From positions 1 to 64,000 of the forward strand of contig CABIKM010000030.1 of the NCBI GenBank assembly GCA_902196205.1: a stretch of DNA of 64,000 nucleotides, in the 5' to 3' direction. Below, piece by piece: positions 1-64,000 of this stretch (the stretch's first letter is position 1; the number at the start of each line of letters is the position of its first letter). The stretch is from Candidatus Methylomirabilis lanthanidiphila (GTDB lineage: Bacteria > Methylomirabilota > Methylomirabilia > Methylomirabilales > Methylomirabilaceae). The notes beneath the pieces are model-generated. The model ran no database searches. It saw nothing but the letters and a program-made list of their open reading frames with translations, and was not told the DNA's origin. The position numbers and the translations under genes are program-made.

Positions 1-52
1 CCGTGTACAGCGCTTGCTCCATCTGCTTACTCGGTGGTACTCTCGTGGCCAT
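1..52 (-). CDS. 5' end of a gene running off the left edge, possibly a transposase
   Basis: A minus-strand frame starts with ATG at 52 and is still open at the window edge, giving 17 residues (MATRVPPSKQMEQALYT). A perfect AAGGAGG ribosome site lies at about 60-66, a good distance upstream, so this is very likely a true start. The family cannot be fixed from 17 residues; the RVPPS-type opening and the neighbouring broken gene suggest an insertion-sequence transposase (IS256-like is a guess). The start codon and ribosome site are one arm of a 15-bp inverted repeat (51-65 with 110-124). Confidence 0.5.
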   Translation of the reverse strand, partial: MATRVPPSKQMEQALYT

Positions 53-124
53 GGTGTAGCCTCCTTGTCCGGGGCATCGTCCAATGCCCTCTTCGGGTTG
101 TGGTTTTCAGGAGGTTACACCATC
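51..124 (-). repeat. Nested inverted repeat over the start site of the edge gene
   Basis: Bases 51-65 and 110-124 are inverted copies of 15 bp with one mismatch. Between them lies a second perfect 6-bp stem (72-77 with 84-89, six-base loop). In RNA read from the minus strand, the distal arm would pair with the AAGGAGG site and the ATG of the gene starting at 52. Hairpins that hide the transposase start from read-through transcripts are known in several insertion sequences; that role here is inference. Confidence 0.55.
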
Positions 125-149
125 TTTCTTTTTACAGGAAGTTTATGAC

Positions 150-506
150 ATGACCAGTCTTACCGCTTATTTCTTTGGCGAGTTCGCAAACAGTTTTGTC
201 TTATCAAAGCTAAAATACAAACAAAATGGTAAACGTGGTATTTCTCAAGCATCGAGATTCGTTTGGTCCACTATAGTTGGGGAAGGCTTGGACTCCCTTC
301 TGTTTATGACTGTGGGGTTTCTTGGGATAATGGCAACTGACGAACTATTTAAGATTGTTCTAACCATTTGGGGAATCAAAGTGCTATACGAGATTATCGC
401 TCTTCCGGTGAGTATGAGTATTGCGAATTGGGTAAAGAAAATTGATGGATTTGATGTAATCGATGATCCGCGGACTACAAACTATAGCCCATTTTCAACT
501 CGCTAA
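150..506 (+). pseudogene. C-terminal remnant of a queuosine-precursor transporter (YhhQ/VUT family)
   Basis: The 118 codons from the ATG at 150 match the second half of YhhQ/VUT transporters: the AYFFGEFANSFVLSKLK membrane segment, the STIVGEGLDSLLF helix and the closing GFDVIDDPRTTNYSPF motif. Full members have about 220-240 residues, so the first half (about three helices) is missing. The frame is open back to 84, but that stretch has no family character and runs into the inverted repeat of the edge element. An insertion most likely removed the front of the gene. A weak AGGAAG site precedes 150, so a fragment could still be made. Base composition is clearly AT-richer than the main chromosome. 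Confidence 0.65.
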
Positions 507-510
507 GCCC

Positions 511-1194
511 ATGTCTAACAAGTTCGAACTTCATTTATCGGCGTACGCCATTTCTCCAGACTCCATCGTAACGATTGAGTCGCTAGGTTTTGTTCGAGAC
601 AAATTCGCCAACAACAGATACTGCGACACCACAGCCTATCACGCAACCTATCGAGGAGCTACTAAACTGCCCAATAACGATCTGTGGCAGAGTCTAAAGA
701 TGGTGCTAACACAAGATGTGTCTTTTGTTGGGATATTAGAAGAGGAGGAATTTTTTCAAGAAGAATTAGCGCACTATTCAACGGATGACGTTACGGAGTG
801 GGAACCACATTATATTGAGAAACTTCCCTTCCATCGCCCCCTTTCGAATGAATACAAAGCTTGTGACATTCACTTGAATGTTTCTCTGAGAAAATCGTCT
901 TCCGCGACGGTTGATTATATTTCTAGTATAGGTTTTGCGTCGTTCGATAAGCCTGAAGTCGACGGCGATCATCGTATCTTTTCCGCCACATGTAAGTCCT
1001 TGGAGGGCGGCAAAAAACTATTCGAGTTTCTTAATAAACTCCTAGTAAGGATCCCCGGCGTTAAAGCCAAGATGAAATTTGAACGCACAACTAGGTTCAT
1101 TCGTATTCCAACAGAAGCACCCGCACTGCCCCTCTTGTCGGATTTTGATTTGGAGACGTGGCTTCGTTGTCATACGGCCCAACTCGATTGCTAA
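511..1194 (+). CDS. Unknown protein with two tandem diverged domains, partner of the TIR-like gene
   Basis: Family not recognised. The start at 511 is preferred over the upstream 463 because 463-506 overlaps the YhhQ remnant. The 227-residue product contains two related modules, about residues 4-65 and 120-185. Each opens with a [EI]LHL/DIHL strand, then a helix ending in SLGF or SIGF, a short strand, a second helix (DLWQSLKMVL or KKLFEFLNKLL) and a final strand. The predicted beta-alpha-beta pattern recalls ferredoxin-like or ACT-like folds. No signal peptide or membrane segment is visible. The TIR-like gene follows 13 bases downstream, so the two are probably co-transcribed, and both are AT-rich relative to the chromosome. 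A sensor or regulator role for the effector is inference from position only. Confidence 0.6.
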   Translation: MSNKFELHLSAYAISPDSIVTIESLGFVRDKFANNRYCDTTAYHATYRGATKLPNNDLWQSLKMVLTQDVSFVGILEEEEFFQEELAHYSTDDVTEWEPHYIEKLPFHRPLSNEYKACDIHLNVSLRKSSSATVDYISSIGFASFDKPEVDGDHRIFSATCKSLEGGKKLFEFLNKLLVRIPGVKAKMKFERTTRFIRIPTEAPALPLLSDFDLETWLRCHTAQLDC

Positions 1195-1207
1195 TCTGTT
1201 ACATATT

Positions 1208-2428
1208 ATGAGCAAAAGAAAACTCTTCGTCGGGTCATCAACGGAAGCTGCTGATTCAGGAGCACTCCGCTCACTGATTGATCAGCTATCTCAGCACCTT
1301 GGATCAGACGTTGAAGTGATCTCCTGGCAAAACACGATTTGGAGCAATCTTGAATCGGCCCTACGAACACTCACGCAATCTCTGACAGAGTATTCGTATG
1401 CTGTATTTCTTGGTTGGCCGGATGATAAGCTTGAGATGCGGACACGTAAGTTCTATTGCTGTAGAGATAACGTCATTTTTGAATTCGGTCTTTTCCTCAG
1501 TCAGCTAGGCAGAGAACGTACATTTTTCGTAGCGCCAAAACCGGGCATAAAACTACCGCCTGATGACCTTGAATACCATATTCTCACTGACTTACGAGGT
1601 ACATTTTTCGCTGGCACCTATACTATCACGGGCACGGGCTCATCACTTACCCCGCACTTTAGATTAGATAGTTTGATTCAGACAATACAGCGTCTCGAAT
1701 GCGACATGCACGCTCTTACACCAGTAAGTGCAAAAACTGAGCTAGATCGGCAAATTCAAGGCGCACAAAGTAAGGTGAGGACACCCGGCCGTCCTGATGC
1801 TTATTATTCGGGCCTTTTGAGAAATAGGATCGATTATTTAATCAATCTCAAGGCGATCGAATCAAACAAGTCTGTTCAGGATGCTGTTCAAGACCTGCTA
1901 CTGTTTATGGAGTACGAACGAGATGTTTGCGATTTGAAACAGCTTACTCACGTTCAACATCACGAAGTCGGACAGTGGGGCCAAGTATGGGTATTTGCTG
2001 ACTCACCACTTGAGTTTCAACCGACATCTGGTCGTGACTTCGATGCACTACGAAAAACGATTCGTGATAATTTATTAAATGGCGTTGAATACAAATATTT
2101 TCTCACAGAAGATGGCTATAATAAATCAAAATTGGATATGATCATACCAAGCAACATTAAAGAAACCCAAAAGAACAAAATGCGAAAACAAATTACATTT
2201 TTTCTAGTTGATAAAAAATTATTTAAAACCTACTTCACACTACATTTCCCTAAAGGACAAACTAATCCGACTAAGGTTTACATGAGTGCACTCAGAGATG
2301 AACGAAGAAAAGATTTATTGATAGAAATTGCCGATTCGGAACACATTCAGCGCATCCGAGAAAATATCGAGCTTTTATGTGGAAAAGACGAAGAAAACTC
2401 AAAAGTTAAGGTCAAACGATTCGTCTGA
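1208..2428 (+). CDS. TIR-like NAD/nucleotide-binding effector with a C-terminal sensor-like region
   Basis: The first 140 residues of this 406-residue protein match the 'predicted nucleotide-binding protein containing TIR-like domain' family (PF10137 type): KLFVGSSTE near residue 5, YAVFLGWPDD near 65 and RDNVIFEFGLF at 86-96, where Glu92 is in the usual catalytic position. Such domains act as NADases or nucleotide-binding effectors in anti-phage systems. Residues about 190-406 are an unassigned region with a central strand motif, GQVWVFADSPLEF, followed by helices and a lysine-rich tail; it may sense a partner or ligand. The upstream ATG at 1079 would overlap the preceding gene, so 1208 is chosen. 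It lies next to a type III restriction-modification operon in AT-rich DNA, so a transferred defence gene is likely. The trigger and substrate are unknown. Confidence 0.7.
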   Translation: MSKRKLFVGSSTEAADSGALRSLIDQLSQHLGSDVEVISWQNTIWSNLESALRTLTQSLTEYSYAVFLGWPDDKLEMRTRKFYCCRDNVIFEFGLFLSQLGRERTFFVAPKPGIKLPPDDLEYHILTDLRGTFFAGTYTITGTGSSLTPHFRLDSLIQTIQRLECDMHALTPVSAKTELDRQIQGAQSKVRTPGRPDAYYSGLLRNRIDYLINLKAIESNKSVQDAVQDLLLFMEYERDVCDLKQLTHVQHHEVGQWGQVWVFADSPLEFQPTSGRDFDALRKTIRDNLLNGVEYKYFLTEDGYNKSKLDMIIPSNIKETQKNKMRKQITFFLVDKKLFKTYFTLHFPKGQTNPTKVYMSALRDERRKDLLIEIADSEHIQRIRENIELLCGKDEENSKVKVKRFV

Positions 2429-2940
2429 AGTCGAGGCCATCAACCGCAGGACACCACATCATTTCTTGACTCAATGGCACCGACCTTGCCTCGCCGTTTA
2501 CAATGCGGGGATAATCGATCTTTCATCGGCTGGCTTTGGCTCAAGCTGACTAAGCTCGTTTTCTCGCGGTAAGGAAGCGAATGTTAACGCGGCGGTTAAC
2601 CCGACTTTCGCAACTGGAGGGTAGGTGTCGGTGTAAGTCCTTGATATTCCAGCCTACCCACTCCACAAGTCTGTACTACATGCGCACCGCTCTTTTTGCA
2701 GTGCTCCTTAGCGTCAGCTGGGTGGGCAGTGTCCACCCGAGCTGCGCCAGGAGCAGTAGGCGATCGGGTTCCAGCTGGGTGTAGCGCGTAAAGATCAGCG
2801 AGCATCTGCATGGCCGCGAACTTCTCCGGGACCTGTCGCCTATGTAGAACTGCTCTCGTACTCAAAGCTCACCTGACCGATGCGAAGCAACGCAATGCCG
2901 CGTTCTTTCGCAAACTTGGACTCCCAGACCGGATCGGTTA
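2429..2940. other. Eroded intergenic stretch before the type III RM operon
   Basis: No intact gene is visible. A 43-codon plus-strand frame (ATG 2810) ends at 2939-2941 with a TAATG overlap onto the mod start. That coupling pattern suggests the tail of a lost upstream operon gene. On the minus strand, several short frames between 2596 and 2865 look like pieces of one reading frame broken by shifts, but I cannot name a family. The composition changes here from AT-rich (TIR unit) to GC-rich (RM operon), which fits a recombination joint. Confidence 0.4.
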
Positions 2941-4557
2941 ATGACCAAGCCAAAGCTCGAACTGACATGGATCGGGAAGGAGAACCGGCCGAAGCTGGAG
3001 CCGCGCATCCTGCTGGAGGACCAGGAGAGGTCCTACCATGCGGTGCACCGGGTCACCGACCGCGACCTGTTCGACAATCGCCTGATCTTCGGCGACAACC
3101 TGCTTGCCCTGAAAGCCCTCGAACAGGAGTTCACCGGCAAGATCAAGTGCATCTACATCGATCCGCCGTACAACACCGGCAGTGCGTTCGAGCATTACGA
3201 TGATGGTGTCGAGCATTCGCTCTGGTTGTCGCTTATGCGTGATCGCCTTGAACTCCTGCGGAGCTTATTAAGCAACGACGGGTCGATTTGGATCAGCATC
3301 GACGACAACGAAATGCCATATCTCCGCGTTCTAATGGACGAGGTGTTTGGTCGGGTCAACTTTGTTGCACAGTGCATATGGGAGAAAGTTTATTCCCCAA
3401 AGAGTTCGGCGAAATTCCTATCGGAGAACCACGACTATATTGTCTGCTACGCAAGAGATACCAGCAAATGGAATCGAAACCTTCTTCCGCGCAGCGCGAA
3501 ACAGGACAAAGCGTACAGAAACCTCGATAACGACCCCCGTGGGCCTTGGAAGCCAGGTGACCTGTCTGCAAGAAACTACTATAGTCTCGGACGATACCCT
3601 ATTAAATGTCCGTCGGGACGAGTAATTCCTGGACCCCCGCAAGGGATGTACTGGCGAGTTTCTGAGGACAAACTGATTCAACTTGATCGTGACTGCAGAA
3701 TTTGGTGGGGCAAAGGCGGCAACAATGTTCCGGCCATAAAGCGATTTTTATCAGAAGTTATTTCCGGTATCGTACCTGAAACAATTTGGACCTATGGGGA
3801 AGTAGGACATAACCAAGCCGCAAAGCAGCACCTGAAGGAACTGCTTCCAGACGTTGAGGAACTCTTCGTCACTCCAAAGCCTGAAGGATTGGTTCAGCGA
3901 ATTTTGGACATCGCCACCAATCCCGGAGACTGGGTTCTCGACTCCTTCGGCGGTTCCGGTACCACCGGGGCAGTGGCGCACAAGATGGGGCGGCGGTGGA
4001 TCATGGTGGAGCTGGGCGAGCATTGCCATACGCACATCATCCCGCGACTGAAGAAGGTGATTGACAGTGAGGACAAAGGCGGGATCACGGAGGCGGTTGG
4101 TTGGAAGGGCGGCGGCGGGTTCCGCTATTACCGGCTGGCGCCGTCGCTGCTCGAAAAGGACAAGTGGGGCAACTGGGTCATCAACAAGGCATACAATCCC
4201 GCGATGCTCACTGAGGCTGTCTGTAAGCTGGAGGGCTTCACGTACACGCCGAGCGACACGATCTACTGGCAGCACGGCTACTCCACCGAGCGCGACTTCA
4301 TCTACGTCACCACCCAGAACCTGAGCCACGACCAGTTGCAGGCATTAAGCGACGAGGTTGGCGACTCCCGTTCGCTCCTGGTGATGTGCACCGCCTTTCG
4401 CGGCAAGCCGGACCGCTACCCGAACTTGACAATCAAGAAGATCCCCAAGACCGTCATGGCCCGTTGCGAGTGGGGCAAGGACGACTACAGCCTCCGCGTG
4501 GAGAACCTACCCAAAGCTCCGCCCCCACCGGGCCAACAAGATTTGGGGCTTGTCTGA
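2941..4557 (+). CDS. mod: Type III restriction-modification methyltransferase (Mod, beta-class N6-adenine)
   Basis: This 538-residue DNA adenine methyltransferase would protect host sites and supply target recognition to the Res subunit. The catalytic DPPYNTG motif (residues 74-80) comes before the SAM-binding DSFGGSGTTGA motif (about 334-344), the order of beta-class Mod enzymes. The opening KLELTWIGKENRP and the phrase FGDNLLALKALE are typical of this Mod group, which supports the start at 2941. The region between the motifs, about residues 130-310, is the target-recognition domain. Its codons are visibly AT-richer than both flanks, suggesting exchange of this domain by recombination. The stop of a broken upstream frame overlaps the start as TAATG. 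A DUF2283 gene and res follow closely, so this is one operon. The recognised sequence cannot be read from the protein. Confidence 0.9.
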   Translation: MTKPKLELTWIGKENRPKLEPRILLEDQERSYHAVHRVTDRDLFDNRLIFGDNLLALKALEQEFTGKIKCIYIDPPYNTGSAFEHYDDGVEHSLWLSLMRDRLELLRSLLSNDGSIWISIDDNEMPYLRVLMDEVFGRVNFVAQCIWEKVYSPKSSAKFLSENHDYIVCYARDTSKWNRNLLPRSAKQDKAYRNLDNDPRGPWKPGDLSARNYYSLGRYPIKCPSGRVIPGPPQGMYWRVSEDKLIQLDRDCRIWWGKGGNNVPAIKRFLSEVISGIVPETIWTYGEVGHNQAAKQHLKELLPDVEELFVTPKPEGLVQRILDIATNPGDWVLDSFGGSGTTGAVAHKMGRRWIMVELGEHCHTHIIPRLKKVIDSEDKGGITEAVGWKGGGGFRYYRLAPSLLEKDKWGNWVINKAYNPAMLTEAVCKLEGFTYTPSDTIYWQHGYSTERDFIYVTTQNLSHDQLQALSDEVGDSRSLLVMCTAFRGKPDRYPNLTIKKIPKTVMARCEWGKDDYSLRVENLPKAPPPPGQQDLGLV

Positions 4558-4597
4558 TGACGCGAAGAGAGCGGTCGCTTTTCAAGAGGAGGCAGAT

Positions 4598-4840
4598 ATG
4601 GCCATAGCAGACATTCAGGAGTATTTGAAACTGATTCCGGCGGTTAACCGGGCGCCGCAGCACGCCGTATGGCTCACGTATGACGACGAAGCTGACACGC
4701 TCTACGTGAATTTCAAGAAGCCGAGTTACGCCACTGATAGCGAACTGACCGATGAGGACGTAATCGTCCGCTATGAGGACGACGCAGTGATCGGTTTCAC
4801 CGTCTTGCACGCAAGTAAACGGATCAAAAAAACGGCATAA
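4598..4840 (+). CDS. DUF2283 small protein within the RM operon
   Basis: This 80-residue protein carries the DUF2283 signature: HAVWLTYDDEADTLYVNF, followed by a YEDDAVIGFTVLHASKR ending. A longer frame could begin at a TTG at 4550, overlapping the mod stop, but GAGGAGG at 4586-4592 stands just before ATG 4598, so the shorter start is chosen. It is 40 bases past mod and 26 bases before res, hence part of the operon. DUF2283 proteins are often found near toxin-antitoxin and defence genes, but no biochemical role is established. Regulation or assembly of the RM complex is a guess. Confidence 0.75.
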   Translation: MAIADIQEYLKLIPAVNRAPQHAVWLTYDDEADTLYVNFKKPSYATDSELTDEDVIVRYEDDAVIGFTVLHASKRIKKTA

Positions 4841-4866
4841 GGCTGCGTCGCTTGCAGGTACAATAG

Positions 4867-7500
4867 ATGAACCGCCACGTCAATGCCGTTGCCGGTCGGT
4901 TGAGTTTGCGGGCGCCGCAGCGCCGGTCGCTGGAGATTCTCGACCGCGTCACCGAGATCGTGCCGCCTAAGAAAGGTGTCGATCTTACTACGGCCCTCGC
5001 AGCGGTACAGAGCGAGTTTCCGACCGTGACCGATTTCGAGCGCGAGTTCCCCTCACTCTGCTTCGCCCTCGCGACCGGCGTCGGCAAGACCCGGCTGATG
5101 GGCGCCTTCATCAGCTACCTGCACCTCGCCCATGGCCTCAGACACTTCTTCGTCCTGGCGCCCAATCTCACCATCTACAACAAGCTCATCGCCGACTTCA
5201 CGCCCAACACGCCCAAGTATGTCTTCAAGGGGATCGCGGAGTTTGCCGCCGAGCCGCCGGAGATCATCACCGGTGACAACTACGAGTCGGGCGTGGGGGT
5301 GCGGCGCTCGCTCTTGCCGGGCTTCGAGCGGGAGATCCACGTCAACATCTTCAACATCTCCAAGATCAATTCCGAGGTCCGGGGCGGCCGGTCGCCTCGC
5401 ATCAAGCGTCTGTCCGAGTATATCGGCGAGAGCTACTTCGACTACCTCGCCGGCCTCGATGACCTGGTGCTGCTGATGGACGAGTCCCATCGCTACCGGG
5501 CGTCGGCCGGCGTGCGGGCCATCAATGAACTGAAGCCGGTGCTGGGGCTGGAGCTGACGGCCACGCCCCTTATAGAGACGGCCCGCGGCCCTGTACGTTT
5601 CAACAATATCATCTACGACTATCCGCTGGCCACGGCAATGGCGGATGGATTTGTGAAGGAGCCGGCAGTCGTCACGCAGAAGAACTTCGATCCCGGTCAG
5701 TTCACCCCGGCACAGATGGAAGAGATCAAGCTCCAGGATGGGATCCGGCTGCACGAAAACACGAAGGTGGAGCTGGACACCTACGCCCGCCAGACCGGGC
5801 AGCCGGTTGTCAAACCCTTCATGCTGATCATTGCCCGTGACACTACGCACGCCGCACAGCTTATGCAGCGTATCCGGTCGGACGAGTTCTTTAGTGGGGA
5901 CTACAAGGACAAGGTCATTCAGGTGGATTCGAGCAGGACCGGCGCGGAGGAGGATGAGATGGTCCAGCGCCTCCTCGCCGTCGAGAGTCCCGAGGAGCCG
6001 ACCGAGATCGTCATCCACGTGAACATGCTCAAGGAGGGCTGGGACGTCACCAACCTCTACACCATTGTCCCCCTTCGGGCCGCCAACGCTCGAACCCTGA
6101 TCGAGCAGTCGATCGGCCGGGGACTTCGCCTGCCTTATGGCAGACGGACCGGCGTCAGTGTCGTGGACCGGCTGAGCATCGTCGCCCACGACCGGTTTCA
6201 GGAGATCATCGATGAGGCCAATCGTCCCGATTCGATCATCCGCCTCACACAGGTCGTGCTTGACCCGAGCACCGATCTCCAGAAAACCCGTACGGTGGTC
6301 ATCCAGTCGAACGTTGTCGAGCAGATCGAGGCGATGGCCGACGAATCAGAGCGCCGGATTGCGCAGGCGACCCGCGAGGTGATCCGACGATACGAACACC
6401 TGCCCGGGTCGAACCACCTGCTGAGGCCGGAGATCCGCGAGCAGATCGTCCAGGAGGTCACGGAATACGTCAGGACGGCGCAGCAGACGCTGCCGGGTGT
6501 AACCGAGCAGCCGAATATCGCGGAAGTTGTGACGAAGACCACCGACCTCGTGGTGCGGCAGACTATCGATATCCCGAGGATTCTGGTCACGCCAAAGGGC
6601 GAAGTGACCAGCGGCTTTCATCTCTTCACGTTGGACTGCTCCAGTATCCGGTATCAGCCGGTCGAACGGAACCTCTTGATCCAGCATCTGCGAACACATG
6701 TGCAGGACACGCTGAGCTTCGGTGGCGTCTCGCATCCGGAACAGCGGTTAGAGGATTACCTGGTGCGCGGCCTGGTCGATTTCGACGATATCGCCTATGA
6801 CGAGCACGCCGACCTACTCTATGACCTCGCCGGGCAGGTGGTGAGACATTTGCGTTCGTACCTGACAGAGGAGGATACGCAAAATGTGCTGATCTATCAC
6901 CAGAAGCAGCTCGCGGCGTTCGTGCATGCGCAGATGCAGGCCCACCAGTGGGAAAGCGCAAGAGGGTACGACGTTGTGGTAAGCAAGGGGTTTACGGAAC
7001 TCAAGGGCGGTGCGTGTACCGCCAAAGCGGACGAGCCTGTTCAGGACTTCCGACAGACTGTGGAAGACAAGGGCCGTATCGCGCAAATGGTGTTTGGGGG
7101 CTTCCAGCAGTGTCTGTATCCTATGCAGAAGTTTCAGTCCGATGCCGAACGGAAGCTGGCCGTGATCCTCGACCGCGAGGTGCAGAAGTGGTGCAAACCG
7201 GCGCACGGGCAGTTTCACATCTTCTATAAGGTGGGCATCGACCACCACGAATATGTCCCGGACTTCGTGGCTGAAACGGAACACGCGATCTACTTGCTTG
7301 AAGCCAAGGCGCGGAATGAGATGACCGATGCCGACGTGCTGGCCAAGCAAGAGGCAGCGATGACATGGTGCGGCTATGCCACGACCCACGCCCTCAGCAA
7401 CGGCGGCAAGCCGTGGACGTACCTCCTCATTCCGCACGATGCAATCGCCGGGAACATGACGCTTGGTGGCTTGGTCGCCCAGTTCGCCACGGCACTGTGA
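4867..7500 (+). CDS. res: Type III restriction enzyme Res subunit (helicase plus nuclease)
   Basis: This 877-residue ATP-dependent endonuclease subunit would act with Mod to translocate along or signal over DNA and cut unmodified targets. Walker A GVGKT lies at about 71-75 and the DEAH-like box (LLMDESHRYRA) at about 202-212. Helicase motif VI is SIGRGLRLPYGRR near 415. The C-terminal PD-(D/E)xK nuclease shows VPDFV near 796 and LLEAKAR near 811. Length and order fit type III Res proteins. The start at 4867 opens close behind DUF2283, and the stop directly abuts the next frame at 7501. No frameshift or missing motif is seen, so the system looks intact. Confidence 0.9.
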   Translation: MNRHVNAVAGRLSLRAPQRRSLEILDRVTEIVPPKKGVDLTTALAAVQSEFPTVTDFEREFPSLCFALATGVGKTRLMGAFISYLHLAHGLRHFFVLAPNLTIYNKLIADFTPNTPKYVFKGIAEFAAEPPEIITGDNYESGVGVRRSLLPGFEREIHVNIFNISKINSEVRGGRSPRIKRLSEYIGESYFDYLAGLDDLVLLMDESHRYRASAGVRAINELKPVLGLELTATPLIETARGPVRFNNIIYDYPLATAMADGFVKEPAVVTQKNFDPGQFTPAQMEEIKLQDGIRLHENTKVELDTYARQTGQPVVKPFMLIIARDTTHAAQLMQRIRSDEFFSGDYKDKVIQVDSSRTGAEEDEMVQRLLAVESPEEPTEIVIHVNMLKEGWDVTNLYTIVPLRAANARTLIEQSIGRGLRLPYGRRTGVSVVDRLSIVAHDRFQEIIDEANRPDSIIRLTQVVLDPSTDLQKTRTVVIQSNVVEQIEAMADESERRIAQATREVIRRYEHLPGSNHLLRPEIREQIVQEVTEYVRTAQQTLPGVTEQPNIAEVVTKTTDLVVRQTIDIPRILVTPKGEVTSGFHLFTLDCSSIRYQPVERNLLIQHLRTHVQDTLSFGGVSHPEQRLEDYLVRGLVDFDDIAYDEHADLLYDLAGQVVRHLRSYLTEEDTQNVLIYHQKQLAAFVHAQMQAHQWESARGYDVVVSKGFTELKGGACTAKADEPVQDFRQTVEDKGRIAQMVFGGFQQCLYPMQKFQSDAERKLAVILDREVQKWCKPAHGQFHIFYKVGIDHHEYVPDFVAETEHAIYLLEAKARNEMTDADVLAKQEAAMTWCGYATTHALSNGGKPWTYLLIPHDAIAGNMTLGGLVAQFATAL

Positions 7501-7509
7501 GTGTCACTG

Positions 7510-8037
7510 ATGGACATCGTGTCGCACGGACTGTGGGGCGGCATCGCCTTCGGACGGACTAACCGGCGGAGCTTTGGCCTGGCCGTAGCCTGCGGCATAC
7601 TTCCGGATCTGGTGCCGTTCGGCCCCTGGCACGTCACGATGCTCCTTGGTCTGGCCCAGCGGCCGCCGCGTAACGGGTGGGAGCCGCCGGACCCCGACCT
7701 AATCCCGGCGTATGTTCATCACCTGTACAGCGTGACGCACAGCCTGCTCGTCTTCCTTGTCGTATTCGCCGTCATTGGAATCGTGTGCCGAAGGCCGGTC
7801 TGGGAGATATGCGCCTGGGGACTGCACATCGGCATGGACATCTTCACGCACTCCACGCGGTTTTTCCCCACGCCGTTTCTCTGGCCGTTTTCGACCTTTA
7901 CAATCAACGGCTGGCCGTGGGGACAGCCGGCGATCTTCGTTCCCAACGTACTCCTCCTGGTACTGCTATACGCCTGGTTCTGGCTGTATCGGCCGAGAGC
8001 GTCGCGCAAGCCCCCGCATACACATACGACGGTGTAG
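7510..8037 (+). CDS. YdjM-like membrane-bound metal-dependent hydrolase family protein
   Basis: The 175-residue product has several hydrophobic helices and histidine pairs placed as in the YdjM/'LexA-binding, inner membrane-associated putative hydrolase' family: DIVSHGLWG at the start, YVHHLYSVTHSLL mid-protein and GLHIGMDIFTHSTRFFP later. The histidines and aspartates probably bind metal at the membrane face. A GTG at 7501 would add three residues and directly follows the res stop, so either start is possible. Coupling to res may reflect read-through; no defence role is implied. The substrate is unknown. Confidence 0.65.
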   Translation: MDIVSHGLWGGIAFGRTNRRSFGLAVACGILPDLVPFGPWHVTMLLGLAQRPPRNGWEPPDPDLIPAYVHHLYSVTHSLLVFLVVFAVIGIVCRRPVWEICAWGLHIGMDIFTHSTRFFPTPFLWPFSTFTINGWPWGQPAIFVPNVLLLVLLYAWFWLYRPRASRKPPHTHTTV

Positions 8038-8124
8038 CGCTTTCACGACAACGAGAAAGGCAGAGAGACCGGGCGCTATTCGAAACAGATCAGCACGGGT
8101 GACGCAACCGAGGGGGGAACAACG

Positions 8125-9210
8125 ATGAGATGGTCCTGGCGACTGGGCGAAGTGGCGGGAATTGCCGTCTATGTGCACGTGACCTTCCTGGTCCTTGTTG
8201 GCTGGGTGGCCGTAAGCCACTGGCTGCCCGAACGGAGCATAGCCGCCGCGCTGGCAGGCAGCGGGTTCATCTTAGCGCTGTTCGGCTGCGTAGTGCTCCA
8301 CGAGTTCGGGCACGCGCTCACCGCGAAAAGGTACGGCATCAGGACCCGCGACATCACGCTGCTCCCGATCGGGGGCGTGGCGCGGCTTGAGCGGATGCCG
8401 GATGTCCCGATCCAGGAGCTCTGGGTCGCGCTGGCCGGCCCGGCCGTCAACGTCGTTATCGCGGGACTCCTCTTCGTTTGGCTGGCATTGACAAGCGGCC
8501 TCGAGCCATTAAGTCAACTGGGCGTGGCCACCGGCCCGTTCGTCCAGCGCCTGATGGTGGTGAACCTCTTTCTCGTAGGATTCAATCTGATCCCGGCCTT
8601 CCCGATGGACGGCGGTCGGATGCTGCGCGCGTTCCTCGCGATGCGCATGGAGTACACCCGCGCGACCCAGGTGGCCGCTGGACTCGGCCAGGGAATCGCG
8701 GTGCTGTTCGGGTTCATCGGCCTGTTCACCAATCCGTTCCTGCTGTTTATCGCACTCTTTGTGTGGATCGGCGCCGGCCAGGAAGCCAGCATGGCGCAGA
8801 TGAAGTCGGCCCTCGGCGGGATCCCCGTCGGCCGGGCCATGCTCACCGACTTCCGCACCCTGTCGGCTCGCGATTCCCTGGCGAGGGCCGTCGAGTTGAT
8901 CCTTGCCGGCTCGCAGCAGGACTTCCCCGTCGTAGAAGATGATCGCGTGGAGGGGGTGCTGATGCGGAGCGATCTGCTGGCGGCCCTGGCTTCGCGCGGG
9001 CAGGTGGTGCCGGTCGCCGAGGTGATGCGCCGGAATTTCTATCTCGTCGACTCGTCCGACATGCTGGAAACGGCGTTCGCGCGCCTCCAAGCCTGCGACT
9101 GTCACACGCTGCCCGTGATGCATGACGGCCGGCTGGTGGGCCTGGTGACCATGGAGAACCTCGGGGAGTTCATTTCCATCCAGACAGCGATAAAGGCCAA
9201 GGTGGCCTGA
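8125..9210 (+). CDS. Site-2 protease family (M50) membrane metalloprotease with CBS pair
   Basis: This 361-residue intramembrane zinc protease cleaves substrates within the membrane. The zinc motif HEFGH is at residues 59-63 in a hydrophobic segment, and the second ligand motif NLIPAFPMDGGR is at 154-165. Four to six membrane helices fill the first 220 residues. Residues about 240-355 form two CBS repeats, often adenosyl-ligand sensors, suggesting control by energy or SAM state. GAGGGGGGAACA precedes the ATG at 8125. The gene stands 87 bases after the YdjM-like gene, same strand. The client protein is unknown; members of this SpoIVFB-like subfamily process regulators in other bacteria. Confidence 0.85.
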   Translation: MRWSWRLGEVAGIAVYVHVTFLVLVGWVAVSHWLPERSIAAALAGSGFILALFGCVVLHEFGHALTAKRYGIRTRDITLLPIGGVARLERMPDVPIQELWVALAGPAVNVVIAGLLFVWLALTSGLEPLSQLGVATGPFVQRLMVVNLFLVGFNLIPAFPMDGGRMLRAFLAMRMEYTRATQVAAGLGQGIAVLFGFIGLFTNPFLLFIALFVWIGAGQEASMAQMKSALGGIPVGRAMLTDFRTLSARDSLARAVELILAGSQQDFPVVEDDRVEGVLMRSDLLAALASRGQVVPVAEVMRRNFYLVDSSDMLETAFARLQACDCHTLPVMHDGRLVGLVTMENLGEFISIQTAIKAKVA

Positions 9211-9248
9211 CGTGCGCAGCTCCGTAACTGGTGGGATGCCGCCGTCAC

Positions 9249-12068
9249 TTATGCGGGCCTCTTGCTCAGTATAGGCTCCTCACCTGTCAGACGTGCGATT
9301 TCGGCTCGGACGAGGTCCCGGAGCGCCAAGACGTCTTGCCACCCGCTGCCTTGGGGCGGGATCGGCGCGCCGATCGAGACCGTGATCGGACCCCGTTTGG
9401 GCAGCCACGTGCCATCAGGCAGCAACTCGCGAGTTCCCCGTAGCCCGATAGGAATGACAGGACATCCTGCTTCAGCGGCTGCCTTGAACGCCCCAGGTCG
9501 AAATGGCAGCAGCCCAGGGGATCGAAAGAACGTGCCCTCCGGAAAGAAGAGGAGAGAGGTCCCGGCGCGGAGGATGGCTGTGGTGCGCGCCGCGACAGCC
9601 ACGCGCTTGGCAGGATCGACCCGCTCGACGGTCAGATGGCCCACTCTTCGGATCACTGTCCCGATAAATGGATAGGAGGCAAGCGCGGCCTTGGCGACGA
9701 AGCGAAAGTCTACCGGAAGGGCCCGGAGGAGAATACCAGCGTCCACGTAACTGGCGTGGTTCGCGGCGAGGACCACCGGGGCTGCTCCGCGGAGATGCTC
9801 GAGCCCCTCGATCCGCAAGGGGCAGCCCGAGAGTGCCAGTACCGGCCGACAGTAACCTTTCACGAGCCGGTTCGCGGCGTGTCCCCGTGGCACAATACGT
9901 AGAAGTACCCAGAGGAGCGGCAGGGGCGCGATCACCAGCCCCCAGATATACGCGCCGTAGGTCAGCGCTGCAAGCCGGCTGCCGAATCGTCGAAGCTGAG
10001 CGCCCGCAGCCTGGAGGTGCAACCGTACCCACTGCATGCCAAGAGATCGGCCGCGACGCTCAACCTGCCCACGCAGATACGCGTCGCGCATGGCGCTGCG
10101 CCGAATCTTGCCGCTCGACGTCTTGAAGACGGTTCCCGGCCTCGCAATCACGAGCGTGTCGGGCGGGAGGCCGATCGCCGTCACTATCCTGTCAAGCGCC
10201 TCCGTTCGGATCTCCTCGACTCGCTCCGACGCGGTCTCGCGGCTTTCCGCGATGACAACCAGCCGTTCCGTACCGGCTTCCACATCGGTGATCCCAAAGG
10301 CGGCAACACACCCTTTCCTGATGCCCGGGACGTCTCCGACGACCTCTTCCACTTCCTGAGGGTACAGGTTGCGACCGGCCTTGATGATAAGATCTTTCTC
10401 TCGGCCCGTGATGAACAGCTCTCCCTCGGCCCGATAGCCGAGATCGCCGGAATCCAGCCACTCGTCGTGCAGGACAGCCCGCGTCGCGTCAGGGTTCCGA
10501 AAGTAGCCGCTCATGACTGAGGGCCCGCGGAACTCGATACGGCCTTCGATCCGTTCGGCGACTGGGTGACCGGCCCCATCGACGATGCGGATCTCATGTT
10601 CCGCCAGAGGGCGTCCGCACGAAACGAAGCGCAGCGGGGTCCGATCCTCAGGCAGAGCGGGGCGCGCCTCGCGGATGCGCTCAAACGCTTCCCGTGCCAC
10701 CCGATCGACCCGGGGCGGATAGCCGAGAGGCGGGACTGTCAGGGAAACGGCGCACTCGGCCAGGCCGTAGACCGGGCACATCGTCTCCGCCTTGAAGCCA
10801 TAGGGTGCAAACCGCCGCGTGAAACGCCCGATCGTCTCCGGACTGACGGGTTCAGAGCCGTTGAACGCTAACCGCCATGAGCTCAGGTCCAGGCCCTCAA
10901 GCTCCGCCTCGCTCACCTTCCGGACACAGAGGTCAAAAGCAAAGTTCGGCGCAGCCGACAGGGTCGCGTGGTGACTGTGAATCGCCCACAGCCATCGAGC
11001 CGGTCTGGCGAGGAAGGCAAGGGGCGACAGGATGGCGATCGGAATCCCAAAGTAAAGCGAGGTGAGCCACGATCCGATCAACCCCATATCATGGTAGAGC
11101 GGCAACCACGTCACGCCGATATCTGTCGGACTGATCGCAATCGCCTTGCCGATGGCTTGGATATTCGCCAGGATGTTCGCATTGGAGAGGGCCACGCCTT
11201 TCGGATCGCCGGTGCTGCCGGACGTATACTGAACAAGCGCAGGGTCGTCGCTGCGCTGGCGGCGTATCAACATCCCCGCCTCCGGCAGCGAGAGATGCTC
11301 GATTGCGGTCACCTCATCAAGCGAGGGCACGCGGCCCCGCAGCAGCCTCGCCACACGCCCGACCTCTCCGAAAGCAATGAGGAGGCGGGCCTCGGCGTTG
11401 TGAAGAATTCGGACCTGACGCCTCACGTATTCCTCGATGCGATCAAGCCGAAACGGCGGATAGATCGGCACAGGTACAGCCCCCGCAAGCAGCGTGCCGA
11501 AGAACGCCTCAAAGAAGGCCGCCTCTGTCCTGAGCATGAGCGCCACCGAGTGTCCTGGGCCGAGTCCCCGTTGACGCAGTCCCGCTGCGACTGCCGTCGC
11601 CTGGTTCCAGAGTGCCCCATAGGGAATTGGCGTTTCGGTTCCATCGTCTCGACGGAGGAAGATGTGCACCCGCTCGGGATGAGTCTCTGCGTGCCAGCGG
11701 AGGACCTCTACGAGCGTCCGAGCGTCTGAGGGGGCAGCCACACCAGGACTGATGGGAAGGCGGATTTCGTGGATGACCTCAGGTTTCGTGGGCGCGGCGA
11801 CTCGGATCGCCTCGGCAAGGTCGCGTGGGCTTTCGGCCTCGGCCATCACGGCATCCGGCAGAAGAACGCCGAAGGCCTCCTCGAGCCGCACGAGCAGCTC
11901 GACTCGCTCGAGGCTGCCGATGCTGAGATCGCGATCAAGTACACTTTCAGGTGTGACGGGTCCACGGAACGCGGCTCCGCCAAGTTCGGCAACGAGCTCC
12001 TCGACGATGGCGAGTACTCGATGCTCGATCTCATCGTATCCGGCCGGCTTGACAGGCGCGGTATCCAC
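9249..12068 (-). CDS. Trifunctional acyl carrier / acyl-AMP ligase / PlsC acyltransferase
   Basis: Three enzymes sit in one 939-residue chain. Residues 10-88 resemble an acyl carrier domain with the phosphopantetheine serine in DLSIGSLER. About 115-690 is an AMP-forming acyl ligase with YTSGSTGDPKG near 282, followed by STWxxxYHD-type and GxRxDLIIKAGRNLYP-type adenylation motifs. About 720-939 is a lysophosphatidate acyltransferase (PlsC) with NHASYVD near 770 (the HX4D motif) and FPEGTF near 844. The C-terminal part is hydrophobic at its start and likely membrane-associated. The chain could activate a free fatty acid, load it on its own carrier and transfer it to a lysolipid, recalling the E. 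coli Aas acyltransferase-ligase with the domain order reversed and a carrier added. It lies downstream of the HhH gene on the same strand. Confidence 0.85.
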   Translation of the reverse strand: MDTAPVKPAGYDEIEHRVLAIVEELVAELGGAAFRGPVTPESVLDRDLSIGSLERVELLVRLEEAFGVLLPDAVMAEAESPRDLAEAIRVAAPTKPEVIHEIRLPISPGVAAPSDARTLVEVLRWHAETHPERVHIFLRRDDGTETPIPYGALWNQATAVAAGLRQRGLGPGHSVALMLRTEAAFFEAFFGTLLAGAVPVPIYPPFRLDRIEEYVRRQVRILHNAEARLLIAFGEVGRVARLLRGRVPSLDEVTAIEHLSLPEAGMLIRRQRSDDPALVQYTSGSTGDPKGVALSNANILANIQAIGKAIAISPTDIGVTWLPLYHDMGLIGSWLTSLYFGIPIAILSPLAFLARPARWLWAIHSHHATLSAAPNFAFDLCVRKVSEAELEGLDLSSWRLAFNGSEPVSPETIGRFTRRFAPYGFKAETMCPVYGLAECAVSLTVPPLGYPPRVDRVAREAFERIREARPALPEDRTPLRFVSCGRPLAEHEIRIVDGAGHPVAERIEGRIEFRGPSVMSGYFRNPDATRAVLHDEWLDSGDLGYRAEGELFITGREKDLIIKAGRNLYPQEVEEVVGDVPGIRKGCVAAFGITDVEAGTERLVVIAESRETASERVEEIRTEALDRIVTAIGLPPDTLVIARPGTVFKTSSGKIRRSAMRDAYLRGQVERRGRSLGMQWVRLHLQAAGAQLRRFGSRLAALTYGAYIWGLVIAPLPLLWVLLRIVPRGHAANRLVKGYCRPVLALSGCPLRIEGLEHLRGAAPVVLAANHASYVDAGILLRALPVDFRFVAKAALASYPFIGTVIRRVGHLTVERVDPAKRVAVAARTTAILRAGTSLLFFPEGTFFRSPGLLPFRPGAFKAAAEAGCPVIPIGLRGTRELLPDGTWLPKRGPITVSIGAPIPPQGSGWQDVLALRDLVRAEIARLTGEEPILSKRPA

Positions 12069-12132
12069 CTCTCACTTATCGATAATCGTGCGAGCAGATT
12101 TTACTGGCGCTGGGGTGTTTCCACACACCACG

Positions 12133-12603
12133 CTACTGCATTTTGCGGCGCTGTGCAAGCCCGGGTCTGGACGACGACGTCGAAGGGAACTTGAGATCAC
12201 GGAGGAACATGCGGGTCGTAACCGGACCTATGCCCTTGAAATCCTGGAGACGCCTGGCAAGGTCCTTCATGTCACTTGACTGTGCAACCAAGTTCGTGAT
12301 GGAGCCATAGCGGGCGATAAGGGATCGAGAGATGTCAAGCAATTTGGTGGCGGTCGAGAAATCGAAGCGGACATAGTGGCCGCGGTCTAAGATGCTCACC
12401 AGCCGATCCCACCCCGCTTCAAGAAGCGCCTCTGGAGTCACCAACCCCTCCCTGACGAATTCCAGATAGGCTCGCTTGGCCACCTCCTGTTGAATTGGTT
12501 TGCCAAACAAGAGGCAGGCCAAAAACCATTTAAAGCGCTCTCCTTCCGTCCCCGATTCGAGATCGATCCCGAGATCCCGAGCGCGGATGGTAGGTTTGGC
12601 CAT
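12133..12603 (-). CDS. Helix-hairpin-helix (endonuclease III-like) DNA-binding protein
   Basis: The 156-residue product starts at ATG 12603 (MAKPTIRARDLGIDLE). It has the alpha-helical pattern of an HhH-GPD fold, with the hairpin FKGIGPVTTRMFLRDL near the C-terminus. No [4Fe-4S] cysteine cluster is visible. Catalytic lysine/aspartate residues of glycosylases are not convincingly placed, since the chain ends about 20 residues past the hairpin with a serine/arginine-rich tail that looks shortened. Relatives are often mislabelled as DNA methylases. It starts 20 bases after the deleted THEP1 gene and precedes the ligase gene. A DNA repair or binding role is inference. Confidence 0.6.
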   Translation of the reverse strand: MAKPTIRARDLGIDLESGTEGERFKWFLACLLFGKPIQQEVAKRAYLEFVREGLVTPEALLEAGWDRLVSILDRGHYVRFDFSTATKLLDISRSLIARYGSITNLVAQSSDMKDLARRLQDFKGIGPVTTRMFLRDLKFPSTSSSRPGLAQRRKMQ

Positions 12604-12622
12604 GGCCTGTACTCGAGTCCGC

Positions 12623-12925
12623 TCAGTGGGGCGCGTCATGCCCCCCGACTTGAGCGGGGATTGGTCCGCGCGCGGCTCGAAGCCACGCGAGGGCACGTTC
12701 GGGAAGCTCCTCCCGGTTCTTGAGCGTCACCTCCCACTGCTCGACATCAGTCCTCTGCTTGACTTCTGCGATGAAGCCACCGCCCCGAAGGGCGATCGTC
12801 GCGACCACGAGACAAGGGGAGGTGAGGAGTTTTCGCACGGGAGCGAGCCGGTGTATCACCGTGGTCTTGCCGACCCCGGGACGACCCGTCAGAAACAGGA
12901 CATGTCTCGTCTGGAGGTTCCCCAT
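12623..12925 (-). pseudogene. THEP1-type nucleoside triphosphatase with an internal deletion
   Basis: The 100-codon frame joins two ends of a THEP1 NTPase. The N-terminal P-loop LTGRPGVGKTTVIHRLA (about residues 12-28) runs straight into the C-terminal signature SPCLVVATIALRGGGFIAEVK and ends VEQWEVTLKNREELPERALAWL. THEP1 proteins have about 170-180 residues; the middle 75-85, including the Walker B DE[IV]GKME segment, is absent without a frame break. The product could bind but probably not hydrolyse nucleotides. It precedes the HhH gene by 20 bases. Confidence 0.7.
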
Positions 12926-13184
12926 CGCATCACCAAAGGCTATGGGAGATTCAGCCTACTCATCGTACCACACCATCGGTTTCCATTTCAGCCCCCTCAC
13001 CGTGTAAAGCATACCTCTTGGCCTTGAAAGAACTGCTCTCCTCCTGTAAGCACCCAGTATGTGCGGTTGAAACAACCCCCAGAAAATCAATAAGTTGGCA
13101 ACGTGACTCGCGATCCGCTCCTCTGGCATAGTGGTTGCTTTACCCACAAATAGACGAACATCTTCTAAAAGGAGGCGGTGAGCT

Positions 13185-13658
13185 ATGTCGGCAGGTGGAT
13201 GGAATGCATGGAAAGTAACGACGATTGGGATGGCTGTGGTGTTCACCACGGCGCTGATTACGGGGTTGGTGGTGGCGAACTGGGTAGGGAACCAGAAGAC
13301 ACGACCGGGCACCACTCCAGATGTCCAGATCCAGAGGCCTATGCCGTCTCACGTCGCATCGAGACCGTTGCCGTCTGACATCGAAGCGTGTAACCGATAT
13401 GCCAGTTCTGTTGTTGGTGACAAGACGACTGAGGTGATCAAAGATGTGTTGATCGGAGGTGCCATCGGCGCCGGCGTGGGAGCGGCCGGGGGCGCAATCG
13501 GCGGGGGTGGTAAAGGTGCCGGCAAGGGGGCGGGTATCGGCGGTCTGGTCGGAGCGACTGCGGGAACCCTGTACGGCCTCAACGAGGCCAATCAGCACGA
13601 CGCCCGCTACGCAGCGGCGTATCGGACCTGCATGCACAGGCGGGGATTTACCCGGTAG
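13185..13658 (+). CDS. Glycine-zipper membrane protein
   Basis: The 157-residue product has one N-terminal hydrophobic anchor (about 12-33), a polar linker with an N-terminal cysteine motif (DIEACNRYA) and a glycine-zipper segment (about 85-130, GGAIGAGVGAAGGAIGGGG type). It closes with YRTCMHRRGF, the usual ending of this group. Such proteins insert in membranes and are often of unknown function. AAGGAGG precedes the ATG. A paralogue-like lipoprotein lies at 20993-21442 on the other strand. Confidence 0.75.
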   Translation: MSAGGWNAWKVTTIGMAVVFTTALITGLVVANWVGNQKTRPGTTPDVQIQRPMPSHVASRPLPSDIEACNRYASSVVGDKTTEVIKDVLIGGAIGAGVGAAGGAIGGGGKGAGKGAGIGGLVGATAGTLYGLNEANQHDARYAAAYRTCMHRRGFTR

Positions 13659-13855
13659 TCTAAAGCGGTGCCTGGCGGTCTTCGAGCTAGATAGTTCGCC
13701 TACTAACCCGCCGGGAGTTGATCACTGAATAACCCGCCGAATCTACTCAGCCTGAGGTGCGCCTACGGACGCGCGCGCTCCCCTCGCGGTCCGTCACGCG
13801 TGCGGCACCATCTGGAGCACCGACCGCCTCAATTGGTATCCATCAAAAATGACTT
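13659..13855. other. Non-coding stretch after the glycine-zipper gene
   Basis: Together with the small frame at 13856-13963 and the spacer up to 14060 this makes about 400 bases between recognised long genes. I see no further gene, repeat or RNA element in this part. Confidence 0.5.
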
Positions 13856-13963
13856 CTACTTCCGAGAAATATTTCGAAAGATAACCCACCACAGGCCATA
13901 TCCGATCACTAACACGCCGACCACAACCGCCCAAATAATACCGTCTGTGTCAAGTGTCAACAT
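13856..13963 (-). CDS. Putative 35-residue single-span membrane peptide
   Basis: A minus-strand frame from ATG 13963 encodes a short acidic head (MLTLDTDG), one strongly hydrophobic helix (IIWAVVVGVLVIGYGLWWVIF) and a basic tail (RNISRK). This is a well-formed membrane peptide with charge asymmetry favouring an outside N-terminus. A TATAAT stands at 13987-13992 upstream, with only a weak GAGAGG ribosome site. It lies downstream of RNase P RNA on the same strand. No family recognised. Confidence 0.45.
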   Translation of the reverse strand: MLTLDTDGIIWAVVVGVLVIGYGLWWVIFRNISRK

Positions 13964-14060
13964 CAATGCGCCTCTCGCAGTGTGAGATTATAGACCACGA
14001 TTATGTTACACCCGCTTGTCGTCCTGTAAAACCGTGATCACTACTTGATTATATTGATAC

Positions 14061-14480
14061 GGCCGAAGTCGGTCTGTAAGCCGGATCCTGTACGGCCAGA
14101 CCTTGCGGACCAACCGGATGACCATTCCTCTAGGCCCGGCGTTACCGCCGGGCTCAAGCAGCCTACCCGTCCCGCCTGCCCCTGAAGGAGCACGAGAGCG
14201 GGCCGCTCTCTGCCGAATGGGGCGGGACCTATTTGGCCTTGCTCCGAGTGGGGTTTGCCAAGCCGGCATGTCACCATGCCGCTGGTGCGCTCTTACCGCA
14301 CCTTTTCACCCTTACCCACGGGGCCATGCGGCCGATGGTGCAGCGTGGGCGGTATCTTTTCTGTGGCACTGTCCGTGAGGTTACCCTCCCTGGGCGTTAC
14401 CCAGCACCCTGCCCTGCGGAGTCCGGACTTTCCTCCCGTCCGCCAAAAGCGAACCGGCGGCCATCCGACCGACTTCGGCC
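14061..14480 (-). ncRNA. rnpB: RNase P RNA (bacterial type A)
   Basis: This is the catalytic RNA that matures tRNA 5' ends. The minus strand opens and closes with complementary GGCCGAAGTCGGTC / GACCGACTTCGGCC segments forming the outer helix. It contains the universal GGAGGAAAGTCCGGACTCC block (about 14423-14441) and ends near the GGATCCGGCTTACAGACC block that forms the 3' pseudoknot half. The length, about 420 nucleotides, fits type A RNAs. Exact ends are estimated to within a few bases. Confidence 0.95.
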
Positions 14481-14486
14481 ACTCTC

Positions 14487-14515
14487 AACGTACCGCAGGC
14501 CGGCCTAATTTGCAA
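14487..14515 (-). promoter_or_regulatory. Likely sigma-70 promoter of rnpB
   Basis: On the minus strand TTGCAA (14510-14515) is followed after 17 bases by TACGTT (14487-14492), placing the start of transcription at about 14480, where the RNase P RNA begins. The -10 box is only a moderate match. Confidence 0.45.
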
Positions 14516-14748
14516 CAACGATCCTTACGACAATCGGCCCGATCGATGCCCGCAACTGGAGGGTCCAGGATCTATGTAGCGGCTGCATTGTTCAGCGCCC
14601 CCGCTATCCTCGCGAGTGGATGAGGTATAGGTCACAAGTCCTTTGGACGAAGAATCGCTGACGCGATTTCGAGTCCTTCCTTTGGGATGTATTTCGAGGA
14701 GATTGGAACGATGGCGATCACGCGGATGTTCGCAGGGGCGAGCAGCGC

Positions 14749-15135
14749 CTACGGGGAACTCGTTTGTTTGACTTTGTCGAGTTCGGCATTTGCCTTGGCG
14801 AGATCATCACGGACTGCCTGCTGGATTTCCATGGCCGTTTCTGAGTTGCCCGCCGCATCCAGCGCGCGCAAGACCGAATCTCGAAGCCTCCACATTGCCC
14901 CTTTATCAACACTCTCGCCTCGCTTCAGAGCCCGAGCGGCATCCTGGAACGCCTTCTCAGTCTCTTTCAGCAAGTCGACATCGGCAACATGTCCTTCGCG
15001 TATCCCCTGCTCTACCTTATAGACAGCATCCAGCATCGCCGTTTCGAACCTTCTCTTTTCGTTTTCGAGCCACGCGATCAGCACGATTCCCACAAATACG
15101 AGAACAGCCACTGCGCCTATTATTCGCCCGGCCAA
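14749..15135 (-). CDS. Membrane-anchored coiled-coil protein of unknown function
   Basis: The preferred start is TTG at 15135, because AGGAGG lies six bases upstream (about 15142-15147). An ATG at 15222 would add residues without a ribosome site. The 128-residue product has one N-terminal membrane helix (IIGAVAVLVFVGIVLIAWL) followed by a long charged helical region (about 30-125) rich in Glu, Lys and Ala. It is probably an inner-membrane protein with a cytoplasmic or periplasmic coiled coil. Family not recognised; it stands alone downstream of the epimerase. Confidence 0.6.
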   Translation of the reverse strand: MAGRIIGAVAVLVFVGIVLIAWLENEKRRFETAMLDAVYKVEQGIREGHVADVDLLKETEKAFQDAARALKRGESVDKGAMWRLRDSVLRALDAAGNSETAMEIQQAVRDDLAKANAELDKVKQTSSP

Positions 15136-15303
15136 TTTTTCCTCCTGTATCCCTAAGAAAGATGTGCCGCAATTGTCGTGTGCAGTTGAAAGAGCAGAGA
15201 TACCCCCCAAGTCGTCAAGCAACCGGAATCATTAACCTGTCACCACCCCAAACGGTGATTCGCGCTGTATCGAATAATAGACAGCGCGGAGAGCAAGACA
15301 ACA

Positions 15304-16209
15304 TCACGCATACTGGGCGGCTTTCCATGACTGAAAATAGGTGTCCACCCCGTCAATAAAACCGGGATGTTTCGACTGCCATCCCAACAGGCGTACGGCC
15401 TTACTGGAATCAACGCGCTGATCCAAGGTCAGACATTCGGCAAAACCGTCCAGGATGTACGAGGCCTCGTCTGCCGGAACAAATTGCGCCTGTCCGGTAT
15501 ATCCGGTAGCCCGCGCGACGGCGTCGGCCATTTCACGCACGGTTGAGCGTGATTGATCGGTGAGGTTGAAGACCTCGCCGCCGAGTCCCCTCTCAGCCGC
15601 CCGCAGATACCCTTCGGCCAGATCGTCGACATGCACCATCGCCCAGTGATTGCTGCCGTCGCCAATGACCTGGAGCTGTCGACCTTTGTCGGGCCCATCG
15701 AACCACATCCCGGTCAGCCCGCCCTGTCGGCCATAGACACAGCCGGGCCGCACCACAACCCCGCGAACCTCCGACGCCTTCAGCACCATCTGCTCAATAT
15801 CAGGGCGGCCGGCAATCAGTGGCGCAGGCTTCAGGGATGCGCCCTCATCTACGGTCTTACCGAGGGTATCGCCATAGACCCACGTCCCGCTTGTGTACAC
15901 GACGGTTTTCGGCTGCAACCCGCGCGTGCCGGTCGCCAGCAATACCTCCATCGTACGCCGGTCCAGCGAAAAGGTATCGGCCTGATAATCGACGGCGGCA
16001 TGGATCAACATCGCGCATTGCTCGGCGATCTGCTGATAACTCTCCGGATGTTGCATGCTCCCGATGACCGGATGGATTTCGTGCATCGCAATGGCGTGGG
16101 CCTTCTTCTCGCTGCGGACCAATCCCCACACCTCATGACCTGCACGGCGAAAGGCCGAGGCCACGTTGAAGCCGATATATCCGTTTGCGCCAGTCACAAA
16201 TACCTTCAT
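15304..16209 (-). CDS. NAD-dependent epimerase/dehydratase (extended SDR)
   Basis: The 301-residue product begins at ATG 16209 behind a GGGAGGG site. The Rossmann nucleotide loop TGANGYIG is at residues 6-13. Catalytic-type residues are TSGTWVYGD (about 115-123), where the usual YxxxK is not clear, and a VVRPGCVYG substrate-pocket motif. The C-terminal EVFNLTDQ and MVHVDDLAEGYLRA motifs are typical of sugar-epimerase-like SDRs. The missing canonical tyrosine-lysine pair suggests an atypical member acting as reductase or epimerase on an unknown sugar or lipid substrate. It follows the small cysteine protein and ArsA gene by about 40 bases and may share their transcript. Confidence 0.75.
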   Translation of the reverse strand: MKVFVTGANGYIGFNVASAFRRAGHEVWGLVRSEKKAHAIAMHEIHPVIGSMQHPESYQQIAEQCAMLIHAAVDYQADTFSLDRRTMEVLLATGTRGLQPKTVVYTSGTWVYGDTLGKTVDEGASLKPAPLIAGRPDIEQMVLKASEVRGVVVRPGCVYGRQGGLTGMWFDGPDKGRQLQVIGDGSNHWAMVHVDDLAEGYLRAAERGLGGEVFNLTDQSRSTVREMADAVARATGYTGQAQFVPADEASYILDGFAECLTLDQRVDSSKAVRLLGWQSKHPGFIDGVDTYFQSWKAAQYA

Positions 16210-16250
16210 TATCCCTCCCTCTGTGGATGATCGATTCGAGATCACTGCTT

Positions 16251-16496
16251 CTATTCGACGGTGATTCTCTGAGCCTTCCGGCGTGAGCCCGGCTTTGACT
16301 CGGACGCCGCCGCCCACAGTCCTTTGTTCAACAATGCCTGGACCGCGAGGAGCAGTTCACGTCCTGCTTGGTTGACATGTTCGCTCACTTCTGGAGATAT
16401 ACACTCCCTGATCCCCCGCTGAAACCCTTCTTGCGCCTCGCACAGGGCGCACAACGGACAGCGATGCGGGCAGTGCTGCTTTTCCTTTTTAGCCAT
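16251..16496 (-). CDS. Small cysteine-rich protein coupled to the ArsA-type ATPase
   Basis: The 81-residue product from ATG 16496 carries a tight cysteine cluster, CPHRCPLCALC (about residues 9-19), able to hold a metal or Fe-S centre. A helical middle (VNQAGRELLLAVQALLNKGLW) and a basic tail follow. Its start overlaps the end of the ArsA gene by eight bases, with GGAGAAAG as ribosome site, so translation is coupled. Function unknown; a chaperone adaptor or metal sensor for the ATPase is inference. Confidence 0.6.
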   Translation of the reverse strand: MAKKEKQHCPHRCPLCALCEAQEGFQRGIRECISPEVSEHVNQAGRELLLAVQALLNKGLWAAASESKPGSRRKAQRITVE

Positions 16497-17694
16497 CTTT
16501 CTCCTCCTTGGGCTCTTCCTTGGGACCTCCGTCCTGACCGAAGCGTACCACGAGATAGCCCTCCTCAAGTCGCGCCCTTTTCACTGTGAGATCGGCCAAC
16601 GCTCTGGGGAGCACAAGATCTCTCCGAAAGTTCCCGATCGACACGACCAGTTCATCGCCTTGTTTCAAGAGCGACAACTGCTCCTTCTGGAGGAATGGGA
16701 GTCGTAACCGGAGATAGTAATTACCCCCTTTCTTGCGGACCGTCTGGATCGGACCCGACATCCAGACGCTAAGCGGGTCCTGGTCGGCAAAGAGGCTCCT
16801 GCCCATCCGCTCAAGCATCGCAAGACCGACAACCTCGCGGTCGAAGAGCGGGACCTCCCAGATCGGGATCGGCGAAAAGCCCTGCTGGATCATCTCCCGG
16901 TAGCGGCCCTGGATGTGGCTCCACTCAGCAAAATAGCCGTGCTCGAGTTGACGGGGAAAGACGCGATTGCAGACGACCGCATCGGTGACGTAGCCATAGA
17001 GGTTCAGATAGGTCAGGGCCCGTTGCGCCTCCTTGATGACCATCTTCTCCGGATTGAGGACCAACCTGATGCTTGAACGCTTCGGATCGCACAACACCTC
17101 TTTCATGCCGTCAATACGCGTGAAGAGGGTCTCAATCGCCGCGTACACATTATCTTTGGGAAGAGGAACCGGTACGAAGGGCTGGACAATGGGACCCATG
17201 GTGGTGACGATTCGACGTTCCCACGGAAAGAGCTTCTCCATGTACCAGCGCGCCACATCGGGAAAACTCAACAGACGCATCGTCTCCCCGGTCGGCGCGC
17301 AATCCACAATGAGGCAATCGAAACGTCCTTCCTCCCCTCGCAGCCGTATCTGCAGGAGACTGCACAACTCCTCCAGCCCGGGGAAGACCGCCATCTCTTC
17401 GGCGATCACCTCGTCGACGCCGCGAGTGGCGAACAGGACCGTCAGATAGTCCTTGACCTCACCCCAATGGGTTCGGATCTCCTCCAGAACATTGATCTCC
17501 TGCCCCCACAGACGGTCGGTAATCGGCGTCGGTTCCGGCCCGAGCGGCTGATCGAAGGCATCGGCCAGGCTGTGGGCCGGATCAGTGCTGATCACAAGAG
17601 TGCGGCGGCCTCGCTCGGCCGCCATCAACGCCGTAGCGGCTGAGACCGTCGTCTTACCGACCCCCCCTTTGCCGGTGTACAGAATAATGCGCAT
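16489..17694 (-). CDS. ArsA/GET3-family ATPase
   Basis: The 401-residue protein opens with the deviant Walker A GKGGVGKTT (residues 8-16) and continues with the switch ISTDPAHSLADAF and DCAPTGETMRLLSFP, both diagnostic of the ArsA/TRC40 family. A hydrophobic helical region follows. The last 90 residues form the small beta-sandwich of the ArsA HSP20-like domain, ending in an acidic/lysine tail. The family targets tail-anchored proteins or drives arsenite efflux; no ArsB or ArsD is nearby, so a protein-targeting role is likelier. It lies 11 bases past glnE and is overlapped by the small cysteine protein gene. Confidence 0.85.
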   Translation of the reverse strand: MRIILYTGKGGVGKTTVSAATALMAAERGRRTLVISTDPAHSLADAFDQPLGPEPTPITDRLWGQEINVLEEIRTHWGEVKDYLTVLFATRGVDEVIAEEMAVFPGLEELCSLLQIRLRGEEGRFDCLIVDCAPTGETMRLLSFPDVARWYMEKLFPWERRIVTTMGPIVQPFVPVPLPKDNVYAAIETLFTRIDGMKEVLCDPKRSSIRLVLNPEKMVIKEAQRALTYLNLYGYVTDAVVCNRVFPRQLEHGYFAEWSHIQGRYREMIQQGFSPIPIWEVPLFDREVVGLAMLERMGRSLFADQDPLSVWMSGPIQTVRKKGGNYYLRLRLPFLQKEQLSLLKQGDELVVSIGNFRRDLVLPRALADLTVKRARLEEGYLVVRFGQDGGPKEEPKEEKDG

Positions 17695-17705
17695 CGAACC
17701 TCGCC

Positions 17706-20700
17706 TTACTTCCCGGATTCACCCCCATTATAACGACGGAAGGTCGCCTCGTAAATCCCTCGCACCCGTCCCGTATGGCGCTGGTAATCAGCCAGCAACC
17801 GTTCCCCTGGAGTGCCACCATCGTCGACACCATACCCGAGGCGTCGCGCCAGGCGATCGAGTCGACCAGGATCCTGCGGCAGCGCCGAGGTCTCGCGATC
17901 GGCCACGACCCGAAGACGATTCTGTACAGTCCGCAGGAACCGATAGGAATCGCGAAGCTGGGCGACATCCGGATCGGGCAGCAGACGTGCGTGGCGCGCT
18001 GCCTCCAACGCGGCCAGCGTGTTGTTCACGCGAAGAATGGAGTGCGTCGATCCGTAGGCGAGTTGCAGAAACTGAGCGATGAACTCAATGTCGACGATCC
18101 CGCCGCTGCCCAACTTTATATGGCGCTCGCCGGTCTTCTCCTTGGTCAGCTCCAGCTCCATCCGGCGCCGCATGGCCGTGATATAGGTCGCCAGGCTCTC
18201 CACTGAGGTTGGTCGGTAGATGAGTTCGGCCAATGACGCCATAAACGGCGCCGCGATGTCAAGATCGCCCGCGATGGGTCGCGCCCTCAGGTACGCCTGG
18301 CGCTCCCACAGCTCTGCCGTCCGGGCAAAGTGCGTCTCAAACGCCGCGAAGGACTGTGCCATCCTGCCCATTGACCCGCCAGGCCGTAGTCGGATATCAA
18401 CGCGGTAGGCCGTTCCTTCTTTGGTGATGGTGGTGAGAATCTTGCAAATCCTGTCAACCAGACGCTCGAAATAGTCGGCATGGCTCACGCTCTTGGACCC
18501 GCCTGTCGTCATACCGTCTTGCGCGTAGGCAAAGGCCAGATCAAGGTCGGACCCATACCCCATCTCCTCAGCCCCACATTTCCCCAGACCCAACACAATG
18601 AATCCCCCAGAGGATGGGAGACCATATGGCGATTGCAGATCCTCTCGACCCAACCAATAGGCCGCATGAACACAGGCCTCCGACAGACGCGTCAAGGCGC
18701 TGCCCACGTCAGCCAGGGCGGCCTTTCCCAACAGGTCCAGGACGCCGATTCGGAACTCCCCCGCCTGTTTGAACCGCCGCAACGCATCTAATCGGGCGCT
18801 CCCCGGCGCAGCAGCAGTCACCGCACTCAGGCACGCCTCAACCGGCTTGTCGGATCGATCACGTTCAGGCTGACCCGGCATAAGCAGCAGATCGATGAGC
18901 GCGGGATGCCGGATCAGGCCCTGCGAGAGGAACTCGCTTGAGCCAAAGAGTCGCATCAGATGGATCAGAGCAAGCGGCGCCTGCTTGAAGATGTCGTACA
19001 GGCCGGCGCTGGACTCGACCCCCTCAATAAATCGCTCACACTGCAGGAGGGCCAGGTCCGGATCCGGCGCCTGCCTCAAACCCTCCATCAGCGCGGGAGC
19101 CAGGGAGGCGAGGGTCCGTCGAGCGCCGGCCGTCGTATGTCTGAATGGAGGACCGTCCCGCAATACAAGTAACGCACGGACGGCACCATCAAGATCCACA
19201 ACTCCAGCCGCCGCGAACTGCTCCCGTATCGCCCGTTCATCTCCCCGCCCATCAAGAAAGTCGGAGAGCGGATGCGGCGGAATCTCCTCTTCGCCTGGAG
19301 GCGGCTCTCTCAACAGGTAGTCGTATGCCTGTCGGACGCCCTGGATATGCCGCTGATAGTCTTGCTGGAAGTCCGCCGCCGGGTCAGGCGACCGATCAGC
19401 GGAGTAACCAACCCGCCGAGCCAGCTTCATAAGGCCCTCATGGTCGGTCGGCAAGGTATGGGTCTGCAAGTGGTGGAGGATCTGCAGGCGATGCTCGACC
19501 GTACGGAGGAAGGTATAGGCTGATGCCAATGTCGCATGCTCATCGCCGGTGATGTGTCCTCGATCGGCTAACCGCCGCAGCGCGCGGAGGGTATTCGGCT
19601 CGCGGATCCACGGATCGCCGGCCCCATACAGAAGCTGGAAGGTCTGCACGACAAATTCAACCTCACGGATTCCCCCATAGCCCAGCTTGACGTGCCGAAA
19701 GGTCTCCTGGTCACGCCCGACCTTGGCATTAATCCGATCTTTCATCGCACGGATTTCGCCGATGGCACTGTAGTCAACCGATCGGCGATAGACGAACGGC
19801 TCAATCAGCTTGAGAAACGTGTCCCCCAGTGTCGAATCGCCGGCTACCGGCCTCGCCTTGATCAGGGCCATGCGCTCCCACGTCTGTCCCCATGATTCGT
19901 AATAGAGCTCATACCCTCTCAGCGAATAGGCCAGCGGACCAGACCGCCCCTCCGGCCGAAGGCGCATATCAACCCTGAAGACGCGCCCTTCCGATGTTAA
20001 TTCGCCGATCGCTTTGATCACGCTCTCTCCCAGGCTGGTGAAGAACTCGTGATTGCTCACTTTGCCGACAAGGGCGCCCGTGGGGCCGACGAGCCCGACC
20101 GTCTCTCCTTCCCCCTCGTACACGAACAGAAGGTCGATGTCCGAACTGAAATTCAGCTCCCCGCCGCCGAGCTTTCCCATTCCGATAATGGTAAATCCGC
20201 ACGCCCTGTCGCCTGAGGCTCCGGCGCACCGCGGCTCGCCATGTCGATGCACCAGTTCATCGCGACAGACCTCGTACGCCCGCTGCAGCGCGACATCGGC
20301 CATCAGGGAGAGTTGCTGTGTAACGCCGGTCAGATCCAGATTGCCCAGAAGATCCTGAAGCCCAATCCGTAAAGTCTCCCGCATCTTGAATCGACGCAGC
20401 GCCGTCCACAGCCGCTGCCGGCTTTTCGCCCTTGGGAGCAATCCATCCAACTCTTCGATCAGCTCCTCCTTGGACCTCGCCCGCCTGAGCAGACCGGGCT
20501 CCAGCAGCCAGTGCAGGTCCTGGGGGTAGCGGATCAGGACATCCGAGAGATACTGCGAACTCCCAAACAGCGTCAGCAACAGATCGAGCGATTTCGGACT
20601 GTCCCGGAAAAGCGAGAAGAGAAACCCCCGGTCGATGACCGCCTCAGCATAACGCTCCAGATTATTGAGCGCCATATCCGGGTCGGCGAGATTGACCAGA

Positions 20701-20852
20701 CGATTCAGAAGCAGCGCGAGAATTGAGTGAAACGAGGTCTGGTGCGAGGGCGATGACCCGGCCAGGCGTTGCAGATTTTGCCGGGCTTGCTCAGAATTTC
20801 GACAGCCGGCAGCGGTCAGTACCTCAACTCCGGGAGGGAATGGTTCCTTCAT
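17706..20852 (-). CDS. glnE: Glutamine synthetase adenylyltransferase/deadenylylase
   Basis: This bifunctional enzyme adds AMP to glutamine synthetase when nitrogen is plentiful and removes it when scarce, under PII control. Two nucleotidyltransferase cores are visible: IIGMGKLGGGELNFSSDIDL near residue 220 (deadenylylase half) and VLGLGKCGAEEMGYGSDLDL near 754 (adenylylase half). Each is followed by a GlnE helical domain. The 1,048 residues from ATG 20852 are slightly longer than E. coli GlnE (946). An upstream ATG at 20930 would add 26 poorly typical residues. Its target GlnA, whose adenylylation tyrosine is kept, and a PII protein are encoded just upstream. Confidence 0.93.
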   Translation of the reverse strand: MKEPFPPGVEVLTAAGCRNSEQARQNLQRLAGSSPSHQTSFHSILALLLNRLVNLADPDMALNNLERYAEAVIDRGFLFSLFRDSPKSLDLLLTLFGSSQYLSDVLIRYPQDLHWLLEPGLLRRARSKEELIEELDGLLPRAKSRQRLWTALRRFKMRETLRIGLQDLLGNLDLTGVTQQLSLMADVALQRAYEVCRDELVHRHGEPRCAGASGDRACGFTIIGMGKLGGGELNFSSDIDLLFVYEGEGETVGLVGPTGALVGKVSNHEFFTSLGESVIKAIGELTSEGRVFRVDMRLRPEGRSGPLAYSLRGYELYYESWGQTWERMALIKARPVAGDSTLGDTFLKLIEPFVYRRSVDYSAIGEIRAMKDRINAKVGRDQETFRHVKLGYGGIREVEFVVQTFQLLYGAGDPWIREPNTLRALRRLADRGHITGDEHATLASAYTFLRTVEHRLQILHHLQTHTLPTDHEGLMKLARRVGYSADRSPDPAADFQQDYQRHIQGVRQAYDYLLREPPPGEEEIPPHPLSDFLDGRGDERAIREQFAAAGVVDLDGAVRALLVLRDGPPFRHTTAGARRTLASLAPALMEGLRQAPDPDLALLQCERFIEGVESSAGLYDIFKQAPLALIHLMRLFGSSEFLSQGLIRHPALIDLLLMPGQPERDRSDKPVEACLSAVTAAAPGSARLDALRRFKQAGEFRIGVLDLLGKAALADVGSALTRLSEACVHAAYWLGREDLQSPYGLPSSGGFIVLGLGKCGAEEMGYGSDLDLAFAYAQDGMTTGGSKSVSHADYFERLVDRICKILTTITKEGTAYRVDIRLRPGGSMGRMAQSFAAFETHFARTAELWERQAYLRARPIAGDLDIAAPFMASLAELIYRPTSVESLATYITAMRRRMELELTKEKTGERHIKLGSGGIVDIEFIAQFLQLAYGSTHSILRVNNTLAALEAARHARLLPDPDVAQLRDSYRFLRTVQNRLRVVADRETSALPQDPGRLDRLARRLGYGVDDGGTPGERLLADYQRHTGRVRGIYEATFRRYNGGESGK

Positions 20853-20992
20853 CGGTAGACATCTCGCGACCACACTGACAACGCGATAACGACTTATTTG
20901 CGCCTGCAACGGAGGGGCTGTATTCTTCAAATCGGCTGCACCACATGATCGTGGCCGCGCACTTCCTCCGGCAAGTCCGGGGAGTGTCCAGG

Positions 20993-21442
20993 TTACTTCA
21001 CCGCATACCCGCGTCCGGTCATGCAGGCGGCGTAGGCCCGATCAAACCCTTCCTGGCTCTTCCCGTATGCGGCACCCCCACCGGACATGGCACCGCCGAC
21101 TGCGCCAGTGGCCGCCCCGACGGCCGCGCCTGTACCGGCACTGCCGACCACCGCCCCGCCGACCGCGCCAATTGCGGCGCCCCCGAGCGCGCCCAACACC
21201 GCGCCGACGCCGGCACCCTTGGCGGTCTCCTGCGTACCGGAGCTATATCCGGTCTGCTGCCTTGCCCACTCCAGACACTCGGCGCGATCGCGATTAAGCT
21301 GCTCTTGAGTCTGTCCGTACTGCGGATAGACGTAGTAGCCAGGCTGTGGATAGGCAGAAGCATCGGGCTGCTCTGTTGTCGCGCAGCCCGTGACCGCAAC
21401 ACCGAACACAATGAGAACCACCCACACACCTACACGCTTCAT
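20993..21442 (-). CDS. Glycine-zipper lipoprotein
   Basis: The start at ATG 21442 follows GGAGGGGAGAG. The 149-residue product has a signal peptide with lipobox GVAVTGC (Cys at about 19). A Tyr/Pro/Gln-rich segment, a cysteine-containing EQLNRDRAECLEWARQQ helix and a long glycine-zipper (about 75-125) follow, ending in FDRAYAACMTGRGYAVK. It resembles the protein at 13185-13658, including the terminal cysteine motif, so both are one family. It is an outer- or inner-membrane lipoprotein of unknown role. Confidence 0.75.
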   Translation of the reverse strand: MKRVGVWVVLIVFGVAVTGCATTEQPDASAYPQPGYYVYPQYGQTQEQLNRDRAECLEWARQQTGYSSGTQETAKGAGVGAVLGALGGAAIGAVGGAVVGSAGTGAAVGAATGAVGGAMSGGGAAYGKSQEGFDRAYAACMTGRGYAVK

Positions 21443-21557
21443 CTCTCCCCTCCTCCGCCTCCGACCTGCGAGTGATGTTGGCCATCTTTCCATCGCCTGA
21501 ATAGTATCATGGCGGGTCTTAATCTCGCAAGTTGTCTCAGTAGATCAGGAGAAAGCA

Positions 21558-21591
21558 AAACGGCCCCAGCTTGTTGTGGCTGGGGCCGTTT
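21558..21591. terminator. Strong stem-loop terminator beyond glnA
   Basis: A perfect 13-bp stem, AAACGGCCCCAGC (21558-21570) with GCTGGGGCCGTTT (21579-21591), closes an eight-base loop. A/T bases at the stem foot make it usable from either side. It separates glnA from the glycine-zipper lipoprotein gene downstream on the same strand. Confidence 0.8.
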
Positions 21592-21659
21592 ACGCAACTG
21601 TTCTCACTCCGTCCTTCTCCGCACCCAGGAGGTACGGTGAGAAGGGAAGGGTGAGGGGA

Positions 21660-23075
21660 TTAGATATCGAAGTAGAGGGCGAACTCCCAGGGGTGGGGGC
21701 GGAGCCGGATCGGATCGACCTCATTCTTCCGTTTATAGTCGATCCAGGTATCGATGAGATCCGGGGTGAAGACATCGCCCCTCAAAAGAAACTCGTGGTC
21801 AGCCTCCAGGGCATCCAGGACCTCGCCAAGGCTTCCTGGTAGCTGCTTGATCCCCATCGCCTCTTCCGGCTCAAGTTCATACAGGTCCTTATCGATCGGC
21901 TGCCCCGGGTCAATCTTGTTCTGAATGCCGTCAATACCCGCCATCAGCAACGCGCTGAAGGCCAGGTAGGCATTGCAACTGGGATCGGGCGTTCGGAACT
22001 CGATCCGCTTGGCCTTCTCACTCTTTGAATAGAGAGGAATCCTGGCGGCCGCCGATCGGTTGCGTTGGCTGTACACAAGGTTAATCGGCGCCTCGTAGCC
22101 CGGTACGAGCCGTCGGTACGAATTGGTAGTGGGCGCGATAAAGGCGCAGAGCGCCGGCGCGTGCTTCAGCAATCCACCGATGTAATAGCGCGCCATCGCG
22201 GAGAGATCTCCATAACCTCCGAGCTCCCAGAAGGCGTTCTTGCCGCCCTTCCAAAGACTCTGGTGGACGTGCATGCCGGAGCCGTTGTCCTGAAAGATCG
22301 GCTTGGGCATGAAGGTGGCCGTCTTGCCATGCTTGCGAGCAGTATTCTTCACGCAGTACTTGTACCACTGCACCTTGTCGGCCATTTTGGTCAGCGTATC
22401 GAACCGCATGTCGATCTCGCACTGGCCGGCTGTTGCGACCTCATGGTGGTGAACCTCGATGGCAACCCCAACAGACTCGAGCGCCAGCATCATCTCCGAG
22501 CGAAGGTCCTGGAGCTTGTCCATCGGCGGCACAGGAAAATACCCCTGCTTGTAGCGAGGCTTGTACGCCAGGTTCGGCTTTTCCTCCTTCCCGGCGTTCC
22601 AAAATCCCTCCTCCGAATCGATGAAGTAGTAGCCGTGTTGATAGCTCTGATCGAAGCGAACGTCGTCAAAGACAAAGAACTCCAGCTCCGGACCGAAGTA
22701 ACAGGTATCCGCCATCGCCGTCGACTTCAGGTACGCCTCGGCCTTTTGCGCAATATACCTCGGGTCCCGACTATAGAGCTGCCGTGTCACCGGATCCATG
22801 ACATTGCAGATCAGGACCAAGGTGGGAACAGCCGCATAGGGATCCATCATCGCCGTTGTCGGATCAGGAATCAGGAGCATATCCGATTCGTGGATCTGCT
22901 GGAAGCCACGAATGGAGGAACCGTCGAACCCGATCCCGTCCGCGAACAGATCTTCCGTCAATTCTCGGCTGGACATAGAAAAATGCTGCCACAGGCCGGG
23001 CAGGTCGATGAACCTGAAGTCGACGATCTTTGCGCCTCGCTCGTTCGCCAGCTTGACGACGTCCTTCGGTGTCAT
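21660..23075 (-). CDS. glnA: Glutamine synthetase type I
   Basis: This enzyme joins ammonia to glutamate with ATP, the main entry of ammonium. The 471 residues match GSI-beta in length. Motifs visible are FDGSSIRGF, the ATP loop [31 protein letters not shown] and the adenylylation site [11 protein letters not shown], with the target tyrosine present. This agrees with glnE nearby. It lies 84 bases downstream of glnB and is probably driven by the sigma-54 promoter ahead of that gene. A terminator follows at 21558. Confidence 0.97.
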
Positions 23076-23159
23076 AGGATTGCCTTCCTCCTTCTCGGAT
23101 CGAACAATTCGCCATTGAACCGTTCATGGAGCGGTCAGTTGCCTCTCCATTACGTACCC

Positions 23160-23546
<387 letters not shown>

Positions 23547-23597
23547 TTACCCCCGCTTCCGACACCACTGCCGGTCTTTACACCCTCCGTTCGAGTG

Positions 23598-23614
23598 AGC
23601 AAATCGTATGCCAA
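23598..23614 (-). promoter_or_regulatory. Sigma-54 (RpoN) promoter of glnB-glnA
   Basis: On the minus strand TTGGCATACGATTTGCT matches the -24/-12 consensus: GG and GC doublets are exactly 10 bases apart, with TTGC at -12. Transcription would start near 23588, leaving an untranslated leader of about 90 bases before glnB. I found no convincing NtrC palindromes in the 23620-23760 stretch. Confidence 0.75.
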
Positions 23615-23766
23615 ACCTCTCGACACCTCAATCCCTGTACGATTGCTCTATCAATCCCCTAAAACGGTCTCTTTACGACCTTCCTCACCGTTTTCTCGCC
23701 TCCCAGGTCTCCAGTTATGCCCACTATTTCGTCATCTATTTACCGCTGTGATCATTTATCAGGCAA

Positions 23767-24765
23767 CTACAGCCGTGCCTCACGGAGATATCTGGCTGCG
23801 TCTTCCGGAAGAACGGGATTGATATAGAAACCAGTCCCCCACTCGAAACCCGCCACCTTGACGAGTGTCGGCATGATCTCAATGTGCCAGTGATAATGAT
23901 TCACCTCGGTCTCCTGAAGCGGCAGGCTGTGAATCAGGTAGTTATAGGGAGGATTAACGAGCACCTGACTCATTCTACCAAGAACCTCCTTCAGGATCCT
24001 CGAACAGCTCACCATGTCGTGCTTCTGTGCATCTTCGAAGAACGGTTCATGCCGCCGGGGAAGGATCCACGTCTCGAACGGAAAGCGCGATGCAAATGGC
24101 GCCATCGCAACAAACTCATCATTCTGCGCAATGATTCTCAGCTCCTGCTGAAGTTCCTGGCGGATCATGTCGCAAAAGATGCATCGATCCTTATAATCGA
24201 AGTAGGCCTTGGCGCCATCAACCTCTTCTCTTGCCCGCTTCGGAACGATGGGGGTCGCAATAAGCTGAGAGTGAGGGTGTTCCAGGGAGGCGCCGGCCTG
24301 CTCACCGTGATTTTTAAAGATCAAGATGTATTGGAACCGATCGTCTTTCCTGAGATCGAGTATCCGGTCTCGGTAGGCCCACAGGACTTCTTCCACCCGT
24401 TCCTCCGGCATGGCGGAGAGTACGTCATTGTGGTTGGGAGACTCAATGATCACCTCATGCGCCCCCAACCCGTGCATCTTATCGTAGATCCCCTCACCCG
24501 CCCGTTCCAGGTCTCCCTCGATCTGGAGCGCGGGGAACTTATTCGGAACAACGCGCAGACTCCATCCCCTACGATCTGATGAGTTACCGTTCTTCCGGTA
24601 GGCCATGATCTCAGGCGGCGTTTTGTCTTCATTCCCCGGGCAGAACGGGCAGAACCCAACCGCTCTGGGCGTCGGCGCGGTTGGAAAGTCCAACGGGCGC
24701 TTCCCCCGTTCTGTCGAAATAATGACCCATCGCGAAGTGATCGGATCTTTACGGAGTTGCGGCAT
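23767..24765 (-). CDS. galT: Galactose-1-phosphate uridylyltransferase
   Basis: This enzyme exchanges UMP between UDP-glucose and galactose-1-phosphate (Leloir pathway); some relatives act on other sugar phosphates or as ADP-glucose phosphorylases. The 332 residues show the N-terminal zinc pair FCPFCPGNE, the motif ASLEHPHSQLIATP and the catalytic histidine triad HYHWHIEIMP near 285. A second CIFC pair is near residue 180. It is upstream of the glnB promoter region and separate from it by 150 bases of leader. Confidence 0.9.
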   Translation of the reverse strand: MPQLRKDPITSRWVIISTERGKRPLDFPTAPTPRAVGFCPFCPGNEDKTPPEIMAYRKNGNSSDRRGWSLRVVPNKFPALQIEGDLERAGEGIYDKMHGLGAHEVIIESPNHNDVLSAMPEERVEEVLWAYRDRILDLRKDDRFQYILIFKNHGEQAGASLEHPHSQLIATPIVPKRAREEVDGAKAYFDYKDRCIFCDMIRQELQQELRIIAQNDEFVAMAPFASRFPFETWILPRRHEPFFEDAQKHDMVSCSRILKEVLGRMSQVLVNPPYNYLIHSLPLQETEVNHYHWHIEIMPTLVKVAGFEWGTGFYINPVLPEDAARYLREARL

Positions 24766-24904
24766 TCGGTCGTCGTGCTCCTTTGCCTGGAGACCCCCTT
24801 ATCTGAAAGCCGTCTAACAGTAAATCACGGGTTCGGGAATGTCAATGGGTAGGCGCTGAAATGAATACAGCGTATCGCCCGTGCGCATGCAAAGAAGACC
24901 GCCG

Positions 24905-25363
24905 CTACCAGCGAGTGATTGCGATGCGCGCTCGTAATGCGTTGCTTGTGTGACTCTGTTCATCCACCACGAATACCTCTAGCACTCTGATCCCCTCACT
25001 GTCCCACTTGAGGCTGGTTTCGACCTTCCCAATGGCCAGACCATACGTATCTGTTTTCAGGTTCAGGATTTTCGGCGCGAACGCCGGTGTATAGACCCAC
25101 TCCCGAACCTCGGATGGGAAAATGCGAGCCTCGACAACATCTGCGTCGGTGTCCTCGAAGTCGAAGGTCACTTTTACCGCCTCTCCCACTCTCGCCTTCA
25201 CAGGTTCCACCTGGAGATTGGAGATGATCGGCACACCCGGTCCGGCCACGGTAGGCTTTATTCGCCAGCTCGCACAGGCCGAAAGCGTACAGGCGATGAC
25301 GCCGGCCAGCATCACCTGCTTCCCCCCGCGCCGCCACCGCCTTCCGTCATTGCTGTTCAGCAT
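24905..25363 (-). CDS. Lipoprotein of unknown function behind pxpC
   Basis: The 152-residue product has a basic head, a hydrophobic segment and lipobox TLSAC (Cys near 30), so it is probably lipidated. The mature part is beta-rich with a VGEAVKVTFDFED strand typical of immunoglobulin-like or cadherin-like folds. Its start overlaps the pxpC stop by 17 bases, so it is translationally coupled to the 5-oxoprolinase operon. No link to that pathway is known. Confidence 0.6.
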   Translation of the reverse strand: MLNSNDGRRWRRGGKQVMLAGVIACTLSACASWRIKPTVAGPGVPIISNLQVEPVKARVGEAVKVTFDFEDTDADVVEARIFPSEVREWVYTPAFAPKILNLKTDTYGLAIGKVETSLKWDSEGIRVLEVFVVDEQSHTSNALRARIAITRW

Positions 25364-26450
25364 CGTCGGATTCCCTCTTCACCCCCTCAACGCTCACACG
25401 GTATGTCGCGCTCCCATCTTCCACACCGACTCGATATGATCCGGCCCCAAGACGCAACCTGTAGCGGTCCGGCACCCCGGGTCGACTCTGCCATACGCGT
25501 CGCAATGCGTCAAATCTTTCATGATAGGTCTTCCGAACGGCACATGCCTCGGATAGGGAGATGTGACGAAATCGGACGATCTGACCCGGTACAGCCTGGC
25601 CCAATCGAAACACGTCCTCCTGCACAAGGACTGCAATCTTTGTATAGCCTCCGGTCGTCTGGTGGTCCGCCAACAAAATCATCGGCTGGCCATCCGCAGC
25701 CACCTGCACCGCTCCCAGCGGGGTCGAGTCGGAGACAATATCTGCGCTTGATCGGTGGGCGATCGGCGGTCCCTGAAGCCTGGCACCCATCCGATCCATC
25801 TGCGGTGTAAAACGGTACAACTCACTCAGGAATGCGCGAATCCCGTCGGGAGTAAAGCGATCCTCTTGCAACCCAAGCACCACGCGCACCGTCAGGACCT
25901 CGCCTATCGGCTCCAGCCACCCCGAAGGCAGTCGGCGCCCACTGACCGCCTGAGGCTGATGCCCGACAAAACCGAGCGGCAGGCGATCGCCCTGGCGCAC
26001 AGCCCGGCCCTGGAAACCACCGAACGCGGCAGGAAGGCAGGTGGAGCGGCTGCCGAGCATCACGGGCACATCGATCCCCCCGGCAACCGCCAAATAGGCG
26101 CGCAGCCCTCGGCGGGCGCGCTGGAATTCAAGCATCTTACCGCGCCGGATTCTGATAGCCGTCCCGCACGCGACCGGCTGTCCATCCACGAGGGGCCCCA
26201 TATCCGCCCCCACAATTGCCACAACCACGTCAGTGAGCGCCCGAAGCGCCGGCCCATCAGCCGTCGCCTCTAAGCCCGCGAATCCCTCCCCATTATCAAG
26301 TAACAGGTTAGCAGCCCGCAACGCAGTCTGATCCATCGCGCCTGACGTCGGTACGCCGTATCTCTGATAGCCGATCCGCCCGAGGTCCTGGACGGTGGTC
26401 AGCAGCCCCGGCTTGATGACTTCAAAGGCGTCCAAGTTGCCCTCCCGCAT
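25347..26450 (-). CDS. pxpC: 5-oxoprolinase subunit C (biotin-dependent carboxyltransferase-like)
   Basis: This subunit works with PxpA and PxpB to open 5-oxoproline to glutamate with ATP. The 367 residues show FEVIKPGLLTTVQDLGRIGYQRYGVPTSGAMD at the front, the family signature, and the later LADHQTTGGYTKIAVL motif. It overlaps pxpB by 29 bases. The N-terminal few residues before DAFEVIKPG may be shorter in reality. Confidence 0.9.
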   Translation of the reverse strand: MREGNLDAFEVIKPGLLTTVQDLGRIGYQRYGVPTSGAMDQTALRAANLLLDNGEGFAGLEATADGPALRALTDVVVAIVGADMGPLVDGQPVACGTAIRIRRGKMLEFQRARRGLRAYLAVAGGIDVPVMLGSRSTCLPAAFGGFQGRAVRQGDRLPLGFVGHQPQAVSGRRLPSGWLEPIGEVLTVRVVLGLQEDRFTPDGIRAFLSELYRFTPQMDRMGARLQGPPIAHRSSADIVSDSTPLGAVQVAADGQPMILLADHQTTGGYTKIAVLVQEDVFRLGQAVPGQIVRFRHISLSEACAVRKTYHERFDALRRVWQSRPGVPDRYRLRLGAGSYRVGVEDGSATYRVSVEGVKRESDDAEQQ

Positions 26451-27108
26451 ATTCGTGAGGCGCTATCGGTACAAATCGGACCGTATCGCCCGGAACGAGC
26501 CGAGTTGGGGTATGAGAAAAGGGATCAAAGAGGCGAAAGGAGGTGCGGCCGATAATACGCCATCCCCCGGGACTCTCAATGGAATAGATGCCGGTCTGTC
26601 TTCCACCGATCCCTACGGAGCCAGCCGGCACCTTGAGGCGAGGGGTCGAAAGCCGCGGGACCGTAAGCTGTTCAGGAAGATCCCCAAGATACGGGAATCC
26701 TGCCGTAAAGCCAAGCATATACACATGATAGATCGGCTTTGAGTGGAGATGAACGACCGCTTCCCGTGATAGGCCGTTGTATCGAGCGACGAACTCGAGG
26801 TCGGGGCCATAATCCCCGCCATAGACGGTCGGGATCTCCACCACCTTCGGTCGCGCCTCAGCCTGGCTTCCCAATGAACCGTATAGCAGGCCGACCTTTT
26901 GCTTCAAGACGTCACGGCTGATTACAAGCGGATCGTAGTAGATGGCAAGCGATCGATAGGTGGGGACCGCTTCCAACACCCCTTTTACCCTCACCTGCTC
27001 TAACGCCAAGTCCAGGGCACGGACCTGGCGGTTCACACCAATATCAATGGCGTCACCCAATTCCACCACCAAACAGCTCTCTCCGCCGTCAAGAAACCTG
27101 ACCGGCAA
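26422..27108 (-). CDS. pxpB: 5-oxoprolinase subunit B
   Basis: The 228-residue protein of the KipI/PxpB (allophanate hydrolase subunit 1-like) family has the MLGFTAGFPYLGDLP and VGIGGRQTGIYSIESPGGW signatures. It overlaps pxpA by 20 bases and pxpC by 29, a tight operon implying complex formation. PxpB with PxpC phosphorylates or activates 5-oxoproline. Relatives acting as sporulation kinase inhibitors are not expected here. Confidence 0.92.
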   Translation of the reverse strand: MPVRFLDGGESCLVVELGDAIDIGVNRQVRALDLALEQVRVKGVLEAVPTYRSLAIYYDPLVISRDVLKQKVGLLYGSLGSQAEARPKVVEIPTVYGGDYGPDLEFVARYNGLSREAVVHLHSKPIYHVYMLGFTAGFPYLGDLPEQLTVPRLSTPRLKVPAGSVGIGGRQTGIYSIESPGGWRIIGRTSFRLFDPFSHTPTRLVPGDTVRFVPIAPHEYAGGQLGRL

Positions 27109-27874
27109 CGGACTCCTCCAGTGGAACGGCCATCACCCCAGCCGCAGTCATCCGCTCGCGAAGCCGTTTCGCAACAGCAGGCGCGCCCGGGGTATCGCCA
27201 TGCAAACAGACGGTATCCACCGTCATGGGGATCAGACGACCGGTGATGGCTCGCACCTTTCCCTCAACCATCAACAGCACCTGATCAGCCACCGTATCGG
27301 AATCGGTAAGGAGGGCGCCGGGCGCCGATCTGGGAACCAGGCTTCTGTCTTCGTTGTAGGCGCGATCGCCAAACCCTTCCTGCGCCGCTCGCAGCCCCGC
27401 TCTCAGCCCGGCCTTCACAAGCTCAGACCCTGAAGGCCCTATCAGAATCAGCGCGGGGTCAACGTCGGCGATCGCCCCTGCAACGGCTTCGGACAGCAGC
27501 CGGTCATTCGCGGCCATATGATAAAGCGCTCCATGAGGCTTGACGTGCTGAAGCCGCATCCCCTCAGCCTTCACGAACGCCCAGAGCGCCCCGATCTGGT
27601 ACACGAGAGAGTCTCTTACCTCCTCCGGCGAGAGCTGCATCGGCCGGCGACCGAAGCCCAACAGATCCGGGAAGCCTGGGTGTGCTCCAATGCGGACGCC
27701 GTGCGTCTTCGCAAGTCTGACGGTCCGTCGCATGACCCGCGGATCCCCACCGTGCCATCCGCAGGCAATGCTCGCTGAGGTGAGATACGGCATCAACGCC
27801 TCGTCGCTCCCTAACGTCCAGACGCCAAAGCTCTCCCCGACATCACAATTCAGATCGATCCGCTTCGCGGTCAT
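27089..27874 (-). CDS. pxpA: 5-oxoprolinase subunit A (LamB/YcsF family)
   Basis: The 261 residues begin with IDLNCDVGESFGVW and include SIACGWHGGDPRVMRRTVRLA and the HVKPHGALYH motif, diagnostic of PxpA. It is the first gene of pxpABC plus the lipoprotein. The operon recycles 5-oxoproline, a spontaneous damage product of glutamine and glutamate. A possible promoter upstream on the minus strand is TTGTAA (27959-27964), 18 bases, TATACT (27935-27940). Confidence 0.93.
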   Translation of the reverse strand: MTAKRIDLNCDVGESFGVWTLGSDEALMPYLTSASIACGWHGGDPRVMRRTVRLAKTHGVRIGAHPGFPDLLGFGRRPMQLSPEEVRDSLVYQIGALWAFVKAEGMRLQHVKPHGALYHMAANDRLLSEAVAGAIADVDPALILIGPSGSELVKAGLRAGLRAAQEGFGDRAYNEDRSLVPRSAPGALLTDSDTVADQVLLMVEGKVRAITGRLIPMTVDTVCLHGDTPGAPAVAKRLRERMTAAGVMAVPLEESVAGQVS

Positions 27875-28081
27875 AATAGGTGTGGCCCCTGGAGATCAGG
27901 GGTAGCTTGTCCTGTGTGTACTTCTTCCGTAGCCAGTATAGTTGACACGGCGTGGATTTTACAATATTGTGGCAACCAATTAAAGGTCTTCACCGTATAA
28001 GCTTTTTGGCCGGCGAGAACGCTGGTGCTCGGATAGTCAACCGGTGCTGTCTGTTACGGCACACATCACAAGGAGGCGGTC

Positions 28082-28495
28082 ATGGCTGAAACGATTACTC
28101 GCGTAGATTATTTCTACATTGAGACCCCCAATAAGCCTGGAGAGGCGGCGCGCGCGCTCAACGGGATCAAGGAGGCAGGGATTGACCTGCTGGCCTTTTC
28201 AGGATTTCCCAAAGGTCGGCGAGCGCAATTGGATTTCATCCCAGCCGATTCGGCGGCCTTTGCGAAGTGTGCCAAGAAAGCCGGGTGTACGCTCAGCAAG
28301 AAGAAGAGCGGCTTTCTCATCCAAGGCGAGGATCGCATCGGCGCCGTCGCCGACGTCCTCAGCAAGCTGGCCGATGCGAACATCAATGTCACCGCCGCGA
28401 CGGCAGTCTGCGCCGGTAAGAATCGCTACGGCGCCATCCTCTGGGTGAAGGCACCCGACCTCCGGCGGGCCGCAAAGGTCCTCGGTGTCGCCTAG
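28082..28495 (+). CDS. ACT-domain protein
   Basis: The 137-residue protein has two ACT-like modules. The first spans about 8-70 (FYIETPNKPGEAARALNGIKEAGIDLLAF) and the second about 75-135 (SGFLIQGEDRIGAVADVLSKLADANINVTAA). ACT pairs bind amino acids or other small ligands. There is no catalytic domain, so it is likely a stand-alone sensor. AAGGAGGCGGTC precedes the start. It stands divergent from pxpA; a link to amino-acid status is inference. Confidence 0.75.
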   Translation: MAETITRVDYFYIETPNKPGEAARALNGIKEAGIDLLAFSGFPKGRRAQLDFIPADSAAFAKCAKKAGCTLSKKKSGFLIQGEDRIGAVADVLSKLADANINVTAATAVCAGKNRYGAILWVKAPDLRRAAKVLGVA

Positions 28496-28633
28496 CGTCG
28501 CGCCACATCCAGCGTGGCATCACGCTCCAGACCGACGCGAAATACGCCCGGCTGAGCATGGCATTGAGCAGATATTAGAAGGTGGATTTCTGGCGCAGCA
28601 GGGGGTACACTGAGAACACTTGGAGGAGTGGAA

Positions 28634-28858
28634 ATGACCATCACACTGACCGCGGTGTTTCAGAAAGTACCCGAAGGGTATATCGGCTTCGTTGAGGAGT
28701 TGCCAGGGGCGAACACTCAAGGCGCAACCTTGGAAGAAGCGCGCATTAACCTGCAGGAGGCTATCGCACTCGTTCTGGAAGCCAACCGTACGCTGGCTGA
28801 AGAGTCGTTAAAGGGGAAGGACGTCATTCGCGAAGCGCTGCCCGTATCGACCAGATGA
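28634..28858 (+). CDS. hicB: HicB-type antitoxin
   Basis: This 74-residue HicB family protein has the partial RNase H-like fold pattern: AVFQKVPEGYIGFVEELPGANTQGATLEEARINLQEAIALVLE. ATG 28634 is chosen over GTG 28628 because GGAGG lies seven bases ahead. No clear DNA-binding C-terminal domain is present, so it is the short form. Its stop overlaps the hicA start by four bases (ATGA). Confidence 0.8.
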   Translation: MTITLTAVFQKVPEGYIGFVEELPGANTQGATLEEARINLQEAIALVLEANRTLAEESLKGKDVIREALPVSTR

Positions 28859-29043
28859 AGCGTCGCGACCTAATCCGATACTTGGAGATTTACGGGTGCG
28901 AATTCCTGCGCGAGGGTGGCAATCATACTGTGTATGTGAATCGGGTGGCGCAAAAGGCATCGGTAGTCCCCAGGCACCGCGAGATCAATGAGTTTCTCGC
29001 TCGAAAAATCTGTCGTGACCTCCAGATTCCCGAACCTGCCTAG
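28855..29043 (+). CDS. hicA: HicA-type mRNA interferase toxin
   Basis: This 62-residue double-stranded RNA-binding-like toxin has LIRYLEIYGCEFLREGGNHTVYVN with the catalytic histidine in GGNHTVY and the closing VPRHREINEFLARKICRDLQI. It cleaves mRNA when free of HicB. The start overlaps the hicB stop (ATGA). The order antitoxin-toxin is the reverse of the classical hicAB. A second, unrelated copy lies at 61448-61908. Confidence 0.8.
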   Translation: MKRRDLIRYLEIYGCEFLREGGNHTVYVNRVAQKASVVPRHREINEFLARKICRDLQIPEPA

Positions 29044-29102
29044 CCTTGCGTCGAGAGCTGTCGCGACGTATCCATGGAATGAGGGGATTGAAGGAGGATT
29101 CG

Positions 29103-29171
29103 ATGAGACTCTCAGGCAAGACGATCGCGGTCCCGGCGGAGAACATGTATCAAAAGATGGAGCTCTGGAGA
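29103..29171 (+). pseudogene. N-terminal stump of a PfpI/DJ-1 family gene
   Basis: Behind a good GAAGGAGG site, ATG 29103 opens MRLSGKTIAVPAENMYQKME and LW, the first strand and loop of PfpI-type glutamine-amidotransferase-fold proteins. After about 23 residues the similarity stops and the frame runs through the ispH promoter to 29234. Only the stump remains, so it is non-functional. Confidence 0.6.
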
Positions 29172-29174
29172 TTT

Positions 29175-29203
29175 TTGACAGCATCGTCCTCCCCTGATAT
29201 GAT
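29175..29203 (+). promoter_or_regulatory. Sigma-70 promoter of ispH
   Basis: A perfect TTGACA (29175-29180), a 17-base spacer and TATGAT (29198-29203) predict a transcript start near 29210, about 60 bases before ispH. The match is the best housekeeping promoter noticed in the window. Confidence 0.8.
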
Positions 29204-29268
29204 ACCTACGATGTTCGTCATCTACATCGACTGAATCTATATGAAGCGATGAGTCGCGAGGTATACTG

Positions 29269-30246
29269 GTGGCCGTCGAAAAGCTGATCCTCGCCACACC
29301 GAGAGGGTTTTGCGCCGGAGTGGACCGCGCCATCGATGTGGTCAAGATCGCCCTCGATCTGTACGACGAGGCGGTCTATGTGCGGAAGGAGATCGTCCAC
29401 AACCGCCACGTCGTAGACGAGCTCCGGCACAAGGGCGCAATCTTCGTCGATGATCTGGACGAGGTTCCCGATGGCGCGCTGGTCATCTATAGCGCACACG
29501 GCGTCTCTCCCGAGGTGCGAGCGCAAGCCGCCGCCAAACAGTTGAAGGTGATTGATGCCACCTGCCCTCTGGTGACGAAGGTTCACAATGAGGCGATCAA
29601 GTTCGCCCAGGAAGGCCGCTCGATCATCCTGGTCGGCCACAAGGGGCACGATGAGGTCATCGGGACAACGGGTGAGGCGCCGGATGCCATTACTGTGATC
29701 GGGTCGGCGGAGCAGTTGGAAGATCTGAACGTTCCCGATCCCACTAAGGTGGCGGTCATTACGCAGACCACGCTTAGTCTGGACGACACCAGAGGTATCA
29801 TCGACGCTCTCAAACAAAAGTTCCCGGAGTTAGCTGCTCCGGGTAAGGATGATATCTGCTACGCGACGCAAAATCGGCAGACAGCACTGAAGGAGCTGGC
29901 CTCACGTGTTGATCTGATCCTGGCCCTCGGCTCGCAGAATAGCTCGAATTCCAAGCGGTTGATCGAGGTCGCCAAAGGGGTAGGGGTACAGGCCTACTTG
30001 ATCGACGATGTCAGCGAGATCAACCCGGCCTGGCTTGAAGGTACCCGGGTCATTGGGGTGACGGCCGGAGCCTCAGCCCCGGAGCACCTGGTCCAGGGAG
30101 TCGTCGGCTATTTCAAAGAGTTAGGTGTTACTGATATCGAGGAGATCGAGCCCATTAAAGAGGAGGTGAGCTTCGGCCTCCCTCAGGAGCTTATTCGTGA
30201 ACGCCCCGGTCTTGCAGCCGAACTATCGTCATATGCGGCTCGATAG
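29269..30246 (+). CDS. ispH: 4-hydroxy-3-methylbut-2-enyl diphosphate reductase
   Basis: The last enzyme of the MEP isoprenoid pathway makes IPP and DMAPP from HMBPP with a [4Fe-4S] cluster. The 325 residues include the three cluster cysteines: PRGFCAGVDRA (about 13), IDATCPLVTKVH (about 100) and DICYATQNRQ (about 199). EIVHN and YSAHGVSP substrate motifs are present. The start is GTG 29269 behind GAGGT. It has its own sigma-70 promoter and is followed by small membrane protein genes. Confidence 0.97.
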   Translation: MAVEKLILATPRGFCAGVDRAIDVVKIALDLYDEAVYVRKEIVHNRHVVDELRHKGAIFVDDLDEVPDGALVIYSAHGVSPEVRAQAAAKQLKVIDATCPLVTKVHNEAIKFAQEGRSIILVGHKGHDEVIGTTGEAPDAITVIGSAEQLEDLNVPDPTKVAVITQTTLSLDDTRGIIDALKQKFPELAAPGKDDICYATQNRQTALKELASRVDLILALGSQNSSNSKRLIEVAKGVGVQAYLIDDVSEINPAWLEGTRVIGVTAGASAPEHLVQGVVGYFKELGVTDIEEIEPIKEEVSFGLPQELIRERPGLAAELSSYAAR

Positions 30247-30270
30247 GTCACCGTTCGTGGAAAGATAGGC

Positions 30271-30393
30271 ATGCGGCAGATCGTTATCATTACCCTCGCC
30301 TACGGCGTCACCCCGGTATTGATGGCGCTGACCATCCTGCTGGCCTGGTGGATGGCCAAACGAGACGACGTGCATAGCGAAGGGGAGCGATAG
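30271..30393 (+). CDS. Small 40-residue membrane protein after ispH
   Basis: A short frame from ATG 30271 encodes MRQIVIITLAYGVTPVLMAL and then TILLAWWMAKRDDVHSEGER, one hydrophobic helix with a charged tail. It is 24 bases past ispH and seven bases ahead of the next lipoprotein gene, so it fits the operon spacing. Family not recognised. Confidence 0.5.
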   Translation: MRQIVIITLAYGVTPVLMALTILLAWWMAKRDDVHSEGER

Positions 30394-30399
30394 AGAGAT

Positions 30400-30855
30400 A
30401 TGGTCCATCGAAGTTGGCGACAGTGCAGCATAGTGGTGGTCGTTCTGGCAATGGCGGGATGCGCAACCTTCCCTGGCGCGAGTCGAGCTGTCAAGTCTTA
30501 TCCGCATCCTGCAAAGGAAACGGTTGCCGCGGTGAATCAGGCGCTTCGAGATCTGAACTTTTACCCTACGGATCTACTTCCGAGCCATTCAAATCCTCGT
30601 CTCACATACGTCTCTACGGCATACCGGGAACAGAGCCTGGGAGAAATCGTGTATGTCGCTGTCCGAGCTATGGGAGCCGAACAATCACAAGTAGAAGTGC
30701 TCACCAGAGGCGATTTGTCGGGTGCCTGGACGTGGTCTACTTGGTGGCCGCCCCTCGTCTTCGAGCAGACCACCCGACGGCTTCGGGCTACCCCCACCAA
30801 GCCGCAGTCGGCTCCGATTCCGGCAACGCCGCTGCCTGATCGCTTAGCCCTGTAA
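30400..30855 (+). CDS. Lipoprotein of unknown function
   Basis: The 151-residue product has a basic head (HRSWRQ), a hydrophobic stretch and lipobox LAMAGC (Cys near 21). The mature part has a mixed helix-strand pattern (YPHPAKETVAAVNQALRDL, then strands LTYVSTAYRE and IVYVAVRAMG), recalling DUF3568-type envelope lipoproteins. It ends in a proline/alanine tail. It lies between ispH and the skp-like gene on the same strand. Confidence 0.6.
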   Translation: MVHRSWRQCSIVVVVLAMAGCATFPGASRAVKSYPHPAKETVAAVNQALRDLNFYPTDLLPSHSNPRLTYVSTAYREQSLGEIVYVAVRAMGAEQSQVEVLTRGDLSGAWTWSTWWPPLVFEQTTRRLRATPTKPQSAPIPATPLPDRLAL

Positions 30856-30878
30856 CCGCATCGAATACTCGGATAACC

Positions 30879-31433
30879 ATGAAATTACGGTCAACGATTG
30901 CAGCTTTTTTTACCGGTTGCTCCATAGCCTGTTTGGGTGTGAGCCTTGCTATTACTATTCCGTCGACGGCGTTCGGCAAAGAATCTCTCAAGATTGGCGT
31001 TGTAGACTTTCGAGAGGTAGCCCTCGGCTCCAAGGCCGGCAAAGCCGCTAAAGCTCGCCTGGAAAAGCTGGCGGAGAAGTTGCAAAAAGAGATGAGGTCC
31101 GAGGAGACCAAGCTGCTCGCACGCCAGAAGGAACTCGATGCGGCAGCACCTCGGCTCACTGTTGCGGAGCGCCAAGAACGTGCCGCAACGCTCGAGCGCG
31201 ACGGAGCAACCTTTCAACGCCTCCTCGAAGATAAGACGGAGGAGTTAAAAAATGCCGAGACGGAGAGCATTCAAAAGCTCGCCAACCAGTTCGATGGTAT
31301 CCTGAAAGCCTACGCCGTCGAGAAAGGCTTTTCTGTTGTTCTGGAGGTGCAGCGCCCCGGCATCTTGTACTTTGACAAAAACCTCGACATCAGCGGCGAG
31401 GTCATCAAACGGTTCGATCGAACCTCAAAGTAA
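30879..31433 (+). CDS. OmpH/Skp-like periplasmic chaperone
   Basis: The 184-residue product has a signal peptide (about 1-32, cleavage after AFG). A short strand region (LKIGVVDFREVA) is followed by a long charged alpha-helical arm (about 50-140, rich in Lys, Glu, Ala), then VEKGFSVVLEVQRPGILYFDKNLDIS. This is the Skp/OmpH layout: a trimeric clamp that holds unfolded outer-membrane proteins in the periplasm. Skp often sits by bamA or lpxD; neither is here. The gene is 23 bases from the lipoprotein gene. Confidence 0.8.
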   Translation: MKLRSTIAAFFTGCSIACLGVSLAITIPSTAFGKESLKIGVVDFREVALGSKAGKAAKARLEKLAEKLQKEMRSEETKLLARQKELDAAAPRLTVAERQERAATLERDGATFQRLLEDKTEELKNAETESIQKLANQFDGILKAYAVEKGFSVVLEVQRPGILYFDKNLDISGEVIKRFDRTSK

Positions 31434-31479
31434 AAAGTCTCATCGATACCCGCGCCCGCGTACGGAACCGCGCTATCAA

Positions 31480-31758
31480 TCAGTTACCGCCGGCAATGGC
31501 CGGAACGATGGATACGAGATCGCCCGGCTTGAGCGGCGTCGTGACCCCCTGCAGAAATCGGATATCTTCCTCATTCACATAGATATTGATGAAACGACGA
31601 ACACTGCCGGAATCATCATAGATCCGTTCCCTCAAACCGGCATATGACTGCTCTAGATTCTCGATCAGCTCATTAATAGAGCTCCCCTGCCCCTCGACCT
31701 CTCCTTGACCGCTGGTCAGACCACGTAACGGGGTCGGAATGCGCACCTTCACGCTCAT
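31480..31758 (-). CDS. ThiS/MoaD-like sulfur-carrier protein ending in GGN
   Basis: This 92-residue ubiquitin-fold carrier has SVKVRIPTPLRGL at the front, INIYVNEEDIRFLQG in the middle and the end PGDLVSIVPAIAGGN. Carriers use a C-terminal Gly-Gly thiocarboxylate; here one Asn follows, so trimming by a JAMM protease would be needed, and such a protease is encoded at 41019-41495. It most resembles CysO-type and related carriers rather than true MoaD. ATG 31758 has AAAGGAGCC ahead. It follows the threonine-synthase-like gene by about 140 bases and may be under the same SAM riboswitch. Confidence 0.8.
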   Translation of the reverse strand: MSVKVRIPTPLRGLTSGQGEVEGQGSSINELIENLEQSYAGLRERIYDDSGSVRRFINIYVNEEDIRFLQGVTTPLKPGDLVSIVPAIAGGN

Positions 31759-31898
31759 CAATTCGGCTCCTTTCGATGCTATCTTGCCGCTGTTTGTGTT
31801 TTCCGGGAGTTCTGAGTTCTTCGCGTTCCACGCTCTCAGCCATTAGCTTTCGGCAAAAATGATACCGTGTCTTTCCTGAGTTGCCGACGGCTGACTGC

Positions 31899-33152
31899 TT
31901 ACCCTGCCGTCACATCAATATCGTGAGACGCCATTGCTTCGTCGAATGATCGAAGGGTCGGCTTGATATGGAACCGAACCTTCAATGATGACGCGACTGC
32001 CTCCTGGGTCTTCAACCCGTTGCCGGTAATGCAGAGCACCAGACTTTCGTCTCTGGGAATCCGCCCCTCCTCAATCAGCCGCTTCGCGGCCGCCACTGTC
32101 ACCCCGCCAGCCGTCTCGGCAAAGATCCCTTCAGTGCTGGCCAGCAGCTTCATCCCATCCACAATGTCGTCGTCTGTGGCATGCTCGCCATGACCACCGC
32201 TCTCCTTGACGGCCTTGTAGGCGTAATAGCCGTCTGCCGGGTTCCCGATGGCGAGCGACTTGGCGATGGTCTTCGGCTTCACCGGCCTGATGATCTCACT
32301 GTTCTCCTTAATAGCGGTGACAATGGGACCGCACCCTTCGGCCTGGGCTACATGCATCCGCGTATGGCAGCCGCCACTCAAGAGGCCAAGTCGATCAAAC
32401 TCTTTCAGCCCCTTCAAGATCTTCGTAACCAACGAACCTCCCGCAGCCGGAACGACGATGTGATGGGGCGCGCGCCAGCCAAGCTGCTCTGCAACTTCGT
32501 ATCCGAACGTCTTGGAGCCCTCGGCGTAGTAGGGCCGGATATTGATATTCACAAATGCCCATCCATATTTATCGGCGATCTCACTACAGAGCCGATTCAC
32601 TTCATCGTAGTTGCCGTCCACAGCCACCAGCTTTGGGTTGTAGATCAGGGTACCCAACACCTTGCCCTGCTCCAGATCGGCCGGCACAAACACGAAGCTC
32701 GGGAGTCCGCCTTCGGCGGCATGGGCCGCCACCGAGTTTGCCAGATTACCTGTAGACGCACAGGCCACCACCTTAAAGTTAAATTCAACGGCCTTCGTCA
32801 CCGCCACTGCCACGACCCGGTCCTTAAACGAAAAGGTAGGGTGGCTTACGGTGTCGTTCTTGACATATACCTCTCGCATTCCTAATGCCCGCGCCAGGTT
32901 CTTGGCCCGCACGAGCGGCGTCATCCCGCAATGTCTCCCGACTATGGGCTCCCCTTCGATCGGCAGCAGCGCCTTGTATCGCCAAATGCTTGGCGGCCCG
33001 GCCTCGATCGCCTTTCTGGTCAGTCTACCGTGAAGCGCGTCGTAATCGTAATCCACTTCAAGAGGCCCGAAACAGTACTCACAGACATGCAGAGGATCCG
33101 CAGGGTATGGTCTACCGCACTCCCTGCACTTCAATCCCTTCACCAGCCCCAT
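31899..33152 (-). CDS. thrC: Threonine synthase-like PLP enzyme
   Basis: The 417-residue protein has an N-terminal zinc ribbon (CRECG and CEYC, about 9-30). The PLP lysine is in SFKDRVVAVAV (about 108-118), the phosphate loop in ASTGNLANSVAAHAA and the C-terminal glycine turn in CITGNGLKTQEAV. It is a normal ThrC by sequence: O-phosphohomoserine to threonine. The setting is unusual: it follows a NIL-domain gene behind a SAM-I riboswitch and precedes a sulfur-carrier gene. This raises the alternative that it makes homocysteine from O-phosphohomoserine and carrier-bound sulfide. The sequence alone does not decide. Confidence 0.85.
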   Translation of the reverse strand: MGLVKGLKCRECGRPYPADPLHVCEYCFGPLEVDYDYDALHGRLTRKAIEAGPPSIWRYKALLPIEGEPIVGRHCGMTPLVRAKNLARALGMREVYVKNDTVSHPTFSFKDRVVAVAVTKAVEFNFKVVACASTGNLANSVAAHAAEGGLPSFVFVPADLEQGKVLGTLIYNPKLVAVDGNYDEVNRLCSEIADKYGWAFVNINIRPYYAEGSKTFGYEVAEQLGWRAPHHIVVPAAGGSLVTKILKGLKEFDRLGLLSGGCHTRMHVAQAEGCGPIVTAIKENSEIIRPVKPKTIAKSLAIGNPADGYYAYKAVKESGGHGEHATDDDIVDGMKLLASTEGIFAETAGGVTVAAAKRLIEEGRIPRDESLVLCITGNGLKTQEAVASSLKVRFHIKPTLRSFDEAMASHDIDVTAG

Positions 33153-33153
33153 C

Positions 33154-33390
33154 TCAGCATCCCTTCTCTGGCGTCGGCTCCACCCTGATCCCTAAACCGG
33201 CCAGGTAGGCAATCCCTCTGTTCAACGCGTCCTCCTCGCCGTCCAGCTCCAGCATTACCTCGCCCGTCTGTTCCGTCACCCGCGCCCGACGGACATTGGG
33301 AATGAGTTTGAATGTCTGCGAAAGACGGTAGATCACCGGCTCTTTGATGAGTGCCTGTGGGTAGATCAACGTGATCATCCGTTTTGGCAT
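33154..33390 (-). CDS. NIL-domain small protein under the SAM riboswitch
   Basis: The 78-residue protein consists of one NIL domain: ITLIYPQALIKEPVIYRLSQTFKLIPNVRRARVTEQTGEVMLELDGEE. NIL domains occur at the C-terminus of methionine ABC transporter ATPases and in archaeal homocysteine-synthesis proteins, and probably bind a methionine-related ligand. It stops one base before the thrC start. The start at 33390 follows the riboswitch terminator by about 20 bases. A near relative lies upstream at 33649-33888. Confidence 0.8.
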   Translation of the reverse strand: MPKRMITLIYPQALIKEPVIYRLSQTFKLIPNVRRARVTEQTGEVMLELDGEEDALNRGIAYLAGLGIRVEPTPEKGC

Positions 33391-33407
33391 TGCGTAACCC
33401 CTTCGTT

Positions 33408-33446
33408 GAAATAAAAAGCCCCTTCTCACAACTATGAGAAGGGGCT
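33408..33446 (-). terminator. Rho-independent terminator of the SAM riboswitch
   Basis: On the minus strand AGCCCCTTCTCA pairs perfectly with TGAGAAGGGGCT over a six-base loop (33446-33417), followed by a TTTTTATTT tract. The first arm can alternatively pair with the 3' strand of aptamer helix P1 (ATGAGAAGG at about 33463-33471 against CCTTCTCAT), giving an antiterminator. Confidence 0.9.
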
Positions 33447-33463
33447 GTCGAAATCGACGGCTT

Positions 33464-33590
33464 CCTTCTCATCTCTCATCCCGCCCTGTGTCTGGGATGT
33501 AGGAGTTGGCACCACTGTCTGCCTGTACAGGCCGCAAACCGGTTGCCGTGGCTTCTCAGGGCCAGTCCCTCAGCCACTCTGGATGAAAAG
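33464..33590 (-). promoter_or_regulatory. SAM-I (S-box) riboswitch
   Basis: The minus strand carries the conserved S-box core in order: CTTTTCATCCAGAG (P1 5' strand and kink-turn), TGGCTGAGGGACTGGCCC, TGAGAAGCCACGGCAACC, GGTGCCAACTCC, and the closing GATGAGAGATGAGAAGG. P1 pairs 33582-33590 with 33464-33472. High SAM stabilises the aptamer, frees the terminator at 33408-33446 and stops transcription of the NIL-thrC genes. Confidence 0.95.
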
Positions 33591-33648
33591 GCTAATGGCG
33601 GTTATATAATCAAAACCGCTGTCCTCTGTCAAGTGTAAATCGAGCGCC

Positions 33649-33888
33649 TCAAGAGACAGTATCTTGTTCAATCGGCGCCACATGGACACCACGACCCTCG
33701 AGCCACTTAATCCCATTTTCAAGCGGCTGCGGGTCTCCCTCAAGTTCAGCCATGATCCACCCGATCCCCTCAGTGAAATCGGCTTGGCGAATATTAAAGA
33801 CCAAACCGAACGTCTGACTCAACTGCCACAGGATCGGCTCTTCGGTCAGCTTACCGGTAAATGTCAAGTGTACGCGTTTTTTTGTCAT
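33649..33888 (-). CDS. Second NIL-domain small protein
   Basis: The 79-residue single NIL domain (VHLTFTGKLTEEPILWQLSQTFGLVFNIRQ, then GWIMAELEGDPQPLENGIKWLEGRGVHV) is related to the protein at 33154-33390 but clearly diverged. It lies upstream of the riboswitch, so its own expression is not SAM-controlled unless by another element. Function is probably methionine-pathway related by domain, but unproved. Confidence 0.75.
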   Translation of the reverse strand: MTKKRVHLTFTGKLTEEPILWQLSQTFGLVFNIRQADFTEGIGWIMAELEGDPQPLENGIKWLEGRGVHVAPIEQDTVS

Positions 33889-33927
33889 CGCACCTTCGAA
33901 GATCGATCTCGCAGATTCAGATTCCGC

Positions 33928-33957
33928 TTGAGCGCGTTATGCGGATTGGAGTATAAA
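33928..33957 (+). promoter_or_regulatory. Possible sigma-70 promoter before the rhodanese gene
   Basis: TTGAGC (33928-33933), an 18-base spacer and TATAAA (33952-33957) precede the gene at 34021 by about 60 bases. The match is moderate. Confidence 0.4.
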
Positions 33958-34020
33958 CTGTGTCCATAACACTGTAAAGCCCAAATCCAGTCCGCAGATC
34001 GCCCTTATTGGGGTAACGCG

Positions 34021-34671
34021 ATGCCGATAGAGCTCCAGAGATTAACGCCACTACAGACGTACAGCGCATTAGAAGCCGGCGTGCTGCTGATCGATCTGCG
34101 CCCGCATGAGCATTTTGCCTCTCACCATATCCCGAGAAGTATCAGCGTTGCCTTCAGTCGTAAGAGTCTCCCTGAGCGTGTCGCTACTGCGATCCCGCCA
34201 GGACCCTCAATCATACTCTTGTCTGACGAGGGAGGCGTCGCCGAAGCGGCCGGCAATGCCCTATATGGGATACCTCGAAATCCTCTCCGCGGCATCGTCA
34301 CGACGGGGACCGACATGTGGCGCAACGCAGGACTGCCGCTGGCCACGCTGCCACGCATGTCCGCCGCCACGCTCCGGCAACGACTGAACGTTTCCAGTGA
34401 TGAGCTGGCGCTGATCGACGTACGCGAGCCCTTTGAGTGGGAACTGGGCTATATCGACGGCTCGCTGCTCATCCCGCTTGGAGAGATCTGGCAGCGCGCC
34501 GGCTCACTCGATCCGCGTAAAGAGACCATCGCACTCTGTCAAGAAGGCCTGCGTAGCAGTACGGCGGCCAGCATTCTACTCCACCACAACTTCCCAATGG
34601 TTAGTAACGTACCAGGGGGTATGGGTAGCTGGCTCGACGCCGCCTACCCTACTGTCCGGCCGCCGCATTAG
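34021..34671 (+). CDS. Tandem rhodanese-domain protein
   Basis: The 216 residues form two rhodanese domains. The first (about 10-105) ends IILLSDEGG where the active cysteine should be and is therefore inactive. The second (about 112-212) has the active loop ALCQEGLRS with the catalytic cysteine. This inactive-then-active arrangement is that of thiosulfate/3-mercaptopyruvate sulfurtransferases, though each domain is short. It may pass persulfide sulfur within this sulfur-metabolism region. It is transcribed divergently from the NIL gene. Confidence 0.8.
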   Translation: MPIELQRLTPLQTYSALEAGVLLIDLRPHEHFASHHIPRSISVAFSRKSLPERVATAIPPGPSIILLSDEGGVAEAAGNALYGIPRNPLRGIVTTGTDMWRNAGLPLATLPRMSAATLRQRLNVSSDELALIDVREPFEWELGYIDGSLLIPLGEIWQRAGSLDPRKETIALCQEGLRSSTAASILLHHNFPMVSNVPGGMGSWLDAAYPTVRPPH

Positions 34672-34750
34672 TGATCAGTGACTAGTGATGAGTGAACAGT
34701 CACCGGAGACTCATCACACTCGTCACTCACCACTAAATACTTATCACTGT
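34672..34750. repeat. Short AGTGA-type tandem/inverted repeat
   Basis: Repeats of AGTGATCAGTGACTAGTGATGAGTGA are followed by a partial inverted block, ACTCATCACACTCGTCACTCACCACT. They could fold into an imperfect hairpin between the converging rhodanese and sat genes. It may serve as a bidirectional terminator or be a non-coding repeat. Confidence 0.5.
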
Positions 34751-34757
34751 TCTTACC

Positions 34758-35951
34758 TCATACCCCCTGCATCCACTCCGCCAGAATCTCGGAGACCTCC
34801 GGCCGCGTAAACTCCTCCGGTAGCGGCTCGCCGTTTCGAAGCAGCTCGCGTACGCGTGTGCCGCTCAGCGTGACCCGTTCGGACGCGTCATGCGGGCAGG
34901 TCTTGGCCGAGGCCATCCCATCGCAGCGACGACAGAAGAACGCCTCGTCGAAAAAGAGCGGCGTGATATCCAGTTCGTCGCGCGTGAGCCGCAGGAAAAG
35001 GTCACGCGCCGCATACGGATGATAAAAGCCCCCTACCCCCGCGGGGTCTCGCCCAACGATGAAGTGGGTACAGCCGTAATTCTTCCGGACCAGGGCGTGA
35101 AAGACCGCCTCCCTCGGCCCCGCATATCGCATGGCGCCGGGGAAGACGCTCAGCATAACGCGCTCTTTCGGGAAGTAGCGCTCCTCAAGCGCGCGATAGC
35201 ATCGAAGACGGATCTCGGAAGGCACATCATCGAGCTTTGTCCGGCCGACCAGCGGGTGGATCAGCAGACCGTCCATCAACTCCAACGCGCACTTCTGGAT
35301 GTATTCGTGCGACCGATGAATCGGGTTTCGGGTCTGAAACCCGACAATCGTCTGCCAACCGCGCTCTTTAAAACGCCGCCGCGTGTCAGCCGGTACGCAG
35401 TAATAGTCTTCAAATCCCGGTAGCGACGGCGGGCGAATCAGGCTGATGGCGCCGCCGATCAGGAGATCGCCCCGCTGGTACAGGTACTGTACCCCCGGGT
35501 GGCGCGTCTCTTCGGTGCTGTAGACCAGGCACGCCTCCGCTCGCTTATCGTAGGGAAAAATCTCTTCCACCGAGAGCAGGCCGAGCAGTTCGCCGTCAGA
35601 GTCCAGCAACGCCGCCTCGCCCCCCTGTTTCAGCGCGGCCACCTCATCCTGAGGCGCGGCCAGCGTAATCGGCAGCGTCCACAGTATACCGTTCTTCAGG
35701 CGCATCTCGTGGACGACGCCCTCATAGTCGGCTCGATTCATAAACCCTTCGAGCGGGCTGAATACACCGGTAGCCAGACACTCCACATCAGAGATCGCCC
35801 TGGCGTTCAGCGAGATGCCCGGCAGATCCCGCGCCCTACCGATCGCGTCGGCCCTGGCCTCTCCTGTCAGTACCCGTGAGACAAGCCGCCCGCCATGTGG
35901 AAGGATCGGCGCCGACGCCTCGTTGTCCGACAATTCTATTGATTCCGACAT
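34758..35951 (-). CDS. sat: ATP sulfurylase
   Basis: The 397-residue Sat-type sulfate adenylyltransferase makes APS from sulfate and ATP (or the reverse). It shows GFQTRNPIHRSHEYIQK (nucleotide site), VGRDPAGVGGFY and a zinc-like cysteine set, FFCRRCDGMASAKTCPHD, then SGTRVRELLRNGEPLP. No APS kinase domain is fused. It lies 33 bases downstream of cysH on the same strand, an assimilation operon. Confidence 0.93.
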   Translation of the reverse strand: MSESIELSDNEASAPILPHGGRLVSRVLTGEARADAIGRARDLPGISLNARAISDVECLATGVFSPLEGFMNRADYEGVVHEMRLKNGILWTLPITLAAPQDEVAALKQGGEAALLDSDGELLGLLSVEEIFPYDKRAEACLVYSTEETRHPGVQYLYQRGDLLIGGAISLIRPPSLPGFEDYYCVPADTRRRFKERGWQTIVGFQTRNPIHRSHEYIQKCALELMDGLLIHPLVGRTKLDDVPSEIRLRCYRALEERYFPKERVMLSVFPGAMRYAGPREAVFHALVRKNYGCTHFIVGRDPAGVGGFYHPYAARDLFLRLTRDELDITPLFFDEAFFCRRCDGMASAKTCPHDASERVTLSGTRVRELLRNGEPLPEEFTRPEVSEILAEWMQGV

Positions 35952-35984
35952 TATCTGCTCTCCCGTTGCAAACGGCCTCTTATC

Positions 35985-36773
35985 TTAGCTGCTTTTACCG
36001 TGATCGCCATGCTTGCTGTCAAGATGCAACCCGCACTCCTTCGTCACGGGGCTTTCCCACCACCAGCGCCCGGCTCGCACATCTTCGCCAGGCTTGATCG
36101 CCCGGGTGCACGGTGAGCAACCGATGCTGGGGAATCCCTGGTCGTGAAGGGCGTTATACGGTACCTCGTGTTCGCGGATATACGCCCAGACCTGCGGCTC
36201 GGTCCAATCGGTAAGCGGATTGATCTTGAGGATGGAGCCATGGCTCGCATCGATCTCCACGACGCCGATACCGGTGCGTGTTGCGGCCTGTTCGCGCCGG
36301 AGTCCCGTAATCCATGCATCAGCGTTCTTCAATGCCCGGCCAAGCGGCTCCACCTTCCTGACGTAACAGCAGAACTTGCGTTCCTCAACACTCTGCCGAA
36401 AGGAATAAAATCCGCGCTCCCGCTCCAGCGCCTCTACGGCATCTCGCCCCGGGAAGTAGCTCTGAATCGCAACCTTGTACCGTTCCCGGGTCCGCTCCAT
36501 CACGTCGTACGTCTCCTCATGCAACCGACCGGTGTCCAAGGTAAAGATCGTAATCGGCGGCTCGATCTTCGACAGCATATCGATCACCACCATGTCTTCA
36601 GCGCCGAAACTGCTGGCCAGCGCCAGCTTAGAGCCGAAGGTGTCAATCGCCCATCGAAGCACCGCCTCCGGTGTGGCGCCTTGAAATCGCCGGTTCAGCT
36701 CCGCCACGTCCTCTGCAGACAACGTTCGACTTTCGTGATTCACACTCTGAACTCCCGACTGTTCTCCCATCAT
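35985..36773 (-). CDS. cysH: APS/PAPS reductase
   Basis: This enzyme reduces adenylyl sulfate to sulfite with thioredoxin. ATG 36773 (or 36770) follows AAGGAGG; a farther ATG at 36812 is less likely. The 262 residues contain ASSFGAEDMVVIDML, the cysteine pairs KFCCYVRKVEPL and GCSPCTRAI (the [4Fe-4S] set of the APS-reducing type) and the catalytic ECGLH at the C-terminus. So APS rather than PAPS is the likely substrate, which agrees with the lack of APS kinase next to sat. Confidence 0.92.
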   Translation of the reverse strand: MMGEQSGVQSVNHESRTLSAEDVAELNRRFQGATPEAVLRWAIDTFGSKLALASSFGAEDMVVIDMLSKIEPPITIFTLDTGRLHEETYDVMERTRERYKVAIQSYFPGRDAVEALERERGFYSFRQSVEERKFCCYVRKVEPLGRALKNADAWITGLRREQAATRTGIGVVEIDASHGSILKINPLTDWTEPQVWAYIREHEVPYNALHDQGFPSIGCSPCTRAIKPGEDVRAGRWWWESPVTKECGLHLDSKHGDHGKSS

Positions 36774-36871
36774 TCCTCCTTGTTGGAACATTCCTGGACG
36801 TGAACAATTCACACAGTTATACGCAGGCTGACGATCGTGACATCGATTACAAAGCTTTCTCGGCGATCCTG

Positions 36872-36919
36872 AAATCCCTCCGTTTCCCCCTTTTATAAAG
36901 GGGGTTAATGGGGATTTTT
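36872..36919. repeat. Palindromic intergenic repeat (CCCCCTTT/AAAGGGGG)
   Basis: AAATCCC...CCCCCTTTTATAAAGGGGG...GGGGATTT makes a two-step hairpin between the beta-propeller gene and cysH. Elements of this form are scattered between genes in many bacteria. It has no strong U-tract toward the minus strand, so a mobile or structural repeat is likelier than a terminator. Confidence 0.6.
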
Positions 36920-36942
36920 CCAGGGCTACACCAACATGTGGT

Positions 36943-37926
36943 TTAGTGGTGACTCGCAGGGACTATCGCGATCCCATGCGGGTCTTTTCCTGTTGGGATC
37001 TCGGCGATAATCTTCTCTGTCAGGGTATCGATGGCGATCACGCTGTTCGTGTCACGGCTGGTCACATAGAGGCGACGGCCGTCAGGCGTAATGGTCAGGA
37101 TGTCGATCCGCTTACCCGCCGGGATATCTTTTACGATCTTCAATGCCTTGCAGTCAATGACGGAGACCACATTGGCCTTACGATTCGCTACATACGCCTG
37201 CTTCCCATCGGGCGAAATCACCAAGCCATGGGGCTCACCCTCGCGGGCAATCCTGGCCGCAACCTGGTGATTCATGAGATGAATGACGTCAACCTGATCG
37301 ACGTCGCCTGCCGTGACCAGCAGGAGCTTGCCGTCCCACGTGACGTCGGTTCCCATGGCGCCTTTACCCGCCTCGATTGTCGTCACGATCTTACGACTCT
37401 TCACATCGATCACCGACAGGTCTCCGGAGCCCCCGTTGCTGACATAGGCTCGTCCCCCCTTCGGGTCAAACACCACGAGCGCGGGGGCTTTTCCGACCGC
37501 GATGGTATCGAGCGTCTGCCGGAGATCAAGATCAATAACCGTCACATCGTTAGACCCCGGATTCGCCACCCAGAGCTGTCGTCCATCCGGCGTGACGGCG
37601 GGTCCGTGGGCTCTCGTCCCCGCGGGCAATGTGGCAACCGGCTTTCTCGATTTGGTCTCAACCATGCTCACATCATTGGACGCGGCGTTCGCGATAAAGG
37701 CATAGGCGCCGTCAGGCGAAAAGGCTATATTATGCGGCTTCTTACCGCCCGGCGTAAACGTATCGATGACCTTATTGGTTTCGGTATCGATCACGATGAC
37801 GGTATGATCTTCCTGATTCGTCACCCAGGCTTCATACGCCCACGCCTGACTGACCCATGATGTGACGCCTGCTACCAAGGCTAGTCCTGTAATCCATAGA
37901 ACCAGCCTGACGAATCCTCTTTTCAT
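36943..37926 (-). CDS. YVTN-family beta-propeller protein
   Basis: The start at ATG 37926 follows AGAGGAGAGGG; the frame further upstream lies over the sulfite reductase region. The 327-residue product has a signal peptide (about 1-30, ending QAWA) and seven or so repeats of the YVTN type, for example GGRAYVSNGGSGDLSVIDVKS and KQAYVANRKANVVSVIDC. It is exported to the periplasm or outside. Such proteins bind ligands or metals or scaffold electron-transfer enzymes; the role here is unknown. It stands between sir and cysH on the same strand. Confidence 0.85.
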   Translation of the reverse strand: MKRGFVRLVLWITGLALVAGVTSWVSQAWAYEAWVTNQEDHTVIVIDTETNKVIDTFTPGGKKPHNIAFSPDGAYAFIANAASNDVSMVETKSRKPVATLPAGTRAHGPAVTPDGRQLWVANPGSNDVTVIDLDLRQTLDTIAVGKAPALVVFDPKGGRAYVSNGGSGDLSVIDVKSRKIVTTIEAGKGAMGTDVTWDGKLLLVTAGDVDQVDVIHLMNHQVAARIAREGEPHGLVISPDGKQAYVANRKANVVSVIDCKALKIVKDIPAGKRIDILTITPDGRRLYVTSRDTNSVIAIDTLTEKIIAEIPTGKDPHGIAIVPASHH

Positions 37927-37996
37927 TCCCTCTCCTCTCATGATCGTTGTGTATCGACCTCTTCGACCCGTTTCGACAATCTTATTGAGCCGACAA

Positions 37997-39826
37997 CTAC
38001 GAGGCGCACTCGCCGGGACCGACATGAACCGAGAACGCCTCTTCGGCATTGTAGTCAAGATACTGATTCGACGCCTCAGAGACCGGCGGCAGGTCAGTGA
38101 ACGGCGCCAGGACCGTCTGTACCGACTCCAGCCCAACGCGATCCAGAAAGCTGTTGAACGGTTCCCCGGCCTGTCGCTCTTTCTGATACAGACGGAGGAC
38201 CGCCTCCACCGCGCCCGGGGCATTCTTTGCCGGAATCCGCGCCACCGGCCTGGCGTAGCTCGCCTGGCCAGGCGTCAACGTTGCGCCCAGCAACATCTCG
38301 TAGGTCGGTACCTGCCGACCGTTGAACTTTTTGGCGCCGCCATACAACCCAATATCAGCGAGATGATGCTGGCCACAGGAGTTTGGGCAGGCGGAAATCT
38401 TGATCCGAATCCCCGTCTCATCTGCTAAGTCTTTCAATTCATCATCGAAAAGGGCGCCTACCGCGGCACCCAAACCGCGAGAGGAGGTGATTCCGAGCTG
38501 GCAGGTATCGGCGCCCGGACAGGCGGTGACATCGGCCGACCGTTCAGCCGATGGAGCGGCCAGACCCACCGCGCCCAGTACCCGATAAACCGCCGGCAGT
38601 CGCTCGGAAGGGATCCACCTGAGGGCGAAGTTCTGCTGGTTCGTGGTCCGGACGGTGCCATCGCCGAATTCCCTCGCCACGAAGCCGAGGGTTCTGAGCT
38701 GCGCGGAGGTGATATCCCCAAGCTCGAGGCGAATTGAGACCATGGTGTATCCGTCCTGCTTCTGCGTCACGACGTTCGTGGCCCGCCACCGCCGATACGC
38801 AGGATCGTCCGGCTCTCTGGAGGAACCCGCTGAAACCGACGACGCGCGCTGAGTTGGAACCTTCTCCCGAATAATCAGCGGGGGGAACTGTCCGGCCATT
38901 GTGGACTCGAGGCCGGTCCGCTCCTGGAACACCAGCGTCCGAAACGCCTCGACTCCCAGCTTATTCAGCACAAACTTCATCCTCGCCTTGTGTCGATCGT
39001 CGCGGTTGCCGAGGCGGTCGAATACGCGCACAATGGCGGCCACTGTCGGCAGCAACCGATCTGCCGGCGTAAACTCCTCAAGCAGGTCCGCCAGGCGCGG
39101 AATGGGGCCCAAACCGCCCCCGACATAAAGCTGGAAGCCCCGCTCCTCCCGTCCCGCCGCAGACCGGAGCACAGCGCAGGCCCCGATATCTTGCATGGGA
39201 CTGAGACCAAGATCCTCGGGACAGCCGGAGAACGCGATCTTGAACTTCCTGGGCAGGTTCTGGTTCATCGGATTGCGTAGGAGAAATCGCGCAACCGTCT
39301 CGGCATACGGCGTGACGTCGAACAGTTCTCGATGACAGACCCCGGCGCAGTGCCCGACTACGACATTACGCACGGTATTGCCGCACGCCTCTCTGGTCGT
39401 CAACCCGACCGAGGCCAGGCTCCTCATCAGCTCTGTCACCTGTTCGAGTTTGATGAAGTGGAGCTGGATGTTCTGGCGCGTCGTGATGTGGGCCACCCCA
39501 TTCGGAGCCTTCGCCGACAGTTCAGCGAGCAGCTCCAGTTGGGCGGCGCTGAGCCCACCCCACGGGATTTTGATCCGGAACATCTGCTCCCCTTCCTGCC
39601 GCTGTCCATAAATCCCATTCTGCAGGCGGAACCGCTTGAACTCATCCGGAGCAATCTCCCCTTTCCAGAATCTCTGGACAAACTGATCGAAGGTGTCAAT
39701 GTCCTCTTTGTTGGCCCAGGATGACCCGTTAGCGGACTCTATCTTCTGTTGACTGATCCGTTTCTCGGCCGAAGCCGACGCGTTCAGTGGCTGCTCAGTC
39801 GTGTCCAATTCGTTCATTTTATTCAT
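37997..39826 (-). CDS. sir: Ferredoxin-type sulfite (or nitrite) reductase
   Basis: The 609-residue siroheme enzyme reduces sulfite to sulfide by six electrons. It starts at ATG 39826 behind GGAGAGGG. The duplicated ferrodoxin-like siroheme fold shows HITTRQNIQLHF in the front half and the cluster cysteines TACPGADTCQLG (about 440) and SACPNSCGQHH (about 480), spaced C-x5-C and C-x3-C. Nitrite reductases share this fold; its place with sat and cysH favours sulfite. A front extension of 30 residues is rich in Ser, Ala and Glu. Confidence 0.88.
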   Translation of the reverse strand: MNKMNELDTTEQPLNASASAEKRISQQKIESANGSSWANKEDIDTFDQFVQRFWKGEIAPDEFKRFRLQNGIYGQRQEGEQMFRIKIPWGGLSAAQLELLAELSAKAPNGVAHITTRQNIQLHFIKLEQVTELMRSLASVGLTTREACGNTVRNVVVGHCAGVCHRELFDVTPYAETVARFLLRNPMNQNLPRKFKIAFSGCPEDLGLSPMQDIGACAVLRSAAGREERGFQLYVGGGLGPIPRLADLLEEFTPADRLLPTVAAIVRVFDRLGNRDDRHKARMKFVLNKLGVEAFRTLVFQERTGLESTMAGQFPPLIIREKVPTQRASSVSAGSSREPDDPAYRRWRATNVVTQKQDGYTMVSIRLELGDITSAQLRTLGFVAREFGDGTVRTTNQQNFALRWIPSERLPAVYRVLGAVGLAAPSAERSADVTACPGADTCQLGITSSRGLGAAVGALFDDELKDLADETGIRIKISACPNSCGQHHLADIGLYGGAKKFNGRQVPTYEMLLGATLTPGQASYARPVARIPAKNAPGAVEAVLRLYQKERQAGEPFNSFLDRVGLESVQTVLAPFTDLPPVSEASNQYLDYNAEEAFSVHVGPGECAS

Positions 39827-39874
39827 CACTACCCTCTCCGTCATTCCTCGCCCGCTCGCGACCGGGAGATAGAC

Positions 39875-40813
39875 TCATGTAGACAGATCATCCGGGGTGA
39901 CCGTCGGAGCTTTTTGAGGTAAGAGCCCGGGACTGCCCTCAGGAACGTTGACATCCGAGGCGACCGTCGCGAACTCCGATCCCCGCATAAAAAAGCCATA
40001 GAGTAACGTCAGATCGATCAGAATTACGGTCAACCAGACCACGTAGCCGGTCGGACTGGTCATCAGTCTCAGATCGATCAGCACCTTGGACAGGCCAAAG
40101 CCCACCACCCAGGCATCAAAGCTCATGCAGATCCTTCTGAACGTTTCAGCATTCATCCGTCTGATAATATAGGCCCCTATCGGAATCCCGATGGCGACAC
40201 TCGGCACGATAGTCGGCAGGAGCCCCGTCCCTGCGGTGCTGTACACGCCAAGCAGATAGTAGGCAGTCGCGGTCACGGTCGACTCGACCACCCTGATCAG
40301 CCCCAAGGCAGCACGGAACTCGCCCTTGACAAAACCCTGGTTATTAAACAGCAGCGCCAGCGGAGGACCGGATATCGTCGTCACCGAATAGCAGATACCG
40401 ACGCCGGCGCCAAATGGGACACCAATGAGCCGTTCGGATCGGATCGGCCGTCTTACCCCGGCGGCCTGCAGCAGGATTAAGGGCAATACGACGAGATAGG
40501 TGATCAGCTTGATCCACTCCGGGCTCGCCGTCGAAAGTACATAGCTCCCCCCGATGATGCCCGGAATGAGACCACACACGATCGGCAATACCCGCTTCCA
40601 GACCTTCGGGATACTATTGCGATTGACGACCAGCACATAACTGTTGAGCGCCACCTCCACCAACACCAAGGCGGGGTTCAAGATCCTATTGGAATAGAAG
40701 ATGAGCGCGACCGGGACTGTCAGCGAGGAAAATCCGTATCCCAGCGCCCCGTTGACGGTAGCCGCGAAGAGCGTGATGCCGATGAGCGTAATCTGCCCGG
40801 CGTCAATGCTCAT
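39875..40813 (-). CDS. TauE/SafE-family sulfite or sulfur-compound permease
   Basis: The 312-residue membrane protein has about eight hydrophobic helices and the TauE/SafE signatures NGALGYGFSSLTVPVAL (about 19-35) and GVPFGAGVGICYSVTTISGPPLALLF. The family exports sulfite, sulfoacetate or related anions. It lies directly upstream of sir on the same strand, so it probably handles sulfite or sulfate. The start ATG 40813 is preferred over TTG 40831. Confidence 0.8.
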   Translation of the reverse strand: MSIDAGQITLIGITLFAATVNGALGYGFSSLTVPVALIFYSNRILNPALVLVEVALNSYVLVVNRNSIPKVWKRVLPIVCGLIPGIIGGSYVLSTASPEWIKLITYLVVLPLILLQAAGVRRPIRSERLIGVPFGAGVGICYSVTTISGPPLALLFNNQGFVKGEFRAALGLIRVVESTVTATAYYLLGVYSTAGTGLLPTIVPSVAIGIPIGAYIIRRMNAETFRRICMSFDAWVVGFGLSKVLIDLRLMTSPTGYVVWLTVILIDLTLLYGFFMRGSEFATVASDVNVPEGSPGLLPQKAPTVTPDDLST

Positions 40814-40897
40814 CGTGCTCTCGCCTTGCAATCATCTTGCGGCCATCTATTTGAGTTTCAACGGTCGTGTGCGCCACGAATCACTCCCCTTGGAGCC

Positions 40898-40986
40898 GTC
40901 ATTCCCGCGACAGCGGGAATCCAGCACCGAAAGACTGGATTCCGGAGCCTGCCCCGGACCCGATCCGAGGTCAAGCCCGGAATGAC
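40898..40986. repeat. REP/MITE-like palindromic repeat
   Basis: The 89-bp element is bounded by GTCATTCC and GGAATGAC in inverted form. Inside is the CCCGCGACAGCGGGAATCCAG block common to bacterial intergenic repeats. It lies between the TauE gene and the JAMM gene. No transposase is visible, so if mobile it would be moved in trans. Confidence 0.7.
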
Positions 40987-41018
40987 AATCACTATAAAGA
41001 GACTTAAGGGACACTACG

Positions 41019-41495
41019 CTAATCGACAAGCTCGCCGACAGTAGAGGGTTCTTCACTGAACTGTCTTTCAATGCTGTCCCAACTGAAGAGCTTAAAGTAC
41101 GACACCTTTCTATTCTTCACTGATACAACCAGGTAGCGTAGCTGAGGCCATACCGGTTCGTCACCGAACAACGCCAGCTCTCGATCGGTCTCGGAGAAGT
41201 ACGCTTCATGATCCGGATGTGAATGATAGAGCAGGACAAACTCGTCCCCTTTGGCATCGGCTTCATTTTGAATCCGCAGAAGGTCCCTGGGGTCCATGAT
41301 ATAGGCGGTCTTCGCATCTCTCGGATTCCGGATCGGATCATCCTGGTGATACTGATTCGCAAGATTCCCGCATCTGCGGACAACATGCGTGTCCGGATTG
41401 TCCGGCTTCCCGATGACGATCCCGCAGGCCTCCTCGGGATACGCCTCCTCGGCGTGCGCAAAGATCTCACTCAGATTCCGCTCGTCAAGAACCAT
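41019..41495 (-). CDS. mec: JAMM/Mec-type metalloprotease for sulfur carriers
   Basis: The 158-residue Mov34/JAB1 zinc peptidase has HAEEAYPEEACGIVIG near the start, an essential glutamate in it, and the JAMM motif YHSHPDHEAYFSETD (about 97-111). Mec of Mycobacterium releases cysteine from CysO-cysteine; relatives trim residues beyond the Gly-Gly of carriers. Both uses fit here, as the carriers of this window end in GGN or are fused on. ATG 41495 is one base past the cysteine synthase stop. Confidence 0.88.
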   Translation of the reverse strand: MVLDERNLSEIFAHAEEAYPEEACGIVIGKPDNPDTHVVRRCGNLANQYHQDDPIRNPRDAKTAYIMDPRDLLRIQNEADAKGDEFVLLYHSHPDHEAYFSETDRELALFGDEPVWPQLRYLVVSVKNRKVSYFKLFSWDSIERQFSEEPSTVGELVD

Positions 41496-41496
41496 C

Positions 41497-42432
41497 CTAC
41501 CACCAGAGGTGACTGTACATGTTCTCACCAAACTCCGGAAACTCCTTGTGCCAGACGCCCAGGCTGATATACTTCCACCCGGTATCGCAGAGGATCACCA
41601 CGATGTTGCCCTTTTCCATCCGGTGCGCCGTCCTGATCGCCACATGCACAACAGCGCCGGAGGAGACACCCGCAAAGATCCCCTCCTTGTTGGTCAGATC
41701 TTTCGTAGCGGCAAATGCGCACCGAGAATCGACCATGATCTTGCCGTCCAGGAGACTGGTATCAAGGATCGGAGGGATGAACCCTTCATCCAGACTCCGA
41801 AGCCCCTGGACCAGATCGCCAGGGTGAGGCTCAACCGCGATAACCTTGGTCTTGGGATTATGTTCCTTCAGCCGCCGACCAACGCCCATCAGCGTACCGC
41901 CGGTCCCAAGGCCGGCCACAAAGACATCGACTTCAGGAAGGTCGTTCAGGATCTCCACCCCGGTCGTTTCATAGTGGGCCATCGGGTTGGCCGGATTGCC
42001 GTATTGAAAGGGCATGTAGAGCGTCGGATCCTGCGCCACCAGTTGTTGAGCCAACTCAATGGCGCCGTTGCTCCCTTTCGTCCCATCGGAATAGATCAAC
42101 TCGGCGCCGAAAATCTCCAGAAGCTGACGCCGCTCCGTGGTGGCGTTTTCCGGGATCACCACCTTCACCTTGTATCCCTTCCTTCGCCCGATCATGGCCA
42201 ACGCGATACCGGTGTTGCCGCTGGTCGGCTCCAGAATCGTTTTGTCCTTCGTCAACTCGCCGCTCCGTTCGGCCTGCTCGATCATGTACTTGACGATTCG
42301 ATCCTTCAGACTGCCTGTCGGATTGCTTCCCTCCAGTTTCGCGAAGATCCGGACCCCTTTCTTGGGACTCATCCGCGGCAGCTCTACCAGCGGCGTATTT
42401 CCGATCGCATCAAGAATATCGTCTGATTTCAT
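41497..42432 (-). CDS. cysM: Cysteine synthase (CysM-like)
   Basis: The 311-residue PLP beta-replacement enzyme has GNTPLVELPRM at the start, the PLP lysine in PTGSLKDRIVKYMIE, the substrate loop EPTSGNTGIALAM and GTGGTLMGVGRRL. The tail WKYISLGVWHKEFPEFGENMYSHLWW is extended relative to CysK, as in carrier-dependent CysM of mycobacteria. That enzyme uses the thiocarboxylate of CysO, and a JAMM gene follows immediately. So a carrier-using enzyme is likely, but free sulfide or thiosulfate use is possible. Confidence 0.85.
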   Translation of the reverse strand: MKSDDILDAIGNTPLVELPRMSPKKGVRIFAKLEGSNPTGSLKDRIVKYMIEQAERSGELTKDKTILEPTSGNTGIALAMIGRRKGYKVKVVIPENATTERRQLLEIFGAELIYSDGTKGSNGAIELAQQLVAQDPTLYMPFQYGNPANPMAHYETTGVEILNDLPEVDVFVAGLGTGGTLMGVGRRLKEHNPKTKVIAVEPHPGDLVQGLRSLDEGFIPPILDTSLLDGKIMVDSRCAFAATKDLTNKEGIFAGVSSGAVVHVAIRTAHRMEKGNIVVILCDTGWKYISLGVWHKEFPEFGENMYSHLWW

Positions 42433-42471
42433 TCATATCCTCTTTGTCGGCTGGCTCGTTCCCGGCTTACT

Positions 42472-42488
42472 CTGACCCTGTGGGTCAG
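42472..42488. other. Stem-loop between tusA2 and cysM
   Basis: CTGACCC-TGT-GGGTCAG forms a perfect 7-bp hairpin beside the tusA2 stop. A T-tract follows only on the plus strand, where it is part of the tusA2 coding end. It may slow or process the operon mRNA; termination on the minus strand is not expected. Confidence 0.4.
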
Positions 42489-42730
42489 GCCTTTTTTACC
42501 GTAATCGCCCAGTCGGTGTCGTTCAGTTGCGCCACATCGATAACGACGTGCCCCTCACTGTGCAGGCTTCTGGGAACGTTCGCCGCAGAGCCGGGGTTGT
42601 CTACGATCACCCTCAGCACCTGGCCACTCTGTAGCTCCTCCAATGCCAATTTGGTCTTGACAAATGTATAGGGGCATACCTCACCCTTGAGATCCAGGAA
42701 CTCAACCACCCCCTCAGGCGCCCTACTCAT
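42485..42730 (-). CDS. TusA-family sulfur-relay protein with variant CPYT motif
   Basis: The 81-residue TusA fold protein has LDLKGEVCPYTFVKTKLALEEL. The usual CPxP active site reads CPYT, keeping the sulfur-binding cysteine but losing the second proline. It lies 24 bases after the other TusA-like gene in the thiosulfate/cysteine operon. It may be a receiver of sulfane sulfur for the importer or carrier E1; the substitution may alter partner choice. Confidence 0.8.
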   Translation of the reverse strand: MSRAPEGVVEFLDLKGEVCPYTFVKTKLALEELQSGQVLRVIVDNPGSAANVPRSLHSEGHVVIDVAQLNDTDWAITVKKA

Positions 42731-42754
42731 ATTTCCCTCCTCTACCCCTGCCGC

Positions 42755-42982
42755 TCAGGCCTTTTCCAGAACGATTTCCCATTGTGTTCTGCCAACTTCC
42801 GAAATCGCGAGGACTGAGTGACCTTCTTCTTTTGCCCACCTGGGGATATCTTCGGCCGATTTCGCGTAATCGACCGTCACCACCAGTTGATCGCCAACCG
42901 TGAGCTTGCCCATCTTCTGCCTGGTCAACATCAACGGATACGGACAGATCTCTCCAGTCACATCGAGCGAGTACTTCGCCAT
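42755..42982 (-). CDS. TusA/YeeD-like sulfur-relay protein
   Basis: The 75-residue TusA protein has YSLDVTGEICPYPLMLTRQKM with intact CPYP, then GDQLVVTVDYAKSAEDIPRW. ATG 42982 has a GGGGGAAG site; an ATG at 42994 is also possible. It follows the YeeE-type importer, and in E. coli the TusA-like YeeD (TsuB) works with YeeE (TsuA) in thiosulfate uptake, so the same pairing is expected. Confidence 0.88.
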   Translation of the reverse strand: MAKYSLDVTGEICPYPLMLTRQKMGKLTVGDQLVVTVDYAKSAEDIPRWAKEEGHSVLAISEVGRTQWEIVLEKA

Positions 42983-43025
42983 CGCTTCCCCCATATTTTA
43001 TGATGGGTGGCGCCGTCGAGGGGCT

Positions 43026-44090
43026 CTACGCCCGTTGGACGCTTTGCACCCTGCGTTCAAATGCCACGCTACCAAACAGGAGATAGACCCCGGTCCAGAC
43101 CCCCAAGATAACGCTGAGAGTGGCCGTCAGACTGCCCAACCCAAAGAGCGGCACTCCGGTCAGACCGTGACCGATGTTGCATCCACCCGCAATACCCGCC
43201 CCGATACCCATCAGCAGGCCACCCCCGAGCGCCTGAAGCAGGCGCTGCGCGCCGGGGGCGCGCCAAGAAAACTCGCCACGCGACCGCGCCGCCACATGAG
43301 CGCCCGCAATGAGCCCTACCCACATAAAGCTCCCCCAGGTGAGCCGCTCGGCATCACCCGTCAACAGATATCCCGAGATGGTTCGAATCGGCTCAGTGAC
43401 CGAGAGACCGTACTCCCGTCCCGTCAGGGTAGAGATCGGCCAGGCAGCCGTCGCGATGAGACCGATAATGATGCCGCTCCTTGCCCAGCTCCAACCCCTC
43501 TGATAGCCGCCTGATGGGCTTTTTAGAAGCCACCATCCGCCGGCCGTCACGAAGGTCACAACCAGCATCCAGGGGTTGACGCCCAAGAGACGATCGAGCG
43601 TCGCCGGTTGTCCGTCGATCTCAACTACCCGACTCCGAAAGGCGGCCTGCACCGGCTCCAACACCCCGTCATTTGTCATGGTCATCCCGAACACAAAGCC
43701 GAGCAGCGCGATAATCGAGCCCACCATCCCTTCACCCGACCGGTACGTGCTGCCGCTTGCACACCCGCCGGAAAAGGCCATACCGAGACCGAAAATAAAT
43801 CCCCCGAACAGTGTCGCCATCCAGAAAAATGGCGCAATACCGCCCAACCCAAACAGGCCGAACGCCGCCATCAATCGCACCCCGACCATCTGAATCAGCA
43901 GCGCCAGGAGGTAGGCTCGCAGCAGCGTCAGATCCCGCGCCAGCAGGATATCGCGGAACGTCGAGTTCATACAGAAACGGCCGCGCTGCAGCGCGTATCC
44001 GAAGGCCACGCCCACGATGAGACCCAGGCTCATCATCCGGAGCATGGCGGTACCGGTCGCAATCTCAGTGTCCACCGCCCGGTACTCCAC
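43026..44090 (-). CDS. YeeE/YedE (TsuA-like) thiosulfate importer
   Basis: The 354-residue protein has nine or more hydrophobic helices in two repeats. Cysteines are placed as in the TsuA thiosulfate channel: FCMNSTFRD (about 41), GMAFSGGCASGSTYR (about 110) and GIAGGCNIGHGL (about 305). These relay thiosulfate by transient S-S contacts. It overlaps the carrier-E1 gene by 26 bases and precedes tusA. The operon would import thiosulfate as a sulfur source for cysteine synthesis. Confidence 0.87.
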   Translation of the reverse strand: MEYRAVDTEIATGTAMLRMMSLGLIVGVAFGYALQRGRFCMNSTFRDILLARDLTLLRAYLLALLIQMVGVRLMAAFGLFGLGGIAPFFWMATLFGGFIFGLGMAFSGGCASGSTYRSGEGMVGSIIALLGFVFGMTMTNDGVLEPVQAAFRSRVVEIDGQPATLDRLLGVNPWMLVVTFVTAGGWWLLKSPSGGYQRGWSWARSGIIIGLIATAAWPISTLTGREYGLSVTEPIRTISGYLLTGDAERLTWGSFMWVGLIAGAHVAARSRGEFSWRAPGAQRLLQALGGGLLMGIGAGIAGGCNIGHGLTGVPLFGLGSLTATLSVILGVWTGVYLLFGSVAFERRVQSVQRA

Positions 44091-45213
44091 AGAACTCGTG
44101 GTAGTCGATCAGGTCCGTAATGGTCGGGTGGTCTCCGCATACCGGACAGTCGGCGTCGCGCCGCACCTTCACCTGTCTGAACTCCATTCCTAACGAATCA
44201 AAGAACAGGAGCCGCCCCGCCAACGAATCACCGATCCCGAGCAGCAGCTTAATCGCCTCGATCGCCTGCAGGCTGCCGACAATACCGCACAGCACGCCCA
44301 GCACGCCGGCCTCCTGGCAACTCGGCACAAGCCCAGGGGGCGGCGGCGCGGGATACAGGCAACGATAGCAGCCCTGACCGGGAACAAAGACCGTCACCTG
44401 TCCTTCAAACTTGAAGATACTCCCGTCCACAAGCGGTTTCTTCAGGAGCACGCAGGCGTCGTTGACCAGGTATCGGGTCGGAAAGTTGTCACAGCCGTTC
44501 ACGACCAGATCGTACTGGCTGACGACCTCCTTCGCGTTCTCCGAGGAAAGGACCGCTTGAAACGGCTCCACCTTGACATCGGGATTGATCTGGCCGATCG
44601 CCTCAACGGCTGAGACGACCTTCGGTCGTCCCACATCATCCACATGGTGCAGAATCTGCCGCTGCAGGTTGCTCAGATCCACCACATCAGCATCGATGAT
44701 ACCAAGACGGCCGACGCCTGCAGCAGCGAGGTACAGGGCCGCAGGGGAGCCCAGACCACCCGCGCCGACGAGCAACGCCGAACTGTTCAGCAGCTTGCGC
44801 TGCCCCCTTCCGCCCACCTCTGGCAGGATGATGTGACGGCTGTAGCGGCGGATCTGTTCTTCGTTGAACGGTCCCGCTCCGCCAGCCATGGCCGGAATCA
44901 ACGCGACTTCATCTCCATCCTTGAGTGCGGTCCGTTTTCCCCCTAATTCCTCTACCGCCACGTTATTCACATAGACATTGAGGTGCCGGTGGAGTTCGCC
45001 CATCTTGTCGAACACAAGCGGGTGGAGACCGGGAAAACGTCGCTCGAGATCCTCCAGAAGCTCCACCAGATCATCCCCTCGCCCCTCGACACGAGGCTGG
45101 TTCTGGGTCAGTCCTCGATACGGGGTCGGAATGTAGACGCGGATCGCCATATCGCGGTCGCCATCCGTTAATGTGCATGATTGAGAGATCTTCATGTCGC
45201 GACAGCCATTCAT
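44065..45213 (-). CDS. Fused sulfur carrier (ThiS/MoaD) and E1 activating enzyme (MoeB/ThiF)
   Basis: This is one 382-residue chain. Residues about 22-112 are a ThiS/MoaD ubiquitin-like carrier (AIRVYIPTPYRGL ... VALIPAMAGG). It runs into the E1 domain, which opens NEEQIRRYSRHIILPEVG and holds the ATP loop GAGGLGSPAALYL (about 150). Zinc pairs CYRC and CPVC and a cysteine-rich catalytic loop (SCQEAGVLGVLCG) follow. The Gly-Gly at 111-112 is internal, followed by AGPF, so a protease must free it before activation; the JAMM gene is in the same operon. The start 45213 has AAGGGAG; ATG 45150 is the alternative. Confidence 0.88.
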   Translation of the reverse strand: MNGCRDMKISQSCTLTDGDRDMAIRVYIPTPYRGLTQNQPRVEGRGDDLVELLEDLERRFPGLHPLVFDKMGELHRHLNVYVNNVAVEELGGKRTALKDGDEVALIPAMAGGAGPFNEEQIRRYSRHIILPEVGGRGQRKLLNSSALLVGAGGLGSPAALYLAAAGVGRLGIIDADVVDLSNLQRQILHHVDDVGRPKVVSAVEAIGQINPDVKVEPFQAVLSSENAKEVVSQYDLVVNGCDNFPTRYLVNDACVLLKKPLVDGSIFKFEGQVTVFVPGQGCYRCLYPAPPPPGLVPSCQEAGVLGVLCGIVGSLQAIEAIKLLLGIGDSLAGRLLFFDSLGMEFRQVKVRRDADCPVCGDHPTITDLIDYHEFCGVPGGGH

Positions 45214-45232
45214 GTGTACGCTCCCTTGTCAG

Positions 45233-46147
45233 TCAATATGGGACCGATAGGTACCGTTCCCCTGTATCGGGGAGGATTGTGACGACAACCTTTCCAGGGT
45301 CAAACCGTTCGGCGACCACTACCGAGGCGCAGACGCTCGCCCCGGCTGAGATTCCCACCAGCAGACCCTCTTCTTTACTGAGCCGAGAGGCCATCCGATA
45401 GGCGTCCTCATCCTCTACCGCAATGATCTCATCAATCACTTGCATGTTCAGCACACCGGGCACGAAGCTCGCACCGATCCCCTGGATGCCATGCGGCCTG
45501 GCCCTGCCGCCCTGCAATACGGGCGATCTCGCCGGCTCTACTGCGACCACCTGCACGCCAGGGACTTCCCTCTTCAACACCTCACCCACCCCGGTAATCG
45601 TCCCACCGGTCCCGACGCCGGCCACAAAGGCATCGATCTGTCCCTCAGTCGCTTTCAGGATCTCCAGAGCGGTGGTGAGGCGGTGGATCGCCGGATTTTC
45701 CGGATTCATAAACTGTTGCGGCATAAAGTAACCAGGATTTTGCGCTACGAGAGATTCTGCAGCATAGACTGCGCCGCTCATCCCTTCGATGGCCGGGGTG
45801 AGGACGACCTCGGCCCCCAACCGACTGACCAACCTCCGCCGCTCCGCGCTCATGTCCTCCGGCATCGTCAGAATCAGGCGGTACCCTTTCACCGCTGCCA
45901 CCATCGCCAGTCCGATCCCGGTATTACCGGAAGTCGGCTCGACGATTGTATCACCGGGCTTCAGCCGTCCGCTCCGCTCCGCCTCCTCGATCATGGCCAT
46001 GGCGATCCGATCCTTCACGCTTCCGCCCGGATTCAGCGACTCCAGCTTTGCAAGAATTCGTGCTGATCCATGACGCGGTATTCGCTGTAATTGCACCAGC
46101 GGCGTATCACCTATCAACTCCAAGACGCTCCGAACTAACCGTGGCAT
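45233..46147 (-). CDS. cysK: Cysteine synthase A-type
   Basis: The 304-residue PLP O-acetylserine sulfhydrylase-like enzyme has ELIGDTPLVQLQRI, the PLP lysine in LNPGGSVKDRIAMAMIE, PTSGNTGIGLAMVAAVKG and GTGGTITGVGEVLK. ATG 46147 is chosen over an upstream TTG. It is the second gene of the Rrf2 operon. A second synthase of a different sort is at 41497-42432, suggesting two sulfur donors. Confidence 0.88.
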   Translation of the reverse strand: MPRLVRSVLELIGDTPLVQLQRIPRHGSARILAKLESLNPGGSVKDRIAMAMIEEAERSGRLKPGDTIVEPTSGNTGIGLAMVAAVKGYRLILTMPEDMSAERRRLVSRLGAEVVLTPAIEGMSGAVYAAESLVAQNPGYFMPQQFMNPENPAIHRLTTALEILKATEGQIDAFVAGVGTGGTITGVGEVLKREVPGVQVVAVEPARSPVLQGGRARPHGIQGIGASFVPGVLNMQVIDEIIAVEDEDAYRMASRLSKEEGLLVGISAGASVCASVVVAERFDPGKVVVTILPDTGERYLSVPY

Positions 46148-46179
46148 TCTATGCGTTTCACTCCAATCAGCCAAAAGAG

Positions 46180-46629
46180 CTAGATCTGGTACGTGACTCC
46201 TTGCCGCTCCTGCTTAATTCGGATCCGACGACAGAGGTCCTCGAGAGTGGTCCGATCCACGATCTGCACGACAGCATCGCGCACATCGGCCCAGATGTCT
46301 CGTAGAGAGCAATGAGGCTCCTCAATACAGATCTCTCGCTTCTCGCTGCCGACGCAGAAGATCGGGATGATCGGTCCCTCCATCGCCCTGATGATAGCCC
46401 CAATCGTAATCTCCCGGGGATGTTTCGTCAGGTAGTAGCCCCCACTGACTCCGCGCTTACTTTCCAGAAATCCGGCCCGCTTGAGGCTCAACAGGATTTG
46501 CTCCAGATACCGGACGGGGAGGTGTTGCCGTTTGGCGATATCTTCACTCTGAATCGGCCCTTGGTCATAGTGAAGGGCCAGATCCTGCATGGCTCGAGTC
46601 GCGTAATCACCTTTTGTGGATACTTTCAT
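46180..46629 (-). CDS. Rrf2-family repressor leading the cysteine/thiosulfate operon
   Basis: This is a 149-residue winged-helix regulator: KGDYATRAMQDLALHY at the front, the recognition helix SEDIAKRQHLPVRYLEQILLSLKRAGFLESKRGVSGGY, and three cysteines FCVGSEKREICIEEPHCSLRDIW (about 92-113) like those of IscR. It could hold an Fe-S cluster, or sense cysteine synthesis as CymR does. It is the first gene of the operon and probably controls itself and the downstream genes. A palindrome at 46638-46659 may be its operator. Confidence 0.88.
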   Translation of the reverse strand: MKVSTKGDYATRAMQDLALHYDQGPIQSEDIAKRQHLPVRYLEQILLSLKRAGFLESKRGVSGGYYLTKHPREITIGAIIRAMEGPIIPIFCVGSEKREICIEEPHCSLRDIWADVRDAVVQIVDRTTLEDLCRRIRIKQERQGVTYQI

Positions 46630-46637
46630 TTTTAATC

Positions 46638-46659
46638 ACTTACCAATTCATGAGTAAGT
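46638..46659. promoter_or_regulatory. Candidate Rrf2 operator
   Basis: ACTTAC-(10 bases)-GTAAGT is a perfect 6-bp inverted repeat between the -10 box at 46680 and the rrf2 start codon. This is a fitting place for autorepression. No second copy was found to compare. Confidence 0.45.
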
Positions 46660-46679
46660 CGATTGAGCTAGTCGTGTTT

Positions 46680-46708
46680 CTTATACAATCCCATATTTCC
46701 CATGTCAA
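46680..46708 (-). promoter_or_regulatory. Sigma-70 promoter of the Rrf2/cysteine operon
   Basis: On the minus strand TTGACA (46703-46708), a 17-base spacer and TATAAG (46680-46685) predict a start near 46673. The spacer carries two ATGGGA copies. Confidence 0.75.
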
Positions 46709-46724
46709 GAACTTTTTTGAGTCC
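46708..46724 (+). repeat. Left copy of a 17-bp direct repeat flanking the 46.7-62.0 kb island
   Basis: AGAACTTTTTTGAGTCC occurs here and again at 62036-62052 in the same orientation. The copies lie at the two borders of the methylase-helicase island, beside rrf2 and purN respectively, so they are candidate attachment or insertion-site repeats. The T-run lowers complexity. Confidence 0.5.
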
Positions 46725-46904
46725 AAAATCGACATATTCAAATTAGGACACTACCGCCGGACAGAAAGCTGGTGACAATCCGCAACGCCGATGACGGGAC
46801 GCGAAGCGTCCGCGCCATCGATGAGTTCAGCAGTCGGCGTTTACGCCATCCGCTGGAACGATTTGTAAGGCACTTTGTGTATCAAGCTTAAATGGTCGCT
46901 GGCC

Positions 46905-49900
46905 CTATTTACTCTTTCGCTTGCCGGCCTTGGTGGGCGTCGAAGCTTCTTGCGATGCCGTGCGCTGATGGTTGAGGGCGAGCAGACGGCGCAGGACTTC
47001 CTTGCGGGCGGCGGGGCTGATGGTGTAACGGACGCGGTCGTTCTCCGGCAGAGTTTCGACTTCGTGGAAGTCGTGGCCGAGATTCAGGTCGGTCCAGCCG
47101 TAGGCGTCACGGATGGCGTTGTCCAGTTCGCGGTGCAGGCGGCGCAATTCGAGGACGCCCTGATAGCCTGCTTCCGCGTCTTCCGGCGATTTCTTGCTGA
47201 TCTTTGCGACTACGGCGGGCGTAAGGTCGCGGGTGTGGAACAGGTTGTAGATGTCGGTCAGACCGAGCCAGAGCTGGCGCATGAGTCCGCGGCGGTGTTC
47301 GTGGTAGCGCTCGCCGATTCCCGCCAGCGCAGGATTCGCAGTCTGCCAGAGACCCTCAGGGAAGGGGAAGGTGTCGAAGCACTTCGATGGCGAGTAGCGC
47401 AGATCCTGCTTCAGCGCTCCGCTGTATTTGCGCGCCCAGACTTCGTGCAGGGTGGATTGGACGACGGCGTAGAGGTCCCAGCGGTCTGTAGTGAACACGT
47501 AGACGGCGTGAGTGAAGACGTAATTGCTCGGCAGAGCAGAGAAGTTAAGGTATTTTGTGGTGGCTGCTGCGACGAAGCAGCGTTCGCGTGAGCGAATCGC
47601 GTTGTAAAGCCCTGTGGCCCGCTCAGCGTATTGCCACCAGCGTTCCCGACGGGCTTCACGGCTCGCTTTTTCGCGCTCGGGTTTAACAAGATTGAGTACA
47701 CGCTCAAACGCCGCCACGTAAGATTGGGCGCGCTCCATTGGCCAGTCAAAGAAGTTGATAATTGAACGGCCTGCCCCCTGGTCCGGATTACTGTTGAGGT
47801 CCTGTCCAATGAGCACAGGGAATACCACGTCCCGATTCCGAGGGTCTGCCTCAATCAGCCTAGCGGCTTCGGCGTGCGTGAGAAGAAAGCCCTCACCGAG
47901 AAAGATCGAGCCCTGAAAAACGCGCTTGGTGTTCTCCTGCAATGACTTTGGTTCACCTTCGTCCTCGTCGCCCTCAAAATAGGCGCTAATGACTGGCACG
48001 TCCATGCCATCCAGTACCCGCTTACCGCGCCATACGCCCTTGTGGAGCGCCACAAGTGAAACCACGAGGTTGGCGCGCCCGGGCCACTTGATGCCGCGCA
48101 CAGCAAAGGTGATTGTTCCACCCTGCGCTAGCACTTGCTCCAAGCCATCCTTCCGGATGTCGCCGTCCTTGATGGAATTGGTCGTAATGAAGGCGGTGAA
48201 GCCGCCAGGACGCAACAGGCCGTAAATTCGGCGGACGAAAAAGACGACGAGATCGCTCAGACCGGCCGGGGCATATTCCCACTTAGCGTAGGTGCAGAAC
48301 GCATGCCCATAGGTACCACTCAATGCCTGTCCGCCGAGATACGGCGGATTGCCAAGAATGCAGTCGAATCCGCCGCGCTGAATGATCTCCGGAAACTCCA
48401 GAAACCAGTGGAAGACATGCTTCTGCTCGCCCAATACCCAGGCTGCGGCCGTGGCCTGCCCTTGCGGGCTATGCTCGCCGTTCCAATAACGGCGGAACTC
48501 GGCATCGGTAATGAGCTTGGGCAGATTCGTCGGTATCTTGGGCAGATAGAACTGTGCAATGGGGATTGCCGCAATCTGGTTGAGCAACCAGGCGTCCTGA
48601 CTTTGTGTGAAGTCCTGATAGCGGCGTTTCTTCGCAGCGATGTCCTCCGGGGTGCGCTCGGGCAGGATCGAAAGCTCGTGCCAGCCGCGCAGGATGTCGT
48701 CGAGTTGTTTCTGAATGGCCGGAGCAAGCGGGAGTTGACCGGTCGCGTGATCCTTGCGTTCTGCCTTGTTGCGCTTGCGCACGAGGGCCGCGGTTTCTTT
48801 GTCGTCGCCAGGCATCGTGACGAACGCTTCGTCGGGCACGCCGCGCTCAACCTCCTCGCGCCGGGCAAAACCGACGATCGCGTTGCCGCACTTGATGTGA
48901 TGGTCCAGAAAGTTGAGCGGCTCGCCAGGGTTGTGGGCCTCCAGCCAGAGGGCGACCTTGCAGAGTTCGACGGCCAGCGGGTTCAGGTCGACGCCGTAGA
49001 TGCATTCGCGGATGACGTCGCGGATCGCGGCGCGGAAAGCCGAAGGCGATGGTTGCTCCTCGCCGGTGCGGACGATTGCGAGCTGGGTGGCGATTCGCCG
49101 TGCGGCGGCCAGCAGGATGTGGCCGGATCCGCAGGAGATATCCGCGACCCGCAGGGAGAGCAGCGCTTGTTCGGGATCGCGTTCCTTCAGTTTTTCCGCG
49201 ATCAGGTAGTCGAGCGAATGCTTGATGAGCGGCTGGACCAGATCGTCGTCCGTATAGTGACTCTGGGTGTCATCTGCGCCCGGTTGCAAATCGAACGTTG
49301 GAGCACCCGCTTCAAGGCCGAATACCGGGTTGAATTTCAACAGGCCTTCGTAGACGGATCCGAGTTCCTCCACGTTGAGGGCAGCGTAATTGACACGAAT
49401 GACCTGCCGGGTATCGGGATGCCGGTACAGGCCGAGTGAGCGCAGGCACGCGAGCAACACGTCGTTGCCGAGCGTCGCGCGGCCGAGCGGGCCGATGGCA
49501 TCCGGGCTGAACAGATCACCGGCCAGCGGAGCCAGACCGATCCCTGAACCAGGCCCATCGGCTTCGAACAGGCGAAACGTGGCCCGCAAGGCGAGCCAAA
49601 GATCATGGTGGCGGCGGTCGGCAAGATAGCGCTTCTCGGCCAGGCGCCGCAGATGCTGCACGCTGTAGTAGCGGTCGTAGGTATCGCGCTTGACGGCGGC
49701 TGTCCGGGGCGGAAAGACCAGGCCGCGCTCCTCGATCACCATCAGGAACAGCAGGCGGTAGATCAGCCGCAACAGGTACTGGTAGTACACATCCGGCTTC
49801 AGCTCGCCAGAGGCTACGGCATTGCGCAGCGTTTCGTTTGCCGGGTGGGCCAAAAAGCCGTTGGCGAAATCGCGGATCGCCCGTTCGACCGCCCGGCTCA

Positions 49901-50618
49901 GGCCATTGCGGATCCGCGAACCGGAATCGAGCGAATCCTGGTGGTAGCGCTCGATGAGGCTTTCCGTCGCAACGTCCTGCGACGCGGGCAGGCGCGTCGC
50001 GTGCAGCAGACGGTAGAGGACGGCGAAATCGGCGAACAATCCATCAGTGAAAATGCGGTCGAGGTCAAACTCCAGGTAGGTGAGCTTGACGAGCCGCGAA
50101 CTGTCGCGCAGCAGGCGCAGCAACCGGCCGTTGGTCACCAGGCCATACAGATCCTCGTCAAGCGTGAGGTACTCCTGCACCATTGCGTGTGCCGACATGC
50201 GCAGGACCGCTTTTTCCGGCTTACGGTCCAGTCCTGACGGCTCGCGGCAGCCGGTGATATGCACCGGGGTCTGGCCGCGATTGGCGACGCGATGCGAAAT
50301 AGCGTAGGTCTTGCCATTCAACTCAGCGCCGCGCGACTGGTATTCGAGCTGGTAGCCCAAGAGGCCAAGCAGCGGCACGACCCATTGCTGGCGCGTTTCA
50401 GTGGTGGCGGCGGAATCCGGTTTCAGCGTTTCAAGCTTGCGCTGGAAGATCCGCCAGTAGTCCTGTGCATCGGCCCACGCCCGCGCGATCTCGTCCTTGA
50501 CCCTGGCGTTGCGGTCGAAACCAAAGTCCGCCGCTTGCTGGCCCGGTGCATCCTCAAGTCGTTCGAGGATGTCGGGGGAGAGAATGGCCCTCTCGATGCG
50601 GATGCTGGGGTAGTTCAC
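46905..50618 (-). CDS. Large N6-adenine DNA methylase of a DISARM-like cassette
   Basis: The 1,237-residue Eco57I/PglX/DrmMI-like methylase has the SAM motif VADISCGSGHILLAAARRIA (about 487-506) before the catalytic ILGNPPYLGG (about 755). A long N-terminal helical part (1-470) and a C-terminal target-recognition-like part (about 900-1200) flank the core. The tail is lysine-rich. It would mark host DNA for the helicases encoded upstream; it lies 10 bases past the SNF2 gene. Length and partners match class 1 DISARM DrmMI, yet drmB and drmC are absent. PglX of BREX is the alternative, but no other BREX gene is present. Confidence 0.85.
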   Translation of the reverse strand: MNYPSIRIERAILSPDILERLEDAPGQQAADFGFDRNARVKDEIARAWADAQDYWRIFQRKLETLKPDSAATTETRQQWVVPLLGLLGYQLEYQSRGAELNGKTYAISHRVANRGQTPVHITGCREPSGLDRKPEKAVLRMSAHAMVQEYLTLDEDLYGLVTNGRLLRLLRDSSRLVKLTYLEFDLDRIFTDGLFADFAVLYRLLHATRLPASQDVATESLIERYHQDSLDSGSRIRNGLSRAVERAIRDFANGFLAHPANETLRNAVASGELKPDVYYQYLLRLIYRLLFLMVIEERGLVFPPRTAAVKRDTYDRYYSVQHLRRLAEKRYLADRRHHDLWLALRATFRLFEADGPGSGIGLAPLAGDLFSPDAIGPLGRATLGNDVLLACLRSLGLYRHPDTRQVIRVNYAALNVEELGSVYEGLLKFNPVFGLEAGAPTFDLQPGADDTQSHYTDDDLVQPLIKHSLDYLIAEKLKERDPEQALLSLRVADISCGSGHILLAAARRIATQLAIVRTGEEQPSPSAFRAAIRDVIRECIYGVDLNPLAVELCKVALWLEAHNPGEPLNFLDHHIKCGNAIVGFARREEVERGVPDEAFVTMPGDDKETAALVRKRNKAERKDHATGQLPLAPAIQKQLDDILRGWHELSILPERTPEDIAAKKRRYQDFTQSQDAWLLNQIAAIPIAQFYLPKIPTNLPKLITDAEFRRYWNGEHSPQGQATAAAWVLGEQKHVFHWFLEFPEIIQRGGFDCILGNPPYLGGQALSGTYGHAFCTYAKWEYAPAGLSDLVVFFVRRIYGLLRPGGFTAFITTNSIKDGDIRKDGLEQVLAQGGTITFAVRGIKWPGRANLVVSLVALHKGVWRGKRVLDGMDVPVISAYFEGDEDEGEPKSLQENTKRVFQGSIFLGEGFLLTHAEAARLIEADPRNRDVVFPVLIGQDLNSNPDQGAGRSIINFFDWPMERAQSYVAAFERVLNLVKPEREKASREARRERWWQYAERATGLYNAIRSRERCFVAAATTKYLNFSALPSNYVFTHAVYVFTTDRWDLYAVVQSTLHEVWARKYSGALKQDLRYSPSKCFDTFPFPEGLWQTANPALAGIGERYHEHRRGLMRQLWLGLTDIYNLFHTRDLTPAVVAKISKKSPEDAEAGYQGVLELRRLHRELDNAIRDAYGWTDLNLGHDFHEVETLPENDRVRYTISPAARKEVLRRLLALNHQRTASQEASTPTKAGKRKSK

Positions 50619-50628
50619 CGTATGCGGC

Positions 50629-53499
50629 TCATCTCTGTCCGCCGTCCGGCAGAAGGATATACACGCCGAGAAGATCCATGGGGAGAACGGGATACACGAC
50701 CTGGAAGCGCTGGCGATCCATCAGTGCACTGAAGCGCTCGTGGGCATCGACCAGCCGCTTCGATTGCTGCTCGGCTATGGCATCGAACTCCGCTCGCAGG
50801 CCGGTGAGAAGTGTGAGTTCGTTTTCGAGGAAGCCTGCGCGCGCCTGCGGCGAAAGATCGGATGAGGCACGCGCTTCCGCGAGCAGCTTCTTGGCCTCTG
50901 CGTGATCCAGGAACTCCTTTTGCTGCGGTGTCCCGCGCCAGCCCCAAAGCAGCATCTCCTCGGCCACGATCTTGTGCCCCGCTTTGCTCTGCTCGATCAC
51001 GTTGCGGCAACGGAACAGGAGCAGCGTAGTCTTGGTGGCGACCTGCCGGGTACGAACCACGGCGGCACGGGCGGCACGCTTGTCCACACGCGCGAGGGTG
51101 TTGGCCATGATGAGTTGGCAAAGCTGCTCGACAAAGCGATGGTTACGCCCAATGTAGTGATAGCCCTCGGGCGTGGGCGACTGAAAGCTCACCTTGACCG
51201 GTTCTCCGGCCGGCAGCAGTTCACGCAGGGAAGGAGGAAGATTGCCCGTGACGATGCGGTAGCCCTTGCGATCGTGACGGATCTCGACCCCGAGCACATT
51301 ATTGAGCGTCGCGGAGACGAACTCTTCCACGGCCATGGGATCGCCGATGGCCTCGTCCACCTCGCGCAGGTCCGCCTCGATCTCCTGAGCTTTGATCGCG
51401 TTTTGCGCGAAAATGCTGCGGGATGCCTTTTCCCGTTCGGCGGCCTCGTCCACCTTGCGGGTGACGTTGGCCTTGGCAGTAGCGGCCTCATCAAAATCAC
51501 CGAAGTCGAACTGGATCTGGTGTTTGTCGCGCCTCTTTTCGATATGCCGGGCGGGATTGAGCAGCAACGCCTGGGTGATGGTGTCGATAATGCTCTGGGA
51601 ATCCTCTGGGAACGGCACGTTAATGCCGGTGGCGCGCTTGATCTCGCGCACCTTGCGCAGGAGCACATCGAGCACGATGCCGTCGATCGGGTTGTCGGCG
51701 CCATAGAGAAGGCAGGCCTTCACCTTGGGTGCGAGTTGGCCGAAACGATCGACGCGGCCTTCGCGCTGTTCCAGGCGGTTCGGGTTCCAGGGCAGATCGT
51801 AGTGCAGTACGCCGGTAAAGTGCTCCTGCAGATTAACGCCTTCGCTCAGGCAGTCGGTGGCGATGAGAACGCGCCGAGGCGAGCGGCCCATTTCCTCAAT
51901 GCGCTGCTTGCGCAACTCGTCGGGCAGTTCGCTGGTGATGACCTGAAGGTCGAGCTTTGGGAATTTCTTCTTCAACGCCGGCGCCAGCCGTTCGCTCACA
52001 TAGTTAGCCGTCGCGATGTAGCGGCAGAAGACGACGGGATTGAAGCCGGTGCTCAACCAGTCGTCGAGGATCAACTCAGCGGAGGCGAGCTTGCTGTCAT
52101 CTTTGATATTGCTCAGTCCGGCAAGTTCCTGCGCGAAATCCCGAAGCCGCCGCCGCTGGTGTTCGGTCCAGTCATTGCGCTCAATGATTTGCGTCGGAGC
52201 ATTGTCGCCCTCGAAACCGAACTCGGTATCGCCGACCGGGTTCTCTTCGGTCTCGCGCGCGTTGTCGGATGTCTCTGCATCGTCGCCTGCCGCGGACGCC
52301 AGGTTCGACAGGCGGGTGTTCAGCATTTCGATGCCTGCCGCGGGGCTTGACATGACCCCGCGCAACAGCGCGAGCGCGGTCCAATACTGAACCCGCTGCT
52401 GCCGGCCGCGCGCAGGGTCCGGCGCGATCAGCTTACGGGCGAAGTCGAGGATCGCTTCGAAGAAACGGGAATAACCGCTCGAAAGGTCATACGGCCATTC
52501 AAAAGCCTCGCGCTCCGGGAAGGGCGTATTCTCGCCCATCCACTTCTCGACGTCGGCGCGTTTGCGTTGCACAAAAACGCGAGCCAGTTCCCGTCGATCC
52601 GCCTGCGTGGAATTGGGCAAGTCGAGGGTTTCGAACTCGGGCCGGAGCAGGCCAAGCAGCGAGTGGAATTCCTCGGGCTTGCCGCTGTGCGGGGTGGCGG
52701 TGAGCAGGATCAGTTGCTGTCCGGGCTTGGCAGCAATGCGGCTGACCAGGTGGTAGCGCTGCTGCTGACTGGCCGAGGCGCCTGTCGGCCGCGCGCAGGT
52801 GTGGGTTTCATCGACGATCACGAGTTCAGGGCACTGCTCGACGAACACGTCCCGGCGAACGTCGGACTTGATGAAGTCGACGCTGATAACCTGATAGGGA
52901 TAGTAGTCGTAGACGCTCGTATCGCCCTGGATCTGCCGGTCGAGGCGAGCCTGGGTGTTCGAGCGGATGATGACCGCTTCCAGATCGAGTTTGGCCCGGA
53001 TTTCCGTCTGCCACTGCTCGCACAGGTGCGGGAGGCAGATGACGGCGAAGCGACTGATCTTTCGCCGCTCCAGCAACTCCCTGACGATGAGCAGTGCCTC
53101 CACGGTCTTGCCCACGCCCACGTCGTCGGCGATGAGCAGCCGCACTGATTCCTGCCGCAGCGCCATGATGAGCGGCACCATTTGGTAGGAACGCGGGCGG
53201 AACGAAAGCTTGGCCAGCGCACGGAACGGGCCGGCGCCGTTACGGAACGCAAGCCGGGCGGAGTCATACAGTACACGCGCGGTGCTAATGTCGCCGAGAT
53301 CCGCAGCAGTTGGCTCCTCGAATCTAGCATCCGCCGGCTGGTCACTTTCGATCGCCAGGGGCAGGTAGATGCCGGTGATCTCGTCATCCGAACCGCCCAG
53401 CGGTTTAACGATCAGGAGGTCGTTGTCCTCCGAGGGAAGCACGATCCATTCGCGCCCGCGAAGCGAGACCAGCTTGCCGGGCTGGAGCAGTGTCGTCAT
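50629..53499 (-). CDS. SNF2-family helicase of the DISARM-like cassette (DrmD-like)
   Basis: The 956-residue SF2 translocase has Walker A IADDVGVGKTVEALL (about 123-137), a DETH box in LVIVDETHTC (about 230) and TATPHSGK motif III. The C-terminal lobe has TDCLSEGVNLQ and NRLEQREGRVDRFGQ motifs (about 560-590). A helical tail (about 650-950) includes many charged segments. Its ATG overlaps the stop of the large helicase by four bases (ATGA). It probably translocates on DNA to guide modification or nuclease action. Confidence 0.87.
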   Translation of the reverse strand: MTTLLQPGKLVSLRGREWIVLPSEDNDLLIVKPLGGSDDEITGIYLPLAIESDQPADARFEEPTAADLGDISTARVLYDSARLAFRNGAGPFRALAKLSFRPRSYQMVPLIMALRQESVRLLIADDVGVGKTVEALLIVRELLERRKISRFAVICLPHLCEQWQTEIRAKLDLEAVIIRSNTQARLDRQIQGDTSVYDYYPYQVISVDFIKSDVRRDVFVEQCPELVIVDETHTCARPTGASASQQQRYHLVSRIAAKPGQQLILLTATPHSGKPEEFHSLLGLLRPEFETLDLPNSTQADRRELARVFVQRKRADVEKWMGENTPFPEREAFEWPYDLSSGYSRFFEAILDFARKLIAPDPARGRQQRVQYWTALALLRGVMSSPAAGIEMLNTRLSNLASAAGDDAETSDNARETEENPVGDTEFGFEGDNAPTQIIERNDWTEHQRRRLRDFAQELAGLSNIKDDSKLASAELILDDWLSTGFNPVVFCRYIATANYVSERLAPALKKKFPKLDLQVITSELPDELRKQRIEEMGRSPRRVLIATDCLSEGVNLQEHFTGVLHYDLPWNPNRLEQREGRVDRFGQLAPKVKACLLYGADNPIDGIVLDVLLRKVREIKRATGINVPFPEDSQSIIDTITQALLLNPARHIEKRRDKHQIQFDFGDFDEAATAKANVTRKVDEAAEREKASRSIFAQNAIKAQEIEADLREVDEAIGDPMAVEEFVSATLNNVLGVEIRHDRKGYRIVTGNLPPSLRELLPAGEPVKVSFQSPTPEGYHYIGRNHRFVEQLCQLIMANTLARVDKRAARAAVVRTRQVATKTTLLLFRCRNVIEQSKAGHKIVAEEMLLWGWRGTPQQKEFLDHAEAKKLLAEARASSDLSPQARAGFLENELTLLTGLRAEFDAIAEQQSKRLVDAHERFSALMDRQRFQVVYPVLPMDLLGVYILLPDGGQR

Positions 53500-56400
53500 C
53501 GCACTTGCCTGAAGATGTCAGGTCTGGCAGCCACTTTTTCGGCCAGATTATCCTTATAGTAGTAGACCCAGACCTCATCGCCCTTGGCGATGATGGACTG
53601 GCGTTTTGCCGAGTCCACGGTTTTCAAAGCGGGGTCATCGTGCGGTGTTCCGTCACAGAAGACCCAGATTCGTGGTTCATAATAGAAATCCGGTTGCACA
53701 TACAGGCCGTCGACCCGCTTCTGGGCCGCGTCGGGCAGGCGTAAACCGTTCTGATAGAGGAATTCAAGGAACTTCCGCTCGGTCGAGGAATTGGGGTCGA
53801 CCGCGCGCAGCAAAGCCTGGTATTGGTCCTCATAGCTTCCAAATCCGGTGTTTGTCTGAATCTCAATGCTGCAGATGCGTAGCTTCTCCAGCGCATCCTT
53901 GATCAGATGGCGGTCGATAATCTTGTGGTTGCGCTGGTTGTAATAGCTCAGCAGATCGTCGTAGCTCGCCGGACCCTTGTAGCCCGCATCATCGTAACGA
54001 CAGAGCGTAATCGCCTGCTCTACTACCTTGTGGAATACCGTTATGTCGTCGACGAATTGCGACAGGATCCCAAGGCTGCCCTCTGAAGCTTCGTAGAGGA
54101 GAATGTTGGGAGCCTCAAGGTCGCCCATGATGACCACGCCGATCTCGTTCGGCTCTACCTGGAACACGCCCTCGATGGCGCGCTTGAGCGCATGTTGCAA
54201 AGTAATGACGCCGTCTGGCTTGAGGCCGAGCGGCGGAATCGGCTCGATATACAGCGCGTCGGCGAGGTTCGACGTCCACAGCTTGACCAGCCGGAACTCT
54301 TCCTTGAAGTTGCTGTCCGGCCCGGGCATGGAACTGCGCCAATCTCCGGATACCACCCCTATGGGGAAGCCTTCCGATTGCTGCGATCGCCACTGTCTGT
54401 TCACATGCACCAGCCGCGCTGCCGGCACGTAGCGCAGGTTAAGCAATGCACTTTCGCTGGAGCGCACCACAGCCTTCCTGATACGCTCCAGATGACCCCC
54501 ATCCACCGTGAAATACGTATTGATCTCGTAGCCGCGAGAGACCCGTTCCTCCTCTTCGCAGGAGATGCGGTCGATTTCCTCGGCACGCGATTCGGTCATC
54601 TCCAACAGGTGGTGCAGATGCTCCTTGTTTGCGTTGTCGCCGAGATTCAGGCCACTGAAGGGGCAGATTTCCAGATCCTTCTGCTCCGCAGTCAGGAAGT
54701 ATCCGGATTTCTTGCTGATCTTTGCTTCGATCAGCGCGGACTCGGTGTCCTGCACGACGAGCTGCGTCACACGATACTTGCGCCCGTTGTGGTAGATGCG
54801 GTTGAGCGGGCCGAACTCACGCAGGGCAATCGCGCGCGGACGGGAGATAAAATTCCCCGACGAATCGCTGGTTGGCAGAAAAATCCGCAGAGGCAAGCGT
54901 GTAAAGTTGTAGCCCGGAAGGAAACCCTCCGACGCCAAGTAGCGGTAGGGATAAAACTCCGACAGCTCCGACGACCTGCCGCCCAGATCGTTGCGCAGCA
55001 GGTCGAGTTGGCGGGTGGCCTGATCCTGGTTGCGTTTGTGTTTTCGATATTCATCACTACCAAGTCCCAGAGTACCGCTCTCGATCCGTTGGGTCGCAGT
55101 GGTGAGAATCGTCCTCGCTGAACGATACAGGCGGCGCCAGCGATCCAGCGCCGAATCGAGGTGGTCGGCGAGTTCAGCCAGGTTCTGCTCTACCCATTGA
55201 TCGGAGTACCAACTAGTCGCCTGGTTCTGGAGTTCCGGTGCAAAGTCCGCGATCACTTTCTTGAAGCCGAACTTCAGTTCGTTGAACTTACCCGGCAGTA
55301 TCGCCAATCCGGCGCGAACCTCGCTCGCCAGCGGCATCTGATCGTTGTCATCCTCGACCAGCCGCATGATGGACAGTCGTGCTCCACCCTGTTCTTCCAG
55401 GCCCGGCATGCCGACCTCAGACACTGCGAGCGCGTTCAGGTGCGTGAGCAACAGTTCGCGATTGCAAAGGTCGAGACGTGACGCCTGAACTGCACCGGCG
55501 ACGAGTTCGGTCTGCTGCTGGAAGTAATGCCGATCATGGGGCGAGTAGCTGGAACAATAGGTGAACACCAGCGCGCCCTGGCCGCTTCGCCCTGCACGGC
55601 CGGAGCGCTGGGCGTAGTTCGATGCATTGGGCGGCGCGTTGCGGAGATGAACGACGTTCAGGCCCCCGATATCGATCCCCAGTTCCATGGTGGGGGAACA
55701 GAAAAGCGCGCTGATCTCGCCTTCGCGAAATTGATCTTCGCGCGCGATGCGGGTATCGGTGTCCAGTTGCCCCGTATGATCTTCTCCGCGCAGCCGCCTG
55801 GTGTTGGAGAAATCACGGCGGTACATTTCCCGAAAAAACTCGTTTGGCCGTGGCGCCTGGTCCTTGTATGAGCGCCGCTTGATCAAATCCGCTTTCACAG
55901 TGTCACCGTCGCCCAGGCGCCAGATGATCTTCTCGATCTTGAGGCGATAAACAGGCACCTCTTCGTTCTGCTCACTGCGAGCGGTCTGGCCTTTGAGGTA
56001 ATCCGCCTGTTCCAGCTTTTTCGTCAACAGGAGGATGAAGTCGCGATAGCGGTCTCCCCTGAGATCCACGTCCAATCCGCGTTGACGGATGTACAACTTG
56101 ATGAATTTCCCAAGCGCGCTGCCCGGCCCCATACTCTTGGACGATAGTTTCGCGGAGCGGTGCAATGGATAATAGCGAATGAAGAACGGTTCCCGCAGTT
56201 CCTCGTTCCGGTCCAGCGTCCAGGGTGCCCGCAGCATCTCACGAAACTGTTTTTCGTTTTCCTTGAGCCTGGACTGAGTGAGAAAGTTTTCGCTGTGAAT
56301 CGCGTATTCGAGCCGGAAGAAGTCAAGGATCGTGCAGAGAAAATCATTTCGGTCTTCGTGGCTCAGTTGGTTCAATAGCGTCGTGTCCTGCCAGAACTCA

Positions 56401-58610
56401 TCCTCCGCAGCCACTTCGCTCAGCTCCAGATACTCGATGGCAAGCAGGGCGCACTGCTCGAGATTGGGCAGGATAATCCGCCAGCTACGCCGCAGATCGG
56501 CAACCGCTCGGTAGAAGAGATAGGTCTGGAACTGCTGCTCGAAGAGGCGCCGCACATTGGCAAGAGGAGGCTCTTCATTACGATTGGCATAATCCAGGAA
56601 TGGCAGTCCAAGCGCCAGGAAGACAGCTTCGCCAAGGGTGGCGTAAGTGAGCGTGTTGTCCGGCGCTTCCCTGAGGGCCTTGTGGATACCGGCGCGAAGC
56701 CGGACGACCTGAACAAAATCATTGAAGTGTCCAGCCTGAAGCGCGGCATCCTGCCGGTTATCGGTGAAGCTCAGAAGCTTTTGATCTCTGGCGTAGTAGC
56801 CGGCGTCGTTCAACCGGTTGAGAATCGAGAACGCGGTGATAGTTGTCGAGGTGCTGCGCCCCTCGCTTCCCAGTTTGGTCAGTTTTGTTCCTTCGTTTGT
56901 TTTCGTGTCGAAGAAGACACCGCCGGTTGGGTCGAAGAGCAGCGGCGCCTTCATGAACCAGCCCGACCACCTCAACGGCTCTGTTTCCGAGCAGTGTCCG
57001 AATTCGTCAAAGTAAAGCTTGGTGGGAAAGGAGGCCTTTTGCTTTGATTGCGGAACCGGTCCGCCTTTCGTCATGCGGAACCACGAAGGCGGCAAAAACT
57101 CCATATCCTCGGCGGGATCCCAGACGTCCTCGCCTATGATGAGGTAGCCGTCTGTTATCTCATCGTCTTCATCAGAGATCTCCCGGAATTCGCGCGGTTC
57201 TAACCGATTACCGTTACGGGACACGCAGATAAACGCATGACCTGTTGCGCGGCTGAACACATTGGGAAAGATGGGCTTCTTGTCGTCTTCGTCATGTTTG
57301 AAGACGCCTGGCTCCAGTGTGATGAACCGGTTCTCGTCCTGGTCGAGCGTCGTGTAGACCGAACCCGTTTGAGAGATGAACTGGTGTAACTTGAAGGGCA
57401 GTATCGTGTAGCGCTGCCCCTCATCCTGCAGCCCTTTGTTGACGGTGCTGATCCACTGCAGGAGTACCGCGAGAAACTGACGGCAAACCGCATCCGCCAA
57501 TCCGGAATCCTCGGATAGCGCCGCGACGATCTCGCTGATCCTTTGGGGTGTACGGCGAGCGAGGTGGCCATCGCGCAATTCCAAGGCAACGCGGTTCTCC
57601 AGCCACACGGCAACCGGATGGGTCTTCAGTTGTTCGATTGATGTCTCCGGATTGATGCCCGACTGAATGGCCGCCGCAAGCGCTACGCGAGTTGGCATCG
57701 CGCCGGAAAACGAGAGTGATCGGTCCAACGTTTCGTTGATCACCTGTTCCGCGGAAAACGGCTTTCCGAAGAGCCTCGTCGCAACCCCCGCAACTTCTCC
57801 CCGTCGCGAGCCCGCGCTGCCGATGGACACCATGGTCGCGGACGTCCCGATACAGGTTACGTCATGGGTGCAGCGCGCCCGAATGCGACGGATCAGCATG
57901 GCTACATCCGCGCCTTGGCGACCGCGATAGGTGTGAAGTTCGTCGAAAACGAGGAAGCGCAGGTTCTCGAATATGGCGTCTCGAATAGACCGCTCCCGAA
58001 TACGGGTCAGGAGCAACTCAAGCATCATGTAGTTGGTCAGGAGGACCTGGGGCGGGTTTTCCCGCATCTGCTGGCGCTTTTCCTCTTTTTCCTGCCCGGT
58101 GTACTGGCCAAAGGTAATCGGGAACTCTCTCGTGCCCGCTTCGTAGTTGTCCTTGTAGCGATTGAATTCCTCCGACTGCGAGTTGATCAGCGCGTTCATC
58201 GGATAGACCACGACAGATGTCACCCCCGGTGAGCCGGGATTGGAGAGCAGGTGGTGGAAAATCGAGCCGATGTAGGTGAGCGATTTGCCCGATCCCGTTC
58301 CGGACGTGACGATGAAATCCTTGCCGGCGGTACCCAGCTCGATCGCTTCTACCTGGTGCCGGTAAAGTGAATAACCCTTGAAGATGTCGGCGATGTCACG
58401 GTGCAAGGTGCCGTCGCGAGAGAGGTCTGCAACGCTCTTTGCCATCTCGAACGCCGGATTGAACTGGAGGAGTGGCTCGGGCCAGAGCTTTCCTTTTTCC
58501 AACTCCCCCTCAACGATGGCACGAATCGCCGGATCGTCAATGTTGAGAAAGCTGCGGATATACGTCTCATAATCCTTAACGATCTGCGAATGTGTGTGGA
58601 AAACATTCAT
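53496..58610 (-). CDS. 1,704-residue DEAD/DEAH helicase with DUF1998-like region and C-terminal nuclease-like domain
   Basis: First gene of the operon. Walker A VTSGTGSGKSLTY is at about 101-113, the DELH box at 223-226, and motif VI QRSGRAGRSGQGALVF at about 1000. Residues about 1480-1590 resemble DUF1998/MrfA-type modules (EIGVVIMGDLEAPNILLYE, then LLSYYNQRNHKIIDRHL). The zinc cysteines normally just before SYxNQ are mostly replaced; only LCRYDD remains. Residues about 1610-1704 look like a Vsr/DUF559-type PD-(D/E)xK nuclease: QPDFYYEPRIWVFCDGTPHD, then KGDEVWVYYYKD. Related large helicases occur in DISARM (DrmA/DrmB) and Druantia (DruE). The start follows a short leader; the gene overlaps the SNF2 start. 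Confidence 0.82.
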   Translation of the reverse strand: MNVFHTHSQIVKDYETYIRSFLNIDDPAIRAIVEGELEKGKLWPEPLLQFNPAFEMAKSVADLSRDGTLHRDIADIFKGYSLYRHQVEAIELGTAGKDFIVTSGTGSGKSLTYIGSIFHHLLSNPGSPGVTSVVVYPMNALINSQSEEFNRYKDNYEAGTREFPITFGQYTGQEKEEKRQQMRENPPQVLLTNYMMLELLLTRIRERSIRDAIFENLRFLVFDELHTYRGRQGADVAMLIRRIRARCTHDVTCIGTSATMVSIGSAGSRRGEVAGVATRLFGKPFSAEQVINETLDRSLSFSGAMPTRVALAAAIQSGINPETSIEQLKTHPVAVWLENRVALELRDGHLARRTPQRISEIVAALSEDSGLADAVCRQFLAVLLQWISTVNKGLQDEGQRYTILPFKLHQFISQTGSVYTTLDQDENRFITLEPGVFKHDEDDKKPIFPNVFSRATGHAFICVSRNGNRLEPREFREISDEDDEITDGYLIIGEDVWDPAEDMEFLPPSWFRMTKGGPVPQSKQKASFPTKLYFDEFGHCSETEPLRWSGWFMKAPLLFDPTGGVFFDTKTNEGTKLTKLGSEGRSTSTTITAFSILNRLNDAGYYARDQKLLSFTDNRQDAALQAGHFNDFVQVVRLRAGIHKALREAPDNTLTYATLGEAVFLALGLPFLDYANRNEEPPLANVRRLFEQQFQTYLFYRAVADLRRSWRIILPNLEQCALLAIEYLELSEVAAEDEFWQDTTLLNQLSHEDRNDFLCTILDFFRLEYAIHSENFLTQSRLKENEKQFREMLRAPWTLDRNEELREPFFIRYYPLHRSAKLSSKSMGPGSALGKFIKLYIRQRGLDVDLRGDRYRDFILLLTKKLEQADYLKGQTARSEQNEEVPVYRLKIEKIIWRLGDGDTVKADLIKRRSYKDQAPRPNEFFREMYRRDFSNTRRLRGEDHTGQLDTDTRIAREDQFREGEISALFCSPTMELGIDIGGLNVVHLRNAPPNASNYAQRSGRAGRSGQGALVFTYCSSYSPHDRHYFQQQTELVAGAVQASRLDLCNRELLLTHLNALAVSEVGMPGLEEQGGARLSIMRLVEDDNDQMPLASEVRAGLAILPGKFNELKFGFKKVIADFAPELQNQATSWYSDQWVEQNLAELADHLDSALDRWRRLYRSARTILTTATQRIESGTLGLGSDEYRKHKRNQDQATRQLDLLRNDLGGRSSELSEFYPYRYLASEGFLPGYNFTRLPLRIFLPTSDSSGNFISRPRAIALREFGPLNRIYHNGRKYRVTQLVVQDTESALIEAKISKKSGYFLTAEQKDLEICPFSGLNLGDNANKEHLHHLLEMTESRAEEIDRISCEEEERVSRGYEINTYFTVDGGHLERIRKAVVRSSESALLNLRYVPAARLVHVNRQWRSQQSEGFPIGVVSGDWRSSMPGPDSNFKEEFRLVKLWTSNLADALYIEPIPPLGLKPDGVITLQHALKRAIEGVFQVEPNEIGVVIMGDLEAPNILLYEASEGSLGILSQFVDDITVFHKVVEQAITLCRYDDAGYKGPASYDDLLSYYNQRNHKIIDRHLIKDALEKLRICSIEIQTNTGFGSYEDQYQALLRAVDPNSSTERKFLEFLYQNGLRLPDAAQKRVDGLYVQPDFYYEPRIWVFCDGTPHDDPALKTVDSAKRQSIIAKGDEVWVYYYKDNLAEKVAARPDIFRQVR

Positions 58611-58673
58611 AAGAGGTAGTCCGGTTGGTTAGGACAGGTTTTGGGTTCCCTTAACCCCAATAATTGTGAATCT

Positions 58674-59606
58674 TCATGTTTCATAATTTGGTTCATCCGG
58701 CAGGTTGGTGGGATGGTAGTCCGCTACTTCTAGCATACGTTCTTTGGTGGAAGCGTGCACCGTTTCGGATTTCGCTATTGCGCGTAAACATGTGCCAAAG
58801 GTCTTCCAGATGCCTTCATATGAGTCGTGCAACATGCCGCAAGGGTCTTTCTTCAATGCATTAACGGCGCTGGCTTTAAACCTCAAATTGTGCCCACACG
58901 CATGATCGATCATCCATTGCAATGCGATATCCGATAGCCCACATTTAGGGTACCCGCCGCCGACATCGGAATGTACGCCGGGAAACCACGTTTGTTTGAC
59001 ACGTATTTCGGTATTCCATTTCAGTACAGGGAAAAATATGCGTTTTTCATCAATCGCCATTGCGTGGTAACCTGCAACGACGCATTTAGGCAGATCGTTG
59101 TCGTTGAAATCGTCATCGGTTGTGGTTTTTACCGTATCCCACACACCCAGCATTTCTACCGGAATGTCGAAAAGCCTGCCTCTTTTCTTTAACTCCTTAA
59201 TACTGAGGGCATCGCGCTTCAAGTAAAGTTGCCAGGCTCGCTCAACATCACGGGCTTTTCCCGGTACACCGCATTGCGCGATTAGTCCTGCCAACCGGCG
59301 TGCAGCATAAGCACCCCTGCTAAAGCCAAAAATAAACACCTTATTATCTTCTCTTGCCCAGTCCGTGTCCGCAAACCGTTTTCTCAAGAAGTGGTATGCG
59401 CCGAGAATTTGCCGATCCAGTCCTTTGCCATAAATACCACCGGGTAGTGCTTCCCAGTGCGCAGTACCGACGCCCTCTTCATAATGAGTAACCTGGTTTT
59501 TCGCGGTGCATGCGTTCAATAACTTTGCAACATTGGTGAGTGCCGTCTCATCGGTATCATTCCATGTGCCGTCGCAGCCAATGATTAAATTCCGGACGTT
59601 GGCCAC
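58674..59606 (-). CDS. DUF2235 alpha/beta hydrolase (T6SS lipase-like)
   Basis: The 310-residue hydrolase starts at GTG 59606 behind GGGAGGTGA. It has NLIIGCDGTWND (front strand and aspartate), the nucleophile elbow GFSRGAYAARRLAGLI with Ser near 95, and GVWDTVKTT and GVHSDVGGGYP with the acid and histidine. DUF2235 includes type VI lipase effectors of the Tle1 class and stand-alone hydrolases. No VgrG or PAAR gene is visible. The preceding gene encodes a lipoprotein 23 bases upstream, the layout of lipase plus immunity lipoprotein, though no data prove this. It is in the defence island but not in the helicase operon. Confidence 0.8.
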   Translation of the reverse strand: MANVRNLIIGCDGTWNDTDETALTNVAKLLNACTAKNQVTHYEEGVGTAHWEALPGGIYGKGLDRQILGAYHFLRKRFADTDWAREDNKVFIFGFSRGAYAARRLAGLIAQCGVPGKARDVERAWQLYLKRDALSIKELKKRGRLFDIPVEMLGVWDTVKTTTDDDFNDNDLPKCVVAGYHAMAIDEKRIFFPVLKWNTEIRVKQTWFPGVHSDVGGGYPKCGLSDIALQWMIDHACGHNLRFKASAVNALKKDPCGMLHDSYEGIWKTFGTCLRAIAKSETVHASTKERMLEVADYHPTNLPDEPNYET

Positions 59607-59629
59607 TTTATCACCTCCCTTCAACAGTG

Positions 59630-59971
59630 TTAGTGAGCCGGCTGATATATTTCTTCGTCATCTTCCTGGTCCGGCGTGCCGTCACACCACCACTCAACGG
59701 TCTGTGGCACATAGAATCCCATCGAAATGATCGACACGAATGCATATACTGCATTGGTATGATAGCGTACACGATACAAGCCTCGACCGTTTTTGCACTT
59801 TTCCACCGGTGGCTCGGACCAAACGAAGCTATAATACGAACCATGTACGGTATGTGTGCCTGTTCTTGATTTCGGTGTTTTTTGGCCATCGCCTTCAATC
59901 GTCATAGTGGCGCAACCGGATATACTGACGATCATACAGCAGATCAACATCGCCCGAATAGTATTGACCAT
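59630..59971 (-). CDS. Bor-like lipoprotein
   Basis: The 113-residue product has a lipobox SISGC (Cys20) and the Bor-family plan: GSYYSFVWSEPPVEKCKNGRGLYRVRY, then YAFVSIISMGFYVPQTVEWWCDG. Bor of phage lambda is a surface lipoprotein expressed by the prophage. Cysteines at about 64 and 101 may form a disulfide. It precedes the DUF2235 hydrolase and may protect the envelope from it (inference). Confidence 0.7.
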   Translation of the reverse strand: MVNTIRAMLICCMIVSISGCATMTIEGDGQKTPKSRTGTHTVHGSYYSFVWSEPPVEKCKNGRGLYRVRYHTNAVYAFVSIISMGFYVPQTVEWWCDGTPDQEDDEEIYQPAH

Positions 59972-60070
59972 ATCCCCCTCTTCCTTTCATCGTGGGATTC
60001 CGTTAACGAGGCTGTAGAAAAACTCCAAAAAAAAGTCCTTCGAGGCCTCAGCAACAGACCATGATTTTCC

Positions 60071-60156
60071 TTACTGCCCAACGGCTCCGAGCCTGCGGCT
60101 CTCTCTGAGCCGCGCGCTGTTTGTGCGCGTCGGCTCTTACCGGTTGTTGGGCAGTA
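60071..60156 (-). other. attC-like imperfect palindrome
   Basis: The outer arms TTACTGCCCAAC (60071-60082) and GTTGGGCAGTAA (60145-60156) pair perfectly. GCCCAAC and GTTGGGC fit integron R'' and R' boxes (RYYYAAC/GTTRRRY). Inner stems include GCGGCTC/GAGCCGC. It lies just past the stop of the 60169-60936 gene, as attC sites do after cassette genes. No integrase is in the window; a terminator-like palindrome is the alternative. Confidence 0.45.
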
Positions 60157-60168
60157 AAATGCGGGCAT

Positions 60169-60936
60169 CTATATTGCCAGGGCTGCGTCGATCTCAAGCA
60201 TTACGATTGCTGTCTGGAAGACAACGCGACGCGCATCAATCCATTTTAGAGGTTCGCCTTCGCGCAGTGCTCCATGTTCCTGTCGCTGGACCAGATCGCT
60301 GACTGTGCCCCAGTAGATAATAAGCGCATCAAGGAACGCACGCACTTTATCACCCAGCTTCTGCGCATTGAGGACCGCCCGGATCCTGGAGACGGTCCTT
60401 GCCTTGTCGGCCTCGACGTTGGGGGGTCGGAAGCGCTCCACGAGGGCAGTCGCAAATTCTTGCATTGCCTCGCGGAGCAGGTGTCCGATCGTGGTGAGCG
60501 CCTTGTCACTGTCGTCGCTCCACAGAAGGTTTTCAGCCTCCTGCCATTTCGCATACGCAGAACGATACCGAGACTGAAAGGCGTGGCTCTGAATGTACTC
60601 GCGGATAGACACCTGGACGCGCTGCACCGGCTCACCACGACGGCGCATCATCTCCCCGTAGTAAGCAAACCCCTCGGGAGGTACGTAGAACCCCTTCAAG
60701 CGGGGCGAGGGATATGAGATCACGATCAGACCGACTCGGGCGAGCGTGTCAATGTCGCCTTCAAATATCCGGCGGTCAGTATTGATCCACCCCGGGTGAG
60801 CGAGCTGAACTCCAGCCGGTCCGAGAGTGTTGAGAATAATGAAGGGAACGCGTTCTGGACGCGGGACGCGCCTCTCTGCTTCGACGAGGTCACGGAAGAG
60901 TTGCTCTTGCTCAGGTTCCAGATTGACGCGTGACAC
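60169..60936 (-). CDS. Unknown island protein with winged-helix-like front and helical back
   Basis: Family not recognised. In the 255-residue product, residues about 60-105 (DTLARVGLIVISYPSPRLKGFYVPPEGFAYYGEMM) look like a winged helix. Residues 120-255 are almost all helical (ALTTIGHLLREAMQEFATALVERF, DKVRAFLDALIIYWGTVSDLV), resembling the helical bundles of abortive-infection or HEPN proteins, but I see no RxxxxH motif. It shares a near-identical promoter block with the hicBA operon nearby, so common control is likely. An attC-like element follows. Confidence 0.55.
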   Translation of the reverse strand: MSRVNLEPEQEQLFRDLVEAERRVPRPERVPFIILNTLGPAGVQLAHPGWINTDRRIFEGDIDTLARVGLIVISYPSPRLKGFYVPPEGFAYYGEMMRRRGEPVQRVQVSIREYIQSHAFQSRYRSAYAKWQEAENLLWSDDSDKALTTIGHLLREAMQEFATALVERFRPPNVEADKARTVSRIRAVLNAQKLGDKVRAFLDALIIYWGTVSDLVQRQEHGALREGEPLKWIDARRVVFQTAIVMLEIDAALAI

Positions 60937-61447
60937 GGACTGACTTCTCCCCTATCGTTTACTGATTATTCTGGTCGGCATATCCAACCCTGAAAACCTC
61001 AACAATTGCGGCGATTGTCCTGCCTTTCCAAGGGCTTGTCAAGCTGTCCACCGCCTGCCGTTGCCGACACACACTGGTCGCATAATCCCATTGTGGCTGC
61101 GGAGAAATGGGTGCCAGGGTCAGAGCGTCTGCTGGAATGCAAACCCCTCTCGCGCCTCTATGGAACACATGGTATGGATTAGTGTGGAGCGAGAAGCGTC
61201 AAGCGGTTGCTGACCATGCTTCGCAACGACACTGCGCGTTGAATTGCTTCACTTGCGGCTCGCAATGATGCCGCGGTAGCTCGGACCTTGCACCGTGCGC
61301 GGCCTTCATCGGGACCGGGGACTCTGCACTTGGCACCAGAAACCTTGGCGGTGACGTTCGAGTTTCTGAAGGGTCAGCTTGGCCATTTTGAGGTTAGGGG
61401 TAGGATGTGTAGCGGGACTCCAGGGCGGCTCGGGGTTGCTACACTCG
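60937..61447. other. Intergenic stretch between the unknown gene and hicA
   Basis: Apart from the minus-strand promoter at 61014-61042, no gene is convincing. The frames present (for example 61288-61491) have no ribosome site or family character. A segment near 61225-61272 (CACTGCGCGTTGAATTGCTTCACTTGCGGCTCGCAATGATG) resembles GC-repeat debris common between bacterial genes. Confidence 0.4.
61014..61042 (-). promoter_or_regulatory. Sigma-70 promoter within a duplicated block (copy 1)
   Basis: On the minus strand TTGACA (61037-61042), 17 bases and GACAAT (61014-61019). The 45-bp block 61001-61045 recurs with three differences at 61981-62025. This copy points at the 60169-60936 gene, with a start near 61007 and a leader of about 70 bases. 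Confidence 0.6.
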
Positions 61448-61666
61448 CTAAAGATTTTCCCATTCCGCCACGGAAATGCCCGCCTCTCTGAGAATGGCCC
61501 GCAGAAGATGGCCTCCGATGTCGCCTCGATGGGGATTCGGAATCCGAATGCGGAGATGGCCTTTGGTCATGAACTGGTGTTTTCCGCCAGAAGATGGACC
61601 ACGAAACCCAAGCTGGTGGAGGCCGCGAATCAAGGCCGCTCGAGTTGTGGGTCCAAGGCGCGGCAT
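61448..61666 (-). CDS. hicA: HicA-type mRNA interferase toxin
   Basis: The 72-residue protein has a helix-strand front (ALIRGLHQLGFRGPSSGG) and the catalytic KHQFMTKG, then IRIPNPHRGDIGGHLLRAILREAGIS, the full HicA pattern. Its ATG shares one base with the hicB stop (TGATG). A longer reading to 61747 overlaps hicB and is rejected. It is the second hicA of the window; the two share little beyond the family motif. Confidence 0.85.
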   Translation of the reverse strand: MPRLGPTTRAALIRGLHQLGFRGPSSGGKHQFMTKGHLRIRIPNPHRGDIGGHLLRAILREAGISVAEWENL

Positions 61667-61908
61667 CAGGCAACTTCTTGGATGGTCAGGGTGATGCCGT
61701 CGATGGGTGGGAGCGGATGGCCCATTCTGAGTCCTAAGACAATCCACTCTTCCAAGACTTCTCGCAACTCCTCACGACAGGCTTCCAGCGTATCAGCCTG
61801 CGCCCACACCCCTTGAAAGCCTTCGATACTGGCAAAATATCCTTCTCCATCGGGCAGCATCTCATAGTGGGCTTTCCGTAGCGCGGCATTGATGTAAGTC
61901 GTTAGCAT
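61666..61908 (-). CDS. hicB: HicB-type antitoxin
   Basis: This is an 80-residue HicB: ALRKAHYEMLPDGEGYFASIEGFQGVWAQADTLEACREELREVLEEWIV. ATG 61908 follows AAGAGGTG. It precedes hicA by overlap. No DNA-binding domain is obvious; autoregulation would use partner contacts. The promoter at 61994-62022 is about 90 bases upstream. Confidence 0.85.
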   Translation of the reverse strand: MLTTYINAALRKAHYEMLPDGEGYFASIEGFQGVWAQADTLEACREELREVLEEWIVLGLRMGHPLPPIDGITLTIQEVA

Positions 61909-61993
61909 ACGCACCTCTTTTCTCGGACACTCATGTTCCCTCCATTGAGGGAACCATCACATCCCACCCCGGAAGCCTGCAACGATTGCAGCG

Positions 61994-62022
61994 ATTGTCC
62001 TGCCTTTCCAATGGCTTGTCAA
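61994..62022 (-). promoter_or_regulatory. Sigma-70 promoter within a duplicated block (copy 2)
   Basis: TTGACA (62017-62022), 17 bases, GACAAT (61994-61999) on the minus strand, directed at hicBA. It has the same spacing and nearly the same sequence as copy 1. Confidence 0.6.
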
Positions 62023-62035
62023 GCTCCTCCAGTAC

Positions 62036-62052
62036 AGAACTTTTTTGAGTCC
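62036..62052 (+). repeat. Right copy of the 17-bp direct repeat
   Basis: Identical to 46708-46724 (AGAACTTTTTTGAGTCC). It lies just outside hicBA and before purN, where the accessory island ends. Confidence 0.5.
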
Positions 62053-62221
62053 CGGAGCCTATAACAACCTTTCACGGCGGATGAAAATCGCACTGATCTT
62101 GAAGACTGTGCCGTTTGCAGCGTTCGTTCTATCCGCTTGCCCCTCACCAGCCTTTTTGTTATCTTGGGGTGTTGACTATGGTCATCAAGGATGGCAAGTG
62201 GAACAGAGCAGCAGGTTCAGG

Positions 62222-62896
62222 GTGAGTGGCGAAAAAAAACTCCAACTTGGCGTACTGGTTTCCGGTCGGGGGAGTAACCTGCAGGCGATCATTGACGCCA
62301 GTCAGGCGGCGAAGATTGATGCGCTCGTCGCCATCGTCATCAGCGACGTGGCGGATGCCCGCGCACTGGAGTTGGCTCGGAGACATGGGATTGACGCGAC
62401 ATTCGTGGATCCGCGCCTTCACACGACCAGTGAAGAGTTTGATAGGACAGTTATCGATCTGCTGCGCAAGCGCGAGGTTGATCTGGTCTGTCTGGCCGGG
62501 TTCATGCGTCTGCTGAGCCCGCATTTCATTCGGGAATATCGGCACAACATTATGAATATTCACCCAGCGCTGCTCCCGGCCTTTCCTGGGCTACATGCCC
62601 AGCGCCAGGCGCTTCGGTATGGCGTAAAGGTTTCCGGCTGCACCGTTCACTTTGTAGATGAGGGGGTTGATACCGGCCCGATCATCATGCAGGCCGTCGT
62701 CCCGGTGCTGGACGACGATACCGACGAAAGCCTCTCGGCTCGTATCCTGACATACGAACACCAGATTTATCCGCAAGCGATCCAACTTTTCGCTGAGGGG
62801 CGGCTGGAGATTCGCGATCGTCGGGTAGTCTGCCATGGGACCGATACCCCGCAGCAATACGAAAAGTACACCTGGAGAGCCATAAATCCGTCATGA
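62222..62896 (+). CDS. purN: Phosphoribosylglycinamide formyltransferase
   Basis: PurN transfers formyl from 10-formyl-THF to GAR in purine synthesis. The 224 residues from GTG 62222 fit the family; the longer frame from 62045 or 62081 adds a leader foreign to PurN. Motifs are LGVLVSGRGSNLQAIID, LAGFMRLLSP, NIHPALLPAFPGLHAQ and GCTVHFVDEGVDTGPII, with catalytic Asn and His in NIHP and the GCTVHFVDEG core. It overlaps purH by four bases (ATGA). The leader change suggests the original upstream region was replaced when the island arrived. Confidence 0.92.
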   Translation: MSGEKKLQLGVLVSGRGSNLQAIIDASQAAKIDALVAIVISDVADARALELARRHGIDATFVDPRLHTTSEEFDRTVIDLLRKREVDLVCLAGFMRLLSPHFIREYRHNIMNIHPALLPAFPGLHAQRQALRYGVKVSGCTVHFVDEGVDTGPIIMQAVVPVLDDDTDESLSARILTYEHQIYPQAIQLFAEGRLEIRDRRVVCHGTDTPQQYEKYTWRAINPS

Positions 62897-64000
62897 TGTC
62901 GAATGAGTGCACAGACGATAAGGGTCTAGTACAGGTTCGGCGGGCCTTGATCAGCGTCTCCGATAAGGCTGGGCTGGTCGAACTGGCATCGACACTCCAT
63001 AGCCTGTCCATTCAGATCATCTCGACCGGTGGAACGGCTCGCGTTCTGCGGGAATCCGATATCCCGGTGGTGGATGTGGCCGACATCACGGGCTTTCCCG
63101 AAATGTTAGACGGGCGAGTGAAAACACTCCACCCAAGGATTCATGCCGGCATCCTGGCAAGACGACGCAACCCCGAGCACCGGCGGCGACTGGAAGAGCT
63201 CGGCATTTCACCCATCGACCTCGTCATCATCAACCTCTACCCCTTCGAAGCCACGGTCTCTGAAGGCACCGCGACACTGGAAGACGCCATCGAGCAGATC
63301 GATATCGGCGGACCAAGCCTCATCCGGGCGGCAGCAAAGAATTTCGAGGATGTCGCGATTGTCGTTGATCCGACCGATTACGCGATAGTCGGTACGGAAC
63401 TGCGGCAAGAGCGGGGCTGCCTGTCGCGGTCTCGCCGGTTGCATTTCGCCACAAAGGCCTTCGCGCGCGTCGCTCGCTACGACGCGCTGGTCACCGCCTA
63501 TCTGGAGCGACAATGCGGTGAAGCGAAGCAATCGATCCTCCCTGGTTCCCTCGATCTTCACCTGGTCAAGGTGAAGCAACTCCGTTACGGGGAGAACCCG
63601 CACCAGCGGGCTGCCTTATATCGTGACGCGCTCTCACATGAACCTTCCGTAGCGGGAGCCAGACAGCTTCAAGGGAAGGAGCTCTCATTCAATAATTTTC
63701 TGGACCTCGACGCAGCCTTCGCCTTGGCTATAGCGTTTGATGAACCTGTCGCCGTCGTGGTCAAACATACGAATCCCTGCGGTGTCGGGATCGGTTCCCG
63801 GCTGAGTGAGGCGTATCGGCGCGCTATGGCCGCAGATCCGATCTCAGCCTTTGGTGGAGTCTTTGGGCTCAACCGTCCAGTAGACATCGAGACCGCGCGC
63901 GAACTCGCGGCCACCTTTATGGAGGCGGTGATTGCGCCGGGATACCATGAGGCGGCGCTCGACATCCTCAAAGACAAGAAGGCGCTGCGGCTGCTGCTGA
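62893..64000 (+). CDS. purH: Bifunctional AICAR transformylase/IMP cyclohydrolase (5' part)
   Basis: PurH catalyses the last two steps to IMP. From ATG 62893 (overlapping the purN stop) the frame stays open to the window end. 369 of about 510 residues are seen. The cyclohydrolase half shows ALISVSDKAGLVELA, STGGTARVLRESDIPVVDVADITGFPEMLDGRVKTLHPRIHAGIL and INLYPFEATV. The transformylase half begins with LRYGENPHQRAALY, and KHTNPCGVGIG and DPISAFGGVFG hold catalytic Lys-His. Confidence 0.97.
   Translation, partial: MMSNECTDDKGLVQVRRALISVSDKAGLVELASTLHSLSIQIISTGGTARVLRESDIPVVDVADITGFPEMLDGRVKTLHPRIHAGILARRRNPEHRRRLEELGISPIDLVIINLYPFEATVSEGTATLEDAIEQIDIGGPSLIRAAAKNFEDVAIVVDPTDYAIVGTELRQERGCLSRSRRLHFATKAFARVARYDALVTAYLERQCGEAKQSILPGSLDLHLVKVKQLRYGENPHQRAALYRDALSHEPSVAGARQLQGKELSFNNFLDLDAAFALAIAFDEPVAVVVKHTNPCGVGIGSRLSEAYRRAMAADPISAFGGVFGLNRPVDIETARELAATFMEAVIAPGYHEAALDILKDKKALRLLL

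What the first reader, a model, noticed from the sequence alone, without database searches (positions are those of the whole stretch)
46905..58610. Three-gene methylase / SNF2 / helicase-nuclease cassette resembling DISARM or Druantia but matching neither
The operon (overlapping or 10-base-spaced genes) holds a PglX/DrmMI-like methylase, a DrmD-like SNF2 helicase and a 1,704-residue helicase. The last joins a DUF1998-like module to a Vsr/DUF559-like nuclease fold (PDFYYEPRIWVFCDG). DISARM class 1 would also have separate drmA, drmB and drmC; Druantia has other small genes. The compact three-gene form may be a distinct type in which a fused helicase-nuclease does the cutting.
Basis: partly seen in the sequence, partly recalled or inferred. 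Interest (0 to 1): 0.7.

Follow-up and report, generated by a model that had tools for sequence, protein, structure and literature searches.

The report
Zinc-less ARMADA Type I defence operon
This is a three-gene bacterial anti-phage operon of a kind published in 2025 (ARMADA Type I), and the only unexpected part is that its large helicase-nuclease belongs to a lineage that has lost every zinc-binding cysteine pair the rest of the family keeps.

Summary
Three intact, same-strand genes overlap by 4 nt or sit 10 nt apart and encode a YprA/DUF1998-family helicase ending in a Vsr/DUF559-type nuclease, a RapA/BrxHII-like SNF2 helicase, and a DrmMI/PglX-like adenine methylase with an MmeI-type TRD. 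It is not a new type, however: gene content, order and nuclease fusion match ARMADA Type I (Bell et al., bioRxiv Sept 2025, PMC12458937). A helicase tree places it with Type I, away from E. coli Type II and Druantia III.

New here: in 16 of 16 full-length members of its sub-lineage (and 3 fragments with no CxxC), the zinc-ligand cysteines of three sites, including the family-defining DUF1998 cluster, are substituted. The same positions are cysteine in 15 of 15 other Type I proteins and in Druantia III; Type II lacks only one. Motifs are intact and dN/dS against close relatives is 0.06-0.11, so this is a functional zinc-less form, not decay. The operon sits in a ~15.3 kb island between rrf2 and purN, flanked by perfect 17-bp repeats and absent from 14 congeners. 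Phage defence by this operon is inferred, not tested.

The parts
53496..58610 (-). YprA-family helicase with C-terminal nuclease (ArmC homologue), 1704 aa, first gene
   Evidence: tree
57813..58370 (-). RecA1: GTGSGKS (104), DELH (223), TSAT (256)
   Evidence: DEAD PF00270 90 bits; motifs
56922..57254 (-). lost zinc site 1 (residues 453, 456, 560, 563: S, T, D, G instead of C, C, C, C)
55491..55793 (-). RecA2 with QRSGRAGR (1001)
   Evidence: Helicase_C PF00271 49 bits
54654..54716 (-). lost zinc site 2 (residues 1299, 1302, 1316, 1319: S, S, C, S instead of four C)
53955..54002 (-). lost zinc site 3, DUF1998/MZB cluster (residues 1545, 1549, 1552: K, S, D instead of C, C, C; C1537 is at a column that is variable outside the clade)
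   Evidence: MZB match
53499..53813 (-). Vsr/DUF559-type nuclease domain; E1611, D1641, D1653, H1657
   Evidence: model segment pLDDT about 75-92
50629..53499 (-). RapA/BrxHII/DrmD-like SNF2 helicase (ArmA homologue); DDVGVGKT, DETH, TATPH, REGRVDRFGQ
46905..50618 (-). DrmMI/PglX-like N6-adenine methylase (ArmB homologue); DISCGSG (493), NPPY (757)
47355..48101 (-). MmeI-type target-recognition region; identity to nearest relatives falls to 43-63% here in places against 80-98% over most of the rest
   Evidence: (PF20466)
46708..46724 (.). left 17-bp direct repeat AGAACTTTTTTGAGTCC, left end of island
62036..62052 (.). right 17-bp direct repeat, identical
46725..62035 (.). inserted island holding the operon; congeners have rrf2 next to purN

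Best explanation
The operon is an ARMADA Type I anti-phage system acquired horizontally in a ~15.3 kb island. Inferred mechanism: the methylase, whose TRD sets the sequence read, marks or reads host DNA by N6-adenine methylation; the RapA/BrxHII-like SNF2 motor and the YprA-type helicase load on and translocate along incoming or replicating unmodified phage DNA; the C-terminal Vsr-type nuclease cuts it. Defence would act directly on the DNA, without killing the cell. Shown here: the genes, intact motifs, operon conservation, TRD diversification, purifying selection and horizontal acquisition. Inferred from relatives: antiphage activity, methylation, cutting, and the order of events. The helicase belongs to a lineage that has lost all three zinc sites conserved elsewhere, so its DUF1998 canopy and inserted domains must fold and work without structural zinc.
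For: Definition, domain make-up and Type II experiments: PMC12458937: Type I order is YprA helicase, BrxHII-like, PglX-like; the Vsr nuclease is fused to the helicase; Type II defends directly and all four of its genes are needed. Gene content and families. Tree: Type I plus the window clade 96/98, re-run without long branches 99/97. E. coli ATCC 8739 Type II and Druantia III as references. Operon conserved in relatives; on plasmids. dN/dS 0.06-0.11. TRD divergence. Nuclease. The DUF1998 module still resembles MrfA (6znp, E=2e-6). Island. Zinc loss. Druantia III DruE, the closest biochemically studied relative, loads on 3' ssDNA and cuts (PMC13192584).
Against: No Type I system is reported tested in the papers read; all experiments are on Type II, which has a fourth gene (ArmD) absent here. 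The published Type I reference sequence (WP_108720193.1) could not be fetched for the tree. Whether the zinc-less clade lies inside Type I or beside it is unresolved (AU p=0.345 for the other Type I rows as one clade). In Type II the methylase catalytic motif is needed for defence itself, so simple host protection may be the wrong role for the methylase. Structure models are of middling confidence (pLDDT 71 and 74, pTM 0.53), and the Vsr domain was not confirmed by a fold search of its own.
Confidence: 0.8

Rival explanations
1. A separate, undescribed system type: a third branch next to ARMADA I and II, defined by the fused helicase-nuclease and by loss of zinc sites.
For: Wide gap in identity: all close kin are at 65-94%, all other plasmid hits at 38% or less; stem branch 1.0-1.2 changes per site; sister placement not rejected (p 0.345).
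Against: Gene set, order, fused Vsr nuclease and methylase type are those published for ARMADA Type I. SNF2 and methylase relatives also track Type I (about 33-46% identity) rather than Type II (about 25-27%).
Confidence: 0.1
2. A DISARM or Druantia variant that has lost or merged components.
For: Best PADLOC matches are labelled DrmMI, DrmD/DpdE and DruE.
Against: Matches are below the NCBIfam DrmD and DpdE cutoffs. The neighbouring island genes scanned gave no PADLOC hit and no drmA/B/C or druH is seen. DISARM DrmA and Druantia III DruE fall far from the window clade in the tree. The E. coli ARMADA II proteins hit the same DruE/DrmD models, so those labels reflect missing ARMADA models.
Confidence: 0.03
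3. A restriction-modification-like operon kept mainly as a modifying or repair device (for example, handling of damaged or stalled DNA), with little effect on phages.
For: YprA/MrfA-family helicases also act in DNA repair (PMC12458937, housekeeping branches); Type I is untested.
Against: Patchy, mobile distribution on plasmids, in islands and in a phage-tail contig, a fast-changing TRD, and toxin-antitoxin or AlbA_2 genes inserted in the operon of relatives fit conflict systems.
Confidence: 0.07

Closest known systems
ARMADA Type I (Bell et al. 2025, PMC12458937)
   Same: Gene set, gene order (YprA helicase, BrxHII/RapA-like helicase, PglX-like methylase), single C-terminal Vsr nuclease, tree placement.
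   Different: Helicase lacks the zinc-binding CxxC motifs that the paper describes as conserved; the DUF1998 cysteines are also lost, which the paper reports only for Dpd.
ARMADA Type II (E. coli ATCC 8739 / NCTC 12900)
   Same: Homologous helicase, SNF2 and methylase; Vsr-type nuclease motif.
   Different: Type II has the reverse order, a 2,113-aa helicase with 9 CxxC, and a fourth gene (GajB-like/RelE) absent here; SNF2 and methylase identity only about 25-27%.
Druantia III (DruE)
   Same: YprA-type helicase with a fused C-terminal nuclease domain region.
   Different: Druantia III has PLD nuclease domains and DruH, no methylase or SNF2 gene; DruE keeps its zinc cysteines.
DISARM Class 1
   Same: DrmMI-like methylase and DrmD-like SNF2 helicase.
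   Different: DISARM splits helicase and DUF1998 module into drmA and drmB and has drmC; none of these is here.
Zinc-independent alternative ribosomal proteins (e.g. PMC5912738)
   Same: Loss of zinc-ligand cysteines with the protein otherwise kept (analogy only; abstract read).
   Different: Unrelated proteins; no zinc regulation of the operon was tested here.

Membership tests
[quoted passage not shown]
   order held in relatives
ARMADA Type I | YprA helicase groups with Type I, apart from Type II and Druantia | tested here: met
   96/98 and 99/97; Type I labels rest on gene content, order and similarity, as the paper's own Type I reference was not available; nested versus sister unresolved
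ARMADA Type I | C-terminal predicted active Vsr-type nuclease, single | tested here: met
   fold not confirmed independently
ARMADA Type I | No GajB/RelE-type fourth gene (Type II mark) | tested here: met
   next genes are rrf2 and a Tle1-like gene
ARMADA Type I | Beta-barrel in RecA2 with at least two conserved CxxC motifs | tested here: not met
   zero CxxC in the helicase; ligand columns are S, T, D, G. The paper states this as a shared domain feature; its types are defined by tree position and operon make-up, which are met, so membership is claimed with this departure marked
ARMADA Type I | BrxA-like, MarR-like and coiled-coil inserted domains; one insert in the OB region | tested here: inconclusive
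   models at pLDDT 71-74; weak PadR-type wHTH hits only, E above 0.2
ARMADA (any type) | Protects against phage, non-abortive | not testable with these tools
   experiments needed
DISARM Class 1 | Separate drmA, drmB and drmC genes | tested here: not met
Druantia | druH or other druantia genes, PLD-type DruE | tested here: not met
   DruE3 far off in tree
ARMADA Type II | SNF2-methylase-YprA order and ArmD gene | tested here: not met

The most novel reading that the evidence does not exclude
A widespread, horizontally moving lineage of ARMADA Type I has turned its central helicase-nuclease into a zinc-independent enzyme: all three conserved zinc sites, including the DUF1998 site that names the family, were lost on the one stem branch of the clade while activity was kept. 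This could free defence from zinc supply or oxidation, or change how the canopy engages DNA.
Probability: 0.55. Interest if true: 0.55.

Novelty: new variant of a known kind. Interest (0 to 1): 0.42.

Why it matters
It ties a so far untested three-gene operon to a newly named defence family, so existing assays apply. The zinc-less lineage is a natural experiment on what the DUF1998 and inserted zinc modules do in YprA-family immune helicases: they are described as conserved, and in DruE they lie next to the DNA channel, yet here a whole clade does without them.

Tried and rejected
DISARM/Druantia labels from PADLOC: rejected because the known ARMADA II proteins hit the same models and the trees differ. 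Pseudogene or decay: rejected by dN/dS 0.06-0.11 and intact motifs. Alignment artefact for the zinc loss: rejected by alignment-free CxxC counts, 0 in all 19 window-clade sequences checked (18 counting the window, 1 more) against 4-9 in the other full-length homologues. General cysteine loss: rejected; other cysteines are kept. A truncated methylase: the extra ~190 aa C-terminal part of two close relatives is absent here, but other relatives lack it too. Fold search of the middle region gave nothing significant.

Full report
What is there. Three genes on the minus strand form one tight operon: helicase 53496-58610, SNF2 50629-53499 (4-nt overlap) and methylase 46905-50618 (10-nt gap). The helicase has DEAD, Helicase_C and MZB/DUF1998 domains with intact motifs. 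Its last ~105 residues carry the E / PDF / DG / H signature of Vsr/DUF559-type nucleases: 8, 7 and 1 of 17 aligned members match the DUF559, MTES_1575 and Vsr models (the window sequence alone does not), and the best solved relative is 3r3p, a 'mobile intron protein' (E=0.0056). The SNF2 protein is RapA/DrmD/DpdE-like. The methylase is DrmMI-like with motif I DISCGSG, NPPY and an MmeI TRD.

What it is. A 2025 preprint (PMC12458937) defines ARMADA: a YprA-like helicase with a BrxHII-like helicase and a PglX-like methylase. Type I generally has the helicase gene first, then the other two, and carries one predicted active Vsr nuclease at the helicase C-terminus. This is the window operon. Type II, tested in E. 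coli, has the reverse order and a fourth gene; it protects directly, without killing the cell. Using the ATCC 8739 locus, which holds both ARMADA II and Druantia III, and DISARM DrmA from a Nocardioides plasmid, a tree of 433 helicase-core columns groups the window with the 15 homologues assigned here to Type I by gene content and similarity (96/98), apart from Type II and Druantia III. Without the longest branches the support is 99/97. The paper's own Type I reference could not be fetched.

What is new. In the window helicase and 18 other members of its sub-lineage (65-94% identity) there is not one CxxC motif. The other full-length defence homologues have 4-9. The aligned positions 453, 456, 560, 563 (site 1), 1299, 1302, 1319 (site 2) and 1545, 1549, 1552 (site 3, the DUF1998 cluster) are cysteine in 15 of 15 other Type I proteins, in the deep Thermus homologue and in DruE3; Type II differs only at 1545 (D or H). 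In 16 of 16 full-length members of the window clade they are S, S/T, D, G/A; S, A/T/S, S/T; K/L, S, D. Only C1316 survives, with C1537 at a column that varies outside the clade. The clade is 100/100 supported on a stem of 1.0-1.2 changes per site. The paper reports loss of the DUF1998 cysteines only in Dpd and describes the RecA2 zinc barrel as general. The supplement could not be read, so whether its authors saw this lineage is unknown.

Is it functional? dN/dS against four relatives with usable dS is 0.06-0.11, and every helicase and nuclease motif column checked is kept. The C-terminal model still finds MrfA as its best PDB match (6znp, E=2e-6, low TM), so the canopy probably folds without zinc. 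Model confidence is middling (pLDDT 71 and 74).

Where it came from. None of 14 congeners has the operon. In many of them rrf2 and purN lie a few hundred bases apart; here they are 15.5 kb apart. A perfect 17-bp repeat, AGAACTTTTTTGAGTCC, stands at both ends (46708-46724 and 62036-62052). Congener homology to the left flank runs to about the end of the left repeat, and the one relative that aligns on both sides has a single similar copy. No integrase was recognised in the island. The nearest relatives are betaproteobacterial (91-94%), so the lineage moves between phyla.

How it likely works. Inferred from relatives: TRD-directed methylation marks or reads DNA, the two motors act on phage DNA, and the nuclease cuts. 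DruE of Druantia III, a studied relative, loads on 3' single strands and cuts in higher-order assemblies (PMC13192584). TRD divergence among close relatives (43-63% in places, against 80-98% over most of the rest) fits specificity switching. In Type II the methylase motif is needed for defence itself, so it may be more than a host shield.

Limits. No experiment on Type I is known to me from the papers read. Nested versus sister placement of the clade within Type I is open (AU p=0.345). Zinc loss is read from sequence; metal content is untested.

Noticed in passing
L003 17974-19533, L006, L011, L013, L008; L010 17982-19454; L007 9232-10067; L012; L028 18103-18737: The gap between the SNF2 and methylase genes is a slot with exchangeable genes in relatives: Schlafen AlbA_2/HATPase proteins, a DUF4062/HATPase protein, and toxin-antitoxin-like genes (UPF0175/PIN-like, Phd-like, Phd/VapC). 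It is empty in the window.
   Followed up: partly
58674-59624: DUF2235/Tle1-like phospholipase-domain gene 63 bp upstream of the helicase on the same strand, not found beside the operon in fetched relatives.
   Followed up: partly
60984-62025: A HicA/HicB-like toxin-antitoxin pair (61448-61914) lies between two 62-nt direct repeats (85% identical).
   Followed up: no
L045 1140-1589 (G000:C15): A lone 149-aa ORF elsewhere in the same genome resembles the ARMADA C-terminal nuclease (41% identity), closest in look to zinc-bearing Type I; possibly a relic of another system.
   Followed up: no
L006, L010, L012, L020: The methylase gene is split or in two reading frames in several relatives, including D. 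radiodurans; may be sequencing error, decay or phase variation.
   Followed up: no
L032 1131-9133: A zinc-less ARMADA Type I operon sits next to phage tail genes (major tail protein, tape measure) in a viral contig.
   Followed up: partly
L041 1-21076: A Nocardioides plasmid carries DISARM drmA/drmB a few kb from an ARMADA Type I operon.
   Followed up: no
L022 868-17240: A Thermus plasmid operon (SNF2, NYN, methylase, YprA helicase, 3'-5' exonuclease) whose helicase branches outside Types I and II in the tree.
   Followed up: no
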